A DNA stretch of 64,000 bases from Marinobacter shengliensis (GTDB taxonomy: Bacteria > Pseudomonadota > Gammaproteobacteria > Pseudomonadales > Oleiphilaceae). Numbering within the stretch: position 1 is the first letter of the stretch; each line of letters opens with the position of its first letter. The position numbers and the translations under genes were made by a program. The notes beneath the pieces are model-generated. The model was not told the DNA's origin. It worked only from the letters and a program-made list of their open reading frames with translations, and did not search any database. Of the stretch, positions 1 to 64,000 are shown piece after piece. The stretch spans positions 62,001 to 126,000 of the forward strand of contig NZ_PXNO01000019.1 of assembly GCF_003007715.1 (NCBI RefSeq), in the 5' to 3' direction.

Positions 1-1
1 C

Positions 2-250
2 CCTATGTTCTTTATGTCTTCCGCCCTGTATCCGTTGTGGCGCATGAACGAAGCCAGCCCGTGGCTTTACTGGATCTGCCAGTTCAATCCGTTTACCCAC
101 GCAGTCGAAGCGATCCGGTTTTCACTCTACCTGGAATGGAACCCTCTGGCCGTCGGCATCACCGCCGGCGTGACCATCGTGCTTTCGCTGTTCGCTACCG
201 CGGGTTTTCGCCCTCAGCGGACGAAAATCCTGGGGAGCAAGCCCGCCTGA
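2..250 (+). CDS. ABC-2 type transporter permease, C-terminal end (PedC-like)
   Basis: Only the last 82 codons are inside the window; the gene enters from the left. The visible part has a motif typical of ABC-2 permeases (CQFNPFTHAVEAIRF) followed by a last hydrophobic helix (AVGITAGVTIVLSLFATAGF) and a short basic tail. Families of this type export substrates with a separate ATPase. The neighbours (substrate-binding importer, ErbR-like regulator, FIST protein and hybrid kinase) recall the Pseudomonas region that controls PQQ-dependent alcohol oxidation, where a PedC-type permease is found. The PedC assignment is inference from this context; the ABC-2 family call is firmer. Confidence 0.7.
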   Translation, partial: PMFFMSSALYPLWRMNEASPWLYWICQFNPFTHAVEAIRFSLYLEWNPLAVGITAGVTIVLSLFATAGFRPQRTKILGSKPA

Positions 251-262
251 TCCAGCCGAGTG

Positions 263-934
263 TCAGGAGCCCACTCTATCCAGCCGCCTCAGGTGCTCCA
301 ACAACTTGCGAACGGCTCCCGACTCCACCACACGGTCGTCCCATTGCAACCTTGCCGGCTTACCATCGAGGTACCAGAGCCGGTTTGCCAGTAACTCTGC
401 ATCACCGCTGTCGTGGGTCACACAGATCATGGCCATATCCGGGTTTGCGTCCAGTATGCCGGCAATCAGCTGTTTCAGGTCTCCCGCCATAACCGGGTCG
501 AGCGAGGCAAAGGGCTCATCCAGCAGTAACAGGTCCGGCTTGACCGCCAGGCAGCGGGCCAAAGCAGCGCGGCGCGCCATACCCAGGGAGAGCTGATCCG
601 GCAGGTAATGGCCATAACCGGCCAGGCCAACCTGTTGCAACAGGTGTTCAGCCTCCTCATCGCTTGCGCCCACCAGCCGGAGGTTGGCTTTCAGGCTTCG
701 CCAGGGCAACAGCCGATGCTCCTGAAACAGGTACCCGACTCGCAGTGTTTCACGACCCACCACCGCGCCGGCAGGCATTGAGTGATCCAGGCCGGCAATG
801 GCATTAATCAGCGTGGTCTTGCCTATACCGGACGGCCCAAGCAAACAGATGCGGTCACCACGCTTGATGGTGGCAAACACTTCACCCAGCACGGGCTGTG
901 CATAGTCGCGGCCGCGTATTCTCAGCTCAAGCAT
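263..934 (-). CDS. ABC transporter ATP-binding protein, nitrate/sulfonate/taurine type
   Basis: A 223-residue ATPase of a substrate-importing ABC system. It has a Walker A (GPSGIGKTT), Q-loop (YLFQEHRLLPW), a signature region with LSLGMARRAALARCL in place of the canonical LSGGQ, Walker B (LLLLDEPFASLD) and switch His (VTHD). The start at the MLELRIRG codon is chosen because longer readings run far into the upstream permease; this start overlaps the permease stop by 8 bp, which implies translational coupling. It is the last gene of a three-gene unit (binding protein, permease, ATPase). Substrate unknown; the PQQ-alcohol setting suggests a role there but does not prove it. Confidence 0.9.
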   Translation of the reverse strand: MLELRIRGRDYAQPVLGEVFATIKRGDRICLLGPSGIGKTTLINAIAGLDHSMPAGAVVGRETLRVGYLFQEHRLLPWRSLKANLRLVGASDEEAEHLLQQVGLAGYGHYLPDQLSLGMARRAALARCLAVKPDLLLLDEPFASLDPVMAGDLKQLIAGILDANPDMAMICVTHDSGDAELLANRLWYLDGKPARLQWDDRVVESGAVRKLLEHLRRLDRVGS

Positions 935-1703
935 GGGCCTGCTCCGGCTGTCGCCAGCGATTAGCCCGCCTTTCCACAGGCTGTAACAGCCCCAGTTCAA
1001 TCAACTGCACAACGGCGATAAACGCCAGGCTGTAGGCCAGAATGGTGGCAACGTCGAACACCTGGAACGCCAGGTGCAGCTGAAAACCAACGCCACTGGA
1101 ACGCCCCAGCAGTTCAACCACCAGAACGATTTTCCAGATCAGCGACAGCCCGCCCCGGGTGGCCGCCATCAGATAGGGAAAGAGCTGCGGCACCCAAACC
1201 TCACGGAGCCGCTGCCAGCGGGTAAATCCGTATACAGTGGCCATCTGTTCCAGCCGGTAGTCCAGGCTGCGGGCACCTTCTCGCACTGTGACGGCAACGT
1301 TCGGGATCTTGTTGATAACAACCGCCATCACTGCGGCCGCCTCCACCAGCCCGAACCAGACATACATCAGTATGATGGTGACCAGCGCAGGCAGGTTCAG
1401 AAGCAACACCAGCATGGGATCAAACAGTGCGTTGGCGGTACGCGACCGCCCCATCGCGATACCAATCAACGTACCCAGCAGCATCGCCAGGGTAAACGCC
1501 ACCGCGACCCGCGCCAGTGTGGTGCCCAGATGAAACCAGAGCTGACCACCCCGCGCCTCCTCCATCAGGGTTGCCAGCACCTGCAATGGCCCGGGTAACA
1601 ACGGGGATTCCAGATGCCAGGCAAAAAGCCCCCAGAACACCATAAACAGGGGCAGTACCAACCAGTAGCTCCAGACCGGCGGGCGACCTGCCGGGCTGCT
1701 CAC
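927..1703 (-). CDS. ABC transporter permease, SsuC/TauC-like
   Basis: A 258-residue inner-membrane permease with about six hydrophobic segments. A binding-protein-dependent transport motif near residues 165-200 (EVWVPQLFPYLMAATRGG) contacts the ATPase in this family. It overlaps the substrate-binding protein gene upstream by 4 bp and the ATPase gene downstream by 8 bp, so the three genes form one tightly coupled operon on the minus strand. Homologous systems import taurine, alkanesulfonates, nitrate or thiamine precursors; which applies here cannot be read from the sequence. Confidence 0.9.
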   Translation of the reverse strand: MSSPAGRPPVWSYWLVLPLFMVFWGLFAWHLESPLLPGPLQVLATLMEEARGGQLWFHLGTTLARVAVAFTLAMLLGTLIGIAMGRSRTANALFDPMLVLLLNLPALVTIILMYVWFGLVEAAAVMAVVINKIPNVAVTVREGARSLDYRLEQMATVYGFTRWQRLREVWVPQLFPYLMAATRGGLSLIWKIVLVVELLGRSSGVGFQLHLAFQVFDVATILAYSLAFIAVVQLIELGLLQPVERRANRWRQPEQAHA

Positions 1704-2728
1704 GGCGGGCTCCGGTAGAACAGGGCCTCGGGCATCAGAGCCTCGGTATCCGCACCCGTCAGCACCAGTAACCTCTGGAGGTCGGCACGGCGTTGTTCGG
1801 TTAGCGGCGCCGGGGTGCCAGCCACAAAGCCATCCCGCAGGGCTTCAAACACGGCGTCTGTGGACTGTCCCATCAGAGGCCGTAACCGCTGCCAGTGCGA
1901 TGGTTCACCGGCCAGCTCGGCTTTTGCTTGTTGCAGCGAACGGGCAAAGCTTTCAATCAGGCCGGCCTGCTGTTGCGCCCATTCCGAAGGAAAGACATAC
2001 CCCAGTACCGGCAGGTTCGGGTCCAGGTCCAGAGCCCTGAGCAGGTCCGCCATCCCGAAAGCGGAACGCCAGCCGCCCTCACCTCTGAGCCGGGCAGAGA
2101 AGTGCCAGTATGTGACGATGGCATCAACCTGGCCACGTTTCAGCGCCTCGTTCAGTAGTGGCGGGGCGGCAAACTGCACCCGGGCATCTCGAGCCAGTTC
2201 GATACCCTGTCGCTTTGCCACCTCGGTCAGCAACACCCAGCCCTTACTGTCCGGCCCGCCGGCTACGCCGATGCGTTTGCCTGCCAGGCCAGCTACAGAG
2301 CGAATCGCCGACGCCTCCGGCACGACGATATCCCCGATCTGGCTTGAGAAGGGCACATACAGGTAGGGGGCGCCGGCTTTGAATCGCGACTGCGCCCAAA
2401 GCAAATCAGCCACCGCGCCATGCACGGAACCACTGGTGACTGCCAGCCGTGACGCAGGCAAATTCGCCACCAGTTTCAGGTCAAGCCGATAGCCGTTCTT
2501 CTGGTCCAGCTTTCTGTGTTGCAGATGATCCAGCTCCCAGTGGGCGGTACCGAACTGAAGCACGCTGATGCTGAGAACGGGCAACTCCGCCGGCTCCCGC
2601 GAATAGCCGTTGTCCGGTGTTACCAGCAAAACCACGGCAAACACCAGGCTGAGTGCGCGAAAGCCCCGTGAGAACCACCCCTTGAGGCCCGGGTGTACGG
2701 CTTGAGTTATTCTTGTGTGATGCTTCAT
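1700..2728 (-). CDS. ABC transporter substrate-binding protein, NMT1/SsuA-like
   Basis: First gene of the importer operon, 342 residues. The start at MKHHTRITQ gives a normal signal peptide: basic start, hydrophobic stretch (ALSLVFAVVLLVT), then a processing site near GYSRE. An upstream in-frame start would add 88 residues of low-complexity, intergenic-looking sequence. The body has periplasmic binding-protein features such as GKRIGVAGGPDSKGWVLL and a ligand-cleft region RGQVDAIVTYWHFSARL. It would present a small solute to the permease. PQQ-alcohol clusters contain dedicated proteins of this kind, so it may bind an alcohol, a cofactor or a related compound; that is inference. Confidence 0.85.
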   Translation of the reverse strand: MKHHTRITQAVHPGLKGWFSRGFRALSLVFAVVLLVTPDNGYSREPAELPVLSISVLQFGTAHWELDHLQHRKLDQKNGYRLDLKLVANLPASRLAVTSGSVHGAVADLLWAQSRFKAGAPYLYVPFSSQIGDIVVPEASAIRSVAGLAGKRIGVAGGPDSKGWVLLTEVAKRQGIELARDARVQFAAPPLLNEALKRGQVDAIVTYWHFSARLRGEGGWRSAFGMADLLRALDLDPNLPVLGYVFPSEWAQQQAGLIESFARSLQQAKAELAGEPSHWQRLRPLMGQSTDAVFEALRDGFVAGTPAPLTEQRRADLQRLLVLTGADTEALMPEALFYRSPP

Positions 2729-2898
2729 ACCATCACGATACGAAGCCCTCAGCCCTTCAAGAATAGTACTTTGGTGCCTGTTTTTTGGTGCGATGGTCGC
2801 ATTCAACCCAGGGCCAATATGGCGTGTAATGAGATCATCACAATAATAAACAGAAGGTGATCGCACCCATGCAAACGCCTTCTGCACAGGAGGCCGCC

Positions 2899-3672
2899 AT
2901 GTTAACCGAGCTTGATGCCGCACTCTCGTCGGAAAAACGCTATCATGATTCCGACACCACTCCCGAAGACGACAATAAACAGGCAGAAACATCCATGGAG
3001 CCGGCGTACAAGATTCTGATTGCCGACGACCACCCCCTGTTCCGGGAAGCGATCAGCAGTGTGATCGCCTCAGGATTCCAGGGCAGTGAGATTATCGAAA
3101 CCGATGATCTGGACAGCGCGCTGGAAATCACCCGCGAAAACGACGACCTCGATCTCATCCTGCTTGATCTGAACATGCCAGGCATGCACGGCCTGAACGG
3201 CCTGATCACCCTGCGCAACGAGGCGCCGACCATCCCGGTGGTGATCGTTTCCGCCGAGGAAGACAAACAGGTGGTTTTGCAGGCGATCACTTACGGCGCG
3301 GTGGGCTTCATCACCAAGTCCTCACCCCGGGCCCAGATGACCGAAGCCATCCAGCAGATCCTGAATGGCAACGTATACCTGCCCTCCGACATCATTCGCA
3401 CCGGCAAGGAAAGTAACAGCCGCAGGGCCCGGCACGAAGACAATCCCATTTCCCCGGAACTGCTCAACTCCCTGACCCGTCGCCAGTTACTGGTACTGGA
3501 AAGAATGTCCAAAGGCGAGTCCAACAAGCAGATCGCCTACAACCTGAACATTGCAGAAACCACGGTGAAAGCCCACGTATCGGCCATTCTGAGGAAACTC
3601 GGTGTGCACAACCGGGTGCAGGCCATTCTGTCGGCCAGCGATGTGGATTTCAGCCAGTACCTGAAGCGTTGA
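2899..3672 (+). CDS. LuxR-family response regulator, ErbR/AgmR-like
   Basis: Two-component regulator with an N-terminal receiver ([15 protein letters not shown], phospho-acceptor Asp90 in [11 protein letters not shown], Lys in GFITKSSP) and a C-terminal LuxR/GerE helix-turn-helix ([33 protein letters not shown]). The start at 2899 is chosen for a perfect AGGAGG at 2888-2893 with 5-nt spacing; this gives 257 residues and puts about 32 residues before the receiver. A later ATG at 2995 would give the usual family length. ErbR/AgmR proteins activate PQQ-dependent ethanol oxidation in Pseudomonas. The convergent hybrid kinase is its plausible partner. Confidence 0.88.
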
Positions 3673-3677
3673 CCTGC

Positions 3678-3700
3678 CTTGAGGGGCTCAGCCCCTCAAG
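3678..3700. terminator. Perfect 10-bp hairpin between convergent genes
   Basis: The inverted repeat CTTGAGGGGC / GCCCCTCAAG is separated by only TCA. That 3-nt loop is exactly the complement of the TGA stop codon of the minus-strand kinase, and the hairpin starts 6 nt after the plus-strand regulator stop. Neither side has a run of T, so it is not a classical intrinsic terminator. It may still block read-through or protect both 3' ends. Confidence 0.45.
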
Positions 3701-5961
3701 ACATGATTGAGTACCGTTCTTAATTTCAACGGCTTTACCGGCTTGTTCATCAGCAGATAACCCAGCTCGCGGATGTGCTGTTTCAGCTCGTTGGTGTAAT
3801 TGGCCGTGATCATCAACACCGGCGCCGGCTGACTGCGCCGGCCATTGATCTGGGCAACCGCATCCACACCGTTCTCATCGTTATCCAGATGGTAATCCGC
3901 CAGGATCAGGTCCACCGGTGCGCTGGCGATAACCACTTTGGCGTCCAGATCAGGCACCGAGACGGCGGTCACCACCCGGCAGTCCCAACCCTCCAGCAGG
4001 GTTTTCATCCCCTCACAGATGGCCAGATCGTTGTCGATAACCCACACCCTGGCGCCGGACATGCCGTGATCCACTTCAACCTTCTGGATGTCCGTGGTCG
4101 CCGCCGGCGAGGGCTGCAGCTGCCCCAGCGGCACCCGCACGCTGAACACCGAGCCTTTGCCCTCAATTGATGCCACAGACACCTCATGCCCAAGCATGCG
4201 GGATATCTTGTCGACGATCGCCAGCCCCAGGCCCAGCCCCTTGTCGGCCTGGGAGCCACTGGGGCGAATACGCTTGAACTCCTGGAAGATCTCGGTCAAC
4301 TTGTCCTCGGGAATCCCCGGGCCGGTGTCCCACACCTGCAGTAACACGTGATCATGCCGGCGGCGAACACCGAGCAGGATGCGCCCCTGGCCGGTGTACC
4401 GGATCGCGTTGGTCAGGAAGTTTCTCAGGATTCTGGCCAACAGCTGGGAGTCAGACTGCACCACCGCCGACGACGGCACGAAATCCAGCCGCAACCCCTC
4501 TGCCAAAGCCATCTGACGGAATTCCCGGGCGATGTTGTTGAGCAGATCCCGCAGATCAAAGGCGGTCACGTCCGGTTTGATCACCCCGGCGTCCAGCTTG
4601 GAAATGTCCACCAGCGTGCCCAGCAGGTTCTCGACGTCGTCCAGCGAGGTGCTGACCGAGCGCACCAACCCCTCGGCCCTGGGGCCAAAGCTTTGCTCCT
4701 GCAAGGCGCTGGTGAACAGACGGGCAGCATTGAGCGGCTGCAGCAGATCGTGACTGACGGCGGCCAGAAACTTGGTTTTCGACAGATTGGCCCGCTCGGC
4801 CTCCAACTTGGCTTCCCTGAGGCGCGCCTCAACCGCTGCGCGTTCCGAGATTTCCTGGCGAAGCTGGGCGTTGAGGCCGGTCAGTGCCGCTGTACGCTCC
4901 CGTACCCGCTTCTCCAGATTGTCATAGGCCTGCTCCAACGCCAGCGCGGTTTTTCTGCGATCGGTGATATCCCGAATCAGCACGAAGAAGCCGACCACTT
5001 CGCCATTGTCATCGACGTTGGGCACGTACGATCTGAGCATGTACCGCTGCTCACCCCGGACACCGGTTTCGTCAAACTCGAATGTCACGCTGTGGCCATC
5101 CATGACCTCCAGAATCTGGGGTAGCAACCGCTGGTAAAATTCGGGCTCGTGCACCTCATCCAGGCGCATACCCAGGGGCGACTGCCCAGGTTGGCCATAC
5201 CAGGCCTGGTACACCTTGTTGCAGAACTGCACGGTCAGATCAGCGCCCACGTAAGCAATCAATGCCGGCACATGGTCTGTCACCACGCGAATCCAACGCT
5301 CGCTTTCTTCCAGTGCCTTGATACGGCGAGCCATTTCGCTGTTCTTGACGTCGGTGATATCGGAATACAGCACCACAAGCCCGCCTTCCCGCGTGGGCCT
5401 TTCGGTCATCTGCACCCAGCGACCGTTGGACAGCAGGAACACCGTGCCCTCGGCATCTTCGTGGCTGTGCTCTTCCACGACCAAGCCGGAGGTCAGTGCT
5501 TTCGATTTCACTTCGTCTATCGGGGTGCCCGCACCGGGCACTGGCACACCGGCATGGCGCCAGTAACTCCGGAAACGGCTGTTGGTCTGAATCAGGCAGT
5601 GGTTGTGGTCGAACAGCACGAAACCATCGGCAATGCTTTCAATGGCATCGTTCAGGCGCTGGCGCGAGGTCTCCGCCTCTTCCCGGGCACGCATCAAGGC
5701 TTTGTTACTGGCCTTGAGTTCTTCCATGGTCAGGTTCAGTGCTTCCGTGCGCTCACGGACCTGCTCGGCCAGTATCACCGAGTGTTCGAACGCCGCGTAG
5801 GGCTCCGGCTTGTGGGCCGAGCCAGACTCCACCCGAACGATCAGCGCATCCCGGATTTCTCGCAGGCGCCGGTTCTCGGCTTCCAGTTCCGCAATACGCT
5901 GGTCTTTGGCGGACTCGCCGGAAGATTCGGGGAGATCAGGTGCTGAACTCAGGCTGGCCAA
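3688..5961 (-). CDS. PAS-domain hybrid sensor histidine kinase, ErcS'/NahK-like
   Basis: About 757 residues if started at the TTG at 5961. Order: coiled coil (RIAELEAENRRLREIRD), PAS-like regions, a second coiled coil, HisKA with His404 (AAVSHDLLQPLNAARLF), HATPase (DTGPGIPEDKL, GLGLGLAIV) and a C-terminal receiver with phospho-acceptor Asp689 (LILADYHLDND). No membrane segment is evident, so it is probably cytoplasmic. The start is uncertain: no ATG lies close to the end of the overlapping FIST gene, and the ATG-started reading (6015) would overlap it by about 80 bp. The kinase is probably co-translated with the FIST protein and may phosphorylate the convergent LuxR regulator. Confidence 0.88.
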   Translation of the reverse strand: MASLSSAPDLPESSGESAKDQRIAELEAENRRLREIRDALIVRVESGSAHKPEPYAAFEHSVILAEQVRERTEALNLTMEELKASNKALMRAREEAETSRQRLNDAIESIADGFVLFDHNHCLIQTNSRFRSYWRHAGVPVPGAGTPIDEVKSKALTSGLVVEEHSHEDAEGTVFLLSNGRWVQMTERPTREGGLVVLYSDITDVKNSEMARRIKALEESERWIRVVTDHVPALIAYVGADLTVQFCNKVYQAWYGQPGQSPLGMRLDEVHEPEFYQRLLPQILEVMDGHSVTFEFDETGVRGEQRYMLRSYVPNVDDNGEVVGFFVLIRDITDRRKTALALEQAYDNLEKRVRERTAALTGLNAQLRQEISERAAVEARLREAKLEAERANLSKTKFLAAVSHDLLQPLNAARLFTSALQEQSFGPRAEGLVRSVSTSLDDVENLLGTLVDISKLDAGVIKPDVTAFDLRDLLNNIAREFRQMALAEGLRLDFVPSSAVVQSDSQLLARILRNFLTNAIRYTGQGRILLGVRRRHDHVLLQVWDTGPGIPEDKLTEIFQEFKRIRPSGSQADKGLGLGLAIVDKISRMLGHEVSVASIEGKGSVFSVRVPLGQLQPSPAATTDIQKVEVDHGMSGARVWVIDNDLAICEGMKTLLEGWDCRVVTAVSVPDLDAKVVIASAPVDLILADYHLDNDENGVDAVAQINGRRSQPAPVLMITANYTNELKQHIRELGYLLMNKPVKPLKLRTVLNHVLRG

Positions 5962-7096
5962 TGACCACCCCCGTAAAGGTCTGATTGATGTGCATACCGT
6001 TGAATTGCTCCCCATAGGTGTTGAACCCCACCACACGGTGCGCTTTGAGAAATTCGGAAACGGCGTCACTTTGGCCGGTCAGCTCGGCTTCGAGCCGGCG
6101 TAAAAAGCAGTCGCACCCCAGTGTCACCAGCGGTGTGCCGACCACCCGCTCGGAGGCCTCAATCTGGGTTCGTACACTGTCCAGGAGCGAACCCGGCGCC
6201 ATGGCGGTCATCACAATGCCCGTCTCCACTGCGCAATAGAACGTGAGACTGCGATCCGGATTGACTCTCTGGATAGAGCGAACGAAATAGTTCCCGCCCA
6301 CTCGAACGCCCAGGGGCCGCAGGGCAAACACCTTGCGGTCCAGTTCATCCAGCGATACGCCCACCGCCCGGGCATAAACCTCGGCTGCCGGCTCCGCGTT
6401 CAACTCGTATACCGTCCGGCTTTGCGGGCAAGCCCGGGTAACCACCAGTTTTTCATCCAGCGGTTCCATGTGGTGGGTCGAGAACACCCGGAAATCCAGC
6501 GGGGTATTGACCAGCATGACGGTGGCCGCCCCGCAGTGAAATTCCCCATCGTAATAAACGTGGGTATCGGCCAGGCGTTCGTCGTCCCCCGCAGAACCAC
6601 CAAACTGAGGGATTGTGCCTAAAGCCGCGTTGAGGGTCGCCAGCACCAGCTCTTCCCGGCTGGAAAGCCCGTCCAGTAAGGTAATCGCGAAAGTATTACC
6701 CTTGACCGGCGCCAGGTTGGCATCCCGGCAGGTGGTCAGCATCTGGTCAATGACACCCTGGGCGTCCTGCAGGGTGAATCGATCCAACTGCCGAATCAAA
6801 GCACAATCGATGGCGAAGTAACGGGCATCAAACCCGATGGCACTGATGCAGCCCCGGTCGTATCCCTGCTCGGTAATCTCACCGGCCGAGGTGCAACCGT
6901 AGACACGCACACCAGAGAAGGCTTTCTGCAGAGCAGGGCCCAATTTCTGCAGTTCATATTCAACAGAGCAGAAGAACAGCACGCAACCCAGGTTGTCGTG
7001 CACAAGCTGCCTGGCAAGCTCTGCGGCGGCCAGCTCGGGCTTGCGGACGCTGGAACTGGCGACTCGCACTGCGGGTAACTGACTGACTGGCTTCAT
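5936..7096 (-). CDS. FIST N- and C-domain sensory protein
   Basis: A 386-residue protein with a FIST N region (LGCVLFFCSVEYELQ, VYGCTSAGEITEQGYD, FGGSAGDDERL) and a FIST C region ending in GFNTYGEQFNGMHINQTFTG. FIST domains are thought to bind small ligands and usually sit next to or inside signalling proteins. Here the 3' end overlaps the start of the hybrid kinase, so it is probably the sensory partner of that kinase. The start at MKPVSQLPAV is preferred because the preceding 37 residues look non-conserved, although an ATG at 7207 has a reasonable AAGGGGAA upstream. Confidence 0.88.
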   Translation of the reverse strand: MKPVSQLPAVRVASSSVRKPELAAAELARQLVHDNLGCVLFFCSVEYELQKLGPALQKAFSGVRVYGCTSAGEITEQGYDRGCISAIGFDARYFAIDCALIRQLDRFTLQDAQGVIDQMLTTCRDANLAPVKGNTFAITLLDGLSSREELVLATLNAALGTIPQFGGSAGDDERLADTHVYYDGEFHCGAATVMLVNTPLDFRVFSTHHMEPLDEKLVVTRACPQSRTVYELNAEPAAEVYARAVGVSLDELDRKVFALRPLGVRVGGNYFVRSIQRVNPDRSLTFYCAVETGIVMTAMAPGSLLDSVRTQIEASERVVGTPLVTLGCDCFLRRLEAELTGQSDAVSEFLKAHRVVGFNTYGEQFNGMHINQTFTGVVIGQPEFST

Positions 7097-7351
7097 CGGT
7101 AGCCTGCTCGGAATACGGGAATCTGATACCGATTCTACGCCTCCTGAACCACCAGCCAATGCGACTTCAGTGCACTTTGTCGGCGCGCCAAATCTTCCGT
7201 AAGCCATTGATTATATTCCCCTTGAATCAATGTCCGGTGACGCAGCCAGGTTTTGGCAAGAGCAAACCGGCACTTTAGTCTGAGACGGCCATCGCAGGCG
7301 CACCGGCTTCCTGCCGGCTACCTGCAAGGCCATAGACAGGAGCGAAGCTCC

Positions 7352-8455
7352 TCAGAACATCACAACGGCACCCAATGCCAGAGTGTTGGCGTCTGCGGTT
7401 TTCACACCTGTAGACTTGGTTTCCTGCTCGAACATGTTGTATTCGGCCACCAGCTTGAAGTTACTGTTAACGTCGTGGAACACGGCCACCGACATATTCT
7501 CGGTCTCGAAATTGCCCTGATCGGAATCGGTTTCACCGTAAGACAGCACAAAGCGGTTCGCCCCCAGGGTGTAGGAAGCCTGAACCAGGTAGCCATCGGC
7601 GTCTTCTTCAGAGGCCAGAGCCCCATCAGTAATCAGAACGGGCGCGTCGCCTTTGGAAGTGAAGCCTGAAGCCGTCAGGGACAGACCCGCCACAGCCGCT
7701 TTCACACCATAGCCAACACCCCGACTGTCGATCTTGGTAGTGGCGTTTTCGGAGCTCTGATGACGACCGTTCACCCACCCCGTCAGGGCCACGCCGTTCA
7801 GGTCAGCGCTGTAGGTGACTTCCGCCTCAAAACGCGGGGCGGACTGCTCAGACTGGGCGCCCGGCGTGGTGTTGGCAGGCTCAAAGATACCCGCCGCAAC
7901 GTTCAGGCCACCCATGTCCGGTGTGCGATAGGTGATCTGGGCTGACGGATTTGGGTAAGGGTAGCCAGTGCGGATATTGCCGAAAGACACGCCTGTGGCT
8001 GCACCCGGAGAACCAAAACCCATCAGGATCTCATCCAGGAATATATTGGAACGGGCGTACAGGCCGAAATCCTTACCAATCAGGACCTGACCAAAACTGC
8101 CATCCACCGTTGCGTACAGTTGACGCACATCGATTGCGGTGTCGGTCGGCGACTGCAGGCTGTCGTTGATGGTGCTCCAGAACGATGAACGGCCACCCAG
8201 TGTCAGGTCGCCCATCTCCTTACTGAAATTGAAGCCGATGGTGTTCGGCAAAAAACCCATCTTGACGTCGGAATTGCGCACGTCAGCGACTTTGTCATCA
8301 CGGTTCACGTAAAACGCATTGAAGTAGCCATCCACCGAAAAGCTGGTGCCATCCTCATTGTACAGTTCAATGGCCGCATTGGCTCCGGCACTGGCTCCCA
8401 TGGCCGCCATCATGGCAATGGCCAACCCTGACTTTCTGAAGTTGTTGTTTTTCAT
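7352..8455 (-). CDS. Gram-negative porin
   Basis: A 367-residue outer-membrane protein with a signal peptide (MKNNNFRKSGLAIAMMAAMG, cleavage after GANA) and a mature N-terminus IELYNEDGTSFSVDGYFNAF. Alternating amphipathic strands follow, and the C-terminus ends in a beta strand with a final Phe (ALGAVVMF), as required for outer-membrane assembly. The composition fits the general trimeric porin family. It stands alone on the minus strand. A short hairpin AGGAGC-GAA-GCTCCT overlaps the stop codon but lacks a T-run, so no confident terminator is called. Confidence 0.9.
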   Translation of the reverse strand: MKNNNFRKSGLAIAMMAAMGASAGANAAIELYNEDGTSFSVDGYFNAFYVNRDDKVADVRNSDVKMGFLPNTIGFNFSKEMGDLTLGGRSSFWSTINDSLQSPTDTAIDVRQLYATVDGSFGQVLIGKDFGLYARSNIFLDEILMGFGSPGAATGVSFGNIRTGYPYPNPSAQITYRTPDMGGLNVAAGIFEPANTTPGAQSEQSAPRFEAEVTYSADLNGVALTGWVNGRHQSSENATTKIDSRGVGYGVKAAVAGLSLTASGFTSKGDAPVLITDGALASEEDADGYLVQASYTLGANRFVLSYGETDSDQGNFETENMSVAVFHDVNSNFKLVAEYNMFEQETKSTGVKTADANTLALGAVVMF

Positions 8456-8633
8456 ACATCCCCCGGTTGTTTTTTGGAAATCTGGGATAAGAGGACCGGT
8501 TATCCGATCGCTCCAGGCGAGGTCTGACGCCTGATTTCCATGGTCGGTGATGCAACAACAGGGGGGAATGCTTCCAGCGAGCAGGTTTTCTGCTCATTTG
8601 GGAGGCACTTGAAATGAAACTTTGGAAGTACGA

Positions 8634-10025
8634 CTACGTGGAAAGACCACCCGGGAACTGGTCCAGTTCAGACAAGCAGTCATCAAGAAACTCATGGGGG
8701 TTGGCCAAAATGGCCTCGTCTGCCACGACACCAAACTGCACCTGACCGGCGTAGCTGACGATACTCACACCCAGCCCGATATCGCCGGCCTGAGGCACCC
8801 AGAACATCTGTTCGGTGATGGCGCAACCGGCGAGGTACCGGGTCTCCGGCGTGCCAGGTACATTGGAAACCACCGCCGAGGCCTTGCGGAAAAACAGATC
8901 AGCCAAAGGTTTGCGCCCCACCTCCGGCAACAGCGCTGCGCTGGCCGTCAGCCCCCAGGCGATCCCCGGCTGCCAGCTCTTCTTGAGCTTGCGGGTTTCA
9001 TGCTTGATGCGGAACAGCCGCTCCAGAGCACTGGCACCATCCACCGGCATGGGCACGAACACCGTGCCAAAGCAGTTGCCGGGCTCGCCGTCCTCCGGCC
9101 GAACCCCCTCCGGCATCCGGGACCGGATATCCACCGGCACCGCCGCATGCATGACCGCATCGTCCAACTGTTCTGGTGACATCCCCAGGCGTGGGCGCAC
9201 AGCAGCCGCCACACAGGCCAGTAACACATCGTTGATCGTAGTATGGGTGGCCGATGCGACTGCACGAAAACGGTCAAGCGCCACCGGTTCAGACCACCGA
9301 CAGCTGCGCCTGCCCAGCAATGGCCGCCGAAGCTCCGAGGGCGTATCGGCCGGTTCCACCAGAAACTCGCTGAGCTCATGCACCATCCGGGCACTGGCCT
9401 CCAGAGCCCGCCCGGCGTGCCCCGCCCCTTTGGTGGGACCATCATCCGGTATCGCGCCGGAAACCTGGCCTGCCTGGGCAGCCATATTCCCCAACCATTG
9501 CCTGGCGTAGGTTGTCCACCGTTCCAGCTGCGGCAACTCGGCGGCGCCATAGATGGCCGGGTACTGCCGGGGCGACGGCGGGCAAAGTGTTGAGAAAATG
9601 CCCAGCAGGGACAGGCCGTCGGCGTAACAATGATGCAGGCGCAGCAGCAAGGCCGCACCACCCTGGGCGTTGGGCGCCAGCCAGAACTTCCAGCCCGGGC
9701 GATACCGCGGCAGCGGCTCGTTCAGCCGCGCCGACACCCAGTCCTGCAACTGATGCTGATCAAACCGATCTATCACCACATCAAGGTGATGGGAAACGGA
9801 AAAGGTGGGGTCTTTCTGCCAGTACCAGGCCGGCGCCTTCCAGACCGGGCGACAGAGAAAACGCTCCCAGGCAGTCCAGTACACATCGAGAAATTCCCGG
9901 AACCGACCGGCCGTCAGGCCGTCAACCCGGAGCATGATGGTGATGGTCATGGGGTTTTCCGGCCGTTCCAAAGCCAGCCAGGCCGAATCCGAAGGCAGCA
10001 TGAGATGCGATTGCTCCTGGTTCAA
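8634..10025 (-). CDS. Wax ester synthase/diacylglycerol acyltransferase family protein
   Basis: A 463-residue member of the WS/DGAT family, which esterifies acyl-CoA with a fatty alcohol or diacylglycerol to make storage lipid. The catalytic HHxxxDG motif is intact (HHCYADG, residues 131-137). The N-terminus (MLPSDSAWLALERPENPM) matches the usual family opening, and a C-terminal region (SNVPGTPETRYLAGCAITE) fits the family SNVPGP-type motif. Marinobacter species are known wax ester producers with several paralogues; whether this copy is a major synthase or a minor paralogue cannot be told here. It is monocistronic. Confidence 0.88.
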   Translation of the reverse strand: MNQEQSHLMLPSDSAWLALERPENPMTITIMLRVDGLTAGRFREFLDVYWTAWERFLCRPVWKAPAWYWQKDPTFSVSHHLDVVIDRFDQHQLQDWVSARLNEPLPRYRPGWKFWLAPNAQGGAALLLRLHHCYADGLSLLGIFSTLCPPSPRQYPAIYGAAELPQLERWTTYARQWLGNMAAQAGQVSGAIPDDGPTKGAGHAGRALEASARMVHELSEFLVEPADTPSELRRPLLGRRSCRWSEPVALDRFRAVASATHTTINDVLLACVAAAVRPRLGMSPEQLDDAVMHAAVPVDIRSRMPEGVRPEDGEPGNCFGTVFVPMPVDGASALERLFRIKHETRKLKKSWQPGIAWGLTASAALLPEVGRKPLADLFFRKASAVVSNVPGTPETRYLAGCAITEQMFWVPQAGDIGLGVSIVSYAGQVQFGVVADEAILANPHEFLDDCLSELDQFPGGLST

Positions 10026-10349
10026 ACCTGATAGTCCCCGATGAATAACGTGCCCGATAAGTAATAAGCCAATCCCGCATTGTGCCAGAGTCCTTTACGG
10101 GGCTCCATCACCGTGCGTCGCCCACAGCGTTACAAAAAATTACCTGCAAGTAACCCTTCGGCTCTATACTGGTTATATGTAATGATGCAATGGTTATAGA
10201 GAAGGACCACGATGCTGCGCGATTGGCTACAGATCTCCGAAAATCTCGGCGGTAGTGCCACTAACTCGCCCAGCCAAACGCGGTACAAATGAAAGACCGG
10301 CACAACCAAAACCAATAACAGTCCATTGCAATGCCGGGGGAGATGAATC
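10026..10349. other. 324-bp intergenic region with repeats and a possible leader ORF
   Basis: The region separates the divergent acyltransferase and hydrolase genes. It contains TATACT (10165-10170, a possible -10), the octamer TGGTTATA twice (10170-10177 and 10191-10198, 21 bp apart, about two helical turns), and an inverted repeat CTCTATA (10162-10168) / TATAGAG (10195-10201). A 26-codon ORF follows. This looks like a regulated promoter for the downstream hydrolase; no regulator can be named. Confidence 0.45.
10212..10292 (+). CDS. Possible 26-residue leader peptide
   Basis: The ORF begins with ATG preceded by GAGAAGGA at good spacing and reads MLRDWLQISENLGGSATNSP and a short basic tail. 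It ends 57 nt before the hydrolase start. No family is recognised. It is either a small upstream ORF controlling the hydrolase or a chance reading; the good ribosome-binding site is the main support. Confidence 0.3.
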   Translation: MLRDWLQISENLGGSATNSPSQTRYK

Positions 10350-11273
10350 ATGAAAGCCAGTCATGTTCGCAAACTGATCAAGCCTATCGAGAGCGCCTAT
10401 TCAGAGATGTTCTCAGGCCGGGTTTACCGTGTTGGTAAAGGCGCCGTATCGGTGCGTAATCATAGCGGCGCTGCGGAACATACCGTCATCGGTGTGCACG
10501 GCTTTCTGGAGAATCACTGCTACTTTACCCAGGCGTACGATGGTCCAACCACCGAACTGATTCTTCTCACCTGCAGCAATTACCATATTCCAGTAAACGG
10601 TGTAACGCCGGAGAACCCGGGCTGGGAAGTGCCCATAAAGCACCTGGAAGGTACCATTGAGTATGATGCCTGCATTCTGAACCAGGCACTGCAAAACCTG
10701 CCCAGCACCCGCAATATCCGGATCCACGGCCACTCCAGGGGTGGTGCGGTGATTCTTGAAGCCATCAAGCAGTGGCCAGAGCTGTACGAAGATGTCGAAA
10801 TTGTGCTGGAAGCGCCAGTGCTGCCCCAGGGCAAATTGCACGCCCTGGTGACCACGCTGCTGGAGCCGGTCAGCCACGGCATGTGGCCCTGGCTGATCCG
10901 TCTGATCAACAGCGCGCCGCAATCCGCCTACGGCCAGACATTCTTTGGCAAGATGAACCCGAGAAAACGGCAGCTGCTGAACAAATTGTTCTATGCTACC
11001 AAGGATCATCTGACCATCGTGCGCAACATTGAAAACATCATGGAGTGGATGGTCCGCACAGACACCTCGGTGTACCAGCATGTGCGCCATGGCACGTTCC
11101 TGATACCTGCAACGGATCGCATCCTGGATCGCAATGCCATGCTGGCCAGTGCCCGTACCAGCCCGACCAACATGCGCATCATCGAAACCGAAGCCCCCAG
11201 CCACTTCATCACGCTGGACAGCAAGGAATGGGTACCCGGCCTGGAAACTCTGCCTATTGCCGCCGAGGGCTGA
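10350..11273 (+). CDS. Alpha/beta-hydrolase fold protein
   Basis: A 307-residue cytoplasmic protein with an oxyanion-type motif (GVHGFLENH, from residue 48) and a nucleophile elbow GHSRG (residues 127-131, Ser129). A histidine in EAPSHFITLDS near the C-terminus is a candidate catalytic His. No signal peptide is seen. Its neighbour across the intergenic region is the WS/DGAT gene, so a role in lipid or ester turnover is possible, but the substrate is unknown. The start ATG follows GGGGGAGATGAATC, which contains a good GGAG ribosome-binding site. Confidence 0.75.
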   Translation: MKASHVRKLIKPIESAYSEMFSGRVYRVGKGAVSVRNHSGAAEHTVIGVHGFLENHCYFTQAYDGPTTELILLTCSNYHIPVNGVTPENPGWEVPIKHLEGTIEYDACILNQALQNLPSTRNIRIHGHSRGGAVILEAIKQWPELYEDVEIVLEAPVLPQGKLHALVTTLLEPVSHGMWPWLIRLINSAPQSAYGQTFFGKMNPRKRQLLNKLFYATKDHLTIVRNIENIMEWMVRTDTSVYQHVRHGTFLIPATDRILDRNAMLASARTSPTNMRIIETEAPSHFITLDSKEWVPGLETLPIAAEG

Positions 11274-11367
11274 ACCTGAACAGGTGCAGCCCGGTTTCCG
11301 CTTCGCTAAACTGAGCGCCTTTTTCTGAGGCCATGCCTCTTGTCGCCGGTTTTATTGGAGCCCCTGC

Positions 11368-12117
11368 ATGTATCGTGAGCGCCTGGTCACAACGGACGTG
11401 AATTCAGAAAACGCCCACCGGCTTAAACGCCTGCTACTGGAATACCACGACTTTCGCCAGCTCAAGTCAACCCACCCCTTGCTGGAAGACACCCGCCGCA
11501 TCGCCGACTGGCAAGCGGAACGGCTAAAAGCCACGCACCAGGACCTTTACCAGAACCCCGGCTACCACACCGGCCTGGAATTCTTGCTGACAGACCTTTA
11601 CGCCCCTGCCGGCATGACCCAACGGGACGATAACATCGACCGGGTCTTCCCGAAGATGGTGAAGTGGCTACCAGACCACCTCTTGGGCACCTTTGCCGGG
11701 CTGGTTGAACTGAATCTGGTCACCCAGAGCCTGGATCTGGAGCTGGCACAATGGTTTGACCGACACAACCTGAGTACCGCCTCAATCACCACCAGCGACT
11801 ATTGCGACGCTTATCGGGCCAGCGGCCAGTTGAGCATCCGCAGCCGGCAACTGGAACTGGTGGCCGACACTGGCCAGCAGTTGGACCGCTACGTGCGCAA
11901 CCGCACCCTGGGCTGGCTGCTGTCGATGAGCCGGGGGCCAGCGGAAATGGCCGAGCTGGGCGATCTGCACAGTTTCCTGCACCGGGGCTACAGCGCATTC
12001 CGGAAGATGGAGGATGTCGACGTACTGATTGAACGGCTGATCGGTCGGGAAAGACAGGTGATGGAGAACATTCTGGCCGGCCACCCGGAACCCTTCTCGG
12101 TACCGGGCAACCTTTAA
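11368..12117 (+). CDS. FFLEELY-motif protein
   Basis: A 249-residue, mostly helical, probably cytoplasmic protein. It contains GLEFLLTDLYAPAGMTQRD near residues 71-89, matching the FFLEELY motif that names a family of uncharacterised gammaproteobacterial proteins. The start follows a TTGGAGCCCC ribosome-binding site. It ends 6 nt from the convergent PHA-system-type gene. Function unknown. Confidence 0.75.
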   Translation: MYRERLVTTDVNSENAHRLKRLLLEYHDFRQLKSTHPLLEDTRRIADWQAERLKATHQDLYQNPGYHTGLEFLLTDLYAPAGMTQRDDNIDRVFPKMVKWLPDHLLGTFAGLVELNLVTQSLDLELAQWFDRHNLSTASITTSDYCDAYRASGQLSIRSRQLELVADTGQQLDRYVRNRTLGWLLSMSRGPAEMAELGDLHSFLHRGYSAFRKMEDVDVLIERLIGRERQVMENILAGHPEPFSVPGNL

Positions 12118-12123
12118 CCAGGC

Positions 12124-12402
12124 TCAGGCCGTGAGAATCTGGTCCAGTTGCGAGTGAATTTCCTGTTCGATACGGGATTTGAACGGGCGCAGCATCAGCC
12201 CCAGTTCCAGGCGGATGTGCAGATCACTGTCAGAGAGGTCCAGGTGGCCTTTCACCCCACTGCGCTTGAACGTGAGCAGGTCACCCTCCCACTGGTAATT
12301 GACATCGAACTGCCTGGACAGGTCCTTCGCCAGGGTTTCCGCCGCTTCACGGGCGTGGGCTTTGTCCAGGGAGTGGGCGCGATGAATATCAATGACAGAC
12401 AT
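12124..12402 (-). CDS. Polyhydroxyalkanoic acid system family protein
   Basis: A 92-residue protein with the pattern of the PHA-granule region family: an N-terminal alpha segment (AHSLDKAHAREAAETLAKDL) and a core YQWEGDLLTFKRSGVKGHL, followed by a hydrophobic LELGLMLRPFKSRIEQEI. In Pseudomonas such genes lie near the PHA and ubiE loci, as here, but no PHA synthase is in the window. It is divergent from ubiE across about 116 bp. The role is inferred from the family only. Confidence 0.8.
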   Translation of the reverse strand: MSVIDIHRAHSLDKAHAREAAETLAKDLSRQFDVNYQWEGDLLTFKRSGVKGHLDLSDSDLHIRLELGLMLRPFKSRIEQEIHSQLDQILTA

Positions 12403-12458
12403 GGATCAGTTTTCTCGGTTGTTTGGAGACAGATTTACAGTGTAAGTCGGCAATAAAC

Positions 12459-12486
12459 TTGTAGCCAACCCCTCAAAGGTTAGAAT
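12459..12486 (+). promoter_or_regulatory. Candidate sigma-70 promoter of ubiE
   Basis: TTGTAG (12459-12464) and TAGAAT (12481-12486) are separated by 16 bp and end 32 bp before the ubiE ATG. Support is consensus similarity only. Confidence 0.4.
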
Positions 12487-12518
12487 ACCAACCTGAGATT
12501 CTGACAGGACCAACACCC

Positions 12519-13301
12519 ATGAGCGAGCAGCAAACACCGGGCACCCCCGGCAACGGCCAGGACGACGTAACCCACTTCGGGTTCCGCAATGTACCCAAGA
12601 GCCAGAAAGCCAGCCAGGTGGCCGAGGTTTTCCACAGCGTGGCCGGCAAATACGACCTCATGAACGATTTGATGTCGATGGGCATTCACCGGCTGTGGAA
12701 GCGCTTCACCATTGAGCTCAGCGGTGTTCGCCAGGGCCATCAGGTACTGGATATTGCCGGTGGCACCGGCGATCTGACCATGAAATTTTCTGACCTGGTC
12801 GGCCCCACCGGCAAGGTGGTGCTGGCCGACATCAATGCCTCCATGCTGCAGGTGGGCCGCAGCCGGCTGACAGACCGGGGCTACGCAGGCAACATCGAGT
12901 ATGTGCAGGCCGATGCCGAGCACCTGCCGTTCCCGGACAACAGCTTCCAGGCCGTGTCCATCGCCTTTGGCCTGCGCAACGTCACCGACAAGGATCAAGC
13001 CCTGCGGGACATGGCCCGGGTACTGAAGCCCGGCGGCAAGCTGATGGTGCTGGAATTCTCCAAGCCTACCAATCCGCTGCTGAGCAAAGCCTACGACACC
13101 TATTCCTTTACCGCCCTGCCGTTGATGGGCCAGCTGATTGCCGGCGACAGTGAAAGCTACAAGTACCTGGCCGAGTCCATCCGCATGCACCCGGACCAGG
13201 ACACCCTGAAAGGTATGATGGAACAGGCCGGTCTGGTGAACTGCAAGTACTACAACATGACCGGCGGCATTGTCGCCCTGCACGTGGGAATCAAACCCTG
13301 A
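12519..13301 (+). CDS. ubiE: Ubiquinone/menaquinone biosynthesis C-methyltransferase UbiE
   Basis: A 260-residue SAM-dependent methyltransferase of quinone biosynthesis that carries out the C-methylation step. Family motifs are [20 protein letters not shown], the SAM-binding [10 protein letters not shown] and a post-I region [19 protein letters not shown]. Its stop overlaps the ubiJ ATG by one base (TGATG), so translation of the two is coupled. It leads the ubiE-ubiJ-ubiB unit in the order known from Escherichia and Pseudomonas. Confidence 0.97.
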
Positions 13302-13942
13302 TGTTCCCCGGCCCGACCCTTTTGTCCGCTGCCAGCGCCATTGTAGAGATCGCGCTGAACCGGGCATTGGAGCTGGACACAGCGGGCCGGCAGGCCCTGC
13401 TGGACGCCCTGACCGGGCCGGCACAATTCAACATCAGCGCCCCGGTCCCGTTGACCTGGACCCTGGAGCGTGTGGGCGAACGGGTTCAGGTGCGCAGTCA
13501 GCCCGCCGATGCCCCCGAGTTGGTCATTACCGGCCGCCCCATGGCCTTTGTTGCCCTCGCCCTGGGCGATGATCAGGTGTTTGCGGACAATCGGCTGGGC
13601 GTGCAGGGCAATACCGCCCTGGCCCACCAACTGCAACGTGCCCTGAACCAGCTGGAACCGGACTGGGAAGCAGCCATGGCCCGACATCTTGGCGACCTTC
13701 CGGCACATTTTCTGGGCAAGCGCATCCGCAGTGCTGTGCAGTGGAGCCGGCATGCTGCGAATGCCATGAACGCCAATCTGGAAGAGTACCTGCACGAAGA
13801 GAGCCGGGCCCTGCCCGGCCGCAGAGAGCTGGAGGCCACCTTCCAGGACATTGACCAGCTCAACCTGCGTACTGAACGCCTGGAAGCCCGGCTGACACAG
13901 CTGGAGAGTTCCGGTAGCGACAACGATACGGAGACTTTGTGA
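13301..13942 (+). CDS. ubiJ: Ubiquinone biosynthesis accessory factor UbiJ
   Basis: A 213-residue protein with an SCP2-type lipid-binding N-terminal half (residues about 15-110, including [15 protein letters not shown] and [13 protein letters not shown]) and a C-terminal coiled coil ([19 protein letters not shown]). UbiJ binds isoprenoid intermediates in the soluble Ubi complex. Its position between ubiE and ubiB, with overlaps of 1 and 4 bp, is diagnostic because the sequence itself is poorly conserved. Confidence 0.92.
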
Positions 13943-15582
13943 CCCGCCTGCAACGCCTGTTCCGAATTGCCTGGGTATTCTGCCGCTACCGGCTGGACAC
14001 GTTTCTGCCCCTGGCGGAACTGCCCACGCCGCTGAAGATCTTCTTCCTGCTGGCGCCCTGGCACCTGTTCCCCCAGCCGAAACTGAGCCGGGGCGACCGG
14101 CTGCGACTGGCGCTGGAAGAACTCGGCCCGGTGTTCGTCAAATTTGGCCAGATTCTCTCCACCCGGCGGGACCTGCTGCCCGACGACATGGCCGAATCCC
14201 TGAAACAACTGCAGGATCGGGTGCCGCCGTTCCCCAGCGACCAGGCCCGGGGCATTATCGAGAAATCCCTCGGTGCACCGGTATCGGAGCTGTTCGCCGA
14301 GTTCAGCCCGGACCCGATGGCCTCGGCCTCCGTGGCCCAGGTACACGCCGCCACCCTGCCCAATGGCCAGAGAGTGGTGGTCAAGGTGCTGCGGCCGGGT
14401 ATCGACAAGGTGATCCGCCAGGACCTTGGCCTGATGTACCTGATGGCCGGCCTGCTGGAAAAATACTGGTCTGAAGGCAAACGGCTGCACCCGGTGGACG
14501 TGGTGGCCGATTACGACGCCACCATCCACGATGAGCTGGACCTGCAGCGCGAAGCCGCCAATGCCAGCCAGTTGCGCCGCAACTTCGACAACTCACCGTT
14601 GATCTACATCCCGTTCATCGACTGGGACTACACCCGCAAATCCGTGCTGGTGATGGAGCGCATTCACGGCATCCCCATTGCCGACGTAGACAGCCTGAAA
14701 GCGGCCGGCGTCAATATGAAAGTACTGGCCGAAAAAGGCGTGGAGATCTTCTTCACCCAGGTGTTCCGGGACAGCTTCTTCCACGCCGACATGCACCCGG
14801 GCAACATCTTTGTCGACGTCTCCAACCCGGCTGACCCGAAGTACATCGCCATCGATTTCGGCATTGTGGGCACCCTGGCGCCAGACGACCAGAGCTACCT
14901 GGCCCGTAACCTGCTGGCCTTCTTCCGCCGGGATTACCGCCAGGTGGCCCAGCTGCACATACAGTCCGGCTGGGTGCCGCCGGACACCCGGGTGAATGAA
15001 TTCGAGGCGGCTATCCGTACCGTGTGCGAGCCCATCTTCGAACGGCCACTGAAAGACATCTCCTTCGGCCACTTCCTTCTGCGGTTGTTCCAGACGGCCC
15101 GCCGTTTCAATATGGAAGTGCAGCCGCAGCTGGTACTGCTGCAGAAAACCCTGCTGAACGTCGAGGGCCTGGGCCGCCAGCTGTACCCGGATCTGGACCT
15201 GTGGAGCACCGCCCAGCCGTTCCTGGAGAGGTGGATGCGCCAGCGCATCGGCCCCGCCGGGTTGATCAAATCGCTGCAAACGCACCTGCCGGCGTGGCTT
15301 GAACAGTCGCCAGAGATGCCGCAACTGGTTCATGATGCGCTATTACAGCTTCGAAGCAGCGGCCCCACGGAAGAACAGAATCGCGCTACGCTTGAGTTAA
15401 TGAAAGAGCAGCAACAGCGCAGCGACCGCCGGTGGCGCCGGGGTTTCATTGCCGCCGCACTCGCCGCCGCAGCCCTGGCGGGCACTCAGGAGCAGGCCAC
15501 GCAGCTGGCGGCCGATGCGCCACTTTGGAGCTGGGCCTTGCTTGCCCTTGCTGGCGCGGTCATGCTCCGGGGCAGCCGTTAA
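13939..15582 (+). CDS. ubiB: Ubiquinone biosynthesis regulatory kinase-like protein UbiB
   Basis: A 547-residue atypical kinase-like (ABC1/ADCK) protein needed for ubiquinone production. The KxGQ region ([18 protein letters not shown]), an Ala-rich nucleotide loop ([11 protein letters not shown]), the catalytic-loop-like [14 protein letters not shown] and the metal-binding AIDFGIVG are all present. Two C-terminal hydrophobic helices (about 510-545) anchor it to the membrane. It starts at a GTG that overlaps the ubiJ stop by 4 bp. Confidence 0.97.
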
Positions 15583-15610
15583 ACGAATGGATTTATCAGG
15601 ATTCACAAAA

Positions 15611-16027
15611 ATGCAAGATTCCCCCGCTAACGTCGTACAGCCTGACTGGCTCAACGAGATTCGCTGGACAGAAGACGGCCTGGTACCGGCCATCGCCCAG
15701 GATGCCGACAACGGCGACATCCTGATGATGGCGTGGATGAATGCCGAGTCACTGAAGCTGACCGTTGAGGAAGGCCAGGCGGTGTACTGGTCCCGATCCC
15801 GGGGCAAGCTCTGGCGTAAGGGCGAAAGCTCCGGACACCAGCAGGTACTCCGGGATATCCGGCTAGACTGCGATGCCGACGTCATTTTGCTGAAAGTGGA
15901 ACAAAAAGGCGGTATTGCCTGCCATACTGGTCGGCGAAGCTGTTTTTACCGGACCCTGAAAGACGGCCAATGGGTCAGCGCCGAGCCGGTGCTGAAAGAC
16001 CCGAACGCCATCTACGGCAGTGATTGA
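15611..16027 (+). CDS. hisI: Phosphoribosyl-AMP cyclohydrolase HisI
   Basis: A 138-residue histidine biosynthesis enzyme that opens the adenine ring of phosphoribosyl-AMP. Signatures are [28 protein letters not shown] and the metal-binding [12 protein letters not shown] / [15 protein letters not shown]. The ATG at 15611 is chosen for the CAGGA about 9 nt upstream; an ATG at 15587 would add 8 residues. It is separate from hisE, as in pseudomonads, not fused as in Escherichia. Confidence 0.96.
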
Positions 16028-16039
16028 GGAGCAGAGACC

Positions 16040-16369
16040 GTGAGTGATGTACTGGAACGCCTGGCCCAGGTCCTGGAAGCCCGCAAGGAAGCCGACCCGG
16101 AAACCTCCTACGTGGCCAGCCTGCACGCCAAGGGGCTGAACAAGATTCTGGAGAAGGTGGGCGAAGAGTGCACCGAAACACTGCTGGCCGCCAAAGACGC
16201 CGAACACTCCGGGAACACCCGGGATGTGGTGTACGAAACGGCCGACCTGTGGTTCCACAGCATGGTGATGCTCTCCCGGCTTGGGCTCGGACCAAAAGAT
16301 GTGATTGATGAACTGGCCAGTCGTTTCGACCTGTCAGGCCTTGAAGAGAAAGCGTCACGGAACTCGTAA
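16040..16369 (+). CDS. hisE: Phosphoribosyl-ATP pyrophosphatase HisE
   Basis: A 109-residue all-helical MazG-like enzyme of histidine biosynthesis. The metal-binding pattern is visible in [15 protein letters not shown] and [14 protein letters not shown]. It starts at GTG 12 nt after hisI, and AGGAG just upstream provides a ribosome-binding site. It supplies phosphoribosyl-AMP to HisI. Confidence 0.96.
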
Positions 16370-16455
16370 AGAGGTACCCCTAACGGGGATTTCCGGGAAC
16401 GGTCGCCGTTGGCGTACAATGTCATGGAACAGCAACAATTGAACGAGGAACCCTC

Positions 16456-16686
16456 ATGGGTATCAGCATCTGGCAACTTTTAATCGTACTCGGCATCGTC
16501 ATCCTGTTGTTCGGAACCAAGAAACTGCGCAACATCGGCAGTGATCTGGGCGGCGCGATTCGTGGCTTTAAGAAATCCATGAGCGACGAAGAAGAAAAAT
16601 CCGCTGATCAGAGCACGCTGGAAGGCCAGCAGGCTGAGAAAACTGAGGCCCCGGCCGAAGAGAAGCCCCGGGAAAAGCAAAGCTGA
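16456..16686 (+). CDS. tatA: Sec-independent translocase subunit TatA
   Basis: A 76-residue protein with a short N-terminal membrane helix ([16 protein letters not shown]), the conserved [14 protein letters not shown] hinge and amphipathic helix, and a charged tail. TatA oligomers form the passage for folded twin-arginine substrates. A TACAAT (16415-16420) could be its promoter -10. First gene of tatABC. Confidence 0.96.
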
Positions 16687-16697
16687 GTACCACCTGA

Positions 16698-17162
16698 ATG
16701 TTCGATATTGGCTTCATTGAGCTGCTGATCTGCGGCATCATCGCGCTGCTTGTACTTGGGCCTGAGCGCCTGCCTACCGCTGCCCGGGCTGCGGGCCGGT
16801 GGATTGGCGGCGCGCGGCGCATGGTGGGCCAGTTCACCTCGGAACTGGATCGCCAGCTCAAGGCAGAAGAGCTGCGGGAAGAGCTCCGCAAGGCCGGTGA
16901 CGTCGGCCTGGACGACATGGAGAAAACCGTCCGCGGCGCCCTCGATGAAGCCAAGAAATACGAACACATGATCCTGCCAGACAGCGAGACCCGCAAACCG
17001 CGGCCCGCACCGGCAACCCGCCGGCGTGCCGGCGAGGAAAGCACCAATCAGTCCACCGCCGAGTCTCCGCAACCCGCTCCGCAAGGCGACAACGCCGATC
17101 AGGAAGCCAGCGGTGAAGCCAGCAGCACGACACCAGAGCGGCCATCGGATAATCGTTCATGA
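16698..17162 (+). CDS. tatB: Sec-independent translocase subunit TatB
   Basis: A 154-residue protein with an N-terminal membrane helix (FIELLICGIIALLVLGPERLP) carrying the conserved Glu and the GPERLP motif of TatB. A long amphipathic helix and a Pro/Ala/Glu-rich tail follow. With TatC it forms the signal-peptide receptor. The stop overlaps the tatC start by 4 bp. Confidence 0.95.
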   Translation: MFDIGFIELLICGIIALLVLGPERLPTAARAAGRWIGGARRMVGQFTSELDRQLKAEELREELRKAGDVGLDDMEKTVRGALDEAKKYEHMILPDSETRKPRPAPATRRRAGEESTNQSTAESPQPAPQGDNADQEASGEASSTTPERPSDNRS

Positions 17163-17941
17163 GCGACCCAGGCAGTAACCCGATACCTCCTGAACAACAG
17201 GAGATGCCCCTGATCGAGCACCTGCTCGAATTGCGCAACCGGCTCCTGAAAATGGTGCTGGCCGTGATTGTGTGTTTTGCCTTTATCTACCCGTTCGCCA
17301 ACGACCTTTACCTCTGGCTGTCGTTACCACTGCGTGAGCTTTTACCGGTGGGCCAGACCATGATCGCCACCGACATCACCTCGCCTTTCTTTGCGCCCCT
17401 GAAACTGGCCCTGGTGCTGGCGGTATTTGCCGCCATCCCGGTGATCCTGTATCAGCTCTGGAGCTTCGTAGCACCGGGCCTGTATGCCCATGAAAAACGC
17501 CTGGCGTTTCCCCTGCTGTTTACCTCGGTACTGCTGTTTTACGCCGGCGCAGCGTTTGCCTATTACGTGGTGTTCCCTCTTGTGTTCGGTTTCTTCACCG
17601 CCATCGGGCCCGAGGGCATTGTCGAGCTGCCAGACATCAGCAGTTACCTGAACTTCGTGCTGAAAATGTTCTTTGCCTTCGGCGTGGCCTTCGAGATTCC
17701 CATTGCCACCGTACTCCTGATCCTCACAGGTGCCACTACACCCCAGGATCTGGCCGCAAAACGCCCCTACGTGGTGGTGGCCTGCTTTATCATCGGCATG
17801 CTGCTGACCCCGCCCGACATTATTTCCCAGACCCTGCTGGCGGTGCCCATGTGGATTCTGTTCGAATTCGGCATCCTGTTCGGGCGCCTGGCATACCGAC
17901 GTGTCGATGACGCCTCTGAGGGCGAGTCCGACTCCGCATGA
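17159..17941 (+). CDS. tatC: Sec-independent translocase subunit TatC
   Basis: A 260-residue inner-membrane protein with six hydrophobic helices. Family motifs are PLIEHLLELRNRLLK at the N-terminus, the periplasmic FFAPLKLALVLAVFAAIPVI and FVAPGLYAHEK. It recognises twin-arginine signal peptides. It overlaps tatB and rsmE by 4 bp each. Confidence 0.97.
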   Translation: MSDPGSNPIPPEQQEMPLIEHLLELRNRLLKMVLAVIVCFAFIYPFANDLYLWLSLPLRELLPVGQTMIATDITSPFFAPLKLALVLAVFAAIPVILYQLWSFVAPGLYAHEKRLAFPLLFTSVLLFYAGAAFAYYVVFPLVFGFFTAIGPEGIVELPDISSYLNFVLKMFFAFGVAFEIPIATVLLILTGATTPQDLAAKRPYVVVACFIIGMLLTPPDIISQTLLAVPMWILFEFGILFGRLAYRRVDDASEGESDSA

Positions 17942-18657
17942 ATCTGGCGCTGCTGTTCGACGAAGACTTCACCGGCACAGACCGGGTGCTGCTCCGCGGT
18001 CGCCGCCTTGAACACCTGAGGACCGTACTCAAAGCCAGTACCGGCCACCAGATTCCGGTCGGCCGGGCCAACGGCGCCATGGGCACCGGTGAGATTCTGA
18101 CCCTGACAGACTCCGAAGCGGAGCTGAAAGTAACGCTCAGCCAACGCCCACCACAGCCCCTGCCACTGACCCTGATCCTGGCCATGCCACGGCCAAAGAT
18201 GTTCCGCCGCGTGCTGCAGACCTGCGCGTCCTTGGGGGTGAAGGATATCTGGCTGATTAACAGCTACAAGGTGGAAAAAAGCTTCTGGCAAACTCCGTGG
18301 CTGTCAGACGACAACCTGAAGGAAAACCTGACGCTGGGCCTTGAGCAGGCTAAAGATACGGTGATGCCACAGGTGCATATCCGCAAGCTGTTCAAACCCT
18401 TTGTGGAAGACGAACTACCGGCCCTGCTGGCAAATAAAATCGCACTGGTGGCGCATCCCGGCACCACCGCACCCTGCCCCGTTCACCTGAACGAGCCGGC
18501 AGCCCTGTGCATCGGGCCGGAAGGTGGTTTTACCGATTACGAAGTGGGCAAACTGGAAGAGGCCGGATGCCAGGGCGTGCATCTGGGGCCCCGCATTCTG
18601 CGGGTGGAAACGGCCGTGCCAGTGTTGATCAGCCGGCTGTTTGATGCCTGCGGCTGA
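17938..18657 (+). CDS. rsmE: 16S rRNA (uracil-1498-N3)-methyltransferase RsmE
   Basis: A 239-residue SPOUT-class methyltransferase. Typical elements are the N-terminal PUA-like portion (HLRTVLKASTGHQIPVG), the SAM-knot motifs LCIGPEGGFTDYE and LGPRILRVETAVPV. It methylates U1498 of 16S rRNA. The start overlaps the tatC stop, the same arrangement as the Pseudomonas tatABC-rsmE cluster. It converges on the ubiI-like gene with a 20-bp gap. Confidence 0.96.
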   Translation: MNLALLFDEDFTGTDRVLLRGRRLEHLRTVLKASTGHQIPVGRANGAMGTGEILTLTDSEAELKVTLSQRPPQPLPLTLILAMPRPKMFRRVLQTCASLGVKDIWLINSYKVEKSFWQTPWLSDDNLKENLTLGLEQAKDTVMPQVHIRKLFKPFVEDELPALLANKIALVAHPGTTAPCPVHLNEPAALCIGPEGGFTDYEVGKLEEAGCQGVHLGPRILRVETAVPVLISRLFDACG

Positions 18658-18677
18658 GCTACCCGCAAAGCCGTCTC

Positions 18678-19901
18678 TTATTCCGTGATACCCATGGCCT
18701 CGGCCGCCACGCGATTCTTCAGCATGGGCAACTGGTTGAGCCAGCGCATACCGGTATTCCGTAACCAGCGAACCGGCAGCTCGTCCCGGGCAAACAGCTG
18801 CTTGAAACCTTCCATCGCCGCCATCATAGTGAGATTTTCCCCTTTCCGGCGCCGCTGATAGCGGGCCAGCACCAGGGCATCATCCGGGGCCAGGTTGCGG
18901 GCTTTTGCCCGAGCCAACTCTTCCAGCAGGGCCCGCACATCCCCATAGCCCAGGTTGGCACCCTGGCCTGCCAGCGGGTGAATGGTGTGGGCGGCATCCC
19001 CTACCAGTGCCAGGCCGTCGGTAACATAGTCCTTGGCATGTCGCTGGCGCAGCGGGAAGGCAAAACGCTCGGAGACCTCCAGCACCTCACCCAGTTGCTG
19101 CTCGATGGCAACACCCAGCGCCTGCCTGAACGCCTCGGTGTCCAACGCCATCAGACGTTTTGCTTCCAACGTATCCTGGGACCAGACAATTGAGCAGAAA
19201 TGGTCATCGCCGGCTTCATTCAGCAACGGCAAAAAGGCCAGGGGTCCTGTTGGCGAAAAGCGCTGCCAGGCGGTGTAGCGGTGCGATTGGCGGGTGCGGA
19301 CCGTACATACAATTGCCTGCTGATCGTAATCCCATTCCCGCGTCGCCAGGCCACTCCATTGCCGCAAGCGAGACATGGCGCCATCGGCTCCGACCACAAG
19401 GTGGGCATTCAGGCGCCGACCGTCTTCCAGCTCAACACCGTCGCGGCCATGCCAGGCCTTCACCCGGACGCCATCAAACAGTGTTACTTCACTGTCAGCG
19501 AGTTCTTCAAACAGCGCGCGCACAATGTTCCGGTTCTCAACAATGGTGCCCAGTGAGCTGGCGTGCAGCTCCGCTGCATCAAAATGGATACGCCCGGTGC
19601 CGTCACCGTCCCACACCGTCATCTGCCGGTAGCCACAATGGCGACTGTCCTGCACCCGCCGCCAGGCACCCAACTCATCCAGCAGGCGCTGGCTGGCCAG
19701 GGAGATAGCGCTGACGCGGGGCTCAAAGGCGTTCACGTCGGTTGCCGGGGCCGCCGGTGCAACCAACTCCGCTGCGGCGGCACCTTCAATCAACCCGACC
19801 TGCCAGCCCTGGCGGGACAGCCCCAGGGCCAGTGCTGAGCCAATCATGCCGCCACCCACAATCAGGATATCCATCTGCGAATTGCCGGAATCACTGGTCA
19901 T
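18678..19901 (-). CDS. ubiI: FAD-dependent ubiquinone hydroxylase, UbiI/VisC-like
   Basis: A 407-residue flavoprotein monooxygenase of ubiquinone synthesis. It has the dinucleotide motif ILIVGGGMIGSALALGL, a DG motif (LVVGADGAMSRLRQ) and the C-terminal FAD motif GDAAHTIHPLAGQGANLG. The start at MTSDSGNSQM follows AAGGAG and overlaps ubiH by 11 bp; a longer reading would run back through ubiH. As second copy after ubiH it corresponds to the C5-hydroxylase position in pseudomonads, but UbiI, UbiF and VisC paralogues are not separable by eye. Confidence 0.88.
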   Translation of the reverse strand: MTSDSGNSQMDILIVGGGMIGSALALGLSRQGWQVGLIEGAAAAELVAPAAPATDVNAFEPRVSAISLASQRLLDELGAWRRVQDSRHCGYRQMTVWDGDGTGRIHFDAAELHASSLGTIVENRNIVRALFEELADSEVTLFDGVRVKAWHGRDGVELEDGRRLNAHLVVGADGAMSRLRQWSGLATREWDYDQQAIVCTVRTRQSHRYTAWQRFSPTGPLAFLPLLNEAGDDHFCSIVWSQDTLEAKRLMALDTEAFRQALGVAIEQQLGEVLEVSERFAFPLRQRHAKDYVTDGLALVGDAAHTIHPLAGQGANLGYGDVRALLEELARAKARNLAPDDALVLARYQRRRKGENLTMMAAMEGFKQLFARDELPVRWLRNTGMRWLNQLPMLKNRVAAEAMGITE

Positions 19902-21177
19902 TGCGGGCAGGCTCCTTCGAACAATCGGCACGGGAAACAATGGGTTTACGGCCACCGGTGCCCATGGCTTTGCGGGCAAACCAGCGCTTGGCGCCGGGTA
20001 CCAGATCCAGACCCACCAGGCCCGCGTCCCGGGCGGCCGCCAGAGGTGGCAATGATTGCCCGAATACACGAATCAGGGAATCCGAAAACTGCACGGTTTG
20101 CTGCCAGTCCTGCCGGTGCAGGCGCTGATACTCACCCAGGATCGACAGATCACCCAGCGGCGTGCCTTCGTCCACCGCTCGCCGGAACTGCTCCACCAGG
20201 GTCATCAGCCCGCGCAGGGCCAGGTTAAACCCCTGCCCGGCGACCGGGTGCAACGCGTGGGCCGCATTACCGACCAACGCAACGCCCGGGCGCACGGCTT
20301 CATCCACCGTGGTCAGTTTCAACGGGTAATGATGACATTCCCCCATTCGGGTAAAGCGCCCCAGGCGCCAGCCAAAGCGTTCCTGCAAGGCCTGGCATCG
20401 CTGGTCATCGGACAGTGCCAGTACCTGCTCCAGCGCACTGTCGGTGAGCGTCCACACCAGGGCGGACTGGTTTTCCGCCGTCACCGGCGAGCCATGGGGC
20501 AGCAAGGCCATAGGGCCCGCCTCGGTGAAGCGTTCAAAAGCGGTAAATCCGTGTGCGTCACTGGTGGAGACGTTGGCAATCAGGGCATTCTGACCGTAGT
20601 CTTCGGTGCGGGTCACAAACCCCAGCTGCTCCCGCAGGCCAGAGCGGCCGCCATCAGCCACCACCAGGCACTGCCCGGTCAGACTGTATTGGTCGTCACC
20701 CTTGCGAATCTCGACACGAACGCCACCAGGCATCGGCGTCATACCGGTGACTTCCGCCGGTGCCTGCCAGCTCACGGGGGTGTCCAGCAGCGCCCGCATC
20801 AAGCTCAGGCCCATCCAGCGGTTATCGGCAACATAGCCCAGGGCGGCCTGACCATGATCCTGCGCATGCAAACGGGTTGCGCCAAATCGCCCCCGGTCCG
20901 ACACGTGGATGTGGTGGATTGGCGTGGCATGTTCCGCCAGTACCTGCCACAGCCCAAGGTTTTCGAAGATCAGCCGCGAGCCCCAGGCCAACGCCGTGGA
21001 GCGTGCGTCGTAACTGGGCTGGTAGTCTTCGGGCAAGGCATCTGGCGACAGTGGAAAGGTTTCAACTACCGTTACCCGTAACTCCGGCACCACGCGCGCC
21101 AGCGCCAGCGCCAGAGTGGCCCCGGCCAGGCCGCCACCGGCAATGATCAGATCGGTATCGGTGCGGGTGTCTGTCAC
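19891..21177 (-). CDS. ubiH: 2-octaprenyl-6-methoxyphenol hydroxylase UbiH
   Basis: A 428-residue flavoprotein monooxygenase paralogous to the next gene. The FAD motif LIIAGGGLAGATLALALA, DG motif (VVADGGRSGLREQLG) and GNAAHALHPVAGQGFNL are all intact. Its place directly behind pepP (4-nt gap) matches the conserved ygfB-pepP-ubiH-ubiI operon. It hydroxylates a ring position of the ubiquinone precursor. Confidence 0.93.
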   Translation of the reverse strand: MTDTRTDTDLIIAGGGLAGATLALALARVVPELRVTVVETFPLSPDALPEDYQPSYDARSTALAWGSRLIFENLGLWQVLAEHATPIHHIHVSDRGRFGATRLHAQDHGQAALGYVADNRWMGLSLMRALLDTPVSWQAPAEVTGMTPMPGGVRVEIRKGDDQYSLTGQCLVVADGGRSGLREQLGFVTRTEDYGQNALIANVSTSDAHGFTAFERFTEAGPMALLPHGSPVTAENQSALVWTLTDSALEQVLALSDDQRCQALQERFGWRLGRFTRMGECHHYPLKLTTVDEAVRPGVALVGNAAHALHPVAGQGFNLALRGLMTLVEQFRRAVDEGTPLGDLSILGEYQRLHRQDWQQTVQFSDSLIRVFGQSLPPLAAARDAGLVGLDLVPGAKRWFARKAMGTGGRKPIVSRADCSKEPARNDQ

Positions 21178-21181
21178 TGTG

Positions 21182-22501
21182 TCAGTCCGCCATCAGCGCT
21201 TCAATCTCGGCAATGGTCTTCGGAACATCGCCAGTGAGAACCCGGCAACCTTCCTTGGTGACCACCACATCGTCTTCAATGCGAATGCCAATGCCTCGCC
21301 ATTTGGCGTCTACATTGGCATTGTCCGGCGCGATGTAAAGCCCGGGCTCCACCGTCAACGCCATGCCCGGTTCCAGTTCGCGCCAGGCATCACCCACCTT
21401 ATAGTCGCCCACATCGTGCACATCCAGGCCCAGCCAGTGACCGGTCCGGTGCATGAAGAAGGGCTTGTAGGCCTCGCTGGCGATGGCGTCATCGAGCGAA
21501 CCAGAGAGCAGCCCCAGGTCAATCAACCCCTGGGTAAGCACTTTCAGTGCCGCCTCGTGAGGATGGTTCCAGTGATTGCCTGGCCGCACGGCGTCAATTG
21601 CCGCGTACTGGGCCGCCAGCACCACTTCGTACAGGGCTTTCTGCTCCGAACTGAAACGGCCGCTGACCGGGAAGGTACGGGTGATATCCGAGGCGTAGCA
21701 TTCCAGCTCGCAGCCGGCATCAATCAACACCAGATCGCCCTCTTTCAGGGGCGAGCTGTTTTCGATGTAATGCAGGATGCAACCGTTGGCACCGCCACCC
21801 ACGATGGAAGGATACGCCGTTGAACGGGCACCGTGTTCCATGAAGGTATGGATCAGCTCGGCTTCCAGGTTGTATTCGTAACCGCCCCGGCGTGCCCGCT
21901 TCATGGCACGGCAATGGGCTTCGGCGCTGATCTGTCCGGCCTTGGCCATCACTTTCACTTCAGCGGCGCTTTTATACAACCGCATGTCATGCAGCAGGTG
22001 TTCCAGGGCCACGAACTCGCCGGGAGGATGGGCGCCTGCGCGCACCTTGCTGCGGATAACCTTGACCCAGTCCATCACCCGGTTATCAAAGGCGTGGTCC
22101 TTGCCCAGCGGGTAATAGACCCGGCTGCGGCCTTCAATCATTCCGGGCAGGATGTCGTCGATGTCGGAAATCGGAAAGGCATCGTCCATACCGAAGCGCT
22201 CAATGGCGCCTTCCGGCCCCACCAGGAAACCATCCCACAGTTCTTTCTCCGGGTTCCGCTCTTTGCAAAACAGCACGGTTTCACCGTGCTCACGGCCGGG
22301 AATCAGCACCAGCACGGCCTCGGGCTCGCCGAAGCCTGTCAGATACTGAAAATCACTGTCCTGGCGAAACGGATGCAGCACATCCCGGTTCCGGACCCGT
22401 TCCGGGGCCGCCGGCAGGATCGCGATGCTGTCTGGCGCCATACGGTCCATCAACTTGCGCCGGCGTTCAGCAAACTCTTTCACGGAAATCATTGAGGTCA
22501 T
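21182..22501 (-). CDS. pepP: Xaa-Pro aminopeptidase PepP
   Basis: A 439-residue M24-family metallopeptidase that removes N-terminal residues before proline. Metal ligands are visible in LIDAGCELECYASDITRTFP, the His in HRTGHWLGLDVHDVG, the Glu in TVEPGLYI and the C-terminal GIRIEDDVVV. The N-terminal half is the usual non-catalytic domain. It lies between ygfB and ubiH in one minus-strand operon. Confidence 0.96.
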   Translation of the reverse strand: MTSMISVKEFAERRRKLMDRMAPDSIAILPAAPERVRNRDVLHPFRQDSDFQYLTGFGEPEAVLVLIPGREHGETVLFCKERNPEKELWDGFLVGPEGAIERFGMDDAFPISDIDDILPGMIEGRSRVYYPLGKDHAFDNRVMDWVKVIRSKVRAGAHPPGEFVALEHLLHDMRLYKSAAEVKVMAKAGQISAEAHCRAMKRARRGGYEYNLEAELIHTFMEHGARSTAYPSIVGGGANGCILHYIENSSPLKEGDLVLIDAGCELECYASDITRTFPVSGRFSSEQKALYEVVLAAQYAAIDAVRPGNHWNHPHEAALKVLTQGLIDLGLLSGSLDDAIASEAYKPFFMHRTGHWLGLDVHDVGDYKVGDAWRELEPGMALTVEPGLYIAPDNANVDAKWRGIGIRIEDDVVVTKEGCRVLTGDVPKTIAEIEALMAD

Positions 22502-22513
22502 GATGTCTCCAGG

Positions 22514-23110
22514 TCAATGCAGGGTCGGGGTGTTGGCCGGCTTTTCCGGTTCGTTGAACTCGGTAAATACCGCCAGGGCACCCAGCCGGATGTATTCGGT
22601 TATCTCCAGCAACTGCTGCTCGCTTTCTTCATCCGATTCTTCATCTTCCGACAACTGGCTGATGGCCACCATGTCTTCAATCAGCTCGCGAATCTCGTCC
22701 GGAGCCTGCCCCAGGGATGCTCCGGCCGCCAGTGCCATGCCTTCCAGGAAACCCCGAACCCAGGCCACCAGTGCCTCAAGGCGCTGATCAATGGCGTAAT
22801 CATCATCCGGCAGCAACGGGTGAAAACTGAGGTCTGACGACTGCAACTGCGCGAGCGCCGTCTGGTAGGCGCCGTTCATAAATGGCGCCAGATCCCCGGA
22901 CTCTTCCATGGCCTGAGTGGCAAGCCCCATCTGTTCACAAACCATGGCCAGCCATTCGCCTTCCTGAATACGGGAACCAGCCGCCAATCGACCACACAAT
23001 GCACCATGCAGCTCAGAGGGGTGGCTGAACGCCTTGTGTGTGGTGTAAACGTTGGCCCAGCGTTCAAATTCAGCGGCGCGGGCAGCACCTGTACTATCGG
23101 TGTCAGACAT
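22514..23110 (-). CDS. UPF0149 (YgfB/YecA) family protein
   Basis: A 198-residue acidic helical protein with family motifs SELHGALCGRLAAGSR and VRGFLEGMALA, and a very acidic stretch (SEDEESDEESEQQLLEI). It leads the pepP-ubiH-ubiI operon. In Pseudomonas the divergent neighbour is the small coiled-coil gene and zapA; here a zinc-type module of about 3.2 kb intervenes. Molecular role not established from sequence. Confidence 0.92.
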   Translation of the reverse strand: MSDTDSTGAARAAEFERWANVYTTHKAFSHPSELHGALCGRLAAGSRIQEGEWLAMVCEQMGLATQAMEESGDLAPFMNGAYQTALAQLQSSDLSFHPLLPDDDYAIDQRLEALVAWVRGFLEGMALAAGASLGQAPDEIRELIEDMVAISQLSEDEESDEESEQQLLEITEYIRLGALAVFTEFNEPEKPANTPTLH

Positions 23111-23238
23111 GAAACCCTGTGTTCCTGTGTCAGGGGAGCCTGGCCGTTCTACCAGCCGGGTTCCGTATACATTTGAGAAGCCTCTATCCTAGCATTCCGG
23201 CAGACAAGTGGCACTTCCGGGTACCGGCAGGCTTGCTT

Positions 23239-23278
23239 TTGCACTGGCAAAAATCAAAAATGTTATAACGTATCAAAG
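23239..23278 (+). promoter_or_regulatory. Promoter with overlapping candidate Zur operator
   Basis: TTGCAC (23239-23244) and TTATAA (23263-23268) are separated by 18 bp. The -10 lies inside AAATGTTATAACGTATCAAAG (written AAATGTTATAAC + GTATCAAAG, 23258-23278), which matches the gammaproteobacterial Zur consensus AAATGTTATAAC-ATAACATTT at about 16 of 21 positions with a perfect left half. The site is about 20 bp before the His-rich protein start. Binding would block RNA polymerase when zinc is sufficient. The consensus comparison is from memory of the family. Confidence 0.65.
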
Positions 23279-23296
23279 CTGCGAGAGGTACCAACC

Positions 23297-23896
23297 ATGT
23301 TTTACCCACGCGCATCCGCACGTTCAACAACCCTGCTGCTATCACTCAGCCTGGCCGCATGGCCGGTTCTAGCCTCCGACAACCCGAGCGCACACCAGCA
23401 TGGGCACGCCGACCTGCAAATGGCAATTGAGAACGAGCGGGTAGATCTACTGCTTCTGTCACCCGCCTACAACCTGATCGGTTTCGAGCACAAGCCCCGC
23501 ACGGATGAACAGCGCCAACGGGTGAACGACACCGAACAATGGGCCAGTGAAACCGCCATGATCAATACCGTGGCCGGCAACTGCACTCTGGTCTCCAGCG
23601 CCATGCACGTGGGCTGGGGTGAAGCAAAAGGAGACCACCACAAGCATGACCATGGTCACAGCCATAGTCATAGTCATAGTCACGACCATGACCACGATCA
23701 TGACTCTGGTCATGCAGACATAGAAATCACCCAGACACTCAACTGCCCGGGTTTATCGGAGTCAGCTCAGTTCGAAACCGGCCTGATGGCCCGCTTCCCT
23801 GAACTTGAGCATCTCAATGTGCAGTGGGTCGGTCCCCAGGGGCAAGGCGCCACGCGCCTGTCGCCGGGTACCACCCAGTTCCGGCTGAGCCGCTAG
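23297..23896 (+). CDS. Histidine-rich periplasmic zinc protein, ZrgA/DUF2796-like
   Basis: A 199-residue secreted protein with a signal peptide (residues 1-26, ending in VLAS). HQHGHADLQMAIENERVDLL is the N-terminal family pattern. A histidine/aspartate-rich stretch at residues 113-139 (HHKHDHGHSHSHSHSHDH and more) is a likely metal-binding loop. The ZrgABCDE system of Vibrio cholerae includes such a protein and is zinc-repressed, consistent with the candidate Zur box upstream. The loop is encoded partly by three CATAGT repeats (23663-23680). Confidence 0.85.
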   Translation: MFYPRASARSTTLLLSLSLAAWPVLASDNPSAHQHGHADLQMAIENERVDLLLLSPAYNLIGFEHKPRTDEQRQRVNDTEQWASETAMINTVAGNCTLVSSAMHVGWGEAKGDHHKHDHGHSHSHSHSHDHDHDHDSGHADIEITQTLNCPGLSESAQFETGLMARFPELEHLNVQWVGPQGQGATRLSPGTTQFRLSR

Positions 23897-23902
23897 CAGC
23901 CG

Positions 23903-24424
23903 CTACTCGCTGTAGGGTTTGACCGACGTCGCTACTAGCGAGTAGGAGGACGTACCGAGATCATTCTCGGTACGTTCGATCACCAGTTCGCCTTCTATCC
24001 ACACCGGGTCATACAAAGCCCGGAGCGTGAATCCTTCTTCATATTTGACGTGAATAATCTGGTTCGGCGGTGGCGGTGGCACATGAATACAGGCGCCATA
24101 ATAGGGAACCAGGAAGAACTCGAGGATGCGCATGTCGTTGGTGACTTTCAGGGGCACGACAAAACCCGGAATCCGGCCTTCTACGTTACCCATCTCCGGA
24201 ACAACCCGGCCGGTCATGATTTCGTCCGGCAACAGGACGGGGCCGTCTCCTTCGTGCTCAATTTCCGGCATACTCTCCAGCAGCGCCAGATCTTCCGGCG
24301 GCATCAGTTCCAGCCAGTCGATCTCCCGCGGCTCTGCCAGGGCAACGGATGAAACCATCAGCAGTAACATCGGTCCAAGCCGCGCAAGCAGGTTCCGGAT
24401 TTGCAAGGTATCGAACATGTACAA
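23903..24424 (-). CDS. DUF3299 domain protein, exported
   Basis: A 173-residue protein with a signal peptide (hydrophobic LLLMVSSVALA) and a mature part showing the DUF3299 pattern: IPGFVVPLKV, FFLVPYYGACIHVPPPPPNQ and the acidic ELMPPEDLALL start. Such proteins accompany ZrgA-like genes and ABC pairs in metal-related clusters. Here it is inverted, tail-to-tail with the ZrgA-like gene (6 bp) and divergent from the ABC ATPase (63 bp). Function unknown; a chaperone or adaptor in the periplasm is a guess. Confidence 0.85.
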   Translation of the reverse strand: MYMFDTLQIRNLLARLGPMLLLMVSSVALAEPREIDWLELMPPEDLALLESMPEIEHEGDGPVLLPDEIMTGRVVPEMGNVEGRIPGFVVPLKVTNDMRILEFFLVPYYGACIHVPPPPPNQIIHVKYEEGFTLRALYDPVWIEGELVIERTENDLGTSSYSLVATSVKPYSE

Positions 24425-24487
24425 CCACTCCCCATGGGGTCAACCGTGTAACGGACGCCATCATACAACGGCAAAGACAATACGGAT

Positions 24488-25201
24488 ATGAGCACCGAGA
24501 CAGCAAGAAACCAATCCGGTTCCAGTATACCGGAACCTGCGATCGTGACACGCCAACTGGCCTTTCGATGGCCCGGCCAGACAACCGCCACGGCCTTTCC
24601 CGATATCCGGCTTGCCCAGGGAGAGCATCTGTTCCTGCATGGCCCCAGCGGCACCGGCAAGAGTACTCTGCTGGGATTACTGGCGGGTATGCTGGCCCCG
24701 GAGTCTGGCACCATCGAACTTCTGGGGCAGCCGGTGTCCAGCCTGAAGGCCGGCACTCGCGACCGGTTCCGGGCAAATCACATGGGCGTGATCTTCCAGC
24801 AGTTCAACCTGGTGCCTTACCTGAGCGCGCTGGCCAACGTGACCCTGCCCTGCCGCCTGTCTGCGGTGCGCCGCACCCGCACCAGCCCAGACCCCGAGAC
24901 ATCGGCAGCGGACCTGCTCAGGCAGCTGGCTATCCCGGACGACCACTGGCACAAAGGCGTGACCGAACTCTCCGTTGGCCAGCAACAGCGGGTGGCGGCT
25001 GCCCGGGCACTGATTGGCGCACCGGAAATCATCCTGGCTGATGAGCCAACCTCTGCACTGGATGCAGACAACCGGGACCGTTTTCTGGACCTGCTACTGG
25101 CGTTGGCTGAACAGCGGCGCAGCTCGGTTATCTTTGTCAGCCATGACCGCGCACTGGCCAGCCACTTTCATCATCAACAAGCTTTGGGAGCGACGCCATG
25201 A
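24488..25201 (+). CDS. ABC transporter ATP-binding protein, MacB/LolD-like
   Basis: A 237-residue ATPase with Walker A (GPSGTGKST), Q-loop (GVIFQQFNLVPYLSAL), signature LSVGQQQRVAAARAL (V in place of the second G of LSGGQ) and Walker B (ILADEPTSALD). The subfamily energises FtsX-like permeases that move substrates out of the membrane or drive periplasmic mechanics. It overlaps its permease by 4 bp. Position next to ZrgA-like and DUF3299 genes suggests a zinc-linked role. Confidence 0.9.
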   Translation: MSTETARNQSGSSIPEPAIVTRQLAFRWPGQTTATAFPDIRLAQGEHLFLHGPSGTGKSTLLGLLAGMLAPESGTIELLGQPVSSLKAGTRDRFRANHMGVIFQQFNLVPYLSALANVTLPCRLSAVRRTRTSPDPETSAADLLRQLAIPDDHWHKGVTELSVGQQQRVAAARALIGAPEIILADEPTSALDADNRDRFLDLLLALAEQRRSSVIFVSHDRALASHFHHQQALGATP

Positions 25202-26475
25202 GCAAAGTAAAACTTGCCCTCTCCCTCGCTACCGCCAGCCTCTGGTATCGCCGCCGGGTACTTGCTCTGGTCTGCCTGACACTGACTCTGAGCGTGTCCC
25301 TGCTGCTGGGCATCCAGTACCTGCGCACCGAAATCCGCCAGTCTTTCACCAGCACCATCAGCGGAACCGACCTGATCGTCGGCGCCCGGAGTGGCCAGCT
25401 TAACCTGCTGCTGTACACGGTGTTTCATATTGGTGATGCCACCAACAACATCCGCTGGTCCAGCTTCCAGAAGCTAGAGCAGGATCGCCGAATTAATTGG
25501 GCCATCCCCATTTCACTGGGGGACAGCTATCGTGGCTATCGGGTGGTCGCCACCAACGACCAGTTTCTGGCCCGGCTCCAGTTCGGCAACAACCAGTCTC
25601 TGGAACTGGCCCAGGGCGAGTGGTTTGACGACCTGTTCGACGTGGTCCTCGGCGCCGGTGTTGCCAGGCAACTCGACCATCACCTCAACGATGAGATCGT
25701 GTTGTCTCACGGGGGCGGTCGCACCAGCTTCTCCAATCACACCGACCTGCCCTTCAGGATATCCGGCGTGCTTGCACCCACCGGGACGCCGGTCGACCAG
25801 GCCGTCTATATCAGCCTCGATGCCATGGAAGCTATCCATGTTGGCTGGGAATCCGGTGTCGCCATCCCTGGCCGGGGTTTATCCCCGGACCGCGCCAGAG
25901 CCAGGGACTTTACACCAGACTCCATCACGGCGGCCTTTGTCGGCCTGAGTCAGCCCATCCTCACGTTTCAGGTACAACGGGAACTGAACCAGTCCCGGGA
26001 CGAGCCGTTATCCGCCATTCTCCCCGGTGTCGCGCTGAGCGAGCTCTGGCGCATGATGGGGCAATTTGAAAAAGCGCTGCTCGGCATCAGCGCCTTCGTG
26101 GTTGTTACCAGCCTGGTCGGCCTGGTGGCCGTCCTGTTGACCCTGCAGGCCCAGCGCCAACGTGAAGTGGCGATTTTAAGGGCCACAGGCGCATCCCCGG
26201 CGCTGATCGCATCACTTTACAGTTTTGAGTGCGTAGTATTGGCCCTCACCGCCTGCCTGCTCGCCCTGATTGTCGGGGCTGGCGCAATTGCCGGTCTGAG
26301 CCCCTGGCTGCTGGAGCAGTTCGGCATTCAGATCAGCCTGCGCCCGCTGAAACAGGACGAATGGTTACTGCTGGCTGCCGTTCCGGTGTCAGCCCTGCTG
26401 GTATCACTGGTACCGGCCACCAGCACCTGGCGAAAGAGCCGGAAACAGGGATTTGGTGCCGCCGATACAGACTGA
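25198..26475 (+). CDS. ABC transporter permease, FtsX/MacB-like
   Basis: A 425-residue membrane protein with the four-helix FtsX/MacB layout: one N-terminal helix (LALVCLTLTLSVSLLLGI), a large periplasmic domain (about 45-275), then three helices near 300-320, 345-370 and 390-410. ALLGISAFVVVTSLVGLVAV and REVAILRATGASPALIASLY are typical. It lacks the polytopic form of ZnuB-type zinc importers, so the transport direction of this zinc-associated module is unclear. Confidence 0.9.
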   Translation: MSKVKLALSLATASLWYRRRVLALVCLTLTLSVSLLLGIQYLRTEIRQSFTSTISGTDLIVGARSGQLNLLLYTVFHIGDATNNIRWSSFQKLEQDRRINWAIPISLGDSYRGYRVVATNDQFLARLQFGNNQSLELAQGEWFDDLFDVVLGAGVARQLDHHLNDEIVLSHGGGRTSFSNHTDLPFRISGVLAPTGTPVDQAVYISLDAMEAIHVGWESGVAIPGRGLSPDRARARDFTPDSITAAFVGLSQPILTFQVQRELNQSRDEPLSAILPGVALSELWRMMGQFEKALLGISAFVVVTSLVGLVAVLLTLQAQRQREVAILRATGASPALIASLYSFECVVLALTACLLALIVGAGAIAGLSPWLLEQFGIQISLRPLKQDEWLLLAAVPVSALLVSLVPATSTWRKSRKQGFGAADTD

Positions 26476-26594
26476 ACCCGCGCCGAAGGTGATGGCCATC
26501 ACGGGAATCCGCGCCATGACAATGCGTTAAATTGACCGGTTTGGCGTCGGCACTTATAGTTACTCACACTTACATCACCGTTGTTGGGCACGTC

Positions 26595-26801
26595 ATGGAA
26601 CAGTCCGAAGTACAGGCATTAGCGGACAAGCTGGACAAGCTGATTGAACGCTGCGAAAAGCTGGAGAAGGATAACGCCCTGTTGCGCGAGCTGCAGGACG
26701 ACTGGAATCGGGAACGAGCCCAGCTAATGCACAAGAACGATCTTGCCAAAAACAAGATTGAAGCCATGATAGGCCGCCTGAGGGCGCTGGAGCACCACTG
26801 A
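26595..26801 (+). CDS. Small coiled-coil protein upstream of zapA (TIGR02449-like)
   Basis: A 68-residue, almost fully coiled-coil protein (ALADKLDKLIERCEKLEKDN). The ATG at 26595 fits the family length; an earlier start would add 21 non-coiled residues. The stop overlaps the zapA ATG by one base. Proteins of this family sit beside zapA in many gammaproteobacteria and may take part in division, by analogy with other small coiled-coil division proteins. Confidence 0.85.
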   Translation: MEQSEVQALADKLDKLIERCEKLEKDNALLRELQDDWNRERAQLMHKNDLAKNKIEAMIGRLRALEHH

Positions 26802-27097
26802 TGTCAAAGTCATCAACCACCGTTGAAGTCAGAATACTCGACAAGGAATACCTGGTGGCTTGCCCGCAGGAAGAGCAAGAGGCCTTGCTTCGTGCGGCCC
26901 GGCATCTGGACAACAAAATGCGGGAAATCCGCTCCAGTGGCAAAGTGTTCGGAACCGAGCGCATTGCCGTGATGGCCGCGCTAAACATTACCCACGAACT
27001 GCTGGAGCGCGACACCATGTCTCACGCAACCAGCAATTTGCTCAGAGCCATGGACAACCGGCTGGACGAAGCCCTCGGAGAATCGTCCGGAAACTGA
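26801..27097 (+). CDS. zapA: Cell division protein ZapA
   Basis: A 98-residue protein with the ZapA pattern: VEVRILDKEYLVACPQEEQ N-terminal globular part, LLRAARHLDNKMREIRSSG helix, then a coiled-coil tail starting at TERIAVMAALNITHELL. ZapA bundles FtsZ filaments at the division ring. It is followed by the 6S RNA gene, as in most gammaproteobacteria. Confidence 0.95.
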   Translation: MSKSSTTVEVRILDKEYLVACPQEEQEALLRAARHLDNKMREIRSSGKVFGTERIAVMAALNITHELLERDTMSHATSNLLRAMDNRLDEALGESSGN

Positions 27098-27123
27098 TTC
27101 CAGAAAGATTCCGGGAAATGGGG

Positions 27124-27154
27124 TTGCAATCGGCCCCGACCCTGCCCGTATAAT
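27124..27154 (+). promoter_or_regulatory. Promoter of 6S RNA
   Basis: A perfect TATAAT (27149-27154) lies 6 nt before the start of the 6S RNA homology. TTGCAA (27124-27129) is a candidate -35 with a long 19-bp spacer. Confidence 0.6.
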
Positions 27155-27160
27155 GGGATC

Positions 27161-27340
27161 AACTTCCTGGGCTGTTCGCTGGTCGGGTACGTCCTCGAGC
27201 CGATGCGCACTACCCAGGTGGCCACTTCAGGGCATTGTGAGCATGTCCCCCAAGGGGGAAAGCCTAATATGTCACAGCGGCCACCGACCTTGAACTTTGG
27301 GTTCAAGGGCTACATCCGATAACGGCAGCCCGGGAAGCTT
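27161..27340 (+). ncRNA. ssrS: 6S RNA
   Basis: About 180 nt between zapA and fau, the standard location of ssrS. The ends pair (CTTCCTGGGCT at 27163-27173 with AGCCCGGGAAG at 27327-27337). Sequence blocks shared with Escherichia and Pseudomonas 6S RNA are the 5' GCTGTTCG, CGAGCCGAT near the start and the strongly conserved CTTTGGGTTCAAGGGCTAC near the 3' end. 6S RNA mimics an open promoter and sequesters sigma-70 RNA polymerase in stationary phase. The exact ends are estimated. Confidence 0.92.
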
Positions 27341-27344
27341 TATT

Positions 27345-27980
27345 TTGAGTCATTTCCACTCCCCCCAACCGTTTGAATCCCATCCGGACACCCTGTCCAG
27401 GACGGAGCTCCGCAGGCACCTCCGGCAAAAACGCCGAGCCTTATCCTTCGAACAGCAACAGCAAGCCTCGGAACGACTGGCACTGAACCTTCTGAAGCAC
27501 CCCGACCTTTACCGTGCCAGGCATATTGGCATCTATCTGCCCAATGATGGCGAGATCGACCCAAGCCTTTTCATTGATCTGGGCCGGCGCAAAGGCATTC
27601 GGTTTTACCTGCCAATTCTGCACCCGGTGTATCCGGGCAAACTGGTGTTCAGTCCGTACTTTGACGGCGTTGAACTGACCGCTAATCGCTTTGGCATCCC
27701 GGAACCGGCATTTCCACGCTCAAGGCGCAGACCGGCCTGGGCACTGGATGCGGTACTGTTTCCGCTGGTAGGTTTTGATGAGCAGGGGGGAAGGCTCGGC
27801 ATGGGCGGTGGGTTCTATGACCGCACGTTCGCCTTCAGCCGGATAAGGCCGGCCATGGCGCCCAAGCTGATAGGGCTGGCCCACGATTTTCAGAAAGTCC
27901 GTGAATTACCGATAGAATCCTGGGATGTGCCCCTGCACGGCGTGGTTACGGACCAGCGCTGTTACCGGTTCAGACCCTGA
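27345..27980 (+). CDS. fau: 5-formyltetrahydrofolate cyclo-ligase
   Basis: About 211 residues. Family motifs are ELRRHLRQKRRAL at the N-terminus, YLPNDGEIDP, and the nucleotide/folate loop GFDEQGGRLGMGGGFYDRTF. It converts 5-formyl-THF to methenyl-THF. No ATG is available: the TTG at 27345, five bases after the 6S RNA, is the most likely start because any earlier start lies within the 6S RNA. Processing or read-through from 6S RNA probably feeds its expression, as in Escherichia ssrS-ygfA. Confidence 0.9.
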   Translation: MSHFHSPQPFESHPDTLSRTELRRHLRQKRRALSFEQQQQASERLALNLLKHPDLYRARHIGIYLPNDGEIDPSLFIDLGRRKGIRFYLPILHPVYPGKLVFSPYFDGVELTANRFGIPEPAFPRSRRRPAWALDAVLFPLVGFDEQGGRLGMGGGFYDRTFAFSRIRPAMAPKLIGLAHDFQKVRELPIESWDVPLHGVVTDQRCYRFRP

Positions 27981-28129
27981 TTGGCAGACTGGATAAACCC
28001 GACCGCTGGCGCAGCCGCTCGGTCGGCACGTTTGTCTTCTGAGGCCTGGATGGAAGTGAAGCCGGTAATGACAAGGCCGACAGCAAAGATGAGCACGATG
28101 GCGCGGATGATGTCAGGCTTGTTACCCAT
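27962..28129 (-). CDS. Small single-pass membrane protein (55 residues)
   Basis: The ORF begins MGNKPDIIRAIVLIFAVGLV, a single membrane helix preceded by a short basic segment, and ends in an Ala/Arg-rich tail. GGGAA lies upstream of the ATG as ribosome-binding site. It overlaps the 3' end of fau by 19 bp on the opposite strand. Upstream (28182-28199) is a perfect inverted repeat ATTCTCG-GGTT-CGAGAAT in an AT-rich promoter-like region. No family recognised; gene-like start, helix and promoter region support it. Confidence 0.65.
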   Translation of the reverse strand: MGNKPDIIRAIVLIFAVGLVITGFTSIQASEDKRADRAAAPAVGFIQSANQGLNR

Positions 28130-28302
28130 TACGTATTTCCCGTTTTTTCTTTGAGTTAATTAGTTGGAAAATCAGCTAGCTATTCTCGGGTTCGAGAATT
28201 AGACGAAAGACTAACACGTAACTTCAATTTTACAATTTTTGACTCGTTACAGTTATGTAAGGGTTTTTGGCACTAACAGGCCGAATCGGTCCTGGGTCCC
28301 CG

Positions 28303-28418
28303 AATCAGGGGGGTGGATGGGCTTTCCGAAACGCGCTCCTTCGGCACATCCATGTGACGCTTGGGCTCCGCCATCCATGGCTCCGCACAGTTTCGTAAAG
28401 CCCATCCACCCCCTGATT
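28303..28418. repeat. Long palindromic element, copy A (core type I)
   Basis: The left arm (28303-28332) and right arm (28390-28418) are complementary over about 29 bp with one mismatch and one extra G. They enclose a 57-bp core (28333-28389) that is identical at 54 of 57 positions to copy B. The core holds CACATCCATGTG and GCCATCCATGGC, each able to form a small hairpin. It lies 25 bp beyond the ilvA stop. A 63-residue ORF reading through it is not a gene. Confidence 0.9.
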
Positions 28419-28443
28419 CTACTTGGGTGATTTGGCCCGGTTT

Positions 28444-29985
28444 CTACTGTTCGTTTGCGCTTCCGTTCCCGGCGCCGAGGAACAACCGGTAGGCTTCGTT
28501 GTCGGTCATGTTTTCGTAGCGGAAACCCACCTTCTCCAGCATCTTTTCGAAATCCGGAATCTCATCCTCATTCACCTGTGCTCCCAGCAGCACGCGGCTG
28601 TAGGCGGCGCCGTGGTTGCGGTAGTGGAACAGGGAGATGTTCCAGCGGGTGCCGAGGGACATCAGGAATTTCAGCAGGGCGCCCGGGCGTTCGGGGAATT
28701 CGAACTGGTACACCACTTCGTTATCCACCGATGGCGCATGGCCGCCGACCATGTGGCGGATGTGTTGTTTGGCCAGGTCGCTGTCGGTGAGGTCGATCAC
28801 AGAGTAGCCGTTTTCGCGGAGTTCCTGCACCAGGTCTTCCCGGCCGTGGCCGCCGGCCTGGATCTGGATACCGACGAAGATGGTGGCGTCGTCAGAGTCC
28901 GAATAGCGGTAGTTGAATTCGGTGATGCTGCGCTTGTGCAAGGCGTTGATAAAGGTCTTGAAGGCACCCGGGCGTTCCGGGATGGTGACCGCCAGGATGG
29001 CCTCGCGCTTCTCACCGATTTCGGTGCGCTCTGAAATGTAACGCAAACGGTCGAAATTCATGTTGGCGCCGCTGAGCGTGGCGATCAGATTTTCATTTTC
29101 GATCTGTTCACGCTCGATGTATTTCTTGATACCGGCAACACCCAAAGCCCCGGCGGGCTCGGCGATGGAGCGGGTGTCTTCGAACACATCCTTAATGGCT
29201 GCGCAGATTTCGTCGGTGGAAACGGTGATCACTTCGTCCACGTAATCTTTGCAGATTTCCCAAGGGTATTTGCCAATCTGCTTGACCGCCACACCGTCGG
29301 CAAAGATGCCCACTTCGTCCAGGACCACCCGTTCACCGGCCGCGAGCGCTGCTTGCAAGCAGTTGGAATCTTCGGGTTCAACACCGATTACCTTGATCTC
29401 CGGGCGAAGGTATTTGATGTAGGCGGCCATACCGGCAATCAGGCCACCGCCGCCCACGCAGATAAAGATGGCATGGATCGGTTGGCTGAACTGCCACATG
29501 ATTTCCATGGCGACGGTGCCCTGGCCGGCAATCACATCCGGGTCGTCGTAGGGCGGGATGTAGGTGTAGCCATGTTTCTTGATCAGTTCCTGGGCATGGG
29601 CCGCGGCTTCATCAAAAGCATCGCCTTTGAGCACTACCCGGGCACCGTGGTCCCTCACCGAGCGCACTTTGATCTCCGGGGTGGTCTGGGGCATCACGAT
29701 CACTGCCTTGATACCCAGCTTCTTGGCCGCCAACGCCACGCCCTGGGCATGGTTGCCAGCGGAGGCACAAATCACCCCTTTGGCTTTCTGCTCTTCAGAG
29801 AGCTGGGCAATCCGGTTGTAGGCGCCGCGAATCTTGAAGGAAAACACCGGCTGAAGGTCTTCACGCTTGAGCAGAATATTGTTGCCAAAGCGCTTGGAGA
29901 GGCTACGGGCTTCAGTCAGGGGTGTTTCGATGGCGACGTCATAGACCCGCGCATCGAGAATCTTCTTGATGTAGCGTTGCGGCAT
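28444..29985 (-). CDS. ilvA: Threonine dehydratase (biosynthetic), IlvA
   Basis: A 513-residue PLP enzyme that deaminates threonine to 2-oxobutanoate for isoleucine synthesis. The PLP lysine is Lys51 (FSFKIRGAYN) and the phosphate loop is VGGGGLIAG. Two ACT-like regulatory domains occupy about residues 335-500 (PERPGAFKTFINALH and PERPGALLKFLMSLG), which marks the long, isoleucine-regulated form. It is divergent from rpiA, as in Pseudomonas. Confidence 0.97.
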   Translation of the reverse strand: MPQRYIKKILDARVYDVAIETPLTEARSLSKRFGNNILLKREDLQPVFSFKIRGAYNRIAQLSEEQKAKGVICASAGNHAQGVALAAKKLGIKAVIVMPQTTPEIKVRSVRDHGARVVLKGDAFDEAAAHAQELIKKHGYTYIPPYDDPDVIAGQGTVAMEIMWQFSQPIHAIFICVGGGGLIAGMAAYIKYLRPEIKVIGVEPEDSNCLQAALAAGERVVLDEVGIFADGVAVKQIGKYPWEICKDYVDEVITVSTDEICAAIKDVFEDTRSIAEPAGALGVAGIKKYIEREQIENENLIATLSGANMNFDRLRYISERTEIGEKREAILAVTIPERPGAFKTFINALHKRSITEFNYRYSDSDDATIFVGIQIQAGGHGREDLVQELRENGYSVIDLTDSDLAKQHIRHMVGGHAPSVDNEVVYQFEFPERPGALLKFLMSLGTRWNISLFHYRNHGAAYSRVLLGAQVNEDEIPDFEKMLEKVGFRYENMTDNEAYRLFLGAGNGSANEQ

Positions 29986-30076
29986 GATGGTTCCGGTTGC
30001 TGGTGATTGGCTTGGAAAAACCTACAGTGTAGAAACTTTGCACGGCAGCCGTCTATAAGCAGAGACACTGGGCGCG

Positions 30077-30082
30077 TATAAT
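30077..30082 (+). promoter_or_regulatory. Candidate -10 box of rpiA
   Basis: A perfect TATAAT lies 38 bp before the rpiA ATG in the ilvA/rpiA divergent region. No good -35 is visible at the expected distance, so the promoter may be activator-dependent or extended. Confidence 0.45.
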
Positions 30083-30119
30083 GCGTGAAAAATCATCTTT
30101 TTTTCTCCCGGAGCTCACC

Positions 30120-30800
30120 ATGACGCAGGACGAACTCAAACAAGCCGTTGCCAAAGCAGCCGTGGACTACATTGCCCCGAAACTGGAACGCAGCAGCATT
30201 GTCGGCGTGGGCACTGGCAGCACCGCCAACTTTTTTATCGACTTCCTGGCCCAGTACAAAGATGAATTCGACGGCGCCGTGGCAAGCTCCGAAGCCACCG
30301 CAGAACGCCTGAAAAAGCACGGTATTGAAGTCTATGACCTGAACAGCGTCAGTGAGATGGAGTTTTATGTCGACGGTGCCGACGAAACCAACGCCAACCT
30401 GGAGCTGATCAAAGGCGGCGGCGCCGCGCTGACCCGGGAAAAAATCGTAGCGGCGGTAGCCAAAACCTTCATTTGCATCGCTGATGGCTCGAAAATGGTG
30501 GACATCCTTGGCGACTTCCCGCTGCCGGTGGAAGTCATCCCCATGGCACGCAGCCATGTTGGCCGGGAAATCGTCAAGCTGGGCGGTGATCCCGTGTACC
30601 GTGACGGTGTTACCACAGACAACGGCAACATCATCATCGACGTCCACAACCTGGATATCTCCCGCCCGATCCAGATGGAAGAAAAACTGAACAACATCGT
30701 GGGCGTGGTCACCAACGGCCTGTTCGCCCGCCGCCCGGCGGACCTGTTGTTGCTGGGCACCAGCGAGGGCGTGAAGCGTATCTCCCGTAACGGCGCCTGA
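30120..30800 (+). CDS. rpiA: Ribose-5-phosphate isomerase A
   Basis: A 226-residue pentose-phosphate enzyme. Signatures: [14 protein letters not shown], the substrate loop [14 protein letters not shown], the acid pair [19 protein letters not shown] and the C-terminal [16 protein letters not shown]. The ATG at 30120 is preferred to an upstream ATG at 30081 because of the GGAG ribosome-binding site and homologous length. Confidence 0.97.
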
Positions 30801-30824
30801 CAGGCCACGGACTACCTGCGAAAG

Positions 30825-30848
30825 CTGGCCAATCGGGCCAGTTTTTTT
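30825..30848 (+). terminator. Intrinsic terminator after rpiA
   Basis: CTGGCC-AATCG-GGCCAG stem followed by seven T residues, 25 bp after the rpiA stop. Confidence 0.85.
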
Positions 30849-30867
30849 GTGCCCAGAGAAATGCAAA

Positions 30868-30883
30868 CCAAGCGCTTGCTTGG
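30868..30883. promoter_or_regulatory. Operator-like palindrome before the acyl-CoA dehydrogenase
   Basis: CCAAGC-GCTT-GCTTGG is a perfect inverted repeat and also contains the 10-bp palindrome CAAGCGCTTG. It lies 59 bp before the dehydrogenase start. TetR-family repressors of fatty-acid or branched-chain catabolism often use sites of this shape; the regulator is not in the window. Confidence 0.45.
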
Positions 30884-30941
30884 TGACGGAGATTGCGCGA
30901 CACTCGTCCCATCGAATAACAAGTACACCGGGAGCGAATCC

Positions 30942-32081
30942 GTGTCTGACTACTTCAACGAAACTCACGAACAGGTGCGCCAGACCGCGCGCAAATTCAT
31001 CGAAACCCACGTACGCCCTTACATAGACGACTGGGAAGAAGCCGGCGAATTCCCCCGGGAAATCTACCAGCTCGCAGGCGACGCAGGGCTTCTGGGCATT
31101 GGCTTCCCTGAGGCTCTGGGCGGCATCGCTGAAGGCGACATTTTTATGAAAGTGGCGGTTTCCGAGGAACTGATGCGTTCCACCTCCGGTGGCTTTGTGG
31201 CCAGCATCGGCTCCCTGGACATTGGCCTGCCGCCGGTGGCCAAGTGGGCGAAGCAGGAAATTCGGGAACAGATCGTACCGCCGGTACTACGCGGCGAGAA
31301 AATTGCTGCACTGGCCGTTACCGAACCCGGCGGCGGCTCCGACGTGGCGAACCTGAAGACCCGTGCGGTAAAAGATGGTGATCACTACATCGTCAACGGC
31401 AGCAAAACGTTCATCACCAGCGGCATCCGCGCCGATCACTACACGGTGGCTGTGCGCACCGGGGGCGAAGGCCACGCTGGCATCAGCCTGCTGCTGATCG
31501 ACCGCGACACACCGGGCTTCTCCACCGGCAAGAAACTCAAGAAAATGGGCTGGTGGGCGAGCGACACTGCCGAGCTTTTCTTTGAAGACTGCCGGGTACC
31601 GGCAGACCGCCTGATCGGCGCCGAAAACGCCGGCTTTATCGCCATCATGAGCAACTTCCTGGCCGAACGCCTGAGCTTGTCCGTCATGGCCTACATGACC
31701 GCCCAGCTGGCCTACGAGGCGGCCCTGGATTACACCAAACAACGCCAGGCCTTCGGCCGCAACATCGCCGGCTTTCAGGTCACCCGCCACAAGCTGGTGG
31801 ACATGGCGACGCAGATCGATATCGCCCGGGAATACACCTACCGCTGCGCCGCGCTGATGCAGGCCGGCAAGAACCCGATCAAACAGGTGGCCATGGCCAA
31901 GAATTTCTCTGTGGACGTGTCCGAAAAGGTTACCCGCGAAGCGGTACAGCTGTTCGGAGGCATGGGCTATATGCGGGAATCCGTGGTAGAGCGGCTGTAT
32001 CGGGATGCCAAGCTTCTGTCCATTGGCGGCGGCACCACGGAAATCATGAAGGAGCTGATTGCCAAACAGATCAGGCTTTAA
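30942..32081 (+). CDS. Acyl-CoA dehydrogenase
   Basis: A 379-residue flavoprotein that oxidises acyl-CoA to enoyl-CoA. FAD/substrate motifs are LAVTEPGGGSDVANLKTRA, NGSKTFITSG, QAFGRNIAGFQ and QLFGGMGYMRE, with the terminal GGGTTEIMKELIAKQI. The GTG at 30942 with GGGAG at good spacing gives the family-like start VSDYFNETHEQV; a reading from further upstream would begin in the terminator/operator region. Chain-length preference cannot be read off. It stands alone, ending 11 bp before palindrome copy B. Confidence 0.92.
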   Translation: MSDYFNETHEQVRQTARKFIETHVRPYIDDWEEAGEFPREIYQLAGDAGLLGIGFPEALGGIAEGDIFMKVAVSEELMRSTSGGFVASIGSLDIGLPPVAKWAKQEIREQIVPPVLRGEKIAALAVTEPGGGSDVANLKTRAVKDGDHYIVNGSKTFITSGIRADHYTVAVRTGGEGHAGISLLLIDRDTPGFSTGKKLKKMGWWASDTAELFFEDCRVPADRLIGAENAGFIAIMSNFLAERLSLSVMAYMTAQLAYEAALDYTKQRQAFGRNIAGFQVTRHKLVDMATQIDIAREYTYRCAALMQAGKNPIKQVAMAKNFSVDVSEKVTREAVQLFGGMGYMRESVVERLYRDAKLLSIGGGTTEIMKELIAKQIRL

Positions 32082-32092
32082 TCGTCGGAGTT

Positions 32093-32205
32093 AGGGGCGT
32101 ACCAGGAAGCTTTCCAAAACACGCTCCTTCGGCACGTCCATGTGGCGCTTGGGCTCCGCCATCCATGGCTCCGCACAGTTTTGGAAAGCTCCCTGGTACG
32201 CCCCT
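32093..32205. repeat. Long palindromic element, copy B (core type I)
   Basis: The arms at 32093-32120 and 32178-32205 are complementary at 27 of 28 positions. The 57-bp core (32121-32177) matches copy A at 54 positions and copy C in reverse orientation. The outer arm sequence (AGGGGCGTACCAGG...) is unrelated to the arms of A and C, except next to the core where all share a TCC-A-AAA type end. Confidence 0.92.
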
Positions 32206-32315
32206 TGCTGAACTTAGTGCGAGCTACCAACCACATTCGCAGAGACTTTGGGCGTCGGTGAGGTGGGCCTTCCCAAAACGCTTGAGGGCCGAAAGCTCCC
32301 GCAAAGGTTCGGACG

Positions 32316-32420
32316 ACCATCAGGCAGCACTTGCCGAAAACGTGGAGCGCCATGGATGGCGCGACCGAGCCCTACAGGGATGTATTCACGGGCGTTTTTC
32401 GGAAAGTGCTGCCTGATGGT
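32316..32420. repeat. Long palindromic element, copy D (core type II)
   Basis: The arms (32316-32342 and 32393-32420) are complementary over about 26 bp with one mismatch and one extra A. The core (32343-32392) differs from type I but again forms two hairpins: GCGCCAT-GG-ATGGCGC (32347-32362) and TACA-GGGA-TGTA nested in GCCC/GGGC (32369-32393). It shares the CCATGGATGG motif and the CCGAAAACG arm end with type I. It lies about 120 bp before ppa. Confidence 0.88.
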
Positions 32421-32475
32421 TGTATGCACCACAGTCAACGACCAAGGTTTAGTTTCGAATGGCAAGAGACTTCCG

Positions 32476-32481
32476 TATAAT
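32476..32481 (+). promoter_or_regulatory. Candidate -10 box of ppa
   Basis: TATAAT 57 bp before the ppa start; TTTCGA (32453-32458) is a weak -35 at 17-bp spacing. Confidence 0.45.
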
Positions 32482-32538
32482 TGCGCCCACTTTTTGAACG
32501 CAGTTAAACGTACCTCAACGTAGCAGGAAGGATCGCAC

Positions 32539-33066
32539 ATGCAATTCGACAACATCCCCGCTGGCAAGAACCCGCCAGAAGACATCTACGTAGCCATCGA
32601 GATCCCGGCTAACAGCTCCCCGGTCAAGTACGAGCTGGACAAAGACATGGGCGCCCTGCTGGTTGACCGGTTCATGGCCACCCCCATGTTCTACCCGGCC
32701 AACTACGGTTTCATCCCCCACACCCTGGCTGATGACGGCGATCCCATCGATGTGCTGGTTGTTACCCCTTACCCCATTCAGGCCGGCTGCGTTATTCGCT
32801 GTCGCCCGGTAGGCGTGCTGAACATGGAAGACGAGGCCGGTGGTGATGCCAAGCTGGTTGCGGTACCCCACGACAAGCTGACCACCACCTACCACGATGT
32901 CAAAGAGATCGACGACCTGCCGGAGTTGCTGCTCAACCAGATCCGTCACTTCTTCGAGAACTACAAGACACTGGAACCCGGCAAGTGGGTGAAGGTACAG
33001 GGCTGGGGCAACGCCGCCGAAGCCAAAAAAGCCATTGAAGATGCGGTTAACGCCTACAAAGGCTGA
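32539..33066 (+). CDS. ppa: Inorganic pyrophosphatase
   Basis: A 175-residue family I pyrophosphatase. The signature [11 protein letters not shown] with its three metal-binding Asp residues is intact, as are [16 protein letters not shown] and the C-terminal [18 protein letters not shown]. It hydrolyses pyrophosphate and so drives biosynthetic reactions. AGGAAGGATC precedes the ATG as a strong ribosome-binding site. Confidence 0.97.
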
Positions 33067-33079
33067 TCGCACTTCGGGT

Positions 33080-33119
33080 AAAAAAAGCCGGGCAGTCATC
33101 ACGACTGCCCGGCTTTTTT
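33080..33119. terminator. Bidirectional intrinsic terminator between ppa and the DUF2333 gene
   Basis: A run of A, then GCCGGGCAGTC-ATCAC-GACTGCCCGGC, then six T residues. It ends ppa on the plus strand and serves the convergent gene on the minus strand. Confidence 0.93.
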
Positions 33120-33138
33120 GTGCGCGAGATCCGGACTC

Positions 33139-34191
33139 TTAGCCCCTGGACAGCAGATCCCGCATATCACTGATGGCCGCGTTCGCCCGCGACAGATAGG
33201 CCGCCATGGTGAGTGAGTGATTCGCCAGCACCCCGAAGCCGCTGCCGTTCAGAATCACCGGGCTCCACATGGGCTGTTGCGTGCCCTCAAGTTCGATAAT
33301 GATCTGCTTCACGCTGGCCATGGCATTCTTGTCCTGCAACACCTTGCGGAAATCCACCTCAATGGCCTTGAAGATGTGCAGCAATGCCCAGGCGCTGCCC
33401 CGTGCCTCATAGAAAACGTCATCAATTTTGGTCCAGGGCGTTTTCACGTCATCACCACCGGTGTCTTCCGCCAGCGGATCATCGGGGTTCAGGTTAGCCA
33501 GAGCTTCCGAAACCGAGGCTTTCCCAACACTCTCGCTGAGCGTTCGTGACAGGCTGCCCAACCGGGTTTCAAGGTCTGCCAGCCAGTTATTGAGGTTGTC
33601 AGCACGGGCAAAGAACTGAGCGTTAGGCTGCTCCGGGTGAGACAGCCGGTCCAGGTACCGTTTCAGCGCATTGATGCCCCGGCGGTACTCCCGCTCCGTG
33701 GAGGGAATGGCCCAGCTACCGCTGTCAAAATGAAACTGCGGTTCGGCGATGATCAGGTCCGCGTCTTCAGCAGACTGGCTCTGGGAGCGGCTGATGTCCT
33801 TACGCATAGCTCTGGACAGATCCCGCAACTGCACCAGCACACCAAACTCCCAGTTGGGCATGTTGTCCATCCACAACCCGGGTGGGAAGATATCGTTGGA
33901 AATGTAGCCACCGGGTTTGTCCAGCAAGGTTTCGGCAATCTTGATCATCGTGGCCGTGGTGGCAAAACCGGTCACCGGCTCCCGGCCCATGTCACTGGCG
34001 AGGGCACGGGTGTGCTCTCGCACAGAAAAGGTATCTGGCTCACTGCTCCAGTACATACCAAGAATGGTGGTTACAAGCAGATATACCAACAGGATCGCCA
34101 GAACAAACTTGCCAATGACACCGCTGCCTCCGGTGTAATCCTGCATATCGTCTTTCTTGTCCCTGAAGTACTGTGTGATTTTGCCCGGCAT
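33139..34191 (-). CDS. DUF2333 family membrane protein
   Basis: A 350-residue protein with one N-terminal membrane helix (VIGKFVLAILLVYLLVTTIL) and a long, mainly helical periplasmic part including GFATTATMIKIAETLLDKPGG and WMDNMPNWEFGVLVQLRDL, characteristic of DUF2333. No enzyme motif is visible. It lies 25 bp downstream of the LapD-like gene on the same strand, so both may be transcribed together and share an envelope role. Confidence 0.85.
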   Translation of the reverse strand: MPGKITQYFRDKKDDMQDYTGGSGVIGKFVLAILLVYLLVTTILGMYWSSEPDTFSVREHTRALASDMGREPVTGFATTATMIKIAETLLDKPGGYISNDIFPPGLWMDNMPNWEFGVLVQLRDLSRAMRKDISRSQSQSAEDADLIIAEPQFHFDSGSWAIPSTEREYRRGINALKRYLDRLSHPEQPNAQFFARADNLNNWLADLETRLGSLSRTLSESVGKASVSEALANLNPDDPLAEDTGGDDVKTPWTKIDDVFYEARGSAWALLHIFKAIEVDFRKVLQDKNAMASVKQIIIELEGTQQPMWSPVILNGSGFGVLANHSLTMAAYLSRANAAISDMRDLLSRG

Positions 34192-34216
34192 AAGGCTGCA
34201 AGTCTCCCGTCAGTTG

Positions 34217-36196
34217 TCAATCAGCGGCAAATGGCCTGCCAAGATGGTATCCCATGGCTCCATCAATACCCAGTTTACAGAGTACCGAGTATTCTGCTGC
34301 CGTTTCCACTCCTGTCGCAAAAACCTTCACGCCCCGGCTGCGCGCAATGGCCAGCACGGACTCCAGCCAGAAACGATTTTCATCATGGCTGTCCAGGTTA
34401 TGGATGAAGCTGTTATCGATACGCATGGCCCGGAACGGCAGATTCTTCAGGTAGCTGAACGGCACGCCCCCCACCCCGAAACGATCCACCAGAACCGGCA
34501 CCCCGAGCCGGACAAGCTCTCGAACCAGTGTGCTGACATCCTTGCGGTGATGGTGAATGGTCTGCTCGGCCACACCAACCCAAAGACGACTAACCAGAGG
34601 CCCTGCCTGCCCAAGACTCGCCAGCAAATCACTCCGGAACTCCGGGTCAGCAACAGACGCACTCCCCAGGGATACCGCCAGGCGCTCCCCTGGATGGCTC
34701 GCCAGGCGCTCCAGAACCCGCTCGATCAGCAGCCGGTCAATGTCCTTGATTAGCCCAAGGCGCTCGGCCACAGGTACAAACAAACCTGCCTTGAGAACCC
34801 CTTCAGGACTGTTGATACGGGAAAACACCTGATAGTGAACCACCGACTGTTCACCGCCCTGCACCATGGGCTGTAACCACAGCGACAAACTGCGGTCACG
34901 TATCGCCTGGCTGATGATCACCCGCCAGGTTTCCATGTTGTGGTGGTTCTCCAGGCCGGTTTCGGACAGCCAGCAGCAGGATTCATCCCGCTGCTGGGCC
35001 GCCACCAAGGCCTCATCGGCAGCTGCCAGCAGGTCCCGGCTACCCAGCCCTTCGGCCGTCACAGCAAGCCCCGCATGCACGATGGTATCCATCGGTGCGG
35101 CATGATCCGCATAAAGCCCGTCAAGTTCCGCCACCAGTTCTTCCGCCCATACCCGGACATCTGCCGCGGATGCGCCGGGCAGGAAAACCGCGAATTCGGC
35201 CCCGGTCCTGCGCCCGGCGAAAGATTCAGTGTGCCGCTTAACAAAGCGCTGCAGACAGCCTGCAATCTGCTTCAGGAGCAGGTCGCCCTCGCTGCGGCCA
35301 TAGGCCCTGTTGTAGTCAACGAAAAAGCCGAGCTGGATCATAATCAACACGCCCGGGGCAGCCTTTTCCTCGGATTCAAGTTCAGCCCGCAGTCGCTGAT
35401 CAAAGGCACTCCGACTGGCCAGGCCGGTCACGGGATCTTCGTTATTCACCTTGCGCAAATGCTGGATCAGCTTGCCTTGCCCCTCAAACAACTGGCCGAG
35501 GTCATCCGCCATCTGATTCATGGCTTCGGTAACCTGGTTCAGTTCCCGGGTTGACTTGATGTCGACCCGTTTCCGAAAATCCCGCTGCCCCAAAGCCCTG
35601 GCCTGAGCTTCCAACGCTTTCAGCGGGCTGAGTATTCGCCCCAGCAACAGGTGCAGGACGACCAAACCGGCACCGCCGATGGCCAGCACTCCCACCAACA
35701 GGCCCACGGTAATGCGCCAGAGGTCGTCGTAAGCCCGGCCCGGATGACTGACCACACGAACCTTGCCCAGACGGCTCCAGCCACGCACGACTTCGGCCTC
35801 AGCCATTGGCCGCGGCAGGGAGGTCAAACGGATAAACCAGCCAGGGGCGGCAGTACCCTGAAGCGGCTTTCTTCTGCCCGCAAGCAGGCTGTCACTGTGA
35901 TCAAGGTATTCCACGGACAAGTACCGGCCGCTGTCGAACACGGCATCAATCAGCGACGCAGCGGCCACCGGATCTGAGCCATCAATGGCATTCGACAAGG
36001 ATAAGCCCGTGGCCGTGGCGCCGTCCCGGGCATGATCACCGAGCTGATCGGCTACGTAGCCCCGAAAATAGCCGAAACTGGTGATGAACGCCGCCGTGAG
36101 AATGAGCACCAGCAAGCCACCGGTAAACACCAGTAATAGCCCCTGAAGCGTAATCACGCCGTGCTGCTGATCTCTCTTTCCAAGCATCCCCGCCAT
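34217..36196 (-). CDS. LapD-like c-di-GMP receptor with degenerate GGDEF and EAL domains
   Basis: About 659 residues: membrane helix (LLLVFTGGLLVLILTAAFIT), periplasmic LapD/MoxY-type domain (about 45-145), second helix (LLVGVLAIGGAGLVVLHLLL), HAMP (ILSPLKALEAQ), degenerate GGDEF domain (RRTGAEF in place of GGDEF) and degenerate EAL domain (YQVFSRI in place of an EAL motif, VDRFGVG in place of DDFGTG). This pattern marks receptors that bind c-di-GMP rather than make or break it. LapD controls a periplasmic protease and adhesin release; neither partner is in the window. The ATG at 36196 is chosen for a GGAG upstream; 36187 and 36268 are alternatives. Confidence 0.88.
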   Translation of the reverse strand: MAGMLGKRDQQHGVITLQGLLLVFTGGLLVLILTAAFITSFGYFRGYVADQLGDHARDGATATGLSLSNAIDGSDPVAAASLIDAVFDSGRYLSVEYLDHSDSLLAGRRKPLQGTAAPGWFIRLTSLPRPMAEAEVVRGWSRLGKVRVVSHPGRAYDDLWRITVGLLVGVLAIGGAGLVVLHLLLGRILSPLKALEAQARALGQRDFRKRVDIKSTRELNQVTEAMNQMADDLGQLFEGQGKLIQHLRKVNNEDPVTGLASRSAFDQRLRAELESEEKAAPGVLIMIQLGFFVDYNRAYGRSEGDLLLKQIAGCLQRFVKRHTESFAGRRTGAEFAVFLPGASAADVRVWAEELVAELDGLYADHAAPMDTIVHAGLAVTAEGLGSRDLLAAADEALVAAQQRDESCCWLSETGLENHHNMETWRVIISQAIRDRSLSLWLQPMVQGGEQSVVHYQVFSRINSPEGVLKAGLFVPVAERLGLIKDIDRLLIERVLERLASHPGERLAVSLGSASVADPEFRSDLLASLGQAGPLVSRLWVGVAEQTIHHHRKDVSTLVRELVRLGVPVLVDRFGVGGVPFSYLKNLPFRAMRIDNSFIHNLDSHDENRFWLESVLAIARSRGVKVFATGVETAAEYSVLCKLGIDGAMGYHLGRPFAAD

Positions 36197-36391
36197 AGCT
36201 GCTGGGGCTCCGGTCCGATAATTGGTTTGATGAGTGTCTGTGACCTGTACCGCAGAGTTGACAAACATTTACATAGCGCAACCTACGCCGACAACATTAA
36301 ACACTATAGACTCTGCAAAAGGACTAAGGTTAAAAAGTTAGTCCTGCCGGATCGGACCATCAAAAAATGAAAACAGACAGGCCGGAGCACA

Positions 36392-38005
36392 ATGAACGAC
36401 GAAAGCCAGAAAGAAAAACTCAGGCAGCATTTCGCCCGCCGTGTGACCACCCAGGCCAGGGTGGTTCTGGATACCTGGCAGAAGATTCGCGAAGACAGGG
36501 ATCAAGCCGCGGTTTACCGCGATGAGCTGGTCTCGGCAACGGACAAGCTGGTCCGCTATGCCAAACGGTTCGAAATGGAGAGCCATGCCGCCGCTGCGGA
36601 GCACATCCTGGGACTGCTTGAGCACTGGCACCAGAGCGCCCCCCTTGAGGATGACCAGGCACGACAACTGGAAGATGCCACCGAGACTCTGCGCCATTGC
36701 ACCCAACGCCGTACCGACCAGGAAACCTCCGACACGCCCCAGCAATACCGACGCACACCGGTTTACATTGCGCTGTCCAACGGTGAAATGGCCGCCCGCC
36801 TGATCCGCCAGCTGGAATTTTTCGGGTTCCGGGCCTCCGCGTTCAGCAGTGCCTCTGACCTGATTGAAGCCTGCGCCCTGAGCAAGCCGGAAACCATCCT
36901 CATGGATGTCAACTTTGGCGGCGACACCAACAGTGGTATTGCCACTGTGGAGCAGCTACAGGAGCAGCACGACACGCCCATACCGATCATCTTCATGAGC
37001 GATGAAGACGGCAGCATTGAAACCCGCCTGCGAGCATCCCGGTGTGGCGGCGAGGAGTTTTTCTACCCGGCGGTGGACCCCGGGCAGCTGATCGAAAAGA
37101 TCGAAACCTACACCCACGGCAATACGGTCGAGCCCTACAAGGTGCTGGTTCTGGATGACTCCCGGGCCCAGGCCAAATACATGGAAACGGTGCTGAAGAA
37201 GGCGGGCATGACCGCCCACATCATCACCGATCCGATGCAGATTATTCACGCCCTGGAAGAGTTTTCGCCAGAAATCATCATTCTGGACATGTACATGCCC
37301 GGCTGCACTGGCATGGAGATCGCCCGGGTGATCCGTCAGCAGGATCGCTTCCACAGCGTTCCCATCATTTACCTGTCCGCGGAAGAAGACGTCAGCAAGC
37401 AGCTGCACGCCATGAGCCTGGGGGGCGACGACTTCCTGACCAAGCCCATCGACCCCAAACACCTGATTGCCACCCTGCACAACCGTGGCCGCCGGGCCCG
37501 GTCATTGCTGGCACTGATGATTCGCGACAGCCTCACCGGACTGTATAACCACACCCATACCCTGCATCTGCTGGAGCAGGAAATCGTGCGGGCCCGGCAG
37601 AAAGACCAATCCCTGTGTTTCGCTATGCTCGACATCGATTACTTCAAAAAGGTAAACGACACCTTTGGCCATCCCATTGGCGACCGGGTGCTGCGAAGCC
37701 TGTCGATGTTCCTCAAGCAGCGACTGCGAAAATCCGATCACATCGGTCGTTATGGTGGTGAGGAATTTGCGATCATTCTGCCCAACACACGGCCCGGTGA
37801 CGCCCGCAACGTGTTGAATGAAATCCGCGAGCGCTTCTCCGAGCTGGTACAGCCGGCCGGCGACCGGGAATTTAACGTCACCTTCAGTTGCGGCATCTCC
37901 GCCTGGCAGGGTGACAGCGCCCAGTCCCTGTGCGAGCGCGCAGACCGGGCGCTTTACACGTCCAAGGAGCATGGGCGCAACTGCGTTACCACTGCAGAGG
38001 ACTAA
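36392..38005 (+). CDS. Response regulator diguanylate cyclase (REC-REC-GGDEF)
   Basis: A 537-residue cytoplasmic protein. Order: an N-terminal helical segment (about 1-110) that may be HPt-like, first receiver (Asp172 in ILMDVNFGG), second receiver (Asp299 in IILDMYMPG, Lys in DFLTKPID) and a GGDEF domain with an intact GGEEF (455-459) and an RxxD inhibitory site (RKSD) just before it. It should make c-di-GMP when phosphorylated and be product-inhibited. It is divergent from the LapD-like receptor, which could read its product. Confidence 0.93.
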   Translation: MNDESQKEKLRQHFARRVTTQARVVLDTWQKIREDRDQAAVYRDELVSATDKLVRYAKRFEMESHAAAAEHILGLLEHWHQSAPLEDDQARQLEDATETLRHCTQRRTDQETSDTPQQYRRTPVYIALSNGEMAARLIRQLEFFGFRASAFSSASDLIEACALSKPETILMDVNFGGDTNSGIATVEQLQEQHDTPIPIIFMSDEDGSIETRLRASRCGGEEFFYPAVDPGQLIEKIETYTHGNTVEPYKVLVLDDSRAQAKYMETVLKKAGMTAHIITDPMQIIHALEEFSPEIIILDMYMPGCTGMEIARVIRQQDRFHSVPIIYLSAEEDVSKQLHAMSLGGDDFLTKPIDPKHLIATLHNRGRRARSLLALMIRDSLTGLYNHTHTLHLLEQEIVRARQKDQSLCFAMLDIDYFKKVNDTFGHPIGDRVLRSLSMFLKQRLRKSDHIGRYGGEEFAIILPNTRPGDARNVLNEIRERFSELVQPAGDREFNVTFSCGISAWQGDSAQSLCERADRALYTSKEHGRNCVTTAED

Positions 38006-38015
38006 ATCCCGGATA

Positions 38016-39011
38016 TCAGGCAGCGGGCTCCACAGTCAGAAATACCGCTGTCTGATTCAGCAGCTGATAGGCCACTTCACCGAAGGTAATCGGCCCCGTC
38101 AGCTCGGCGGTGGTCCGACCTTCCAGCTCCGAGTATAGGTAGTTGAGGATACAGTTACAGCCAAACACCAGATTACCGGCATGGTCAGGCATGGCGGCGA
38201 GGAACGCGGTCGGGTAGTCTTCCACCGGCCGCGCGAAACGATAACTCACCCCCTCGAAGACCGGTGCATAAAGGTTTACCACGCCGGCCTGCTCGTCGAC
38301 GGACTGAATGCTTACGTTGACCATTGCGCCACAGTAGTCCGCCACCAACGGCAGCTGCTGCTGACCGCTTTCGCGTAACACAAGATCGACAAAGTTGTGA
38401 GGCTGGCCATCCACACGGCACCGGCCTACCGCACGACTCGTTGCCTCGAACGTCAGCTCAGGGCCGGTGCCTGCTTCAAACAGATTGACGATATGAACAA
38501 CCGCGGAGAGGCTGTCATCCAGAGGCACATGGAGCACCACCGCCCGGTCACTGAAACACTCCCCGCTCCGACCATCAAAAACAACCGCTTTACCCTGAGC
38601 CAGCTCATCGAGATGCACACCAGAGACCCAGCCTACAATCGGTTTCAGGTACATGTCGGGAAACTCCGGCGCATGGTGCGCATAGGCTTCCAACACCTTA
38701 CTACCGGCAGGCAAAATTATGATCGAATAGCCATTCTCAGGGGCATCTTCCAGAACATTGCGCAGCGTGATTTCGTCGTAGTGGTGCACGCTGGCGTCCC
38801 CGTCACCGAGATCTTGCACAAACAGCCTGTCGCGGCAACACTGGCCACCATCGCCAGTCATGAAGTATGGCGTGCTCCCTCCCACCCAGGTACCCCGAGG
38901 CAGAGTGGCCAATAACGCCTCATCACCGGCAATGGCCAAAGCCCTTCCCGCCTTGATCAGCTCGGCTGCCTCCGTTGGGGTCATCATCCCCGCCTGCGTG
39001 GTTTTGCTCAC
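38016..39011 (-). CDS. FIST-C-like protein (DUF6976-like)
   Basis: A 331-residue cytoplasmic protein. The N-terminal part (LLATLPRGTWVGGSTPYF) resembles the turn region of FIST N domains. The C-terminal part (LVFGCNCILNYLYSELEGR, GPITFGEVAYQLLNQTAVFL) resembles FIST C, compare the FIST protein at 5936-7096. It is probably a ligand-binding sensory protein. Its start overlaps the stop of the ISL3-like gene by 4 bp. The domain call is by eye and should be treated as tentative. Confidence 0.6.
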   Translation of the reverse strand: MSKTTQAGMMTPTEAAELIKAGRALAIAGDEALLATLPRGTWVGGSTPYFMTGDGGQCCRDRLFVQDLGDGDASVHHYDEITLRNVLEDAPENGYSIIILPAGSKVLEAYAHHAPEFPDMYLKPIVGWVSGVHLDELAQGKAVVFDGRSGECFSDRAVVLHVPLDDSLSAVVHIVNLFEAGTGPELTFEATSRAVGRCRVDGQPHNFVDLVLRESGQQQLPLVADYCGAMVNVSIQSVDEQAGVVNLYAPVFEGVSYRFARPVEDYPTAFLAAMPDHAGNLVFGCNCILNYLYSELEGRTTAELTGPITFGEVAYQLLNQTAVFLTVEPAA

Positions 39012-39883
39012 GAGTCTATCCCCTCAGCGCTCTCTCGAAATGTCGCCAACTGGGCGATTTCATGACCAAGCTGTTTTTCGTGCTTGATAAAAAATCGTCT
39101 GAGCGTGTTCACCCTGAGAATCTTCGCATCGTGACTGGTCAGGCCCGAAAACTCCTGCCGACTCCGGGCCAGCAGTAGCTTGAGACTCAGAAGGCGAATA
39201 TCCATCAGTGTGTCAGAGGCCAATAAATTGAACCATACGGGATCACCGGTCGGCGGAATAACCTGCCGGGCAGCACCCGGCGAAGCACTTTCAGCCAAAG
39301 CACCTTCAAAGCCATGATCGGTACCATGCACGCCTTCGCTGATGGCATGGCGTATTTGCCAGGCAAGGTAAACGTCAATGTCGAGCAACCTGCACACTTG
39401 TCGATACCCCAGCCCGGCATTCAGACACTCAATCACCTTATGGGCCAGACCATGCGTATAGTCATCACCGGCAGGGCCAAGAAACGGTACCGCCTCTGGC
39501 GACTCTGTGCCCTGCTCCGGCAAACTGGCATGAATGTAGGTTTTCAAAGGGCCCACGTTGGCATGCCGCCAGCACGATTTTGGCTGTACAAATGCCGGCC
39601 GACCAAACCAGGACTTTCCGGTTCTGAGGTAGGCATGAAGCTCCCGACGCTGCGCATCCACTTTGATGCGGTCCACAACCCACGGTTCTTTCAATTCAAG
39701 TAACTGACGGCAGATCTCGGTGTCTCGCACGATACCTCCCTGGAAATCCCTATGCCTTGAAACACCCAGTCTGGCAGCATACTCCCGGGCCAGACAGCCA
39801 ACTATCGCATCAATCGGCCGGGACTTAAGACCCAAGCCTACTGGGCACAAAAAGTACTGAACCTGAACGTATCGCTCAGGCAT
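39008..39883 (-). CDS. ISL3-transposase-like DNA-binding protein without catalytic domain
   Basis: About 291 residues from the ATG at 39883 (AGGTG just upstream; other starts possible). The middle (ELKEPWVVDRIKVDAQRREL, CWRHANVGPLKTYIHASLP, then GLGYRQVCRLLDIDVYLAW) follows the N-terminal pattern of ISL3 transposases: a PW-V start, a zinc-ribbon ending in WRH, and a helix-turn-helix. The zinc-ribbon cysteines are largely missing and no DDE domain follows; the C-terminal third is a different helical region. It looks like a transposase-derived regulator, co-translated with the FIST-C-like protein. Confidence 0.5.
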   Translation of the reverse strand: MPERYVQVQYFLCPVGLGLKSRPIDAIVGCLAREYAARLGVSRHRDFQGGIVRDTEICRQLLELKEPWVVDRIKVDAQRRELHAYLRTGKSWFGRPAFVQPKSCWRHANVGPLKTYIHASLPEQGTESPEAVPFLGPAGDDYTHGLAHKVIECLNAGLGYRQVCRLLDIDVYLAWQIRHAISEGVHGTDHGFEGALAESASPGAARQVIPPTGDPVWFNLLASDTLMDIRLLSLKLLLARSRQEFSGLTSHDAKILRVNTLRRFFIKHEKQLGHEIAQLATFRESAEGIDS

Positions 39884-40138
39884 CACCTCGTGCCCGCCGG
39901 TTTGTCGGCGCTGCATGAAACCAATGTCGAATACCGACACGGCCCACCTTCATCGACAATGATTGTCATCAACGAAATGTCATCGCGTACACGGCGATTG
40001 CTGTGTAACCTTTTTAAGACCAATGTACGACAGGCAAGATTGTCAAAAAGTGTTGATCTGAGGCTAACAAGTACGCACCATTGAGGTAACGTGCCGTTAT
40101 CTTCGGCGATCCTGTAAAACACCAAGGCAGACAGAACC

Positions 40139-40579
40139 ATGTCGACCATACTTGTGCTCCATGGCCCCAACCTCAACATGCTCGGCACCCGGGAGCCCGA
40201 GGTCTATGGCTATGAAACACTGGCCGATATTGACGACCGCTTGCACCAGAAAGCGGCCGAGCAAGGTCACCACCTGCTGCATTTGCAATCCAATGCAGAG
40301 TACGAATTGATTGAACGGGTACATGAGGCCCGGGGTGAGGGCGTGGATTTTATCATTATCAATCCTGCCGCCTTTACCCATACCAGTGTCGCCCTGCGGG
40401 ACGCCATGCTGGCCTCCGGCATACCGTTTATAGAAGTGCATTTATCAAATGTGCATGCGCGGGAACCTTTCCGCCATCACTCCTATTTTTCAGATATCGC
40501 CGAAGGGGTTATCTGCGGGCTGGGCAGCCAGGGCTACGACCTTGCCCTGCAGGCTGCACTGCAACGAATTCACCGATAG
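40139..40579 (+). CDS. aroQ: 3-dehydroquinate dehydratase, type II
   Basis: A 146-residue shikimate pathway enzyme. Motifs are [17 protein letters not shown] with the catalytic Tyr, [15 protein letters not shown] with the catalytic His, and [17 protein letters not shown]. It precedes accB, as in pseudomonads. Confidence 0.97.
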
Positions 40580-40606
40580 ACCAGAGACAACGGGACTGGA
40601 ACAGTT

Positions 40607-41071
40607 ATGGATATTCGTAAAATCAAGAAACTGATTGAACTGCTCGAGGAGTCAGACGTCGAGGAGCTGGAGATTCACGAGGGTGACGATTCAGTTCGTA
40701 TATCGCGCCGTCGGGAACAGGCCTCCGGTGGCCATTACGTGAGCCACTACTCAGCACCCGCGCCCCAGGCTCCGGCACCGACCCCAGCACCCGAGGCAGC
40801 GCCGGCTGAACAAACCTCTGCGCCAGCTGCCATCAATGGCCATGCAGTGAAATCTCCGATGGTGGGCACCTTCTACCGCTCACCGTCCCCGAGCGCTGCA
40901 GCGTTTGTCGAAGTTGGCCAGAAGGTAAACGTTGGTGATGTCATCTGCATTGTGGAAGCCATGAAGATGATGAACCAGATCGAGGCTGACAAAGCCGGCA
41001 CCATCACCGAAATCCTGGTCGAGAATGGCCAGCCGGTGGAGTTTGACCAGCCCCTGGTCGTCATTTCCTGA
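40607..41071 (+). CDS. accB: Biotin carboxyl carrier protein of acetyl-CoA carboxylase
   Basis: A 154-residue carrier. The biotin attachment site is Lys120 in [14 protein letters not shown]. Residues about 48-75 are an Ala/Pro-rich linker. N-terminal [23 protein letters not shown] is the usual start. It carries the carboxyl group between AccC and the carboxyltransferase. Confidence 0.97.
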
Positions 41072-41095
41072 ATTCGGTGATTGTTAACCATGGCC

Positions 41096-42436
41096 ATGTT
41101 AGAAAAAGTTCTGATCGCAAACCGCGGTGAAATCGCCCTGCGAATCCTCCGCGCCTGCAAAGAGCTGGGCATCAAGACGGTAGCCGTGCACTCACAGGTC
41201 GATCGCGACCTTATGCACGTTCGTCTCGCCGACGAAACCGTCTGCATCGGTCCCAACAGCGCGACGGAAAGCTACCTGAACATCCCGACCATCATCAGCG
41301 CTGCAGAAGTAACGGACTCCGTAGGCATTCACCCGGGTTACGGCTTCCTGGCTGAAAACGCCGACTTTGCTGAGCAGGTCGAGAAAAGCGGCTTTCGCTT
41401 TATCGGACCGAGAGCGGAAACCATCCGCCTGATGGGCAACAAGGTATCCGCCATTGAAGCCATGAAGAAGGCCGGCGTACCCACCGTGCCCGGCTCTGAC
41501 GGTCCGCTGACGGACGACGACGAGCGCACCCTCCAGGTGGCTCGCCAGATCGGCTACCCGGTAATGATCAAGGCCGCTTCCGGTGGTGGTGGTCGTGGCA
41601 TGCAGGTGGTGCATTCCGAGGCTGCATTGCTGAAGGCAGTACAAATCACCCAGAGCGAAGCCAAGAACGCTTTTGGCGATCCGACCGTCTACCTGGAAAA
41701 ATTCCTCGAAACACCACGCCATGTGGAGATTCAGGTACTGGCGGACATGCACGGCAACGTGATCCATTTGGGCGACCGGGACTGCTCCATGCAGCGCCGG
41801 AACCAGAAAGTCATCGAGGAAGCCCCGGCCCCGAATGTTGACCCGGTATCCCGGGAACGCACGCTCAAGGCCTGCGTCGACGCCTGTAAGGAAATCGGCT
41901 ACGTGGGTGCCGGCACCTTTGAGTTCCTGTACCAGGACGGCGAGTTCTATTTCATCGAGATGAACACCCGGGTACAGGTTGAGCACCCGGTCTCCGAGAT
42001 GGTGACCGGTGTTGATATCGTCCGTGAGCAGCTGCGCATTGCCAGCGGACTGCCGCTGCAATACAGCCAGGACGAAATCCACATCTCTGGCCACGCCATC
42101 GAATGCCGGATCAACGCCGAAGACCCTCAAACCTTCGTGCCCAGCCCCGGCAAGGTCAAACATTTCCATGCTCCCGGTGGCAATGGCATTCGTGTCGACT
42201 CCCATCTGTACAGCGGCTACACGGTACCGCCGTACTACGATTCCCTGGTGGCCAAACTGATCACCTGGGGCGACGACCGGGAGATTGCCCGCCGGCGCAT
42301 GAAGAACGCGCTGGACGAAATGCTGGTCGAGGGCATCAAGACCAACCAACCCCTGCATCGAAAACTGGTACGCGATGGTGGCTTTAAACAGGTAGACTTC
42401 ACCATCCACTACCTTGAGAAACTGATGCGGGATTAA
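41096..42436 (+). CDS. accC: Biotin carboxylase subunit of acetyl-CoA carboxylase
   Basis: A 446-residue ATP-grasp enzyme that carboxylates biotin on AccB. Motifs are [33 protein letters not shown], the glycine-rich ATP loop [14 protein letters not shown] and [18 protein letters not shown]. The start at [11 protein letters not shown] matches homologues; ATG at 41090 (two residues longer) is equally possible. It follows accB by 24 bp. Confidence 0.97.
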
Positions 42437-42438
42437 CC

Positions 42439-43335
42439 ATGCCCTGGATACAACTCCAGATTCCAGCTGATCCGGACACTGCGGATCAGCTGGAAGACCT
42501 GTTAATGGAAATGGGCGCAGACGCCGTTTCCATGGAAGACGCAGCCGACCAGCCCCTGTACGAGCCCGACCCTGGCACTACCCCCTTATGGAGCCAGACC
42601 ACGGTGACCGGCCTGTTCCAGTCCGACCGCAACACCGAGCAACTGTTAGCGGATATCCGCGACGCCTGGCACCAGCAAACCCAGCAAACCCTGGCTGAAA
42701 TCGACGTCACCCTGGTGGAAGACAAGGACTGGGAGCGGGCCTGGATGGACGACTTCCACCCGTTGCAGTTCGGTGAACGCCTGTGGATTGTGCCCAGCTG
42801 GCACGAAGCGCCAGACCCGGATGCGGCCAACCTGTTACTGGACCCAGGCCTGGCCTTTGGCACCGGCACCCACCCCACCACGGCCCTGTGCCTGGAATGG
42901 CTCGACGGCCAGGATGTCGCGGGCAAACAGGTGACCGACTACGGTTGCGGCTCCGGCATTCTGGGCCTCGCCGCACTGCTGCTTGGCGCGGACCATGTGG
43001 TTGGTGTGGATACCGATCCGCAAGCCCTGGAAGCCAGTCGGGAAAATGCTCGCCGTAACGGCGTTGACGACAACCGGCTGGATCTGTTCCTGCCGGGCAA
43101 CGACCCCGACACCCGTGCCGATATCATGCTGGCCAACATCCTGGCCCAGCCACTGATCGGGCTGGCACCGAGACTGGCCGAGCTGACCAAGCCCGGCGGT
43201 GACCTGGTGTTGTCCGGCATCCTGTTCAATCAGGCCCGGGACGTCATGGATGCCTACGAGCCCTGGTTCATCATGGACGACCCGGAACAGAAAGAAGACT
43301 GGATACGCCTCACAGGACGGCGCAAGGACGGATGA
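42439..43335 (+). CDS. prmA: Ribosomal protein L11 methyltransferase
   Basis: A 298-residue SAM-dependent methyltransferase of L11. SAM motif DYGCGSGILGLAALLLGA and the DPGLAFGTGTHPTTALCLEWL substrate/active-site region are typical. The N-terminal half (to about 110) is the L11-recognition domain. It follows accC by 2 bp, so all three genes are likely one transcript. Confidence 0.96.
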   Translation: MPWIQLQIPADPDTADQLEDLLMEMGADAVSMEDAADQPLYEPDPGTTPLWSQTTVTGLFQSDRNTEQLLADIRDAWHQQTQQTLAEIDVTLVEDKDWERAWMDDFHPLQFGERLWIVPSWHEAPDPDAANLLLDPGLAFGTGTHPTTALCLEWLDGQDVAGKQVTDYGCGSGILGLAALLLGADHVVGVDTDPQALEASRENARRNGVDDNRLDLFLPGNDPDTRADIMLANILAQPLIGLAPRLAELTKPGGDLVLSGILFNQARDVMDAYEPWFIMDDPEQKEDWIRLTGRRKDG

Positions 43336-43442
43336 CGAGCCCGGGCTTTACGACTAAACTGCCTCCTTTGTAATGGTAGATGTAGTGATAGATTAATCAT
43401 CGAGCATCGATCTATCCGCGATCAAGCTTTCAGGAACGAAGC

Positions 43443-44717
43443 ATGACCCAGAGCAGCCTGCAGACTCAGTGCCCCAATTGCGAAACCCGCTTCCGGGTGA
43501 CTGACGAACAACTCAGCATCGCCGGGGGTAAAGTCCGTTGTGGCAGCTGCCTGAAGGTTTTTAACGCGATCGAGCACCGGGTTCTTAAATCAGGCATCAG
43601 CTCTGCGCCAGCCGAACCGGGCGAGAAAACAGCCGGGGAGACCGACACCCCACCCTCGGCCACCCAAACCGGGCACGATGAAGACGACTTTATCTTTGCC
43701 GACAACCCGGAAGAAGATGCCACAGAAGGCCGCTATGCGGGGAGCAAACTGACGTTTTCCGATGACGAACTGAGCGACAGTTTCCGCTCGTTTGATGAAC
43801 CGGAAGAGTCCGGCTACCACGATGACGATCTGACCCCGGAAAAGCAGGACGTTGACGAAAGCTGGGCGGAAGCCATGCTGGCGGACGATCAACCGGTGCG
43901 CGCACCGGATAAGCCAGCCGAACCCGAGCCACCAGCACCGAAAACACCGTCAGTTGAAAGCAAGCCTGAACCGGATCGTCAACCGATAGCCCCGGATACA
44001 CCACCACCCGGCGCACCTTCCGCCGCCGGCAGCGATGAAACACCCGAGCCGCCAGCGCCAGGCAAAAGCGAGCCTGCCAGCCCCGCAACCCCTCCCGAAG
44101 AACTTACGCTTGCGGCAACCGATGACGACCGGCCTGCGACCCCCAAAGAACCGGCACGCAGGGCTGATCAGGCGCCTGACACCCTGTATCGGGATCTGCG
44201 CCGCGACCCGGTATCGGTTGGCCAGGGCCGCAGTCGCCTGAGAACAGCCCTGTGGACGCTCGTCGTTGTAGCCTTACTGGGCGCCCTGGTCGCCCAGGTT
44301 ACCTGGTTCCAGTTTGATCGCCTGTCTGCCGTTCCGCAGCTCAGACCGTTCTACGAGAAGGGTTGTGAACTGGCCGGCTGCCAATTAAAGCCCCTGATCA
44401 ACGTCGACGCCATTCAGAGCCGAAAACTGGTGGTCCGGACCGATCCCGACAACCGCACCCAACTGATCGTTGACGCTGTCATCATTAACCGGGCGGCCTT
44501 CGAACAGCCGTTTCCGGCCATTGCCCTAACCTTTTCCAATCTCAACGGTGATGTGGTGGCCCAGAGCACGTTTACCCCCGAGGAATACCTGGCCGGTGAA
44601 GCGGAAGCCCTGAGCGCCATGCCCCCGGAGACTCCGGTGCGGATTGCCATCAGCATCCGCGATCCAGGCCGCGACGCGGTGAATTACAATCTGAGCTTCC
44701 GGCCCTCGACACCCTGA
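43443..44717 (+). CDS. Zinc-ribbon and DUF3426 domain membrane protein
   Basis: A 424-residue protein with an N-terminal MJ0042-type zinc ribbon (CPNCETRFRVTDEQ and CGSCLKVFNAIEH), a long acidic Pro-rich disordered region (about 50-255), a single membrane helix (LWTLVVVALLGALVAQVTWF, near 265) and a C-terminal DUF3426 domain (about 280-424). It sits between prmA and dusB as in Pseudomonas. Function unknown; it would link cytoplasmic zinc binding to an envelope domain. Confidence 0.9.
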   Translation: MTQSSLQTQCPNCETRFRVTDEQLSIAGGKVRCGSCLKVFNAIEHRVLKSGISSAPAEPGEKTAGETDTPPSATQTGHDEDDFIFADNPEEDATEGRYAGSKLTFSDDELSDSFRSFDEPEESGYHDDDLTPEKQDVDESWAEAMLADDQPVRAPDKPAEPEPPAPKTPSVESKPEPDRQPIAPDTPPPGAPSAAGSDETPEPPAPGKSEPASPATPPEELTLAATDDDRPATPKEPARRADQAPDTLYRDLRRDPVSVGQGRSRLRTALWTLVVVALLGALVAQVTWFQFDRLSAVPQLRPFYEKGCELAGCQLKPLINVDAIQSRKLVVRTDPDNRTQLIVDAVIINRAAFEQPFPAIALTFSNLNGDVVAQSTFTPEEYLAGEAEALSAMPPETPVRIAISIRDPGRDAVNYNLSFRPSTP

Positions 44718-44917
44718 GAGGGAACCTGGACGTCAGTTGACAGCGCAAAAGTCAACCAAAAAGCACGAAAAATAATCAATTTTTTCAGCACTTTTCCCCT
44801 TCAATCAGGTCCCCTCCGGCGGTATCATTACCGCCCTTCGGAGACTGAAGCGGTCATAATTTAACCAGCCGCTTCTATCCGAACCTTGCTTAACTCGCTG
44901 TGACACGGACTCAGATC
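44718..44917 (+). promoter_or_regulatory. dusB-fis leader region with hairpin
   Basis: About 200 bp with an AT-rich stretch (about 44755-44795) typical of a strong promoter area, then a perfect hairpin GGCGGTA-TCAT-TACCGCC (44818-44835). In Escherichia the dusB-fis promoter is under stringent and Fis control. No definite promoter elements can be fixed here. Confidence 0.45.
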
Positions 44918-45916
44918 ATGCTGCCGACGGCAAAAATCGGGCCGTATACCCTGCCCAACCCATTGATAGTTGCACCCATGGCCGGTGTAACCGATCGCCC
45001 CTTCCGGCAGCTTTGCCGGCGGATGGGAGCGGGCCTGGCAGTATCAGAAATGGTCATAGCAGACAGCAAACTTTGGCATACGCGCAAATCCCAGACTCGC
45101 CTGAACCATCAGGGCGAACCGGAACCCCGGTCCGTCCAGATTGCCGGTGGCGACCCGGACATGTTGGCCGATGCGGCGCGGCAGAATGCAGCCTTCGGGG
45201 CCCAGATTATCGATATCAACATGGGCTGCCCTGCCAAGAAGGTCTGCAACAAAGCGGCGGGTTCCGCCCTGATGAAAGATGAGAAACTGGTCAGGGCGAT
45301 ACTGGAAGCGGTGGCCAGCGCGGTGGACATTCCCGTCACCCTGAAAATGCGCACTGGCTGGGATCAGGACAACCGGAACGCACCGGTGATCGCGAGAATG
45401 GCCGAAGACGCGGGCATACAGGCCATCGCGGTACACGGTCGTACCCGTGCAGACAAATACAACGGCGACGCGGAATACGACACCATCGCAGAAGTGAAAG
45501 CCAGTGTTGGCATTCCAGTGTTTGCCAACGGCGACATTACCACGCCGGAGAAAGCCCGGCGGGTGTTGGAATACACTGGCGCAGATGGTCTGCTGATCGG
45601 CCGCGGTGCCCAGGGCCGGCCCTGGATCTTCCGGGAGATCCTGCACTATCTGACCACCGGAAAACACCTTCCGGAACCGCCTCTGGATGAGGTGGAGCAG
45701 ATTTTGTCGGAACACCTGGCAGAGCTACATGCCTTTTATGGCGAGAAAATGGGCGTGCGTATCGCCAGAAAACACGTGGGCTGGTATCTGCAGTCCCACG
45801 ATCAGAGCAAACAGTTCCGTAAACGCTTCAACGCCATCGACGATGCGCTGGAGCAAAAAGACAGCATCGAGCAGTATTTTTCAGGCTTACGAAATGGAGA
45901 GGTATTCGCAGCATGA
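44918..45916 (+). CDS. dusB: tRNA-dihydrouridine synthase DusB
   Basis: A 332-residue flavoenzyme reducing uridine in tRNA. Motifs are [40 protein letters not shown] with the catalytic Cys, and [16 protein letters not shown] at 44900 would add 6 residues; the ATG at 44918 fits homologues. It overlaps fis by 4 bp, the classical dusB-fis operon. Confidence 0.96.
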
Positions 45917-46230
45917 CCGCTGAGACTTTGGCAAACGACACTCTGAGCACACCAGCAAACGATGATCTGCATCAGCTGCATACGGTGAATAACAGCGGCA
46001 ACAGCGTCACCCTGCGTGACAGCGTGGAAGTTGCTCTGAAGAACTACTTCGCGCAACTGGATGGCGCCCCCGTATCCGACGTTTACCAGCTGGTACTGTC
46101 GGAAGTGGAAGCCCCGCTGCTGGAGCAGGTGATGAAATACACCCGCAACAACCAGACCAAGGCTTCGACCATGCTCGGACTGAATCGCGGCACCCTGCGC
46201 AAGAAACTCAAGCAGTACGGTCTGCTATAA
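45913..46230 (+). CDS. fis: DNA-binding protein Fis
   Basis: A 105-residue nucleoid protein. The C-terminal helix-turn-helix ([20 protein letters not shown]) and the preceding [17 protein letters not shown] helix are nearly invariant in the family. The N-terminal about 30 residues are variable, as expected. Fis bends DNA and activates rRNA and tRNA promoters in fast growth. Confidence 0.97.
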
Positions 46231-46245
46231 TCAGACTTGTCCCTG

Positions 46246-46277
46246 AAGGGCCTCCCGGATGCGTTCGCGAGGCCCTT
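46246..46277 (+). terminator. Intrinsic terminator after fis
   Basis: AAGGGCCTC / GAGGCCCTT stem with a 14-nt loop followed by a T-rich stretch (GTTCTTTA), about 16 bp after the fis stop. Confidence 0.7.
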
Positions 46278-46331
46278 GTTCTTTATATCCAGGCTATCCC
46301 CGGCTTATCTGAACAGCGAAGAAAGTGACCC

Positions 46332-47912
46332 ATGGCAAACCAGGCTAATACCCCCGTCCGTCGCGCCCTGATCAGCGTGAGTGATAAAACCGGCATCGTC
46401 GATTTCGGCCGTGCCCTGACTGAACGCGGCGTTGAGCTGCTCTCCACCGGCGGCACCTTCCGCCTGCTCAAGGAAAACAACGTAGCGGTCACCGAAGTGT
46501 CCGACTACACCGGTTTTCCTGAAATGATGGACGGCCGGGTCAAAACCCTGCATCCGAAGATCCACGGTGGCATTCTGGGCCGTCGCGGTACCGATGATGC
46601 CATCATGGGCGAGCACGGCATTAACCCCATCGACATGGTGGTGGTGAACCTGTACCCGTTTGAAGAAACCGTTGCCAACCCGGACTGCGATCTGGCCACC
46701 GCCATCGAGAACATCGACATTGGCGGTCCCACCATGGTCCGCGCCGCCGCCAAGAACCACAACGATGTGGCCATTGTGGTCAACGCCTCCGACTACGGCC
46801 GTGTACTGAAGGAACTCGACAGCAACGACGGCCAGCTGACCTACAGCACCCGCTTCGACCTGGCGGTAAAAGCCTTCGAACACACCGCCGGTTACGACGG
46901 AGCCATCGCCAACTACCTGGGCGGCCGCACCCCGGACAACGACAACGCCGACTTTCCCCGCACCTTCAATGCCCAGTTCGTGAAGGTTCAGGACATGCGT
47001 TACGGTGAAAACCCGCACCAGCGGGCCGCTTTCTATGCCGAGCGCAACCCGAAGGAAGCCTGTATTGCCACAGCCAAACAGCTGCAGGGCAAGGAGCTGA
47101 GCTACAACAACGTGGCCGACACAGACGCCGCCCTGGAGTGCGTCAAGCCCTTCGCCGACCCGGCCTGTGTGATCGTCAAGCACGCCAACCCCTGTGGTGT
47201 GGCCATCGGTGCCGATATTCTGCAGGCCTACGACCTGGCCTTTGCCACCGACCCCACCTCGGCGTTTGGAGGCATCATCGCCTTTAACCGGGAACTGGAC
47301 GCGGCCACCGCCAAAGCCATCGTGGATCGCCAGTTCGTGGAAGTGATCATCGCCCCGAGCGTGGCCGCCGAAGCGGTTGAGATTGTCGCCGCCAAGAAAA
47401 ACGTGCGCCTGCTGGCCTGCGGTGAGTTCGACGGCGAGCGCGCCCAAACCATGGACTACAAGCGCGTGACCGGTGGCCTGCTGGTGCAGGACCGTGACCT
47501 GGGCATGGTCGCCATGGAAGACGTGAAAGTCGTGACCGAGCGCCAGCCCTCCGAGCAGGAACTTAACGACCTGCTGTTCGCCTGGGAAGTGGCCAAGTAC
47601 GTGAAATCCAACGCCATCGTGTACGCCAAGGCCGGCCGCACCATCGGCGTAGGCGCGGGGCAGATGAGCCGCGTTTACAGCGCGAAGATTGCCGGCATCA
47701 AGGCAGCGGATGAAAACCTGGAAGTGAAGGGTTCCGTGATGGCCTCTGACGCGTTCTTCCCGTTCCGGGATGGCATCGACGCCGCTGCAGCGGCCGGCAT
47801 CACTGCCGTTATCCAGCCGGGCGGCTCCATGCGCGACCAGGAAGTGATTGACGCCGCCAACGAGCACGGCATCGCCATGGTCTTCACCGGCATGCGCCAT
47901 TTCCGTCACTGA
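46332..47912 (+). CDS. purH: Bifunctional AICAR formyltransferase / IMP cyclohydrolase
   Basis: A 526-residue enzyme for the last two steps of IMP synthesis. The N-terminal MGS-like cyclohydrolase domain shows [20 protein letters not shown] and [11 protein letters not shown]. The C-terminal formyltransferase domain has the catalytic Lys-His in [14 protein letters not shown]. Full family length. A 534-residue ORF on the opposite strand is a shadow of this gene. Confidence 0.97.
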
Positions 47913-47934
47913 TCAAAGAATTCAGGAGCAACAT

Positions 47935-49218
47935 ATGAACATTCTGGTTATTGGCAGTGGCGGGCGCGAACACGCCCTGGCCTGGAAAGCCGCGCAATCC
48001 CCGCTGGCAGATAAAGTCTTCGTAGCGCCCGGCAACGCCGGCACCGCCCGGGAGCCGAATCTGGAAAACGTCGACCTGGACGTGATGGACCTGGACGGCC
48101 TGGCGGATTTTGCCGAGCAGAATAGCGTGGGCCTGACCATCGTCGGCCCGGAAGCCCCGCTGGTAGCCGGCGTGGTGGACAAGTTTGAAGCCCGCGGCCT
48201 GCGCATCTTCGGCCCCAGCGCCGGCGCCGCCCAGCTGGAAGGTTCCAAGGCCTTCACCAAGGACTTCCTGGCCCGCCAGAAGATCCCGACCGCCGACTAC
48301 GCCAATTTCACTGATGTGGACGAAGCCCTCGCCTATGTACGTGAAAAAGGCGCACCGATTGTGGTCAAAGCCGACGGCCTGGCCGCCGGTAAAGGCGTGA
48401 TTGTCGCCATGACCCTGGCCGAAGCCGAAGATGCCATCCGCGACATGCTTGCGGGTAACGCCTTTGGCGATGCCGGCAGCCGCGTGGTGGTGGAAGAATT
48501 CCTCGACGGCGAAGAAGCCTCGTTCATCGTGATGGTCGACGGCAAAAACGTGCTGGCCATGGCCACTTCACAGGACCACAAACGAGTGGGCGATGGCGAC
48601 ACCGGCCCCAACACCGGCGGCATGGGCGCCTACTCCCCCGCCCCGGTGGTCACCCCGGATGTGCACCAGCGCATCATGGATGAGGTGATCTACCCCACCG
48701 TCAACGGCATGGCCGCTGAAGGCCACCCCTACAAGGGCTTCCTATACGCTGGTCTGATGATCGACACCAATGGCGCTCCCAAAGTGATCGAATTCAATTG
48801 CCGGTTCGGTGACCCGGAAACCCAGCCGATCATGCTGCGCATGAAGTCGGACTTGGTGGAACTGTGCCAGGCCGCCGTGGATGGCAAACTGGACCAGAGC
48901 GACTCCGAGTGGGACGAGCGCGCCTCTGTAGGCATTGTACTGGCTGCCGGTGGTTATCCCGCCGACTACAGCAAGGGCGATGTGATCTCCGGCCTGCCGG
49001 AAGGTGAAACAGAAGGTGAGAAAGTCTTCCACGCCGGTACCAAGCTGGATGGTGATAACGTGGTGACTGCCGGTGGCCGGGTTCTGTGCGCCACCGCTTT
49101 GGGCAACACCGTGACTGAGGCCCAGCAGCGGGCTTACCAGCTGGCGAAGAAAATTAGTTGGAACGGCATGTTCTATCGGAACGACATTGCCTACCGGGCC
49201 ATTGCCCGGGAACAGTAG
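47935..49218 (+). CDS. purD: Phosphoribosylamine-glycine ligase
   Basis: A 427-residue ATP-grasp ligase of purine synthesis. Motifs are NILVIGSGGREHALAWK, VVKADGLAAGKGVIVA, DGDTGPNTGGMGAYSPAPV and EFNCRFGDPETQPIML. The ATG at 47935 follows CAGGAG 22 bp after the purH stop, so both genes are co-transcribed. Confidence 0.97.
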   Translation: MNILVIGSGGREHALAWKAAQSPLADKVFVAPGNAGTAREPNLENVDLDVMDLDGLADFAEQNSVGLTIVGPEAPLVAGVVDKFEARGLRIFGPSAGAAQLEGSKAFTKDFLARQKIPTADYANFTDVDEALAYVREKGAPIVVKADGLAAGKGVIVAMTLAEAEDAIRDMLAGNAFGDAGSRVVVEEFLDGEEASFIVMVDGKNVLAMATSQDHKRVGDGDTGPNTGGMGAYSPAPVVTPDVHQRIMDEVIYPTVNGMAAEGHPYKGFLYAGLMIDTNGAPKVIEFNCRFGDPETQPIMLRMKSDLVELCQAAVDGKLDQSDSEWDERASVGIVLAAGGYPADYSKGDVISGLPEGETEGEKVFHAGTKLDGDNVVTAGGRVLCATALGNTVTEAQQRAYQLAKKISWNGMFYRNDIAYRAIAREQ

Positions 49219-49239
49219 AGCTGCCTGCTAGCGAGTCAC

Positions 49240-49264
49240 AACCCGGCCCCGCGCCGGGTTTTTT
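49240..49264 (+). terminator. Intrinsic terminator after purHD
   Basis: AACCCGGC-CCCGC-GCCGGGTT followed by a run of six T in all, 22 bp after the purD stop. Confidence 0.92.
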
Positions 49265-49311
49265 ATGGCCGAAAGCCAATAGTAAATTTAAATCTACATC
49301 ATAATAATTTC

Positions 49312-49340
49312 TTGTTGTTAACGCTTATCATTTGTATAGT
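49312..49340 (+). promoter_or_regulatory. Promoter with candidate Fur box before the TonB receptor
   Basis: TTGTTG (49312-49317) and TATAGT (49335-49340) are separated by exactly 17 bp. The spacer carries GTTAACGCTTATCATTTGT (49317-49335), which matches the 19-bp Fur consensus at about 12 positions. Binding would occlude the promoter under iron sufficiency. Confidence 0.55.
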
Positions 49341-49379
49341 TGCAACCCTTATTCAATAACACCTACACAGGATGCGATT

Positions 49380-51566
49380 ATGCAACAACGATTTACCCGC
49401 CGTTTTATCGTAGCCGCCATCATGGCCGCCTCCCTTCCTGCCGCTGCCCAGGAGCACACACTGAAGGAGCTGGTCATCATCGGTGACGAGACCTCAGCCG
49501 CCAGCCTGCCGGGCTCAGCCCATGTGGTGACAAACGAAGACCTGGAAACTATGAAGTACACCGACGTGCACCGAGTGGTAAAGCAAGTGCCTGGTGTTTA
49601 TCTGCTCGAAGAGGAAGGCTACGGCCTGCGTCCTAACATCGGTATTCGTGGCTCCGGTTCCGGCCGGTCCGGCAAGGTTACCCTGATGGAAGACGGCGTG
49701 CTGATGGCCCCTGCTCCCTACTCTGGCCCAGCCGCTTACTACTTCCCGTCCTTCGGCCGCATCAACGGCGTTGAAGTGCTGAAAGGACCAGACCTGCTCC
49801 GGTACGGCCCGGCCACCGTTGGCGGCGCCATTAACCTGCGCTCCACGCCAATTCCGACCACGACCGGCGGCCGGGTAACGGCGGAAGTTGCCGAAGATAA
49901 CGGCAAACGCATCCATGCCTGGTATGGCACCAACAGCGAACAAGCCGGCTGGCTGATCGAAACTCACCAGCATGAGAGCGACGGCTTCAAAGACATTCGC
50001 CAATCAGACCGCGAAGCCGGCTTCGACAAGCAGGATTACGTCGCCAAGCTCCGTCTGAACACCCGCGCAGATGCCGACATCTACCATCAGCTCGACCTGA
50101 AAGTGGATTACAGCGAAGAGCTGAGCCTGGAAACTTACCTCGGTCTGACCGACGCGGATTTCAACGCCAACCCGGACCAGCGCTACTTTGCCTCTGAACG
50201 GGATAACATGGATACCCAGCGCACCGGTTTCATGGCCCGGCACCTGGTGGATTTCAACAACGATGTAACCCTGACCACCACCGCCTACCGCAACGAATTC
50301 AAACGCAACTGGTACAAAGCTGCGGGGCTGAACTCCCTGATCAACGACGCCAATGGTGGTGACGCCCTGGCCCAGCAGCAGCTTCGCGGTGAGACAGACC
50401 TGGCCGGCATAGAGATCAAGAACAACGCACGTGAGTACGAATCACAGGGTATCGATTTTGTAGCAGATTGGGGTCTCAATCTGACAGGCATGCGCCACGA
50501 CCTCACCTTCGGCCTGCGCTACCACGAAGATGAAGTAGACCGCCTGCAGCCGGTAGACACCTTCGACCAGGTGATCGTGAACGGTCGCCCGGTTCTACAG
50601 TATGTCTCAACCACCTCCGGAAGCGGCATCAGCGGCAGCAACAATGCCATCGAAAAAGCCGAGGCCTGGAGTGCCTACATTGCCGACCGCGTTGAGGTTA
50701 ACGATCGCCTTACCGTCACCGGCCTGCTCAGGTACGAGGATATTGAAACCAGTCGTGTTCGCTATCAGCAAGAAGCCCGGACCGATGTGCAAGACCGCGC
50801 CTCAAACAGTACCGGTGAACTGCTACCTGGCCTGGGCGCAACCTACAAACTGGATGGCGGCGTAACCCTCCTGGCCGGTATTCATCGGGGCATGGCCCCG
50901 GCGGGCGCAGGCAGCACCGATGTTGAACCCGAACTCAGCACCAACTACGAGCTCGGCGCCCGGATTCAGCGTGGCGCCGGTCGCTACGAGCTGATCGGCT
51001 TCTACAGTGACTATGAAAACACGGTCCAGAACTGCTCCGTGGCCACCCCTTGCGCTGGCGGCCAGGACACTGGCTCGGTCAGTCAGGGTGAAGCCCGCAT
51101 TCAGGGTATTGAAGCCCTGGCAGGCTACGAGTTCGCTCTGACCAACGGCCTGTCGGTTCCGGTTGAAGCCACCTGGACCTACACCGATGCCGAGGTCACC
51201 AAAGACAGCGATTCCGGTACCGTTCTGAAGGGCGACAACCTTGTCTACCTGCCGGAGAACGTCCTGAACCTGCGCACCGGGCTGCGCGCCGGGGACCAGT
51301 GGGACGCCTACCTGAACGTGTCATACGTCGACGAGATGTGTATCGATAATACCTGCGATCGCAGCGGCACCGACAACACCTTCAGAAAGACCGAATCTCT
51401 CACTGTAGTTGATCTTTCCGGCAGCTACCGCGTTGCCGAAGGCGCCCGCGTCTTTGCCAAGCTCGATAATGTGTTCGATACCCAAAAAATCATCGCTCGC
51501 TCACCGGATGGCGCCCGGCCGAACCTGCCTCGCACCGCATCTGTGGGCGTTACCGTCGATTTCTGA
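49380..51566 (+). CDS. TonB-dependent outer-membrane receptor, FecA-like
   Basis: A 728-residue receptor. Signal peptide MQQRFTRRFIVAAIMAASLP (cleaved after AAA), TonB box near HTLKELVIIGDE, plug domain with RPNIGIRGSGSGRSGKVTLM and GVEVLKGPDLLRYGPATVGG, then a 22-strand-type barrel ending in a terminal Phe (TASVGVTVDF). The plug resembles ferric dicitrate receptors (FecA). There is no N-terminal signalling domain and no FecIR pair nearby, so regulation is probably by Fur alone. Substrate not proven. The ATG at 49380 follows ACAGGATGCG. Confidence 0.9.
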   Translation: MQQRFTRRFIVAAIMAASLPAAAQEHTLKELVIIGDETSAASLPGSAHVVTNEDLETMKYTDVHRVVKQVPGVYLLEEEGYGLRPNIGIRGSGSGRSGKVTLMEDGVLMAPAPYSGPAAYYFPSFGRINGVEVLKGPDLLRYGPATVGGAINLRSTPIPTTTGGRVTAEVAEDNGKRIHAWYGTNSEQAGWLIETHQHESDGFKDIRQSDREAGFDKQDYVAKLRLNTRADADIYHQLDLKVDYSEELSLETYLGLTDADFNANPDQRYFASERDNMDTQRTGFMARHLVDFNNDVTLTTTAYRNEFKRNWYKAAGLNSLINDANGGDALAQQQLRGETDLAGIEIKNNAREYESQGIDFVADWGLNLTGMRHDLTFGLRYHEDEVDRLQPVDTFDQVIVNGRPVLQYVSTTSGSGISGSNNAIEKAEAWSAYIADRVEVNDRLTVTGLLRYEDIETSRVRYQQEARTDVQDRASNSTGELLPGLGATYKLDGGVTLLAGIHRGMAPAGAGSTDVEPELSTNYELGARIQRGAGRYELIGFYSDYENTVQNCSVATPCAGGQDTGSVSQGEARIQGIEALAGYEFALTNGLSVPVEATWTYTDAEVTKDSDSGTVLKGDNLVYLPENVLNLRTGLRAGDQWDAYLNVSYVDEMCIDNTCDRSGTDNTFRKTESLTVVDLSGSYRVAEGARVFAKLDNVFDTQKIIARSPDGARPNLPRTASVGVTVDF

Positions 51567-51618
51567 TCGAAGTCTCCACGCAAAAGGCTGACGGACCAGC
51601 CTGACTCAGGAAAACTTC

Positions 51619-51644
51619 AGCCCGGCCATTGACCGGGCTTTTTT
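51619..51644 (+). terminator. Intrinsic terminator after the TonB receptor
   Basis: AGCCCGG-CCATTGA-CCGGGCT followed by TTTTT, 53 bp after the receptor stop. Confidence 0.88.
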
Positions 51645-51693
51645 CTGGGGTAGTGTTAGCGTTCACAACGACCACAATGAAAAGGAGTTCTCC

Positions 51694-52629
51694 GTGCCCC
51701 GAAACGCACTCAACCTTGCCCTGCTGCTTGTCACCACCCTTCTTGTCAGCGCCTGTTCCAAACAGGGCATCTACGACAGCGCCATCGGCTGGGAGCGTTC
51801 CAGCGCCGGCCTTGAGACAGCGGAAGTCACAGTCGGCGAGTTGGACATTGCCTATCTGCGCAGCAAAGAGGCTGTAGAAGGTGACACCCTGGTCCTGATA
51901 CACGGCTTCGGCGCCAACAAGGATAACTGGACGCGGCTGGCCAAGGAGTTCAAGGGCGAGTTCAACGTCTACGCCATCGACCTGCCCGGCCATGGCGACA
52001 GCAGCAAGCCTCTGGACATCGGCTACCGGTTTGAAGACCAGGTGAACTACCTGAACCAGATCCTGGCTGAACTCGGCGTAAAGCAGTTCCATATGATGGG
52101 CAACTCCATGGGGGGCGCGATCACCGCGCTCTACGCCGCCACCCATCCGGATCAGATTCAGACCGCAGTACTGTTCGATCCCGCCGGAATCTTTGAGTAT
52201 GAAAGCGAACTGGTAGATCGGGTGCTGGATGGTGACAACCCGCTGATCCCGACGAAGAAAGGTGATTTTGACAAGCTACTGGACTTCGCCCTGGAGAAGC
52301 GCCCGTTCGTGCCCTGGCCAATTTTCGATGTGATGGAGGAAAAGGCCATTGCGAATCAGGAAGTGAACCAAGTGATCTTTGCGGCCATTCGAGACACCGG
52401 CTTTGAACCAGATTTCCGCAACGCCATCACCCACATCGAAGCCCCGGTACTGGTGATCTGGGGCAAGCTGGACCGGGTAATCGACTACCGCAACGCCGAT
52501 GTGTTTGTGGAAGCCATCCCCAATGCCCGAAAAGTGCTTCTGGACGATATTGGCCATGCGCCCATGGTTGAAACACCTGCGGAATCTGCTCAGCTATTCC
52601 GGGACTTTCTGGCAGAAAGCGTCAAATAG
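51694..52629 (+). CDS. Alpha/beta-hydrolase lipoprotein
   Basis: A 311-residue hydrolase with a lipoprotein signal (LALLLVTTLLVSAC, lipobox LVSAC). HGFGANKDNW is the oxyanion region, GNSMGG the nucleophile elbow, LVIWGKLDRVID gives a catalytic acid and DIGHAPMVE the His. It is probably a membrane-anchored esterase or lipase in the periplasm. The GTG start at 51694 follows AAAGGAG at good spacing. Its 3' end overlaps the convergent EgtB-like gene by 8 bp. Confidence 0.88.
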   Translation: MPRNALNLALLLVTTLLVSACSKQGIYDSAIGWERSSAGLETAEVTVGELDIAYLRSKEAVEGDTLVLIHGFGANKDNWTRLAKEFKGEFNVYAIDLPGHGDSSKPLDIGYRFEDQVNYLNQILAELGVKQFHMMGNSMGGAITALYAATHPDQIQTAVLFDPAGIFEYESELVDRVLDGDNPLIPTKKGDFDKLLDFALEKRPFVPWPIFDVMEEKAIANQEVNQVIFAAIRDTGFEPDFRNAITHIEAPVLVIWGKLDRVIDYRNADVFVEAIPNARKVLLDDIGHAPMVETPAESAQLFRDFLAESVK

Positions 52630-53968
52630 CGCAGGTACGGAACCCGGTATACACATCACCGCGAAACGGCAGGTAAGCCTGCCGGTAAGTGCCACGAATC
52701 AGGTTGGTTGACGTGGCACAGCTGCCACCCTTGGTGACCTTATGGGTGGCAAACTGCAAGGTGGACATAAACGGGTACATGTCTACCTTGAAACCATCAT
52801 AGGGCAAGAAGTCGTTGGTGGTCCACTCCCACACCGCACCGATCATCTGCCGGCAACCAGACCGACTGTCCCCGGCGGGATAATCCCACACCGGATTCCG
52901 GGCCATGGTGCGGCTGTCCATATCCACCCTTGAACTATCCGGGGCTTCATTGCCCCAGGGATAACGGCGGAACGGTTCCCCGGGCTTGTTGCCCAGCGCC
53001 GCCACTTCCCACTCGTACTCCGTCGGCAACCGACGTCCCGCCCACTTGCAGTACGCCTCCGCTTCCCAATAGGTGACATGGGTAACCGGCGCATCCGGCT
53101 CCAGGGCCAGCCACTGGTCGAACACCCGCTCTTGCCAATGGCCGTCATGCCAGCGCCAGTACAACGGGTGCCGGGGCACATGCATCAGGGGCTCACCCAC
53201 ACCATGCACCAGGCTGACATCCTGCTCGGACTCCAGCCATTTCCTGCCCCCGAAAGACCACAACTCTGGCCGCTGGTAGCCGCAATCGTCCACAAACGCC
53301 TGAAACTCGCGGTTGCTCACCGGCGTACGACTGATGGCAAACGCCGGCAGTTCAATCTCGAAGCGGGGTTTCTCGGCATCGAAGGCAAAGTCGTCGGTTG
53401 CGTAGTGTTGAGACTCGCCGGGCATACCAATTACCCAGCGCCCGGCTGGGATTTCCGCATCACCCGCTATGGCCTCACCCGGTGCCGGCCGGTCGCCTTT
53501 GAAATCTGCAGGCGCCGGATACCCCACCGTCTGCCGGCACCAGATCAGCGACTCGATGTGCATGTTCTGGTGATAAATCGCGTAGCGGTAGAGATACAAC
53601 TCCCGCTCGGTCAACTCCCGGTTCTTGATGCGCTCTGCAACCCGATCGTAAATGGCATTGAAGTACGTGAGCGTTTCCTCACGGCCGGGAAACAAATCCC
53701 GGCGCCAGCGATCCGTGTGATCCACATGAAAGGAATCCCAGAGGTCGTCCATGGCAGGATTATAACTTAGCGTGCCATCCAGCAGGTTAAACACGAAGAC
53801 CTCATAGAAGAACGCAGAATGCCCCATTTCCCAGAGCGGAGGGTTCACACCGGGATGGTAGGGAACATCGAGTTGCTGCTCCGCCAGCGTGCGGATCAGT
53901 TGCTCCGTGCGGGATCTGGCTAACTCTAACTCTTCCAGCAGCTGAATCTTATTGTCCTCGGCAACCAT
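52622..53968 (-). CDS. EgtB-like sulfoxide synthase or SenA-type selenoneine synthase
   Basis: A 448-residue non-haem iron enzyme: DinB-like N-terminal domain with iron ligands His50, His133 and His137 (MGHSAFFYE and HQNMHIES), spaced as in EgtB, and a C-terminal formylglycine-enzyme-like domain (YCKWAGRRLPTEYEWEVAAL, GAVWEWTTNDFLPY, RGTYRQAYLPFRGDVYTGFR). EgtB adds sulfur to trimethylhistidine; the related SenA adds selenium. No egtD methyltransferase, senB or senC lies next to it, so it is an orphan and the substrate is open. The ATG at 53968 is preferred to TTG at 53983. Confidence 0.82.
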   Translation of the reverse strand: MVAEDNKIQLLEELELARSRTEQLIRTLAEQQLDVPYHPGVNPPLWEMGHSAFFYEVFVFNLLDGTLSYNPAMDDLWDSFHVDHTDRWRRDLFPGREETLTYFNAIYDRVAERIKNRELTERELYLYRYAIYHQNMHIESLIWCRQTVGYPAPADFKGDRPAPGEAIAGDAEIPAGRWVIGMPGESQHYATDDFAFDAEKPRFEIELPAFAISRTPVSNREFQAFVDDCGYQRPELWSFGGRKWLESEQDVSLVHGVGEPLMHVPRHPLYWRWHDGHWQERVFDQWLALEPDAPVTHVTYWEAEAYCKWAGRRLPTEYEWEVAALGNKPGEPFRRYPWGNEAPDSSRVDMDSRTMARNPVWDYPAGDSRSGCRQMIGAVWEWTTNDFLPYDGFKVDMYPFMSTLQFATHKVTKGGSCATSTNLIRGTYRQAYLPFRGDVYTGFRTCAI

Positions 53969-54011
53969 AAGCCCTAACTCCAAAGCGTCTCACTCCCAAA
54001 GTCTGGGAAGA

Positions 54012-54119
54012 CGTGTCGGGAAGGCCTGTCCAAAAATTTGCGGAGCCATGGATGGCGGAGCAGAAGCGCCACATGGATGTGCCGCAAGGAGCGTTTTTTG
54101 GACAGGCCTTCCCGACACG
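54012..54119. repeat. Long palindromic element, copy C (core type I, reverse orientation)
   Basis: The 25-bp arms at 54012-54036 and 54095-54119 are perfectly complementary. The core (54037-54094), read on the minus strand, matches copies A and B at all but about five positions, including both CATCCATG hairpins. The arm sequence (CGTGTCGGGAAGGCCTGTCC) is unique to this copy. It lies between the EgtB-like gene start and the RND pump terminator. Confidence 0.93.
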
Positions 54120-54148
54120 GCTTCGCACTCCAATGAAGGATAACAAAG

Positions 54149-54183
54149 AAAAAACCGCCGAGGTCGGAAACCCGCGGCGGTTT
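54149..54183 (-). terminator. Intrinsic terminator of the RND efflux operon
   Basis: On the minus strand AAACCGCCG / CGGCGGTTT forms a 9-bp stem followed by TTTCTTT, 41 bp beyond the pump stop codon. Confidence 0.85.
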
Positions 54184-54223
54184 AGTCGCTATCAATACGA
54201 TAGGCGCTGAAAATCAGGCCACC

Positions 54224-57200
54224 TCAGGCAGCCTTCTTGCGGTTACGCCGCCAATCGGCAAGATCTTCGATCAGCTTGTAGAACAACGGCACGAAGAACA
54301 GCGCCAGGGTACTGGCAGCCAGCATACCGCCCACCACTACGGTACCGATTTCCTGACGGGAAACCGCACCCGCACCGGTACTGAAGGCCAGCGGCATGGA
54401 ACCCACGATGAACGTCAGTGCTGTCATCATAATGGCCCGGAAACGCTGCCGTGCAGCGGTGCTGGCAGCATCAAAGGAACTCATGCCACTTTTCCGGTTC
54501 TGGGCGGCAAATTCCACGATCAGAATGGCGTTTTTCGCAGCCAGGCCAATCAACACCAGCAGGCCCACCTGGAAATAGATATCGTTGGGGAAACCACGGA
54601 GTAACGATGCCAGAGCAGCACCAAAGACACCGAACGGCACAGCCGTCGCCACCGCTACCGGCAAGCCCCAGCGCTCGTACTGCGCCGCCAGTATCAGGAA
54701 CACCAGCAGCAGGCCCATGCCAAAGGCGAGAATGCCGGAATCGGCGGAATCCTGCAGCTGATAGGCTTCACCGGTCCAGCCCAGCAGGGTATTGCGATCA
54801 AACTGTTCAGCAGCAACTGCCTGCAGGGCTGTCAGGGCATCACCGGTCGTATAACCGGGCGCCGGGTCAGCCAACAGCTTGGCCGCCGGATACACATTAA
54901 ACCGGTTCAGGATGTCCGGGCCGCTGACCCGTTCCAGTTCCACCAGGGAACTCAGTGGAATCATCTCGCCGTAGCCCGAACGGACAAACACCCGGCGCAG
55001 ATCGTCCGGATGACTGCGGAACTCACCCTCCGACTGCAGGTTTACCTGCCAGTTACGGCCCTGCAGAGTGAAGTCATTCACGTACAGGCCACCGAAGGTG
55101 CTCTGCATGGTGGTGAAGATCTGATCGATTGGCACGCCAGCTGCCTGGGCTTTTTCCCGATCCACGTTGGCCTGGTAACGGGGAATGCCTGTGTCGAGAG
55201 TAACCCGCACGTTTTGCAGCTCTGGCCGGGCATTGGCAGCCTGAGTGAACTGATCAGCGATAGCCTTTATCTCGGTCGACGTCCGACCACCCCGGGCCTG
55301 GATGTAGCCCTCGACGCCACCGGTCGTGGACAAGCCCTGAATAGGCGGCGGAGTGAAGGCAATCACGAAGGCTTCCGGCATACCAAAGCCGATGCCCATG
55401 ATTTTATTGGCAATATCGGCGGCCTTCTGTCCCTCGCCTTCCCGCTCGGCCCAATCCTCCAGAGTCACGAAGGCGACACCGCTGTTGGTGCGCAAGGCGC
55501 TGGAGATGATGTCAAAGCCGGCAAAAGACACCACATCTTTCACTTCCGGCAACTGCATCATCTGCTCAGCCAGCTCGTCTCGGGTATTGGCTGTTCGGCT
55601 CAGGGCCGATGAAGGAGGCAACGAGTAGGCCGCCAGCACAAACCCCTGATCCTCCTGGGGCACCAGGCCCGAGGGCATTTTGTTCAGCAGAAAGGCAGTG
55701 CCGCCAATCATCGTTACAAACAGTAGCACGCCTATAACGGCATGCCTCAGCAGCCAGTCCACTACGGCGGAGAAGCCCTTGGTGAGCTTTTCAAAACCGG
55801 CATCGAACCAGCGGAATACGGTCAACTGTTTGCCCTCGTGACCCAGCAACAGAGCACACATTGCGGGGGTCAGCGTGAGCGCCACCACGCCTGAGATCAC
55901 CACCGAGACAGCAATGGTGATGGCAAACTGCCGGTACAACTCACCACTGAGCCCCCCCAGGAAGGCCACCGGCGCGAACACGGCAACCAGCACCAGGGTG
56001 GATGAGACCACCGCGCCCGATACTTGCTGAATGGTCTCCACCGCCGCGTCGTAGGAGGACATGCCCTGCTCTTTCATCAGGCGCTCGGCGTTTTCCATGA
56101 TGATGATGGCGTTATCCACCACCACCCCGATGGCCAGTATCAGCCCGAACAGCGTCAGCAGGTTGACCGAGAACCCAAGGGCCTGCATGCCGGCAAACGT
56201 GCCGATCAGGGATACCGGGATGGCAATTAACGGAATCAGGGTCGCGTTGAAATGTTGCAGGAACAGGAAGGTGACCAGCACCACCAGTAATACCGCCACG
56301 ATAAAGGTAGAGATCACCTCCTGAATGGAGATATCGATGAACAGGGTCGTATCGTAAGGAGCGTCGTATTCCAGCCCTTCCGGGAAACGTCCCGAAATTT
56401 CTTGCATAGCGGCATTCACTGCTTCAGCAGCATCCAACGCATTGGCCCCGGGCTGCAGATACACACCAATGGGCACCGTCGCACCGCCATTGTAGGTGGC
56501 CGAAAAATCATAATTCTGCGCACCCAACTCGATGCGGGCAACATCCTTCAATCTCAAGGATGCTCCCTGTTCATCACTGCGCAGAATAACTTCGCCAAAC
56601 TCTTCCGGAGTGGTCAGGCGACCCGGGGCCGACACGCTGAAGGTAAATGCCTGCCCCTCCGGTGCCGGTTCCGCTCCGATACGGCCAGCGGCAAACTGGG
56701 CATTCTGGGCGCGCAAGGAATTGGCCACATCGTCAGGAGTCAGCTCGAACTGAGCCAGCTTGTCGGGACGCAGCCAAACTCGCATGGAGTAATCCTGGGC
56801 ACCGAAAAGAGAAGCATCACCAATGCCTGGCAAACGCACCAGCTCGTCGAGGACATTCAGCAGGGCATAATTTGAGATTTCCACCACATCCATGCTGTTA
56901 TCTGGCGAAGAAAGGGTAACAACCTGGAGGATCGATGTGGAACGCGCCTCTACCTTCAACCCTTGGTCACGTACCGATTGCGGCAAGCGCGCCAGCGCTT
57001 GCTGAACGCGGTTATTGACGTTAATGGTTGCCTGGTCAGGATCCGTTCCGATCTCGAAAGACACTGTTATCTGGAAAATGCCTGAGTCGGTGGCGCTGGA
57101 CTCCATGTAGATCATGTTATCCACACCGTTGATTTCCTGCTCCAGCGGTGCCACCACCGAATCAGAAATCACATCCGCGCTGGCGCCCGGAAAACGCCCA

Positions 57201-57337
57201 TCAACCACAACCTGAGGCGGCACCACATTGGGGTACTGCTCTACAGGCAATCCGATCAGTGCCAGAAGGCCGCCGAGGGTGATGATGATAGAAACAACTG
57301 AAGCAAAGATAGGACGATCAATGAAAGTACGAAGCAT
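54224..57337 (-). CDS. RND multidrug efflux pump inner-membrane subunit (HAE1 family)
   Basis: A 1037-residue proton-driven transporter. It begins with the usual [20 protein letters not shown] and has twelve membrane helices in two halves. Proton-relay Asp pair is in the conserved [20 protein letters not shown], and [20 protein letters not shown] is helix region 5. Length matches AcrB/MexB. It is co-translated with the adaptor (1-bp overlap). No outer-membrane channel gene is in this operon, so it probably shares a TolC-like protein encoded elsewhere. Confidence 0.95.
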
Positions 57338-58503
57338 CAGCCAGCACCTCCCTCGTCGTCCGGGTTGGTCACCTCAACCCGGGAGCCATCGCGCAGGTTA
57401 ACAAGACCACTTACGATGTAAAGATCGCCCTCTTCCAATCCGCTCAGTATGATCTGGCGGCCGCCAGTCACCGGACCAAGCTCAACTTGACGAGCCTGAG
57501 CGGTGTTTTCATCACTTACCGTAAATACCACGGGGCCATCAGGGCCCTGAGTCACCGCCTTCTCAGGAATAGCGACGGCATTTTCAAAATTCTGCAATTC
57601 AACCCGCACACGCACGAACTGGCCAGGCACAATCTCATTCTCAGGATTGGGGAAGATTGCCCGCGCCGACACCGTGCCTGTTCGAGGGTCCAGAGTGGAT
57701 GCCGTAAAGTCTATCCGGCCATCCAGCTCATACTCCTGGCCGTCAGCGAGGACAAGGCGGGCAGCCACTTCCTGCTCTATCGCATCGCGCATGCCTTCGC
57801 GCGCAGCTCGGCGAATGCTGGCATCGTTCTCCGGCAAAGCAAACCGCACATGGATAGGATCCAGCTGAACAATCGTGGTAAGCAAGGTACCCGTGCTGAT
57901 CAGGCTGCCCTCCGGAAAATCCTCAAGGCTGGTGACCCCACTGATCGGGGCTTTCACCGAGGTATAACCAACATCCAGCTCTGCCTGAGAAATCCCGGCA
58001 CTGGCAACCGCGAGGTTAGCCTGAGCCAGTTCCAACGCTGACTGGGCAGCATCCCTTTCACGCTCACTGACTGCATTACGCTGGAACAAAGACGATATCC
58101 TGTTCCACTCGCGCTCCGCCTGGCGCAAATCTGCCTCGGCCATTTGGCGTTGAGCTTTAGCCCCCTGCAGCGCAGCCTCCGCAGGCTTTGGATCGATCCG
58201 GAACAGCGAGTCACCCTCTCGCACCATCTGACCTTCTTCGTAAAGGCGCTCTTCAAGAATACCCTGGATACGCGCCCGAACTTCGACCTCCCGCGCTCCA
58301 CGCGCGCGGCCAGCGTAGTCTTGCCGTACACTGATGTCTGACGCCTTCGCCCGCTCAACTACAACAGCCGCCGGGGGCATACCATCGCCCTGCTGGTCTC
58401 CTGCATCGTCGTTACTGCATGCGCTGACAATCAACAGAGAGGACAATACTGCACAAACCTTTGCGGTGCGGGCCCATGGCCCGGATGCGTTATCAATACG
58501 CAT
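57337..58503 (-). CDS. RND efflux periplasmic adaptor lipoprotein
   Basis: A 388-residue membrane-fusion protein of the AcrA/MexA type with a lipobox (LLIVSAC, Cys29). Lipoyl half-motifs [19 protein letters not shown] and [18 protein letters not shown] flank a coiled-coil hairpin (about 115-175), followed by a beta-barrel region with [18 protein letters not shown]. It joins the pump to the outer-membrane channel. Expression is probably set by the divergent TetR-family protein. Confidence 0.95.
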
Positions 58504-58590
58504 GGCGGTGTCTCCTGAAAACCGGTTGACTATGTTAAACGCCCCAACTATGAAAGGAGGGCGGATTTCCTATACCCTGAACGTCGTGCC

Positions 58591-58614
58591 AAAATACATC
58601 CAATCATGTATGTA
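58591..58614. promoter_or_regulatory. AcrR/TtgR-like operator between the pump and its regulator
   Basis: ATACAT-CCAATC-ATGTAT is a perfect inverted repeat. The full 24-bp site ends in ATGTATGTA exactly as in the AcrR operator of Escherichia and matches it at about 16 of 24 positions. It lies between the divergent adaptor and tetR genes, 57 bp before the regulator start, where repression of both is expected. Confidence 0.7.
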
Positions 58615-58671
58615 AGCAAACAAGATTCCTTTATACTTCGTTTTTCCACAATTAGATGACTGTGATTTACC

Positions 58672-59274
58672 ATGGCCCGTAAAACAAAAGCCGAAGCCGA
58701 AGCTACGCGGGAAGCGATTCTTGATGCGGCTGAATGCATCTTTATGGACAAAGGGGTTGCAAAAACCTCACTGGAAACAATTGCCCGCAAGGCTGGTGTT
58801 ACCCGAGGCGCCGTGTACTGGCATTTTCGTAACAAGGCAGACGTCCTGGACGCCATGCTCGAGCGGGTCAGGGCGCCGCTGAGCAAGATGATGGATGAAA
58901 CCGCAGAAGCAGATCAGGGGCTTGAAAGCCTGAAAAACCTGTGCATTATCGCTCTGCGCAAGCTAGCCGAAGATACCCGCTACTTTCGGGTATACAAGAT
59001 CCTGTTCCATCGCAACGAATCTGACCAGGCCATCGCCAAGCATAGGGAACTGGCCCTGGAAGCCACCGAGTTTTTGACCGAAATCCTGGAGCGCCCGAGC
59101 AACCGAGCAAAACTACACCCTGAACTGACTCCGGCGCAAGCCGCCTACCTGCTCCACACACAGATGCTGGGTCTGTTCTTTGACTGGCTGGCAGATCCGG
59201 AAAAGTGGCCGCTAAATGACATTGCCCCCATATTTGTCGAAAGTAGTTTCCGTGGCCTGCTGTTACGGCCCTGA
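58672..59274 (+). CDS. TetR-family repressor, AcrR/TtgR-like
   Basis: A 200-residue regulator with an N-terminal helix-turn-helix (AREAILDAAECIFMDKGV written as EAILDAAECIFMDKGVAKTS, then IARKAGVTRGAVYWHFRNKA) typical of AcrR/TtgR. The C-terminal ligand domain would bind drugs. It is divergent from the RND pump and close to an AcrR-like palindrome, so it almost certainly represses the pump and itself. Its 3' end may overlap the next gene. Confidence 0.94.
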   Translation: MARKTKAEAEATREAILDAAECIFMDKGVAKTSLETIARKAGVTRGAVYWHFRNKADVLDAMLERVRAPLSKMMDETAEADQGLESLKNLCIIALRKLAEDTRYFRVYKILFHRNESDQAIAKHRELALEATEFLTEILERPSNRAKLHPELTPAQAAYLLHTQMLGLFFDWLADPEKWPLNDIAPIFVESSFRGLLLRP

Positions 59275-60811
59275 ACCCTTACGAACCTGCGCATTTGCGC
59301 TTTCCTTGCTGATATTGGCAGGCTGCGCCCTGCCAGTTCTCGAACAAAAAACGCAACATTATGTGGCCCCTGATCATGTTACCACTGATACCCGCCTGGG
59401 CCGCGCCTGGCTTTCCAAGCGCCAGACCAACCCCGATTTATCCGGCATCCACCCGCTGGCCGATGCTCACGACGCCTTCACGGCCCGAATTCTTCTCACG
59501 GGGGCTGCCGAGCAGACGCTAGACATTCAGTACTATATCTGGCGTGCCGACATTACCGGCACGTTATTGCTGGAGTCTTTGTTGTCCGCAGCTGACCGCG
59601 GTGTTCGCGTCCGCCTGCTGCTTGACGACAACGGTATTCGAGGCATGGATGACGCCCTCGCGGCCTTGGCTGAACAACCCAACATACACATCCGGCTGTT
59701 CAACCCCTTTGTGGTTCGCTCGCCCAAATGGCTTGGCTATATCACCGATTTTTCACGACTTAACCGGCGAATGCACAACAAATCTTTTACCGCCGACAAC
59801 CAAGTTACTATTATTGGCGGCCGTAACATCGGCGATGAATACTTCGGCGCCACAGACGGCCTGCTATTTTCAGATCTTGATGTCCTGGCTGCGGGCGCGG
59901 TCGTGGACGAGGTCTCAGCCGACTTCGATAAATACTGGAACAGTCCGTTCAGTTATCCGGCACAAACACTGCTACCGAAAGCAAGTGGGAGCGCAAAACA
60001 CATGCTCCACCGGCTCAAGCAACAACAGAATGCCGCCAGGGCCCAACATTACCTGGAAGCCATTGAAAACTCAGAACTAACGGAACAAATAGTTGATGGC
60101 AATCTCTCTTTATTGTGGGCACCAACCCGCATGATCAGTGATCCACCCGGGAAAATCGCAGACAAAGCCCAACAAAGAGCCATGCTCAGCCATCAGCTAC
60201 GTAATGCCATTGGCGAGCCGAAAACCGCCCTGACCCTGATCTCACCCTACTTTGTTCCGACCGCCGAAGGCTTGGATTATTTTCGGAATCTGGCCGGACA
60301 GGGCATTCGGGTCCGCATCCTGACCAACTCCCTGGAGGCGACCGATGTTGCCGCTGTTCATTCGGGATACGCAGGCTACCGTAAACCACTGATCAAGGCC
60401 GGAGTGGAGCTGTTCGAAATGCGCAAACTGGGCAGCGATTCCATAGAACCCCACGAATCTAAAAGGCCCTTTGGCAACTCAGGTTCCAGCCTTCACGCAA
60501 AGACCTTCATTGTGGACCACAGAGACGTGTTTATCGGCTCGTTTAACTTCGATCCCCGGTCAATTAACCTCAACACTGAACTTGGCTTTGTCATTGAAAG
60601 TGAAAAACTCGCTGGAAATATGGAACGGGAGATCAGTTCATTGCTGCCGAGCAGCAGCTACCGGGTGCGACTTGATTCCCGCGACCGCCTGTATTGGGTT
60701 GAACAGAACCCGGATGGCAAAACCATTCACACCAAAGAACCCTATACATCGGCAGGCATCCGCACACTGGTATTCCTGATGTCACTACTTCCTCTTGAAC
60801 CGCTCCTCTGA
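59216..60811 (+). CDS. Phospholipase D-like lipoprotein (cardiolipin synthase C-like)
   Basis: Up to 531 residues with two HKD motifs: His187-Lys189 (HNKSFTADNQ, GGRNIGDEYF) and His427 (HAKTFIVDHR, GSFNFDPRS). DIQYYIWRADITGTLLLESL is a family block. A lipobox (ILAGC, Cys37) predicts membrane anchoring. Starting at the ATG at 59216 it overlaps tetR by 59 bp; a GTG at 59252 is an alternative. It transfers or hydrolyses phosphatidyl groups, perhaps making cardiolipin as ClsC does. Confidence 0.88.
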   Translation: MTLPPYLSKVVSVACCYGPEPLRTCAFALSLLILAGCALPVLEQKTQHYVAPDHVTTDTRLGRAWLSKRQTNPDLSGIHPLADAHDAFTARILLTGAAEQTLDIQYYIWRADITGTLLLESLLSAADRGVRVRLLLDDNGIRGMDDALAALAEQPNIHIRLFNPFVVRSPKWLGYITDFSRLNRRMHNKSFTADNQVTIIGGRNIGDEYFGATDGLLFSDLDVLAAGAVVDEVSADFDKYWNSPFSYPAQTLLPKASGSAKHMLHRLKQQQNAARAQHYLEAIENSELTEQIVDGNLSLLWAPTRMISDPPGKIADKAQQRAMLSHQLRNAIGEPKTALTLISPYFVPTAEGLDYFRNLAGQGIRVRILTNSLEATDVAAVHSGYAGYRKPLIKAGVELFEMRKLGSDSIEPHESKRPFGNSGSSLHAKTFIVDHRDVFIGSFNFDPRSINLNTELGFVIESEKLAGNMEREISSLLPSSSYRVRLDSRDRLYWVEQNPDGKTIHTKEPYTSAGIRTLVFLMSLLPLEPLL

Positions 60812-60851
60812 TCAGAAACTGAATTGCGATACAGTTCAAGCATCTGAAAGA

Positions 60852-60883
60852 AAACCCCGCAAAGCAAAAGCCTTGCGGGGTTT
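60852..60883. terminator. Bidirectional terminator between the PLD-like gene and aceA
   Basis: AAACCCCGCAA / TTGCGGGGTTT forms an 11-bp stem with a 10-nt loop between convergent genes; A/T-rich ends on both sides allow function in both directions. Confidence 0.82.
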
Positions 60884-60933
60884 CTGGTAGCTGGCAGGCA
60901 ATGAGTGCCTGCCGGACAACCGGAACCGGTCGA

Positions 60934-62526
60934 TTAACCGAACTGGTTCATGGTGTTGTCTTTACCACCGGCCTTCAGAGCCGCTTCACCAGCGAAGAAC
61001 TCTTTGTGGTCATCACCGATGTTGGAACCGGCCATGTCCTGGTGCTTCACAGTCGCGATGCCCTGACGGATTTCCTTGCGCTGAACACCTTCAACGTAGG
61101 CCAGCATGCCTTCGTCACCGAAGTAGCCTTTGGCCAGGTTGTCGGTAGACAGGGCTGCAGTGTGGTACGTCGGCAGAGTGATCAGGTGGTGGAATACACC
61201 AGCTTCACGGGACGCATCACGCTGGAAGTTACGGCACCACTCGTCAGCCAGCTGGCCCAGCTCAGTGTTGTCGTACTCGGCGCTCATCAGCTTGGCGCGG
61301 TCGTAGGCAGATACGTCTTTGCCTTCTTCCTGCATGGCATCGAATACCTGCTGACGGAAGTTCAGAGTCCAGTTGAAGGACGGGCTGTTGTTGTAAACCA
61401 GCTTGGCGTCGGGTACCACTTCCTTGATGCGGTTAACCATGGCAGCGATCTGGCCAACGTGCGGCTTTTCAGTCTCGATCCACAGCATGTCGGCGCCGTT
61501 CTGCAGGCTGGTGATACAGTCCAGAACAACACGGTCTTCGCCAGAGCCCGGCTTGAAGCAGAACAGGCCAGAGGCCAGGCGCTTCGGCTTCAGCAGCTTG
61601 CCGTTGGACTTGATCACAACGTCGCCGTTCTCGATCTGGGAAGCGTCTTCGATGTACTCGCCGTCCAGGAAGCTGTTGTACTGGTCACCCAGGTCACCCG
61701 GCTCGTTGGTGACAGCGATCTGCTTGGTCAGGCCAGCACCCAGGGAGTCAGTACGGGCAACGATAACACCGTCGTCCACACCCAGTTCCAGGAACGCCAG
61801 ACGAACCGCGTTGATCTTGGACAGGAAGTCGGCGTGCGGAACGGTTACTTTACCGTCCTGGTGGCCACACTGCTTCTCGTCAGATACCTGGTTTTCGATC
61901 TGGATACAGCAAGCACCGGCTTCAATCATCTGCTTGGCCAGCAGGTAGGTTGCTTCGGCATTACCGAAACCAGCGTCGATGTCGGCAATGATCGGCACAA
62001 CGTGAGTTTCGTGGTTGTCGATCTGCTTGATCAGCTCGGCAGCCTTGGCGGTGTCGCCGGCGTTTTCAGCTTCTTCCAGGGCACGGAACAGGTGGTTCAG
62101 TTCCCATGCGTCAGCCTGGCGCAGGAAGGTGTACAGCTCTTCGATCAGGCCAGAAACCGCAGTCTTCTCGTGCATGGACTGGTCAGGCAGCGGGCCGAAC
62201 TCGGAACGCAGGGCAGCAACCATCCAGCCAGACAGGTACAGGTAACGACGCTTGGTGGTACCGAAGTGCTTCTTGATGGAGATCAGCTTCTGCTGGCCAA
62301 TGAAACCGTGCCAGCAACCCAGAGACTGGGTGTACTGGGAAGAATCGGCGTCGTAAGCAGCCATGTCTTCGCGCATGATCTTGGCGGTGTACTTGGCGAT
62401 GTCCAGACCAGTCTTGAATTTGTTCTGGGCGCGCATGCGGGCAGCGTGCTTGGGGTTGATGGCATTCCAGGTCGGGTTCTGCTTCAGGATGGAAGCAATC
62501 TGGTCGACGTCTTGTGCGTAGGGCAT
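60934..62526 (-). CDS. aceA: Isocitrate lyase
   Basis: A 530-residue glyoxylate-cycle enzyme that splits isocitrate to succinate and glyoxylate, needed for growth on acetate, alkanes or fatty acids. The active-site Cys is in EKQCGHQDGKVTVPH, a variant of KKCGH typical of the long Pseudomonas-type subfamily. LYLSGWMVAALRSEFG and PIIADIDAGFGNAEATYLL are further conserved blocks. The ATG at 62526 follows AAAGGATAGAGACC; an upstream ATG would add 10 residues. Confidence 0.96.
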   Translation of the reverse strand: MPYAQDVDQIASILKQNPTWNAINPKHAARMRAQNKFKTGLDIAKYTAKIMREDMAAYDADSSQYTQSLGCWHGFIGQQKLISIKKHFGTTKRRYLYLSGWMVAALRSEFGPLPDQSMHEKTAVSGLIEELYTFLRQADAWELNHLFRALEEAENAGDTAKAAELIKQIDNHETHVVPIIADIDAGFGNAEATYLLAKQMIEAGACCIQIENQVSDEKQCGHQDGKVTVPHADFLSKINAVRLAFLELGVDDGVIVARTDSLGAGLTKQIAVTNEPGDLGDQYNSFLDGEYIEDASQIENGDVVIKSNGKLLKPKRLASGLFCFKPGSGEDRVVLDCITSLQNGADMLWIETEKPHVGQIAAMVNRIKEVVPDAKLVYNNSPSFNWTLNFRQQVFDAMQEEGKDVSAYDRAKLMSAEYDNTELGQLADEWCRNFQRDASREAGVFHHLITLPTYHTAALSTDNLAKGYFGDEGMLAYVEGVQRKEIRQGIATVKHQDMAGSNIGDDHKEFFAGEAALKAGGKDNTMNQFG

Positions 62527-62833
62527 GGTCTCTATCCTTTCTACGTTAGTGTTCAAAAGGGTCGGAAACGCTGCTGCCAGCAGCCTCCGGAGCCAACCGC
62601 CTGCTCATACAACCCGGCAGGGGATGACGTTGGGCGTAACTTTAGTGCTTTCCGATTTATAATTGAAATTTATATGGTGTATTTTCGGCATTTTTCTGGT
62701 GAATACCAAGTCCACACCATGAATACCTCAAGTTGAGCAGGATCATGGTTGCTGTTCCGGGAAATGCTAACATTCAGCATATCCATGATATTTGTCATTC
62801 GCCCTGACCAGCTCGGGACAACAGGATTCATTT

Positions 62834-64000
62834 GTGTTCTACCTGACCTCTTTTGGCCACTCGCTGCTGCACGCTCTCAAGAACCTGCTGCCTATCGTCG
62901 TTGTCGTCGTATTTTTCCAGCTGGTCATTCTGCAACAGGTACCCGATAACCTGGCCAGCATGACCATTGGCCTGTTGATCGTTGCCGTGGGTGTTGCCCT
63001 CTTTCTTCAGGGCCTTGAACTCAGCATTTTTCCCGTTGGTAAAAGCCTGTCCAACCAATTCGCCAAGCGCGGTTCCATCATCATATTGTTGAGTTTTGGC
63101 TTTGCCATGGGGTTCTCCGCCGTGGTCGCCGAGCCAGCCCTGATTGCGGTTGCCGAGCAGGCCCAGAGCATCAGTGAAGGCCGGATAGATGCCTTCACTC
63201 TCAGGATGCTGGTGGCATTGTCCGTCGGGCTGGTGGTGGCCCTTGGGATATTCCGCACCATTTTCGGATACCCCTTGCACTGGTTCATGATCGTTGGCTA
63301 TGTCACGGTCGTGATCGTAACCTGGTTTGCGCCGGAAGAGATCGTGGGGCTCGCCTATGATTCCGGGGGTGTCACCACCAATGTGGTTACTGTGCCGCTT
63401 ATTGCGGCACTGGGGATCGGACTGGCCGCGTCCATTCGGGGGCGAAACCCACTGACAGATGGCTTTGGCCTGGTTGCCCTTGCGGTGATGGTGCCGATGA
63501 TCACCGTTCAGATCTACGGAATGATTGTCTACGGCGGCAACACTGAGAGCGGAGAGTTGCTGCTGACCACTGACAGCGACACCGAAGCGCCCTCCGGCCC
63601 GCTGGCGATGCTGGTAGACCTCCTGGAAATGGTGCGCGATGTCCTGCCAATCATTCTGACCGTCATTGTTTTCCAGTACCTGGTGCTGCGCAGAAAACTG
63701 AGCAACCCGCGCAAAGTCATCTTCGGTTTTGTGCTGGTCATTCTCGGTCTGTACGCGTTTGTGGTGGGGCTGAAGATGGGGCTTTTCCCGATCGGCACCA
63801 GCATGGCGGAGCAACTCACCGCTCGTGATAATTTTACCTATGTCTACCTGTTCGCCCTGCTGATCGGCTTTGCCACCACCATGGCCGAACCGGCTCTTAT
63901 CGCCATCGGCAAACAGGCAGAAGAAGCCGCGGCCGGCGCCCTGAACGGTAACGTTATCCGAATTCTGGTGGCCGTTGGCGTTGCCATTGGTATTACGATC
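62834..64000 (+). CDS. DUF1538 membrane protein (partial, two internal repeats)
   Basis: The gene starts at GTG 62834 (ACAGGA about 8 nt upstream) and runs off the right edge after 389 codons. It is a polytopic membrane protein (first helix LKNLLPIVVVVFFQLVIL). The sequence is duplicated: GLELSIFPVGKSLSNQF and GFSAVVAEPALIAVAEQA in the first half match GLKMGLFPIGTSMAEQL and GFATTMAEPALIAIGKQA in the second. DUF1538 proteins are presumed transporters; substrate unknown. Confidence 0.85.
   Translation, partial: MFYLTSFGHSLLHALKNLLPIVVVVVFFQLVILQQVPDNLASMTIGLLIVAVGVALFLQGLELSIFPVGKSLSNQFAKRGSIIILLSFGFAMGFSAVVAEPALIAVAEQAQSISEGRIDAFTLRMLVALSVGLVVALGIFRTIFGYPLHWFMIVGYVTVVIVTWFAPEEIVGLAYDSGGVTTNVVTVPLIAALGIGLAASIRGRNPLTDGFGLVALAVMVPMITVQIYGMIVYGGNTESGELLLTTDSDTEAPSGPLAMLVDLLEMVRDVLPIILTVIVFQYLVLRRKLSNPRKVIFGFVLVILGLYAFVVGLKMGLFPIGTSMAEQLTARDNFTYVYLFALLIGFATTMAEPALIAIGKQAEEAAAGALNGNVIRILVAVGVAIGITI

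Follow-up and report, generated by a model that had tools for sequence, protein, structure and literature searches.

Several described systems resemble the element analysed here. Nearest in form is the TwoAYGGAY RNA (RF01731), which, as described in PMC4333381, shares with our element two AYGGAY-type loops within an outer stem and tandem G.A pairs in a stem. It has been termed a family of unknown function and was proposed as a CsrA-binding RNA, in Clostridia (PMC4333381), and the 2010 table of its taxa includes gamma-Proteobacteria (PMC2864571). For CsrA itself the SELEX consensus given in PMC7652899 is RUACARGGAUGU, with ACA and GGA invariant and with loops that are mostly six nucleotides long and AC/GU closed; the CsrA dimer bridges sites that are 10–63 nt apart, best at more than 18 nt, and very stable stems are considered unfavourable for its ligands (PMC7652899). 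Paired CsrA-consensus GGA sites at bridging distance are also the feature that our element has in common with CsrB, RsmX, RsmY and RsmZ, from which it differs in being dispersed, with two main sites in each copy and a closing stem of about 29 bp.

A second group of relatives are DNA repeats. REP elements and REP dimers are, like our element, high-copy intergenic palindromes that often stand head to head (PMC3733652). In Halothiobacillus neapolitanus, CGTC-1 dimers lie within 41-bp palindromes containing attcacgGGTaTTTC (Di Nocera 2013, PMC3733652); compared by the description in that paper, this palindrome resembles the right half of our module, and a form of the module is probably already in print there, without a link to CsrA (the string 'csra' is absent from the main text of PMC3733652). 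The module is unlike a REP in having more than one short hairpin. No unpaired CGTC/GTAG tag is found in it; its CGTC-like start is base-paired to the opposite side of hairpin 1, and the two sides of this helix covary. The literature that was searched yielded no report joining CsrA with MITEs or REPs. A paper on intergenic TAACTGA repeats (PMC4679880) reportedly mentions CsrA.

Copy D and its neighbours in the 64-kb window

The window (the whole 64-kb stretch of Marinobacter shengliensis DNA that was analysed) contains four copies, A to D, and the remains of a further one. Positions are those of the window.

32313..32423, +, copy D, whole element (28-nt arms and 55-nt core)
32313..32340, +, 5' arm of D, partner of 32396-32423
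32347..32362, +, hairpin 1 of D, GCGCC-AUGGAU-GGCGC, with tandem G.A at both sides (32345-32346 with 32363-32364)
32369..32393, +, hairpin 2 of D, with ACAGGGATGT at 32374-32383 and the hexaloop AGGGAU at 32376-32381
32396..32423, +, 3' arm of D, partner of 32313-32340
32250..32300, +, decayed remains of a third copy, situated between A and D (5' arm and core start, hairpin 1 loop absent)
32093..32205, −, copy A, head to head with D, with a type I core and a sub-threshold match to RF01731
28309..28413, −, copy B, type I core (G000:C19:90317-90405); sub-threshold RF01731 match
54007..54124, +, copy C, type I core (G000:C19:116021-116110); sub-threshold RF01731 match

The first-pass annotation described D as a long stem around two small hairpins, and both the arm pairing (26 of 28 positions Watson-Crick, one G.U, one mismatch) and the fold bear this out. 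The minimum free energy (MFE) of the D RNA is −70.7 kcal/mol (z = −9.3; none of 200 dinucleotide shuffles is as stable) and the MFE structure contains both hairpins. The CCGAAAA at the core-side end of the arms is likewise present in the sequence. Hairpin 2, with the sequence C-UACAGGGAUGU, had been annotated as UACA-GGGA-UGUA and is re-read here as UAC-[AGGGAU]-GUA. The opposite strand of D also folds strongly (−63.4, z = −7.7), and both strands of A, like those of D, fold very stably. The proposal that the two core types have the same architecture is supported as regards the shared plan but fits A, B and C less well, since their single-sequence MFE structures merge both GGA regions in one long core hairpin and lack the two GGA hairpins. 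The motif ACANGGANGT has four sites in the window, one each in A, B, C and D and none elsewhere (1.5 expected; 9 of 100 shuffles reach 4).

D and A, on opposite strands, both lie between the stop of ORF 30849-32081 (+), presumably acyl-CoA dehydrogenase-like, and the start of ORF 32539-33066 (+), which we take to be ppa (inorganic pyrophosphatase). By eye, the decayed copy between them has an intact counterpart (L099) at the equivalent place in another genome, G061. Elsewhere in the window, 27161-27340 matches 6S RNA (RF00013, 96.4 bits), upstream of an ORF that looks, on our assumption, like a 5-formyltetrahydrofolate cyclo-ligase.

Loops, stems and strand of the recurrent module

As DNA queries, D alone finds 32 places in its own genome (G000) and A finds 45. 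A covariance model (R1) built from 21 copies finds at least 121 at E ≤ 0.01 (the best 150 of 1710 candidates were scored), 119 of which lie above 33 bits. Five of the 121 were excluded before all arm and loop counts: two halves cut off where contigs C1 and C3 end, the weakly matching place C19:171424, and truncated or degenerate copies at C28:8595 and C28:116580. Full copies, with arms of at least 20 bp, number at least 116. The median arm length is 29 bp (range 12–32, first 50 copies). Contigs C1 and C3 end within what is apparently a single copy (G000:C1:1-59 and C3:1-59), and the element probably broke the assembly at these ends.

The core is modular, a left part L1 or L2 being combined with a right part R1, R2 or R3. 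Among 50 classified copies, 24 are L1R1 (the type of A, B and C), 15 are L1R2, 5 are L2R3 (the type of D) and 6 are other. The D-type core, whose genome-wide recurrence was to be checked with a covariance model, does recur, as one corner of this modular set, and the hybrid L1R2 is commoner than D's own L2R3. The earlier idea of two core classes survives only in that D's core is unlike that of A, B and C; the left and right hairpins mix, and these combinations among the 50 copies rule out a strict division into two discrete classes.

The module is most constant in its two GGA loops. Of the 116 cores, 114 contain two or more ANGGAN sites, against 3% of base-shuffled cores; in these 114 the A, G, G and A are fixed and both N positions vary. 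The first site reads C-ANGGAN-G in all 114, the second is ACANGGANGU in 98, and the second starts 23–25 nt after the first in 112; 24 copies have an extra AAGGAG 3' of hairpin 2. The second site, a GGA loop with flanking ACA...GU, agrees with the published SELEX consensus for CsrA, and the spacing lies within the 10–63 nt that the dimer is described as bridging (PMC7652899). The stems of hairpin 1 often exceed the length of most of the SELEX hairpins (PMC7652899).

Covariation was scored in three alignments: A1 (21 of 22 type II copies), A2 (20 of 28 type I copies) and A3 (38 sequences, of which 34 come from 78 filter-passing sequences of many genera and 4 from G000). The multi-genus set was found by a pattern that fixes hairpin 2, which leaves hairpin 1 and the arms as its only independent parts; a hairpin 1 stem is present in 95 of its 114 members (with GGA in the loop or next to it in 90) and arms of at least 20 bp in 84. 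The proposed structure gives standard pairs in 97.1% (A1), 98.9% (A2) and 91.7% (A3) of cells, and none of 500 shuffles reaches the covariation score in any of the three; the arms contribute most. As for the D-type hairpins, where covariation had been put forward as a check, two-sided changes are seen at the three outer pairs of hairpin 1 in A1 and at all nine of its pairs in A3, whereas the inner pairs of hairpin 2 are invariant in A1 and one of three varies in A3, which is little evidence either way. The inner pairs of both GGA hairpins are nearly invariant in the type I alignment A2, and the two-hairpin core of type I therefore rests on few covarying pairs.

The two strands are not equivalent. 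At arm positions 1–24 of the 116 copies (2784 cells) there are 2705 Watson-Crick pairs, 43 G.U, 5 A.C and 31 others when read on the GGA strand, an excess of G.U over A.C with p = 1.4e-8; in 84 copies of the multi-genus set the numbers are 85 G.U and 11 A.C. Since each G.U would read as A.C on the complementary strand, it is the fold of the GGA strand that is kept, either as RNA or as single-stranded DNA.

The first-pass annotation suggested that a common factor recognises a folded three-way junction. Both the shared plan and a common factor are supported. The loops are invariant and the stems and arms vary in a compensated way, so that the factor more likely recognises two GGA loops with their fixed spacing than the shape of the junction.

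A search of G000 with RF01731 gives 53 places at E ≤ 1, and all 53 coincide with R1 places. The best score is 40.3 bits against a gathering threshold of 43, so none of the 53 reaches it; copy A scores 32.5 bits on the minus strand, D has no match at E ≤ 10, and two D-type paralogues (C23:537780 and C23:538075) are among the 53. None of 18 loci from other genera is over the RF01731 cut-off. D, like the wider set, does have two hairpins with AYGGAY-like loops within an outer stem, though A, B and C differ in their MFE folds. The module further departs from TwoAYGGAY in its more than 100 copies per genome, its variable, co-varying arms and its scores below threshold. Because all matches fall below threshold and D itself is unmatched, D is not assigned to the family; the module is TwoAYGGAY-like.

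Orthologous loci, mobile contexts and distribution

Sixty genomes of the genus have a ppa match, and the best 30 loci were compared. The element is on the ppa side in 11, with D's core in 10 of these including our own copy; the eleventh (L099) sits at the place of the decayed copy. With L099 set apart, and with L102, L104 and L106 aligning out of register, six in-register orthologues of D can be compared with it: core identity is 93–100% and arm identity 62–98%, with pairing almost complete. Of the six core positions that vary, three are loop N positions and three are in the core tail. At the A locus, G009 has related arms around a core of a different class, so cores are exchangeable between copies. 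The closest relative, G073, lacks copy A, which was apparently lost by deletion between GGGCGT repeats, judged by eye. A special copying mechanism for the private arms was considered and rejected, since orthologues of D and A show compensated drift and the arms in another genome, G113, are shared in subfamilies. The arms may well look private because those of old copies drift with compensation while loops and core stay under selection.

In some other genomes the module lies in contexts of mobile type. In G113 the context is MITE-like: a 209-bp unit, bounded by inverted ends of 18 bp (CTAAATACGTGTTCCGAA and its complement), has the module at its centre and is complete in 4 of 6 loci, two of the complete units sharing their right flank. 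A 64-base query from the left end gives at least 62 matches, of which 44 exceed the terminal repeat in length (the best 40 of 87 candidates were scored), and both ends together with the module were found by pattern in 13 of 30 loci, in one case within a longer unit. The arm subfamilies of G113 differ by paired changes. Among its loci (L346-L375), some cores are rearranged with a GTACATGGATGTAC hairpin (L366, L367), and the arms of L351 seem drawn from two subfamilies. G140 has outer flanks common to nine loci, with terminal repeats of about 19 nt in L327 (by eye). There (L326-L334) the module is nested inside a larger repeated unit with outer inverted repeats, and further hairpins with the loop CATGGATG or CATCCCTG stand just outside the unit, for example GCGGTGCATGGATGCACCGC in L326. 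In one Sedimenticola assembly three copies (L275 twice, L279; a fourth, L221, has short arms and is excluded from the count) lie between inverted REP-like hairpins of the type GTAGGTCGGGCTTCAGCCCGAC, in which GTAG is intact at 4 of 6 ends. Copy L255 of a second Sedimenticola assembly has no REP flanks. L210 and L274 show inverted repeats of about 25 nt at some distance from the module, perhaps further vehicles. Around the copies of G000 neither a terminal inverted repeat nor a REP was found, and in this they differ from MITEs. Because vehicles with unrelated ends carry the same module, it appears to be a passenger with its own function and not a transposase end.

The module is present in all 37 genomes of the genus that were searched, with 3 to at least 77 matches per genome, and in 4 of 21 genomes from other families of the order. 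Among the matches listed for the R2-type hairpin 2 pattern are Halomonas, Microbulbifer, Stenotrophomonas, Ectothiorhodospira, Sedimenticola, Methylotuvimicrobium, Marinobacter and others. Loci L233 and L280 share core types with G000, in agreement with its probable place in Marinobacter. A wider model (R3), run on 276 evenly drawn Gammaproteobacteria with at most the best 16 candidates scored per genome, matches at least 55 genomes and at least 50 of 216 genera. For a co-occurring protein family, which had been suggested as a check, csrA is favoured: it is present in 54 of the 55 element-bearing genomes and in 188 of the 221 others (Fisher p = 0.005, ignoring kinship and genome size). The test is weak because csrA is nearly universal in Gammaproteobacteria. 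Element-bearing genomes without a csrA match are G255 and G032 (62% complete). Among 58 relatives, element-free families included, csrA is present in 57, the exception being G032, and it therefore does not account for the patchy distribution of the element.

A possible CsrA/RsmA-binding module and its alternatives

On balance D is probably a CsrA/RsmA-binding RNA module that has been spread by miniature mobile DNA. The sense strand would be transcribed mostly by read-through from the neighbouring gene; the stem of about 29 bp would close the core, and a single CsrA/RsmA dimer could dock on the two GGA hairpin loops, which lie 23–25 nt from each other. Every copy that is transcribed would then be a docking site, and more than 100 copies could form a diffuse sink coupling free CsrA to transcription; the copies may also, or instead, label 3' ends by a stable RNA-protein complex. 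Miniature mobile elements would deliver new copies; in old ones selection would keep the loops and core while the arms drift with compensation, hence their private look. The loop consensus, the spacing, the G.U strand bias and the covariation speak for this reading, together with the core of D being kept at the ppa orthologues, the coincidence of all RF01731 places with the element, the co-occurrence with csrA and the vehicles; that the element is transcribed, binds CsrA and titrates it, and that the copies of G000 arrived by such a mobile route, we infer. Several observations pull the other way: the MFE folds of A, B and C, the long stems of hairpin 1, the failure of RF01731 to match D, the csrA-less carriers G255 and G032 and the csrA of element-free families, and the lack of a terminal inverted repeat or REP around the copies of G000 and of REP flanks at L255.

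The gene context is also less clear-cut than this reading would suggest. By a home-made gene caller, checked by eye on a few ORFs of the window, 112 of the 116 copies are intergenic. For single copies the upstream gene is co-directional in 54 of 82 (p = 0.005, uncorrected for several tests), and the orientation of the downstream gene shows no bias (44 of 81). Sigma-70-like promoters are not enriched upstream of the copies (mean below that of shuffled flanks; high scores in 1 of 116), and a TTTT follows within 25 nt at 2 of the 116 copies in the sense direction and at 13 in the antisense direction. Of 17 neighbouring pairs less than 700 bp apart, 16 are head to head (left copy minus, right copy plus), one of the 16 including a weak match; one pair is on the same strand and none is tail to tail. 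Examples are G000:C23:452754-453028, C27:696761-697023 and C2:43496-43762; the distance between arms is 47–195 nt in 13 such pairs, and the same order is seen in G041, G039 and G046. Head-to-head pairing places one copy of each pair in antisense. This antisense copy, the mild orientation bias, the lack of promoter enrichment and the few T-runs all weaken the RNA-level reading.

The main rival is a role in mobility at the DNA level: the folded form would be single-stranded DNA of the sense strand, with no RNA function, and its hairpins would be read through their GGA loops by a transposase-like protein, much as RAYT recognises REP hairpins. This reading is unlikely. It would suit the mobile-type contexts of G113, G140 and Sedimenticola and the weak orientation bias towards genes, and selection on folded single-stranded DNA would likewise favour G.T over A.C, so the strand asymmetry speaks for it as well as for RNA. 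The head-to-head neighbours, too, recall REP dimers, which are often arranged in this way (PMC3733652). The loops argue against it: even in their free N positions they follow the consensus of an RNA-binding protein (PMC7652899). So do the unrelated ends of the vehicles (the terminal repeats of G113 and G140, the GTAG-type hairpins), which imply that the module is not the terminal site of a transposase, and the orthologous locus, at which the core is kept while the arms drift.

Doubtful to a further degree is a generic 3'-end element, whose long, stable stem would end or protect transcripts in both directions and whose core would be a passive cap. The intergenic position of nearly all copies (112/116, by the same gene caller), the preference of single copies for a place downstream of a co-directional gene and the very stable folds of both strands in A and D are what it would predict. 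A passive cap would not, however, keep two ANGGAN sites at a fixed spacing, conservation would be expected in the arms and not in the loops, and T-runs are few after the copies on either strand.

Free-standing Csr/Rsm-type sRNA genes of the RsmY/RsmZ kind, multiplied in the genome, would explain two or three GGA sites per copy and the strong fold, but this very improbable account was rejected because, unlike CsrB/RsmY-type genes, the 116 copies show no promoter enrichment and no terminator T-run of their own, and the spacers of head-to-head copies show no visible conservation between species (by eye).

If the CsrA/RsmA-binding reading of the module is right, it gives the TwoAYGGAY RNA a concrete, testable function (the family being that described in PMC4333381) and explains palindromes with private arms. 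Should the elements bind CsrA, some species would have more than 200 extra sites per genome, with none detected in others of the same order; and if the module travels with MITE-like and REP-like units, mobile non-coding DNA would be carrying a defined RNA-protein interaction site. We tentatively suggest that unrelated miniature mobile DNAs of Gammaproteobacteria could repeatedly have taken up a mimic of the CsrA/RsmA double site, so that parasitic DNA would bear decoys of a global regulator of its host, that the hundreds of sites in a genome would set a transcription-scaled titration floor, and that hosts may have domesticated the module; we hold this possible, though not probable.

Two minor features of the flanks and arrangement may be added. 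Within 60 nt on the 3' side, CCAAA occurs at 57 and AGGCTA at 18 of the 116 copies, against 8 and 0 in a control stretch and 14 and 0 upstream; this weak flanking motif fades without a clear boundary. In G046, same-strand tandem triplets of the element occur at C27:404792-405342 and C22:165553-166045, with a spacing of about 233 and 205 bp.
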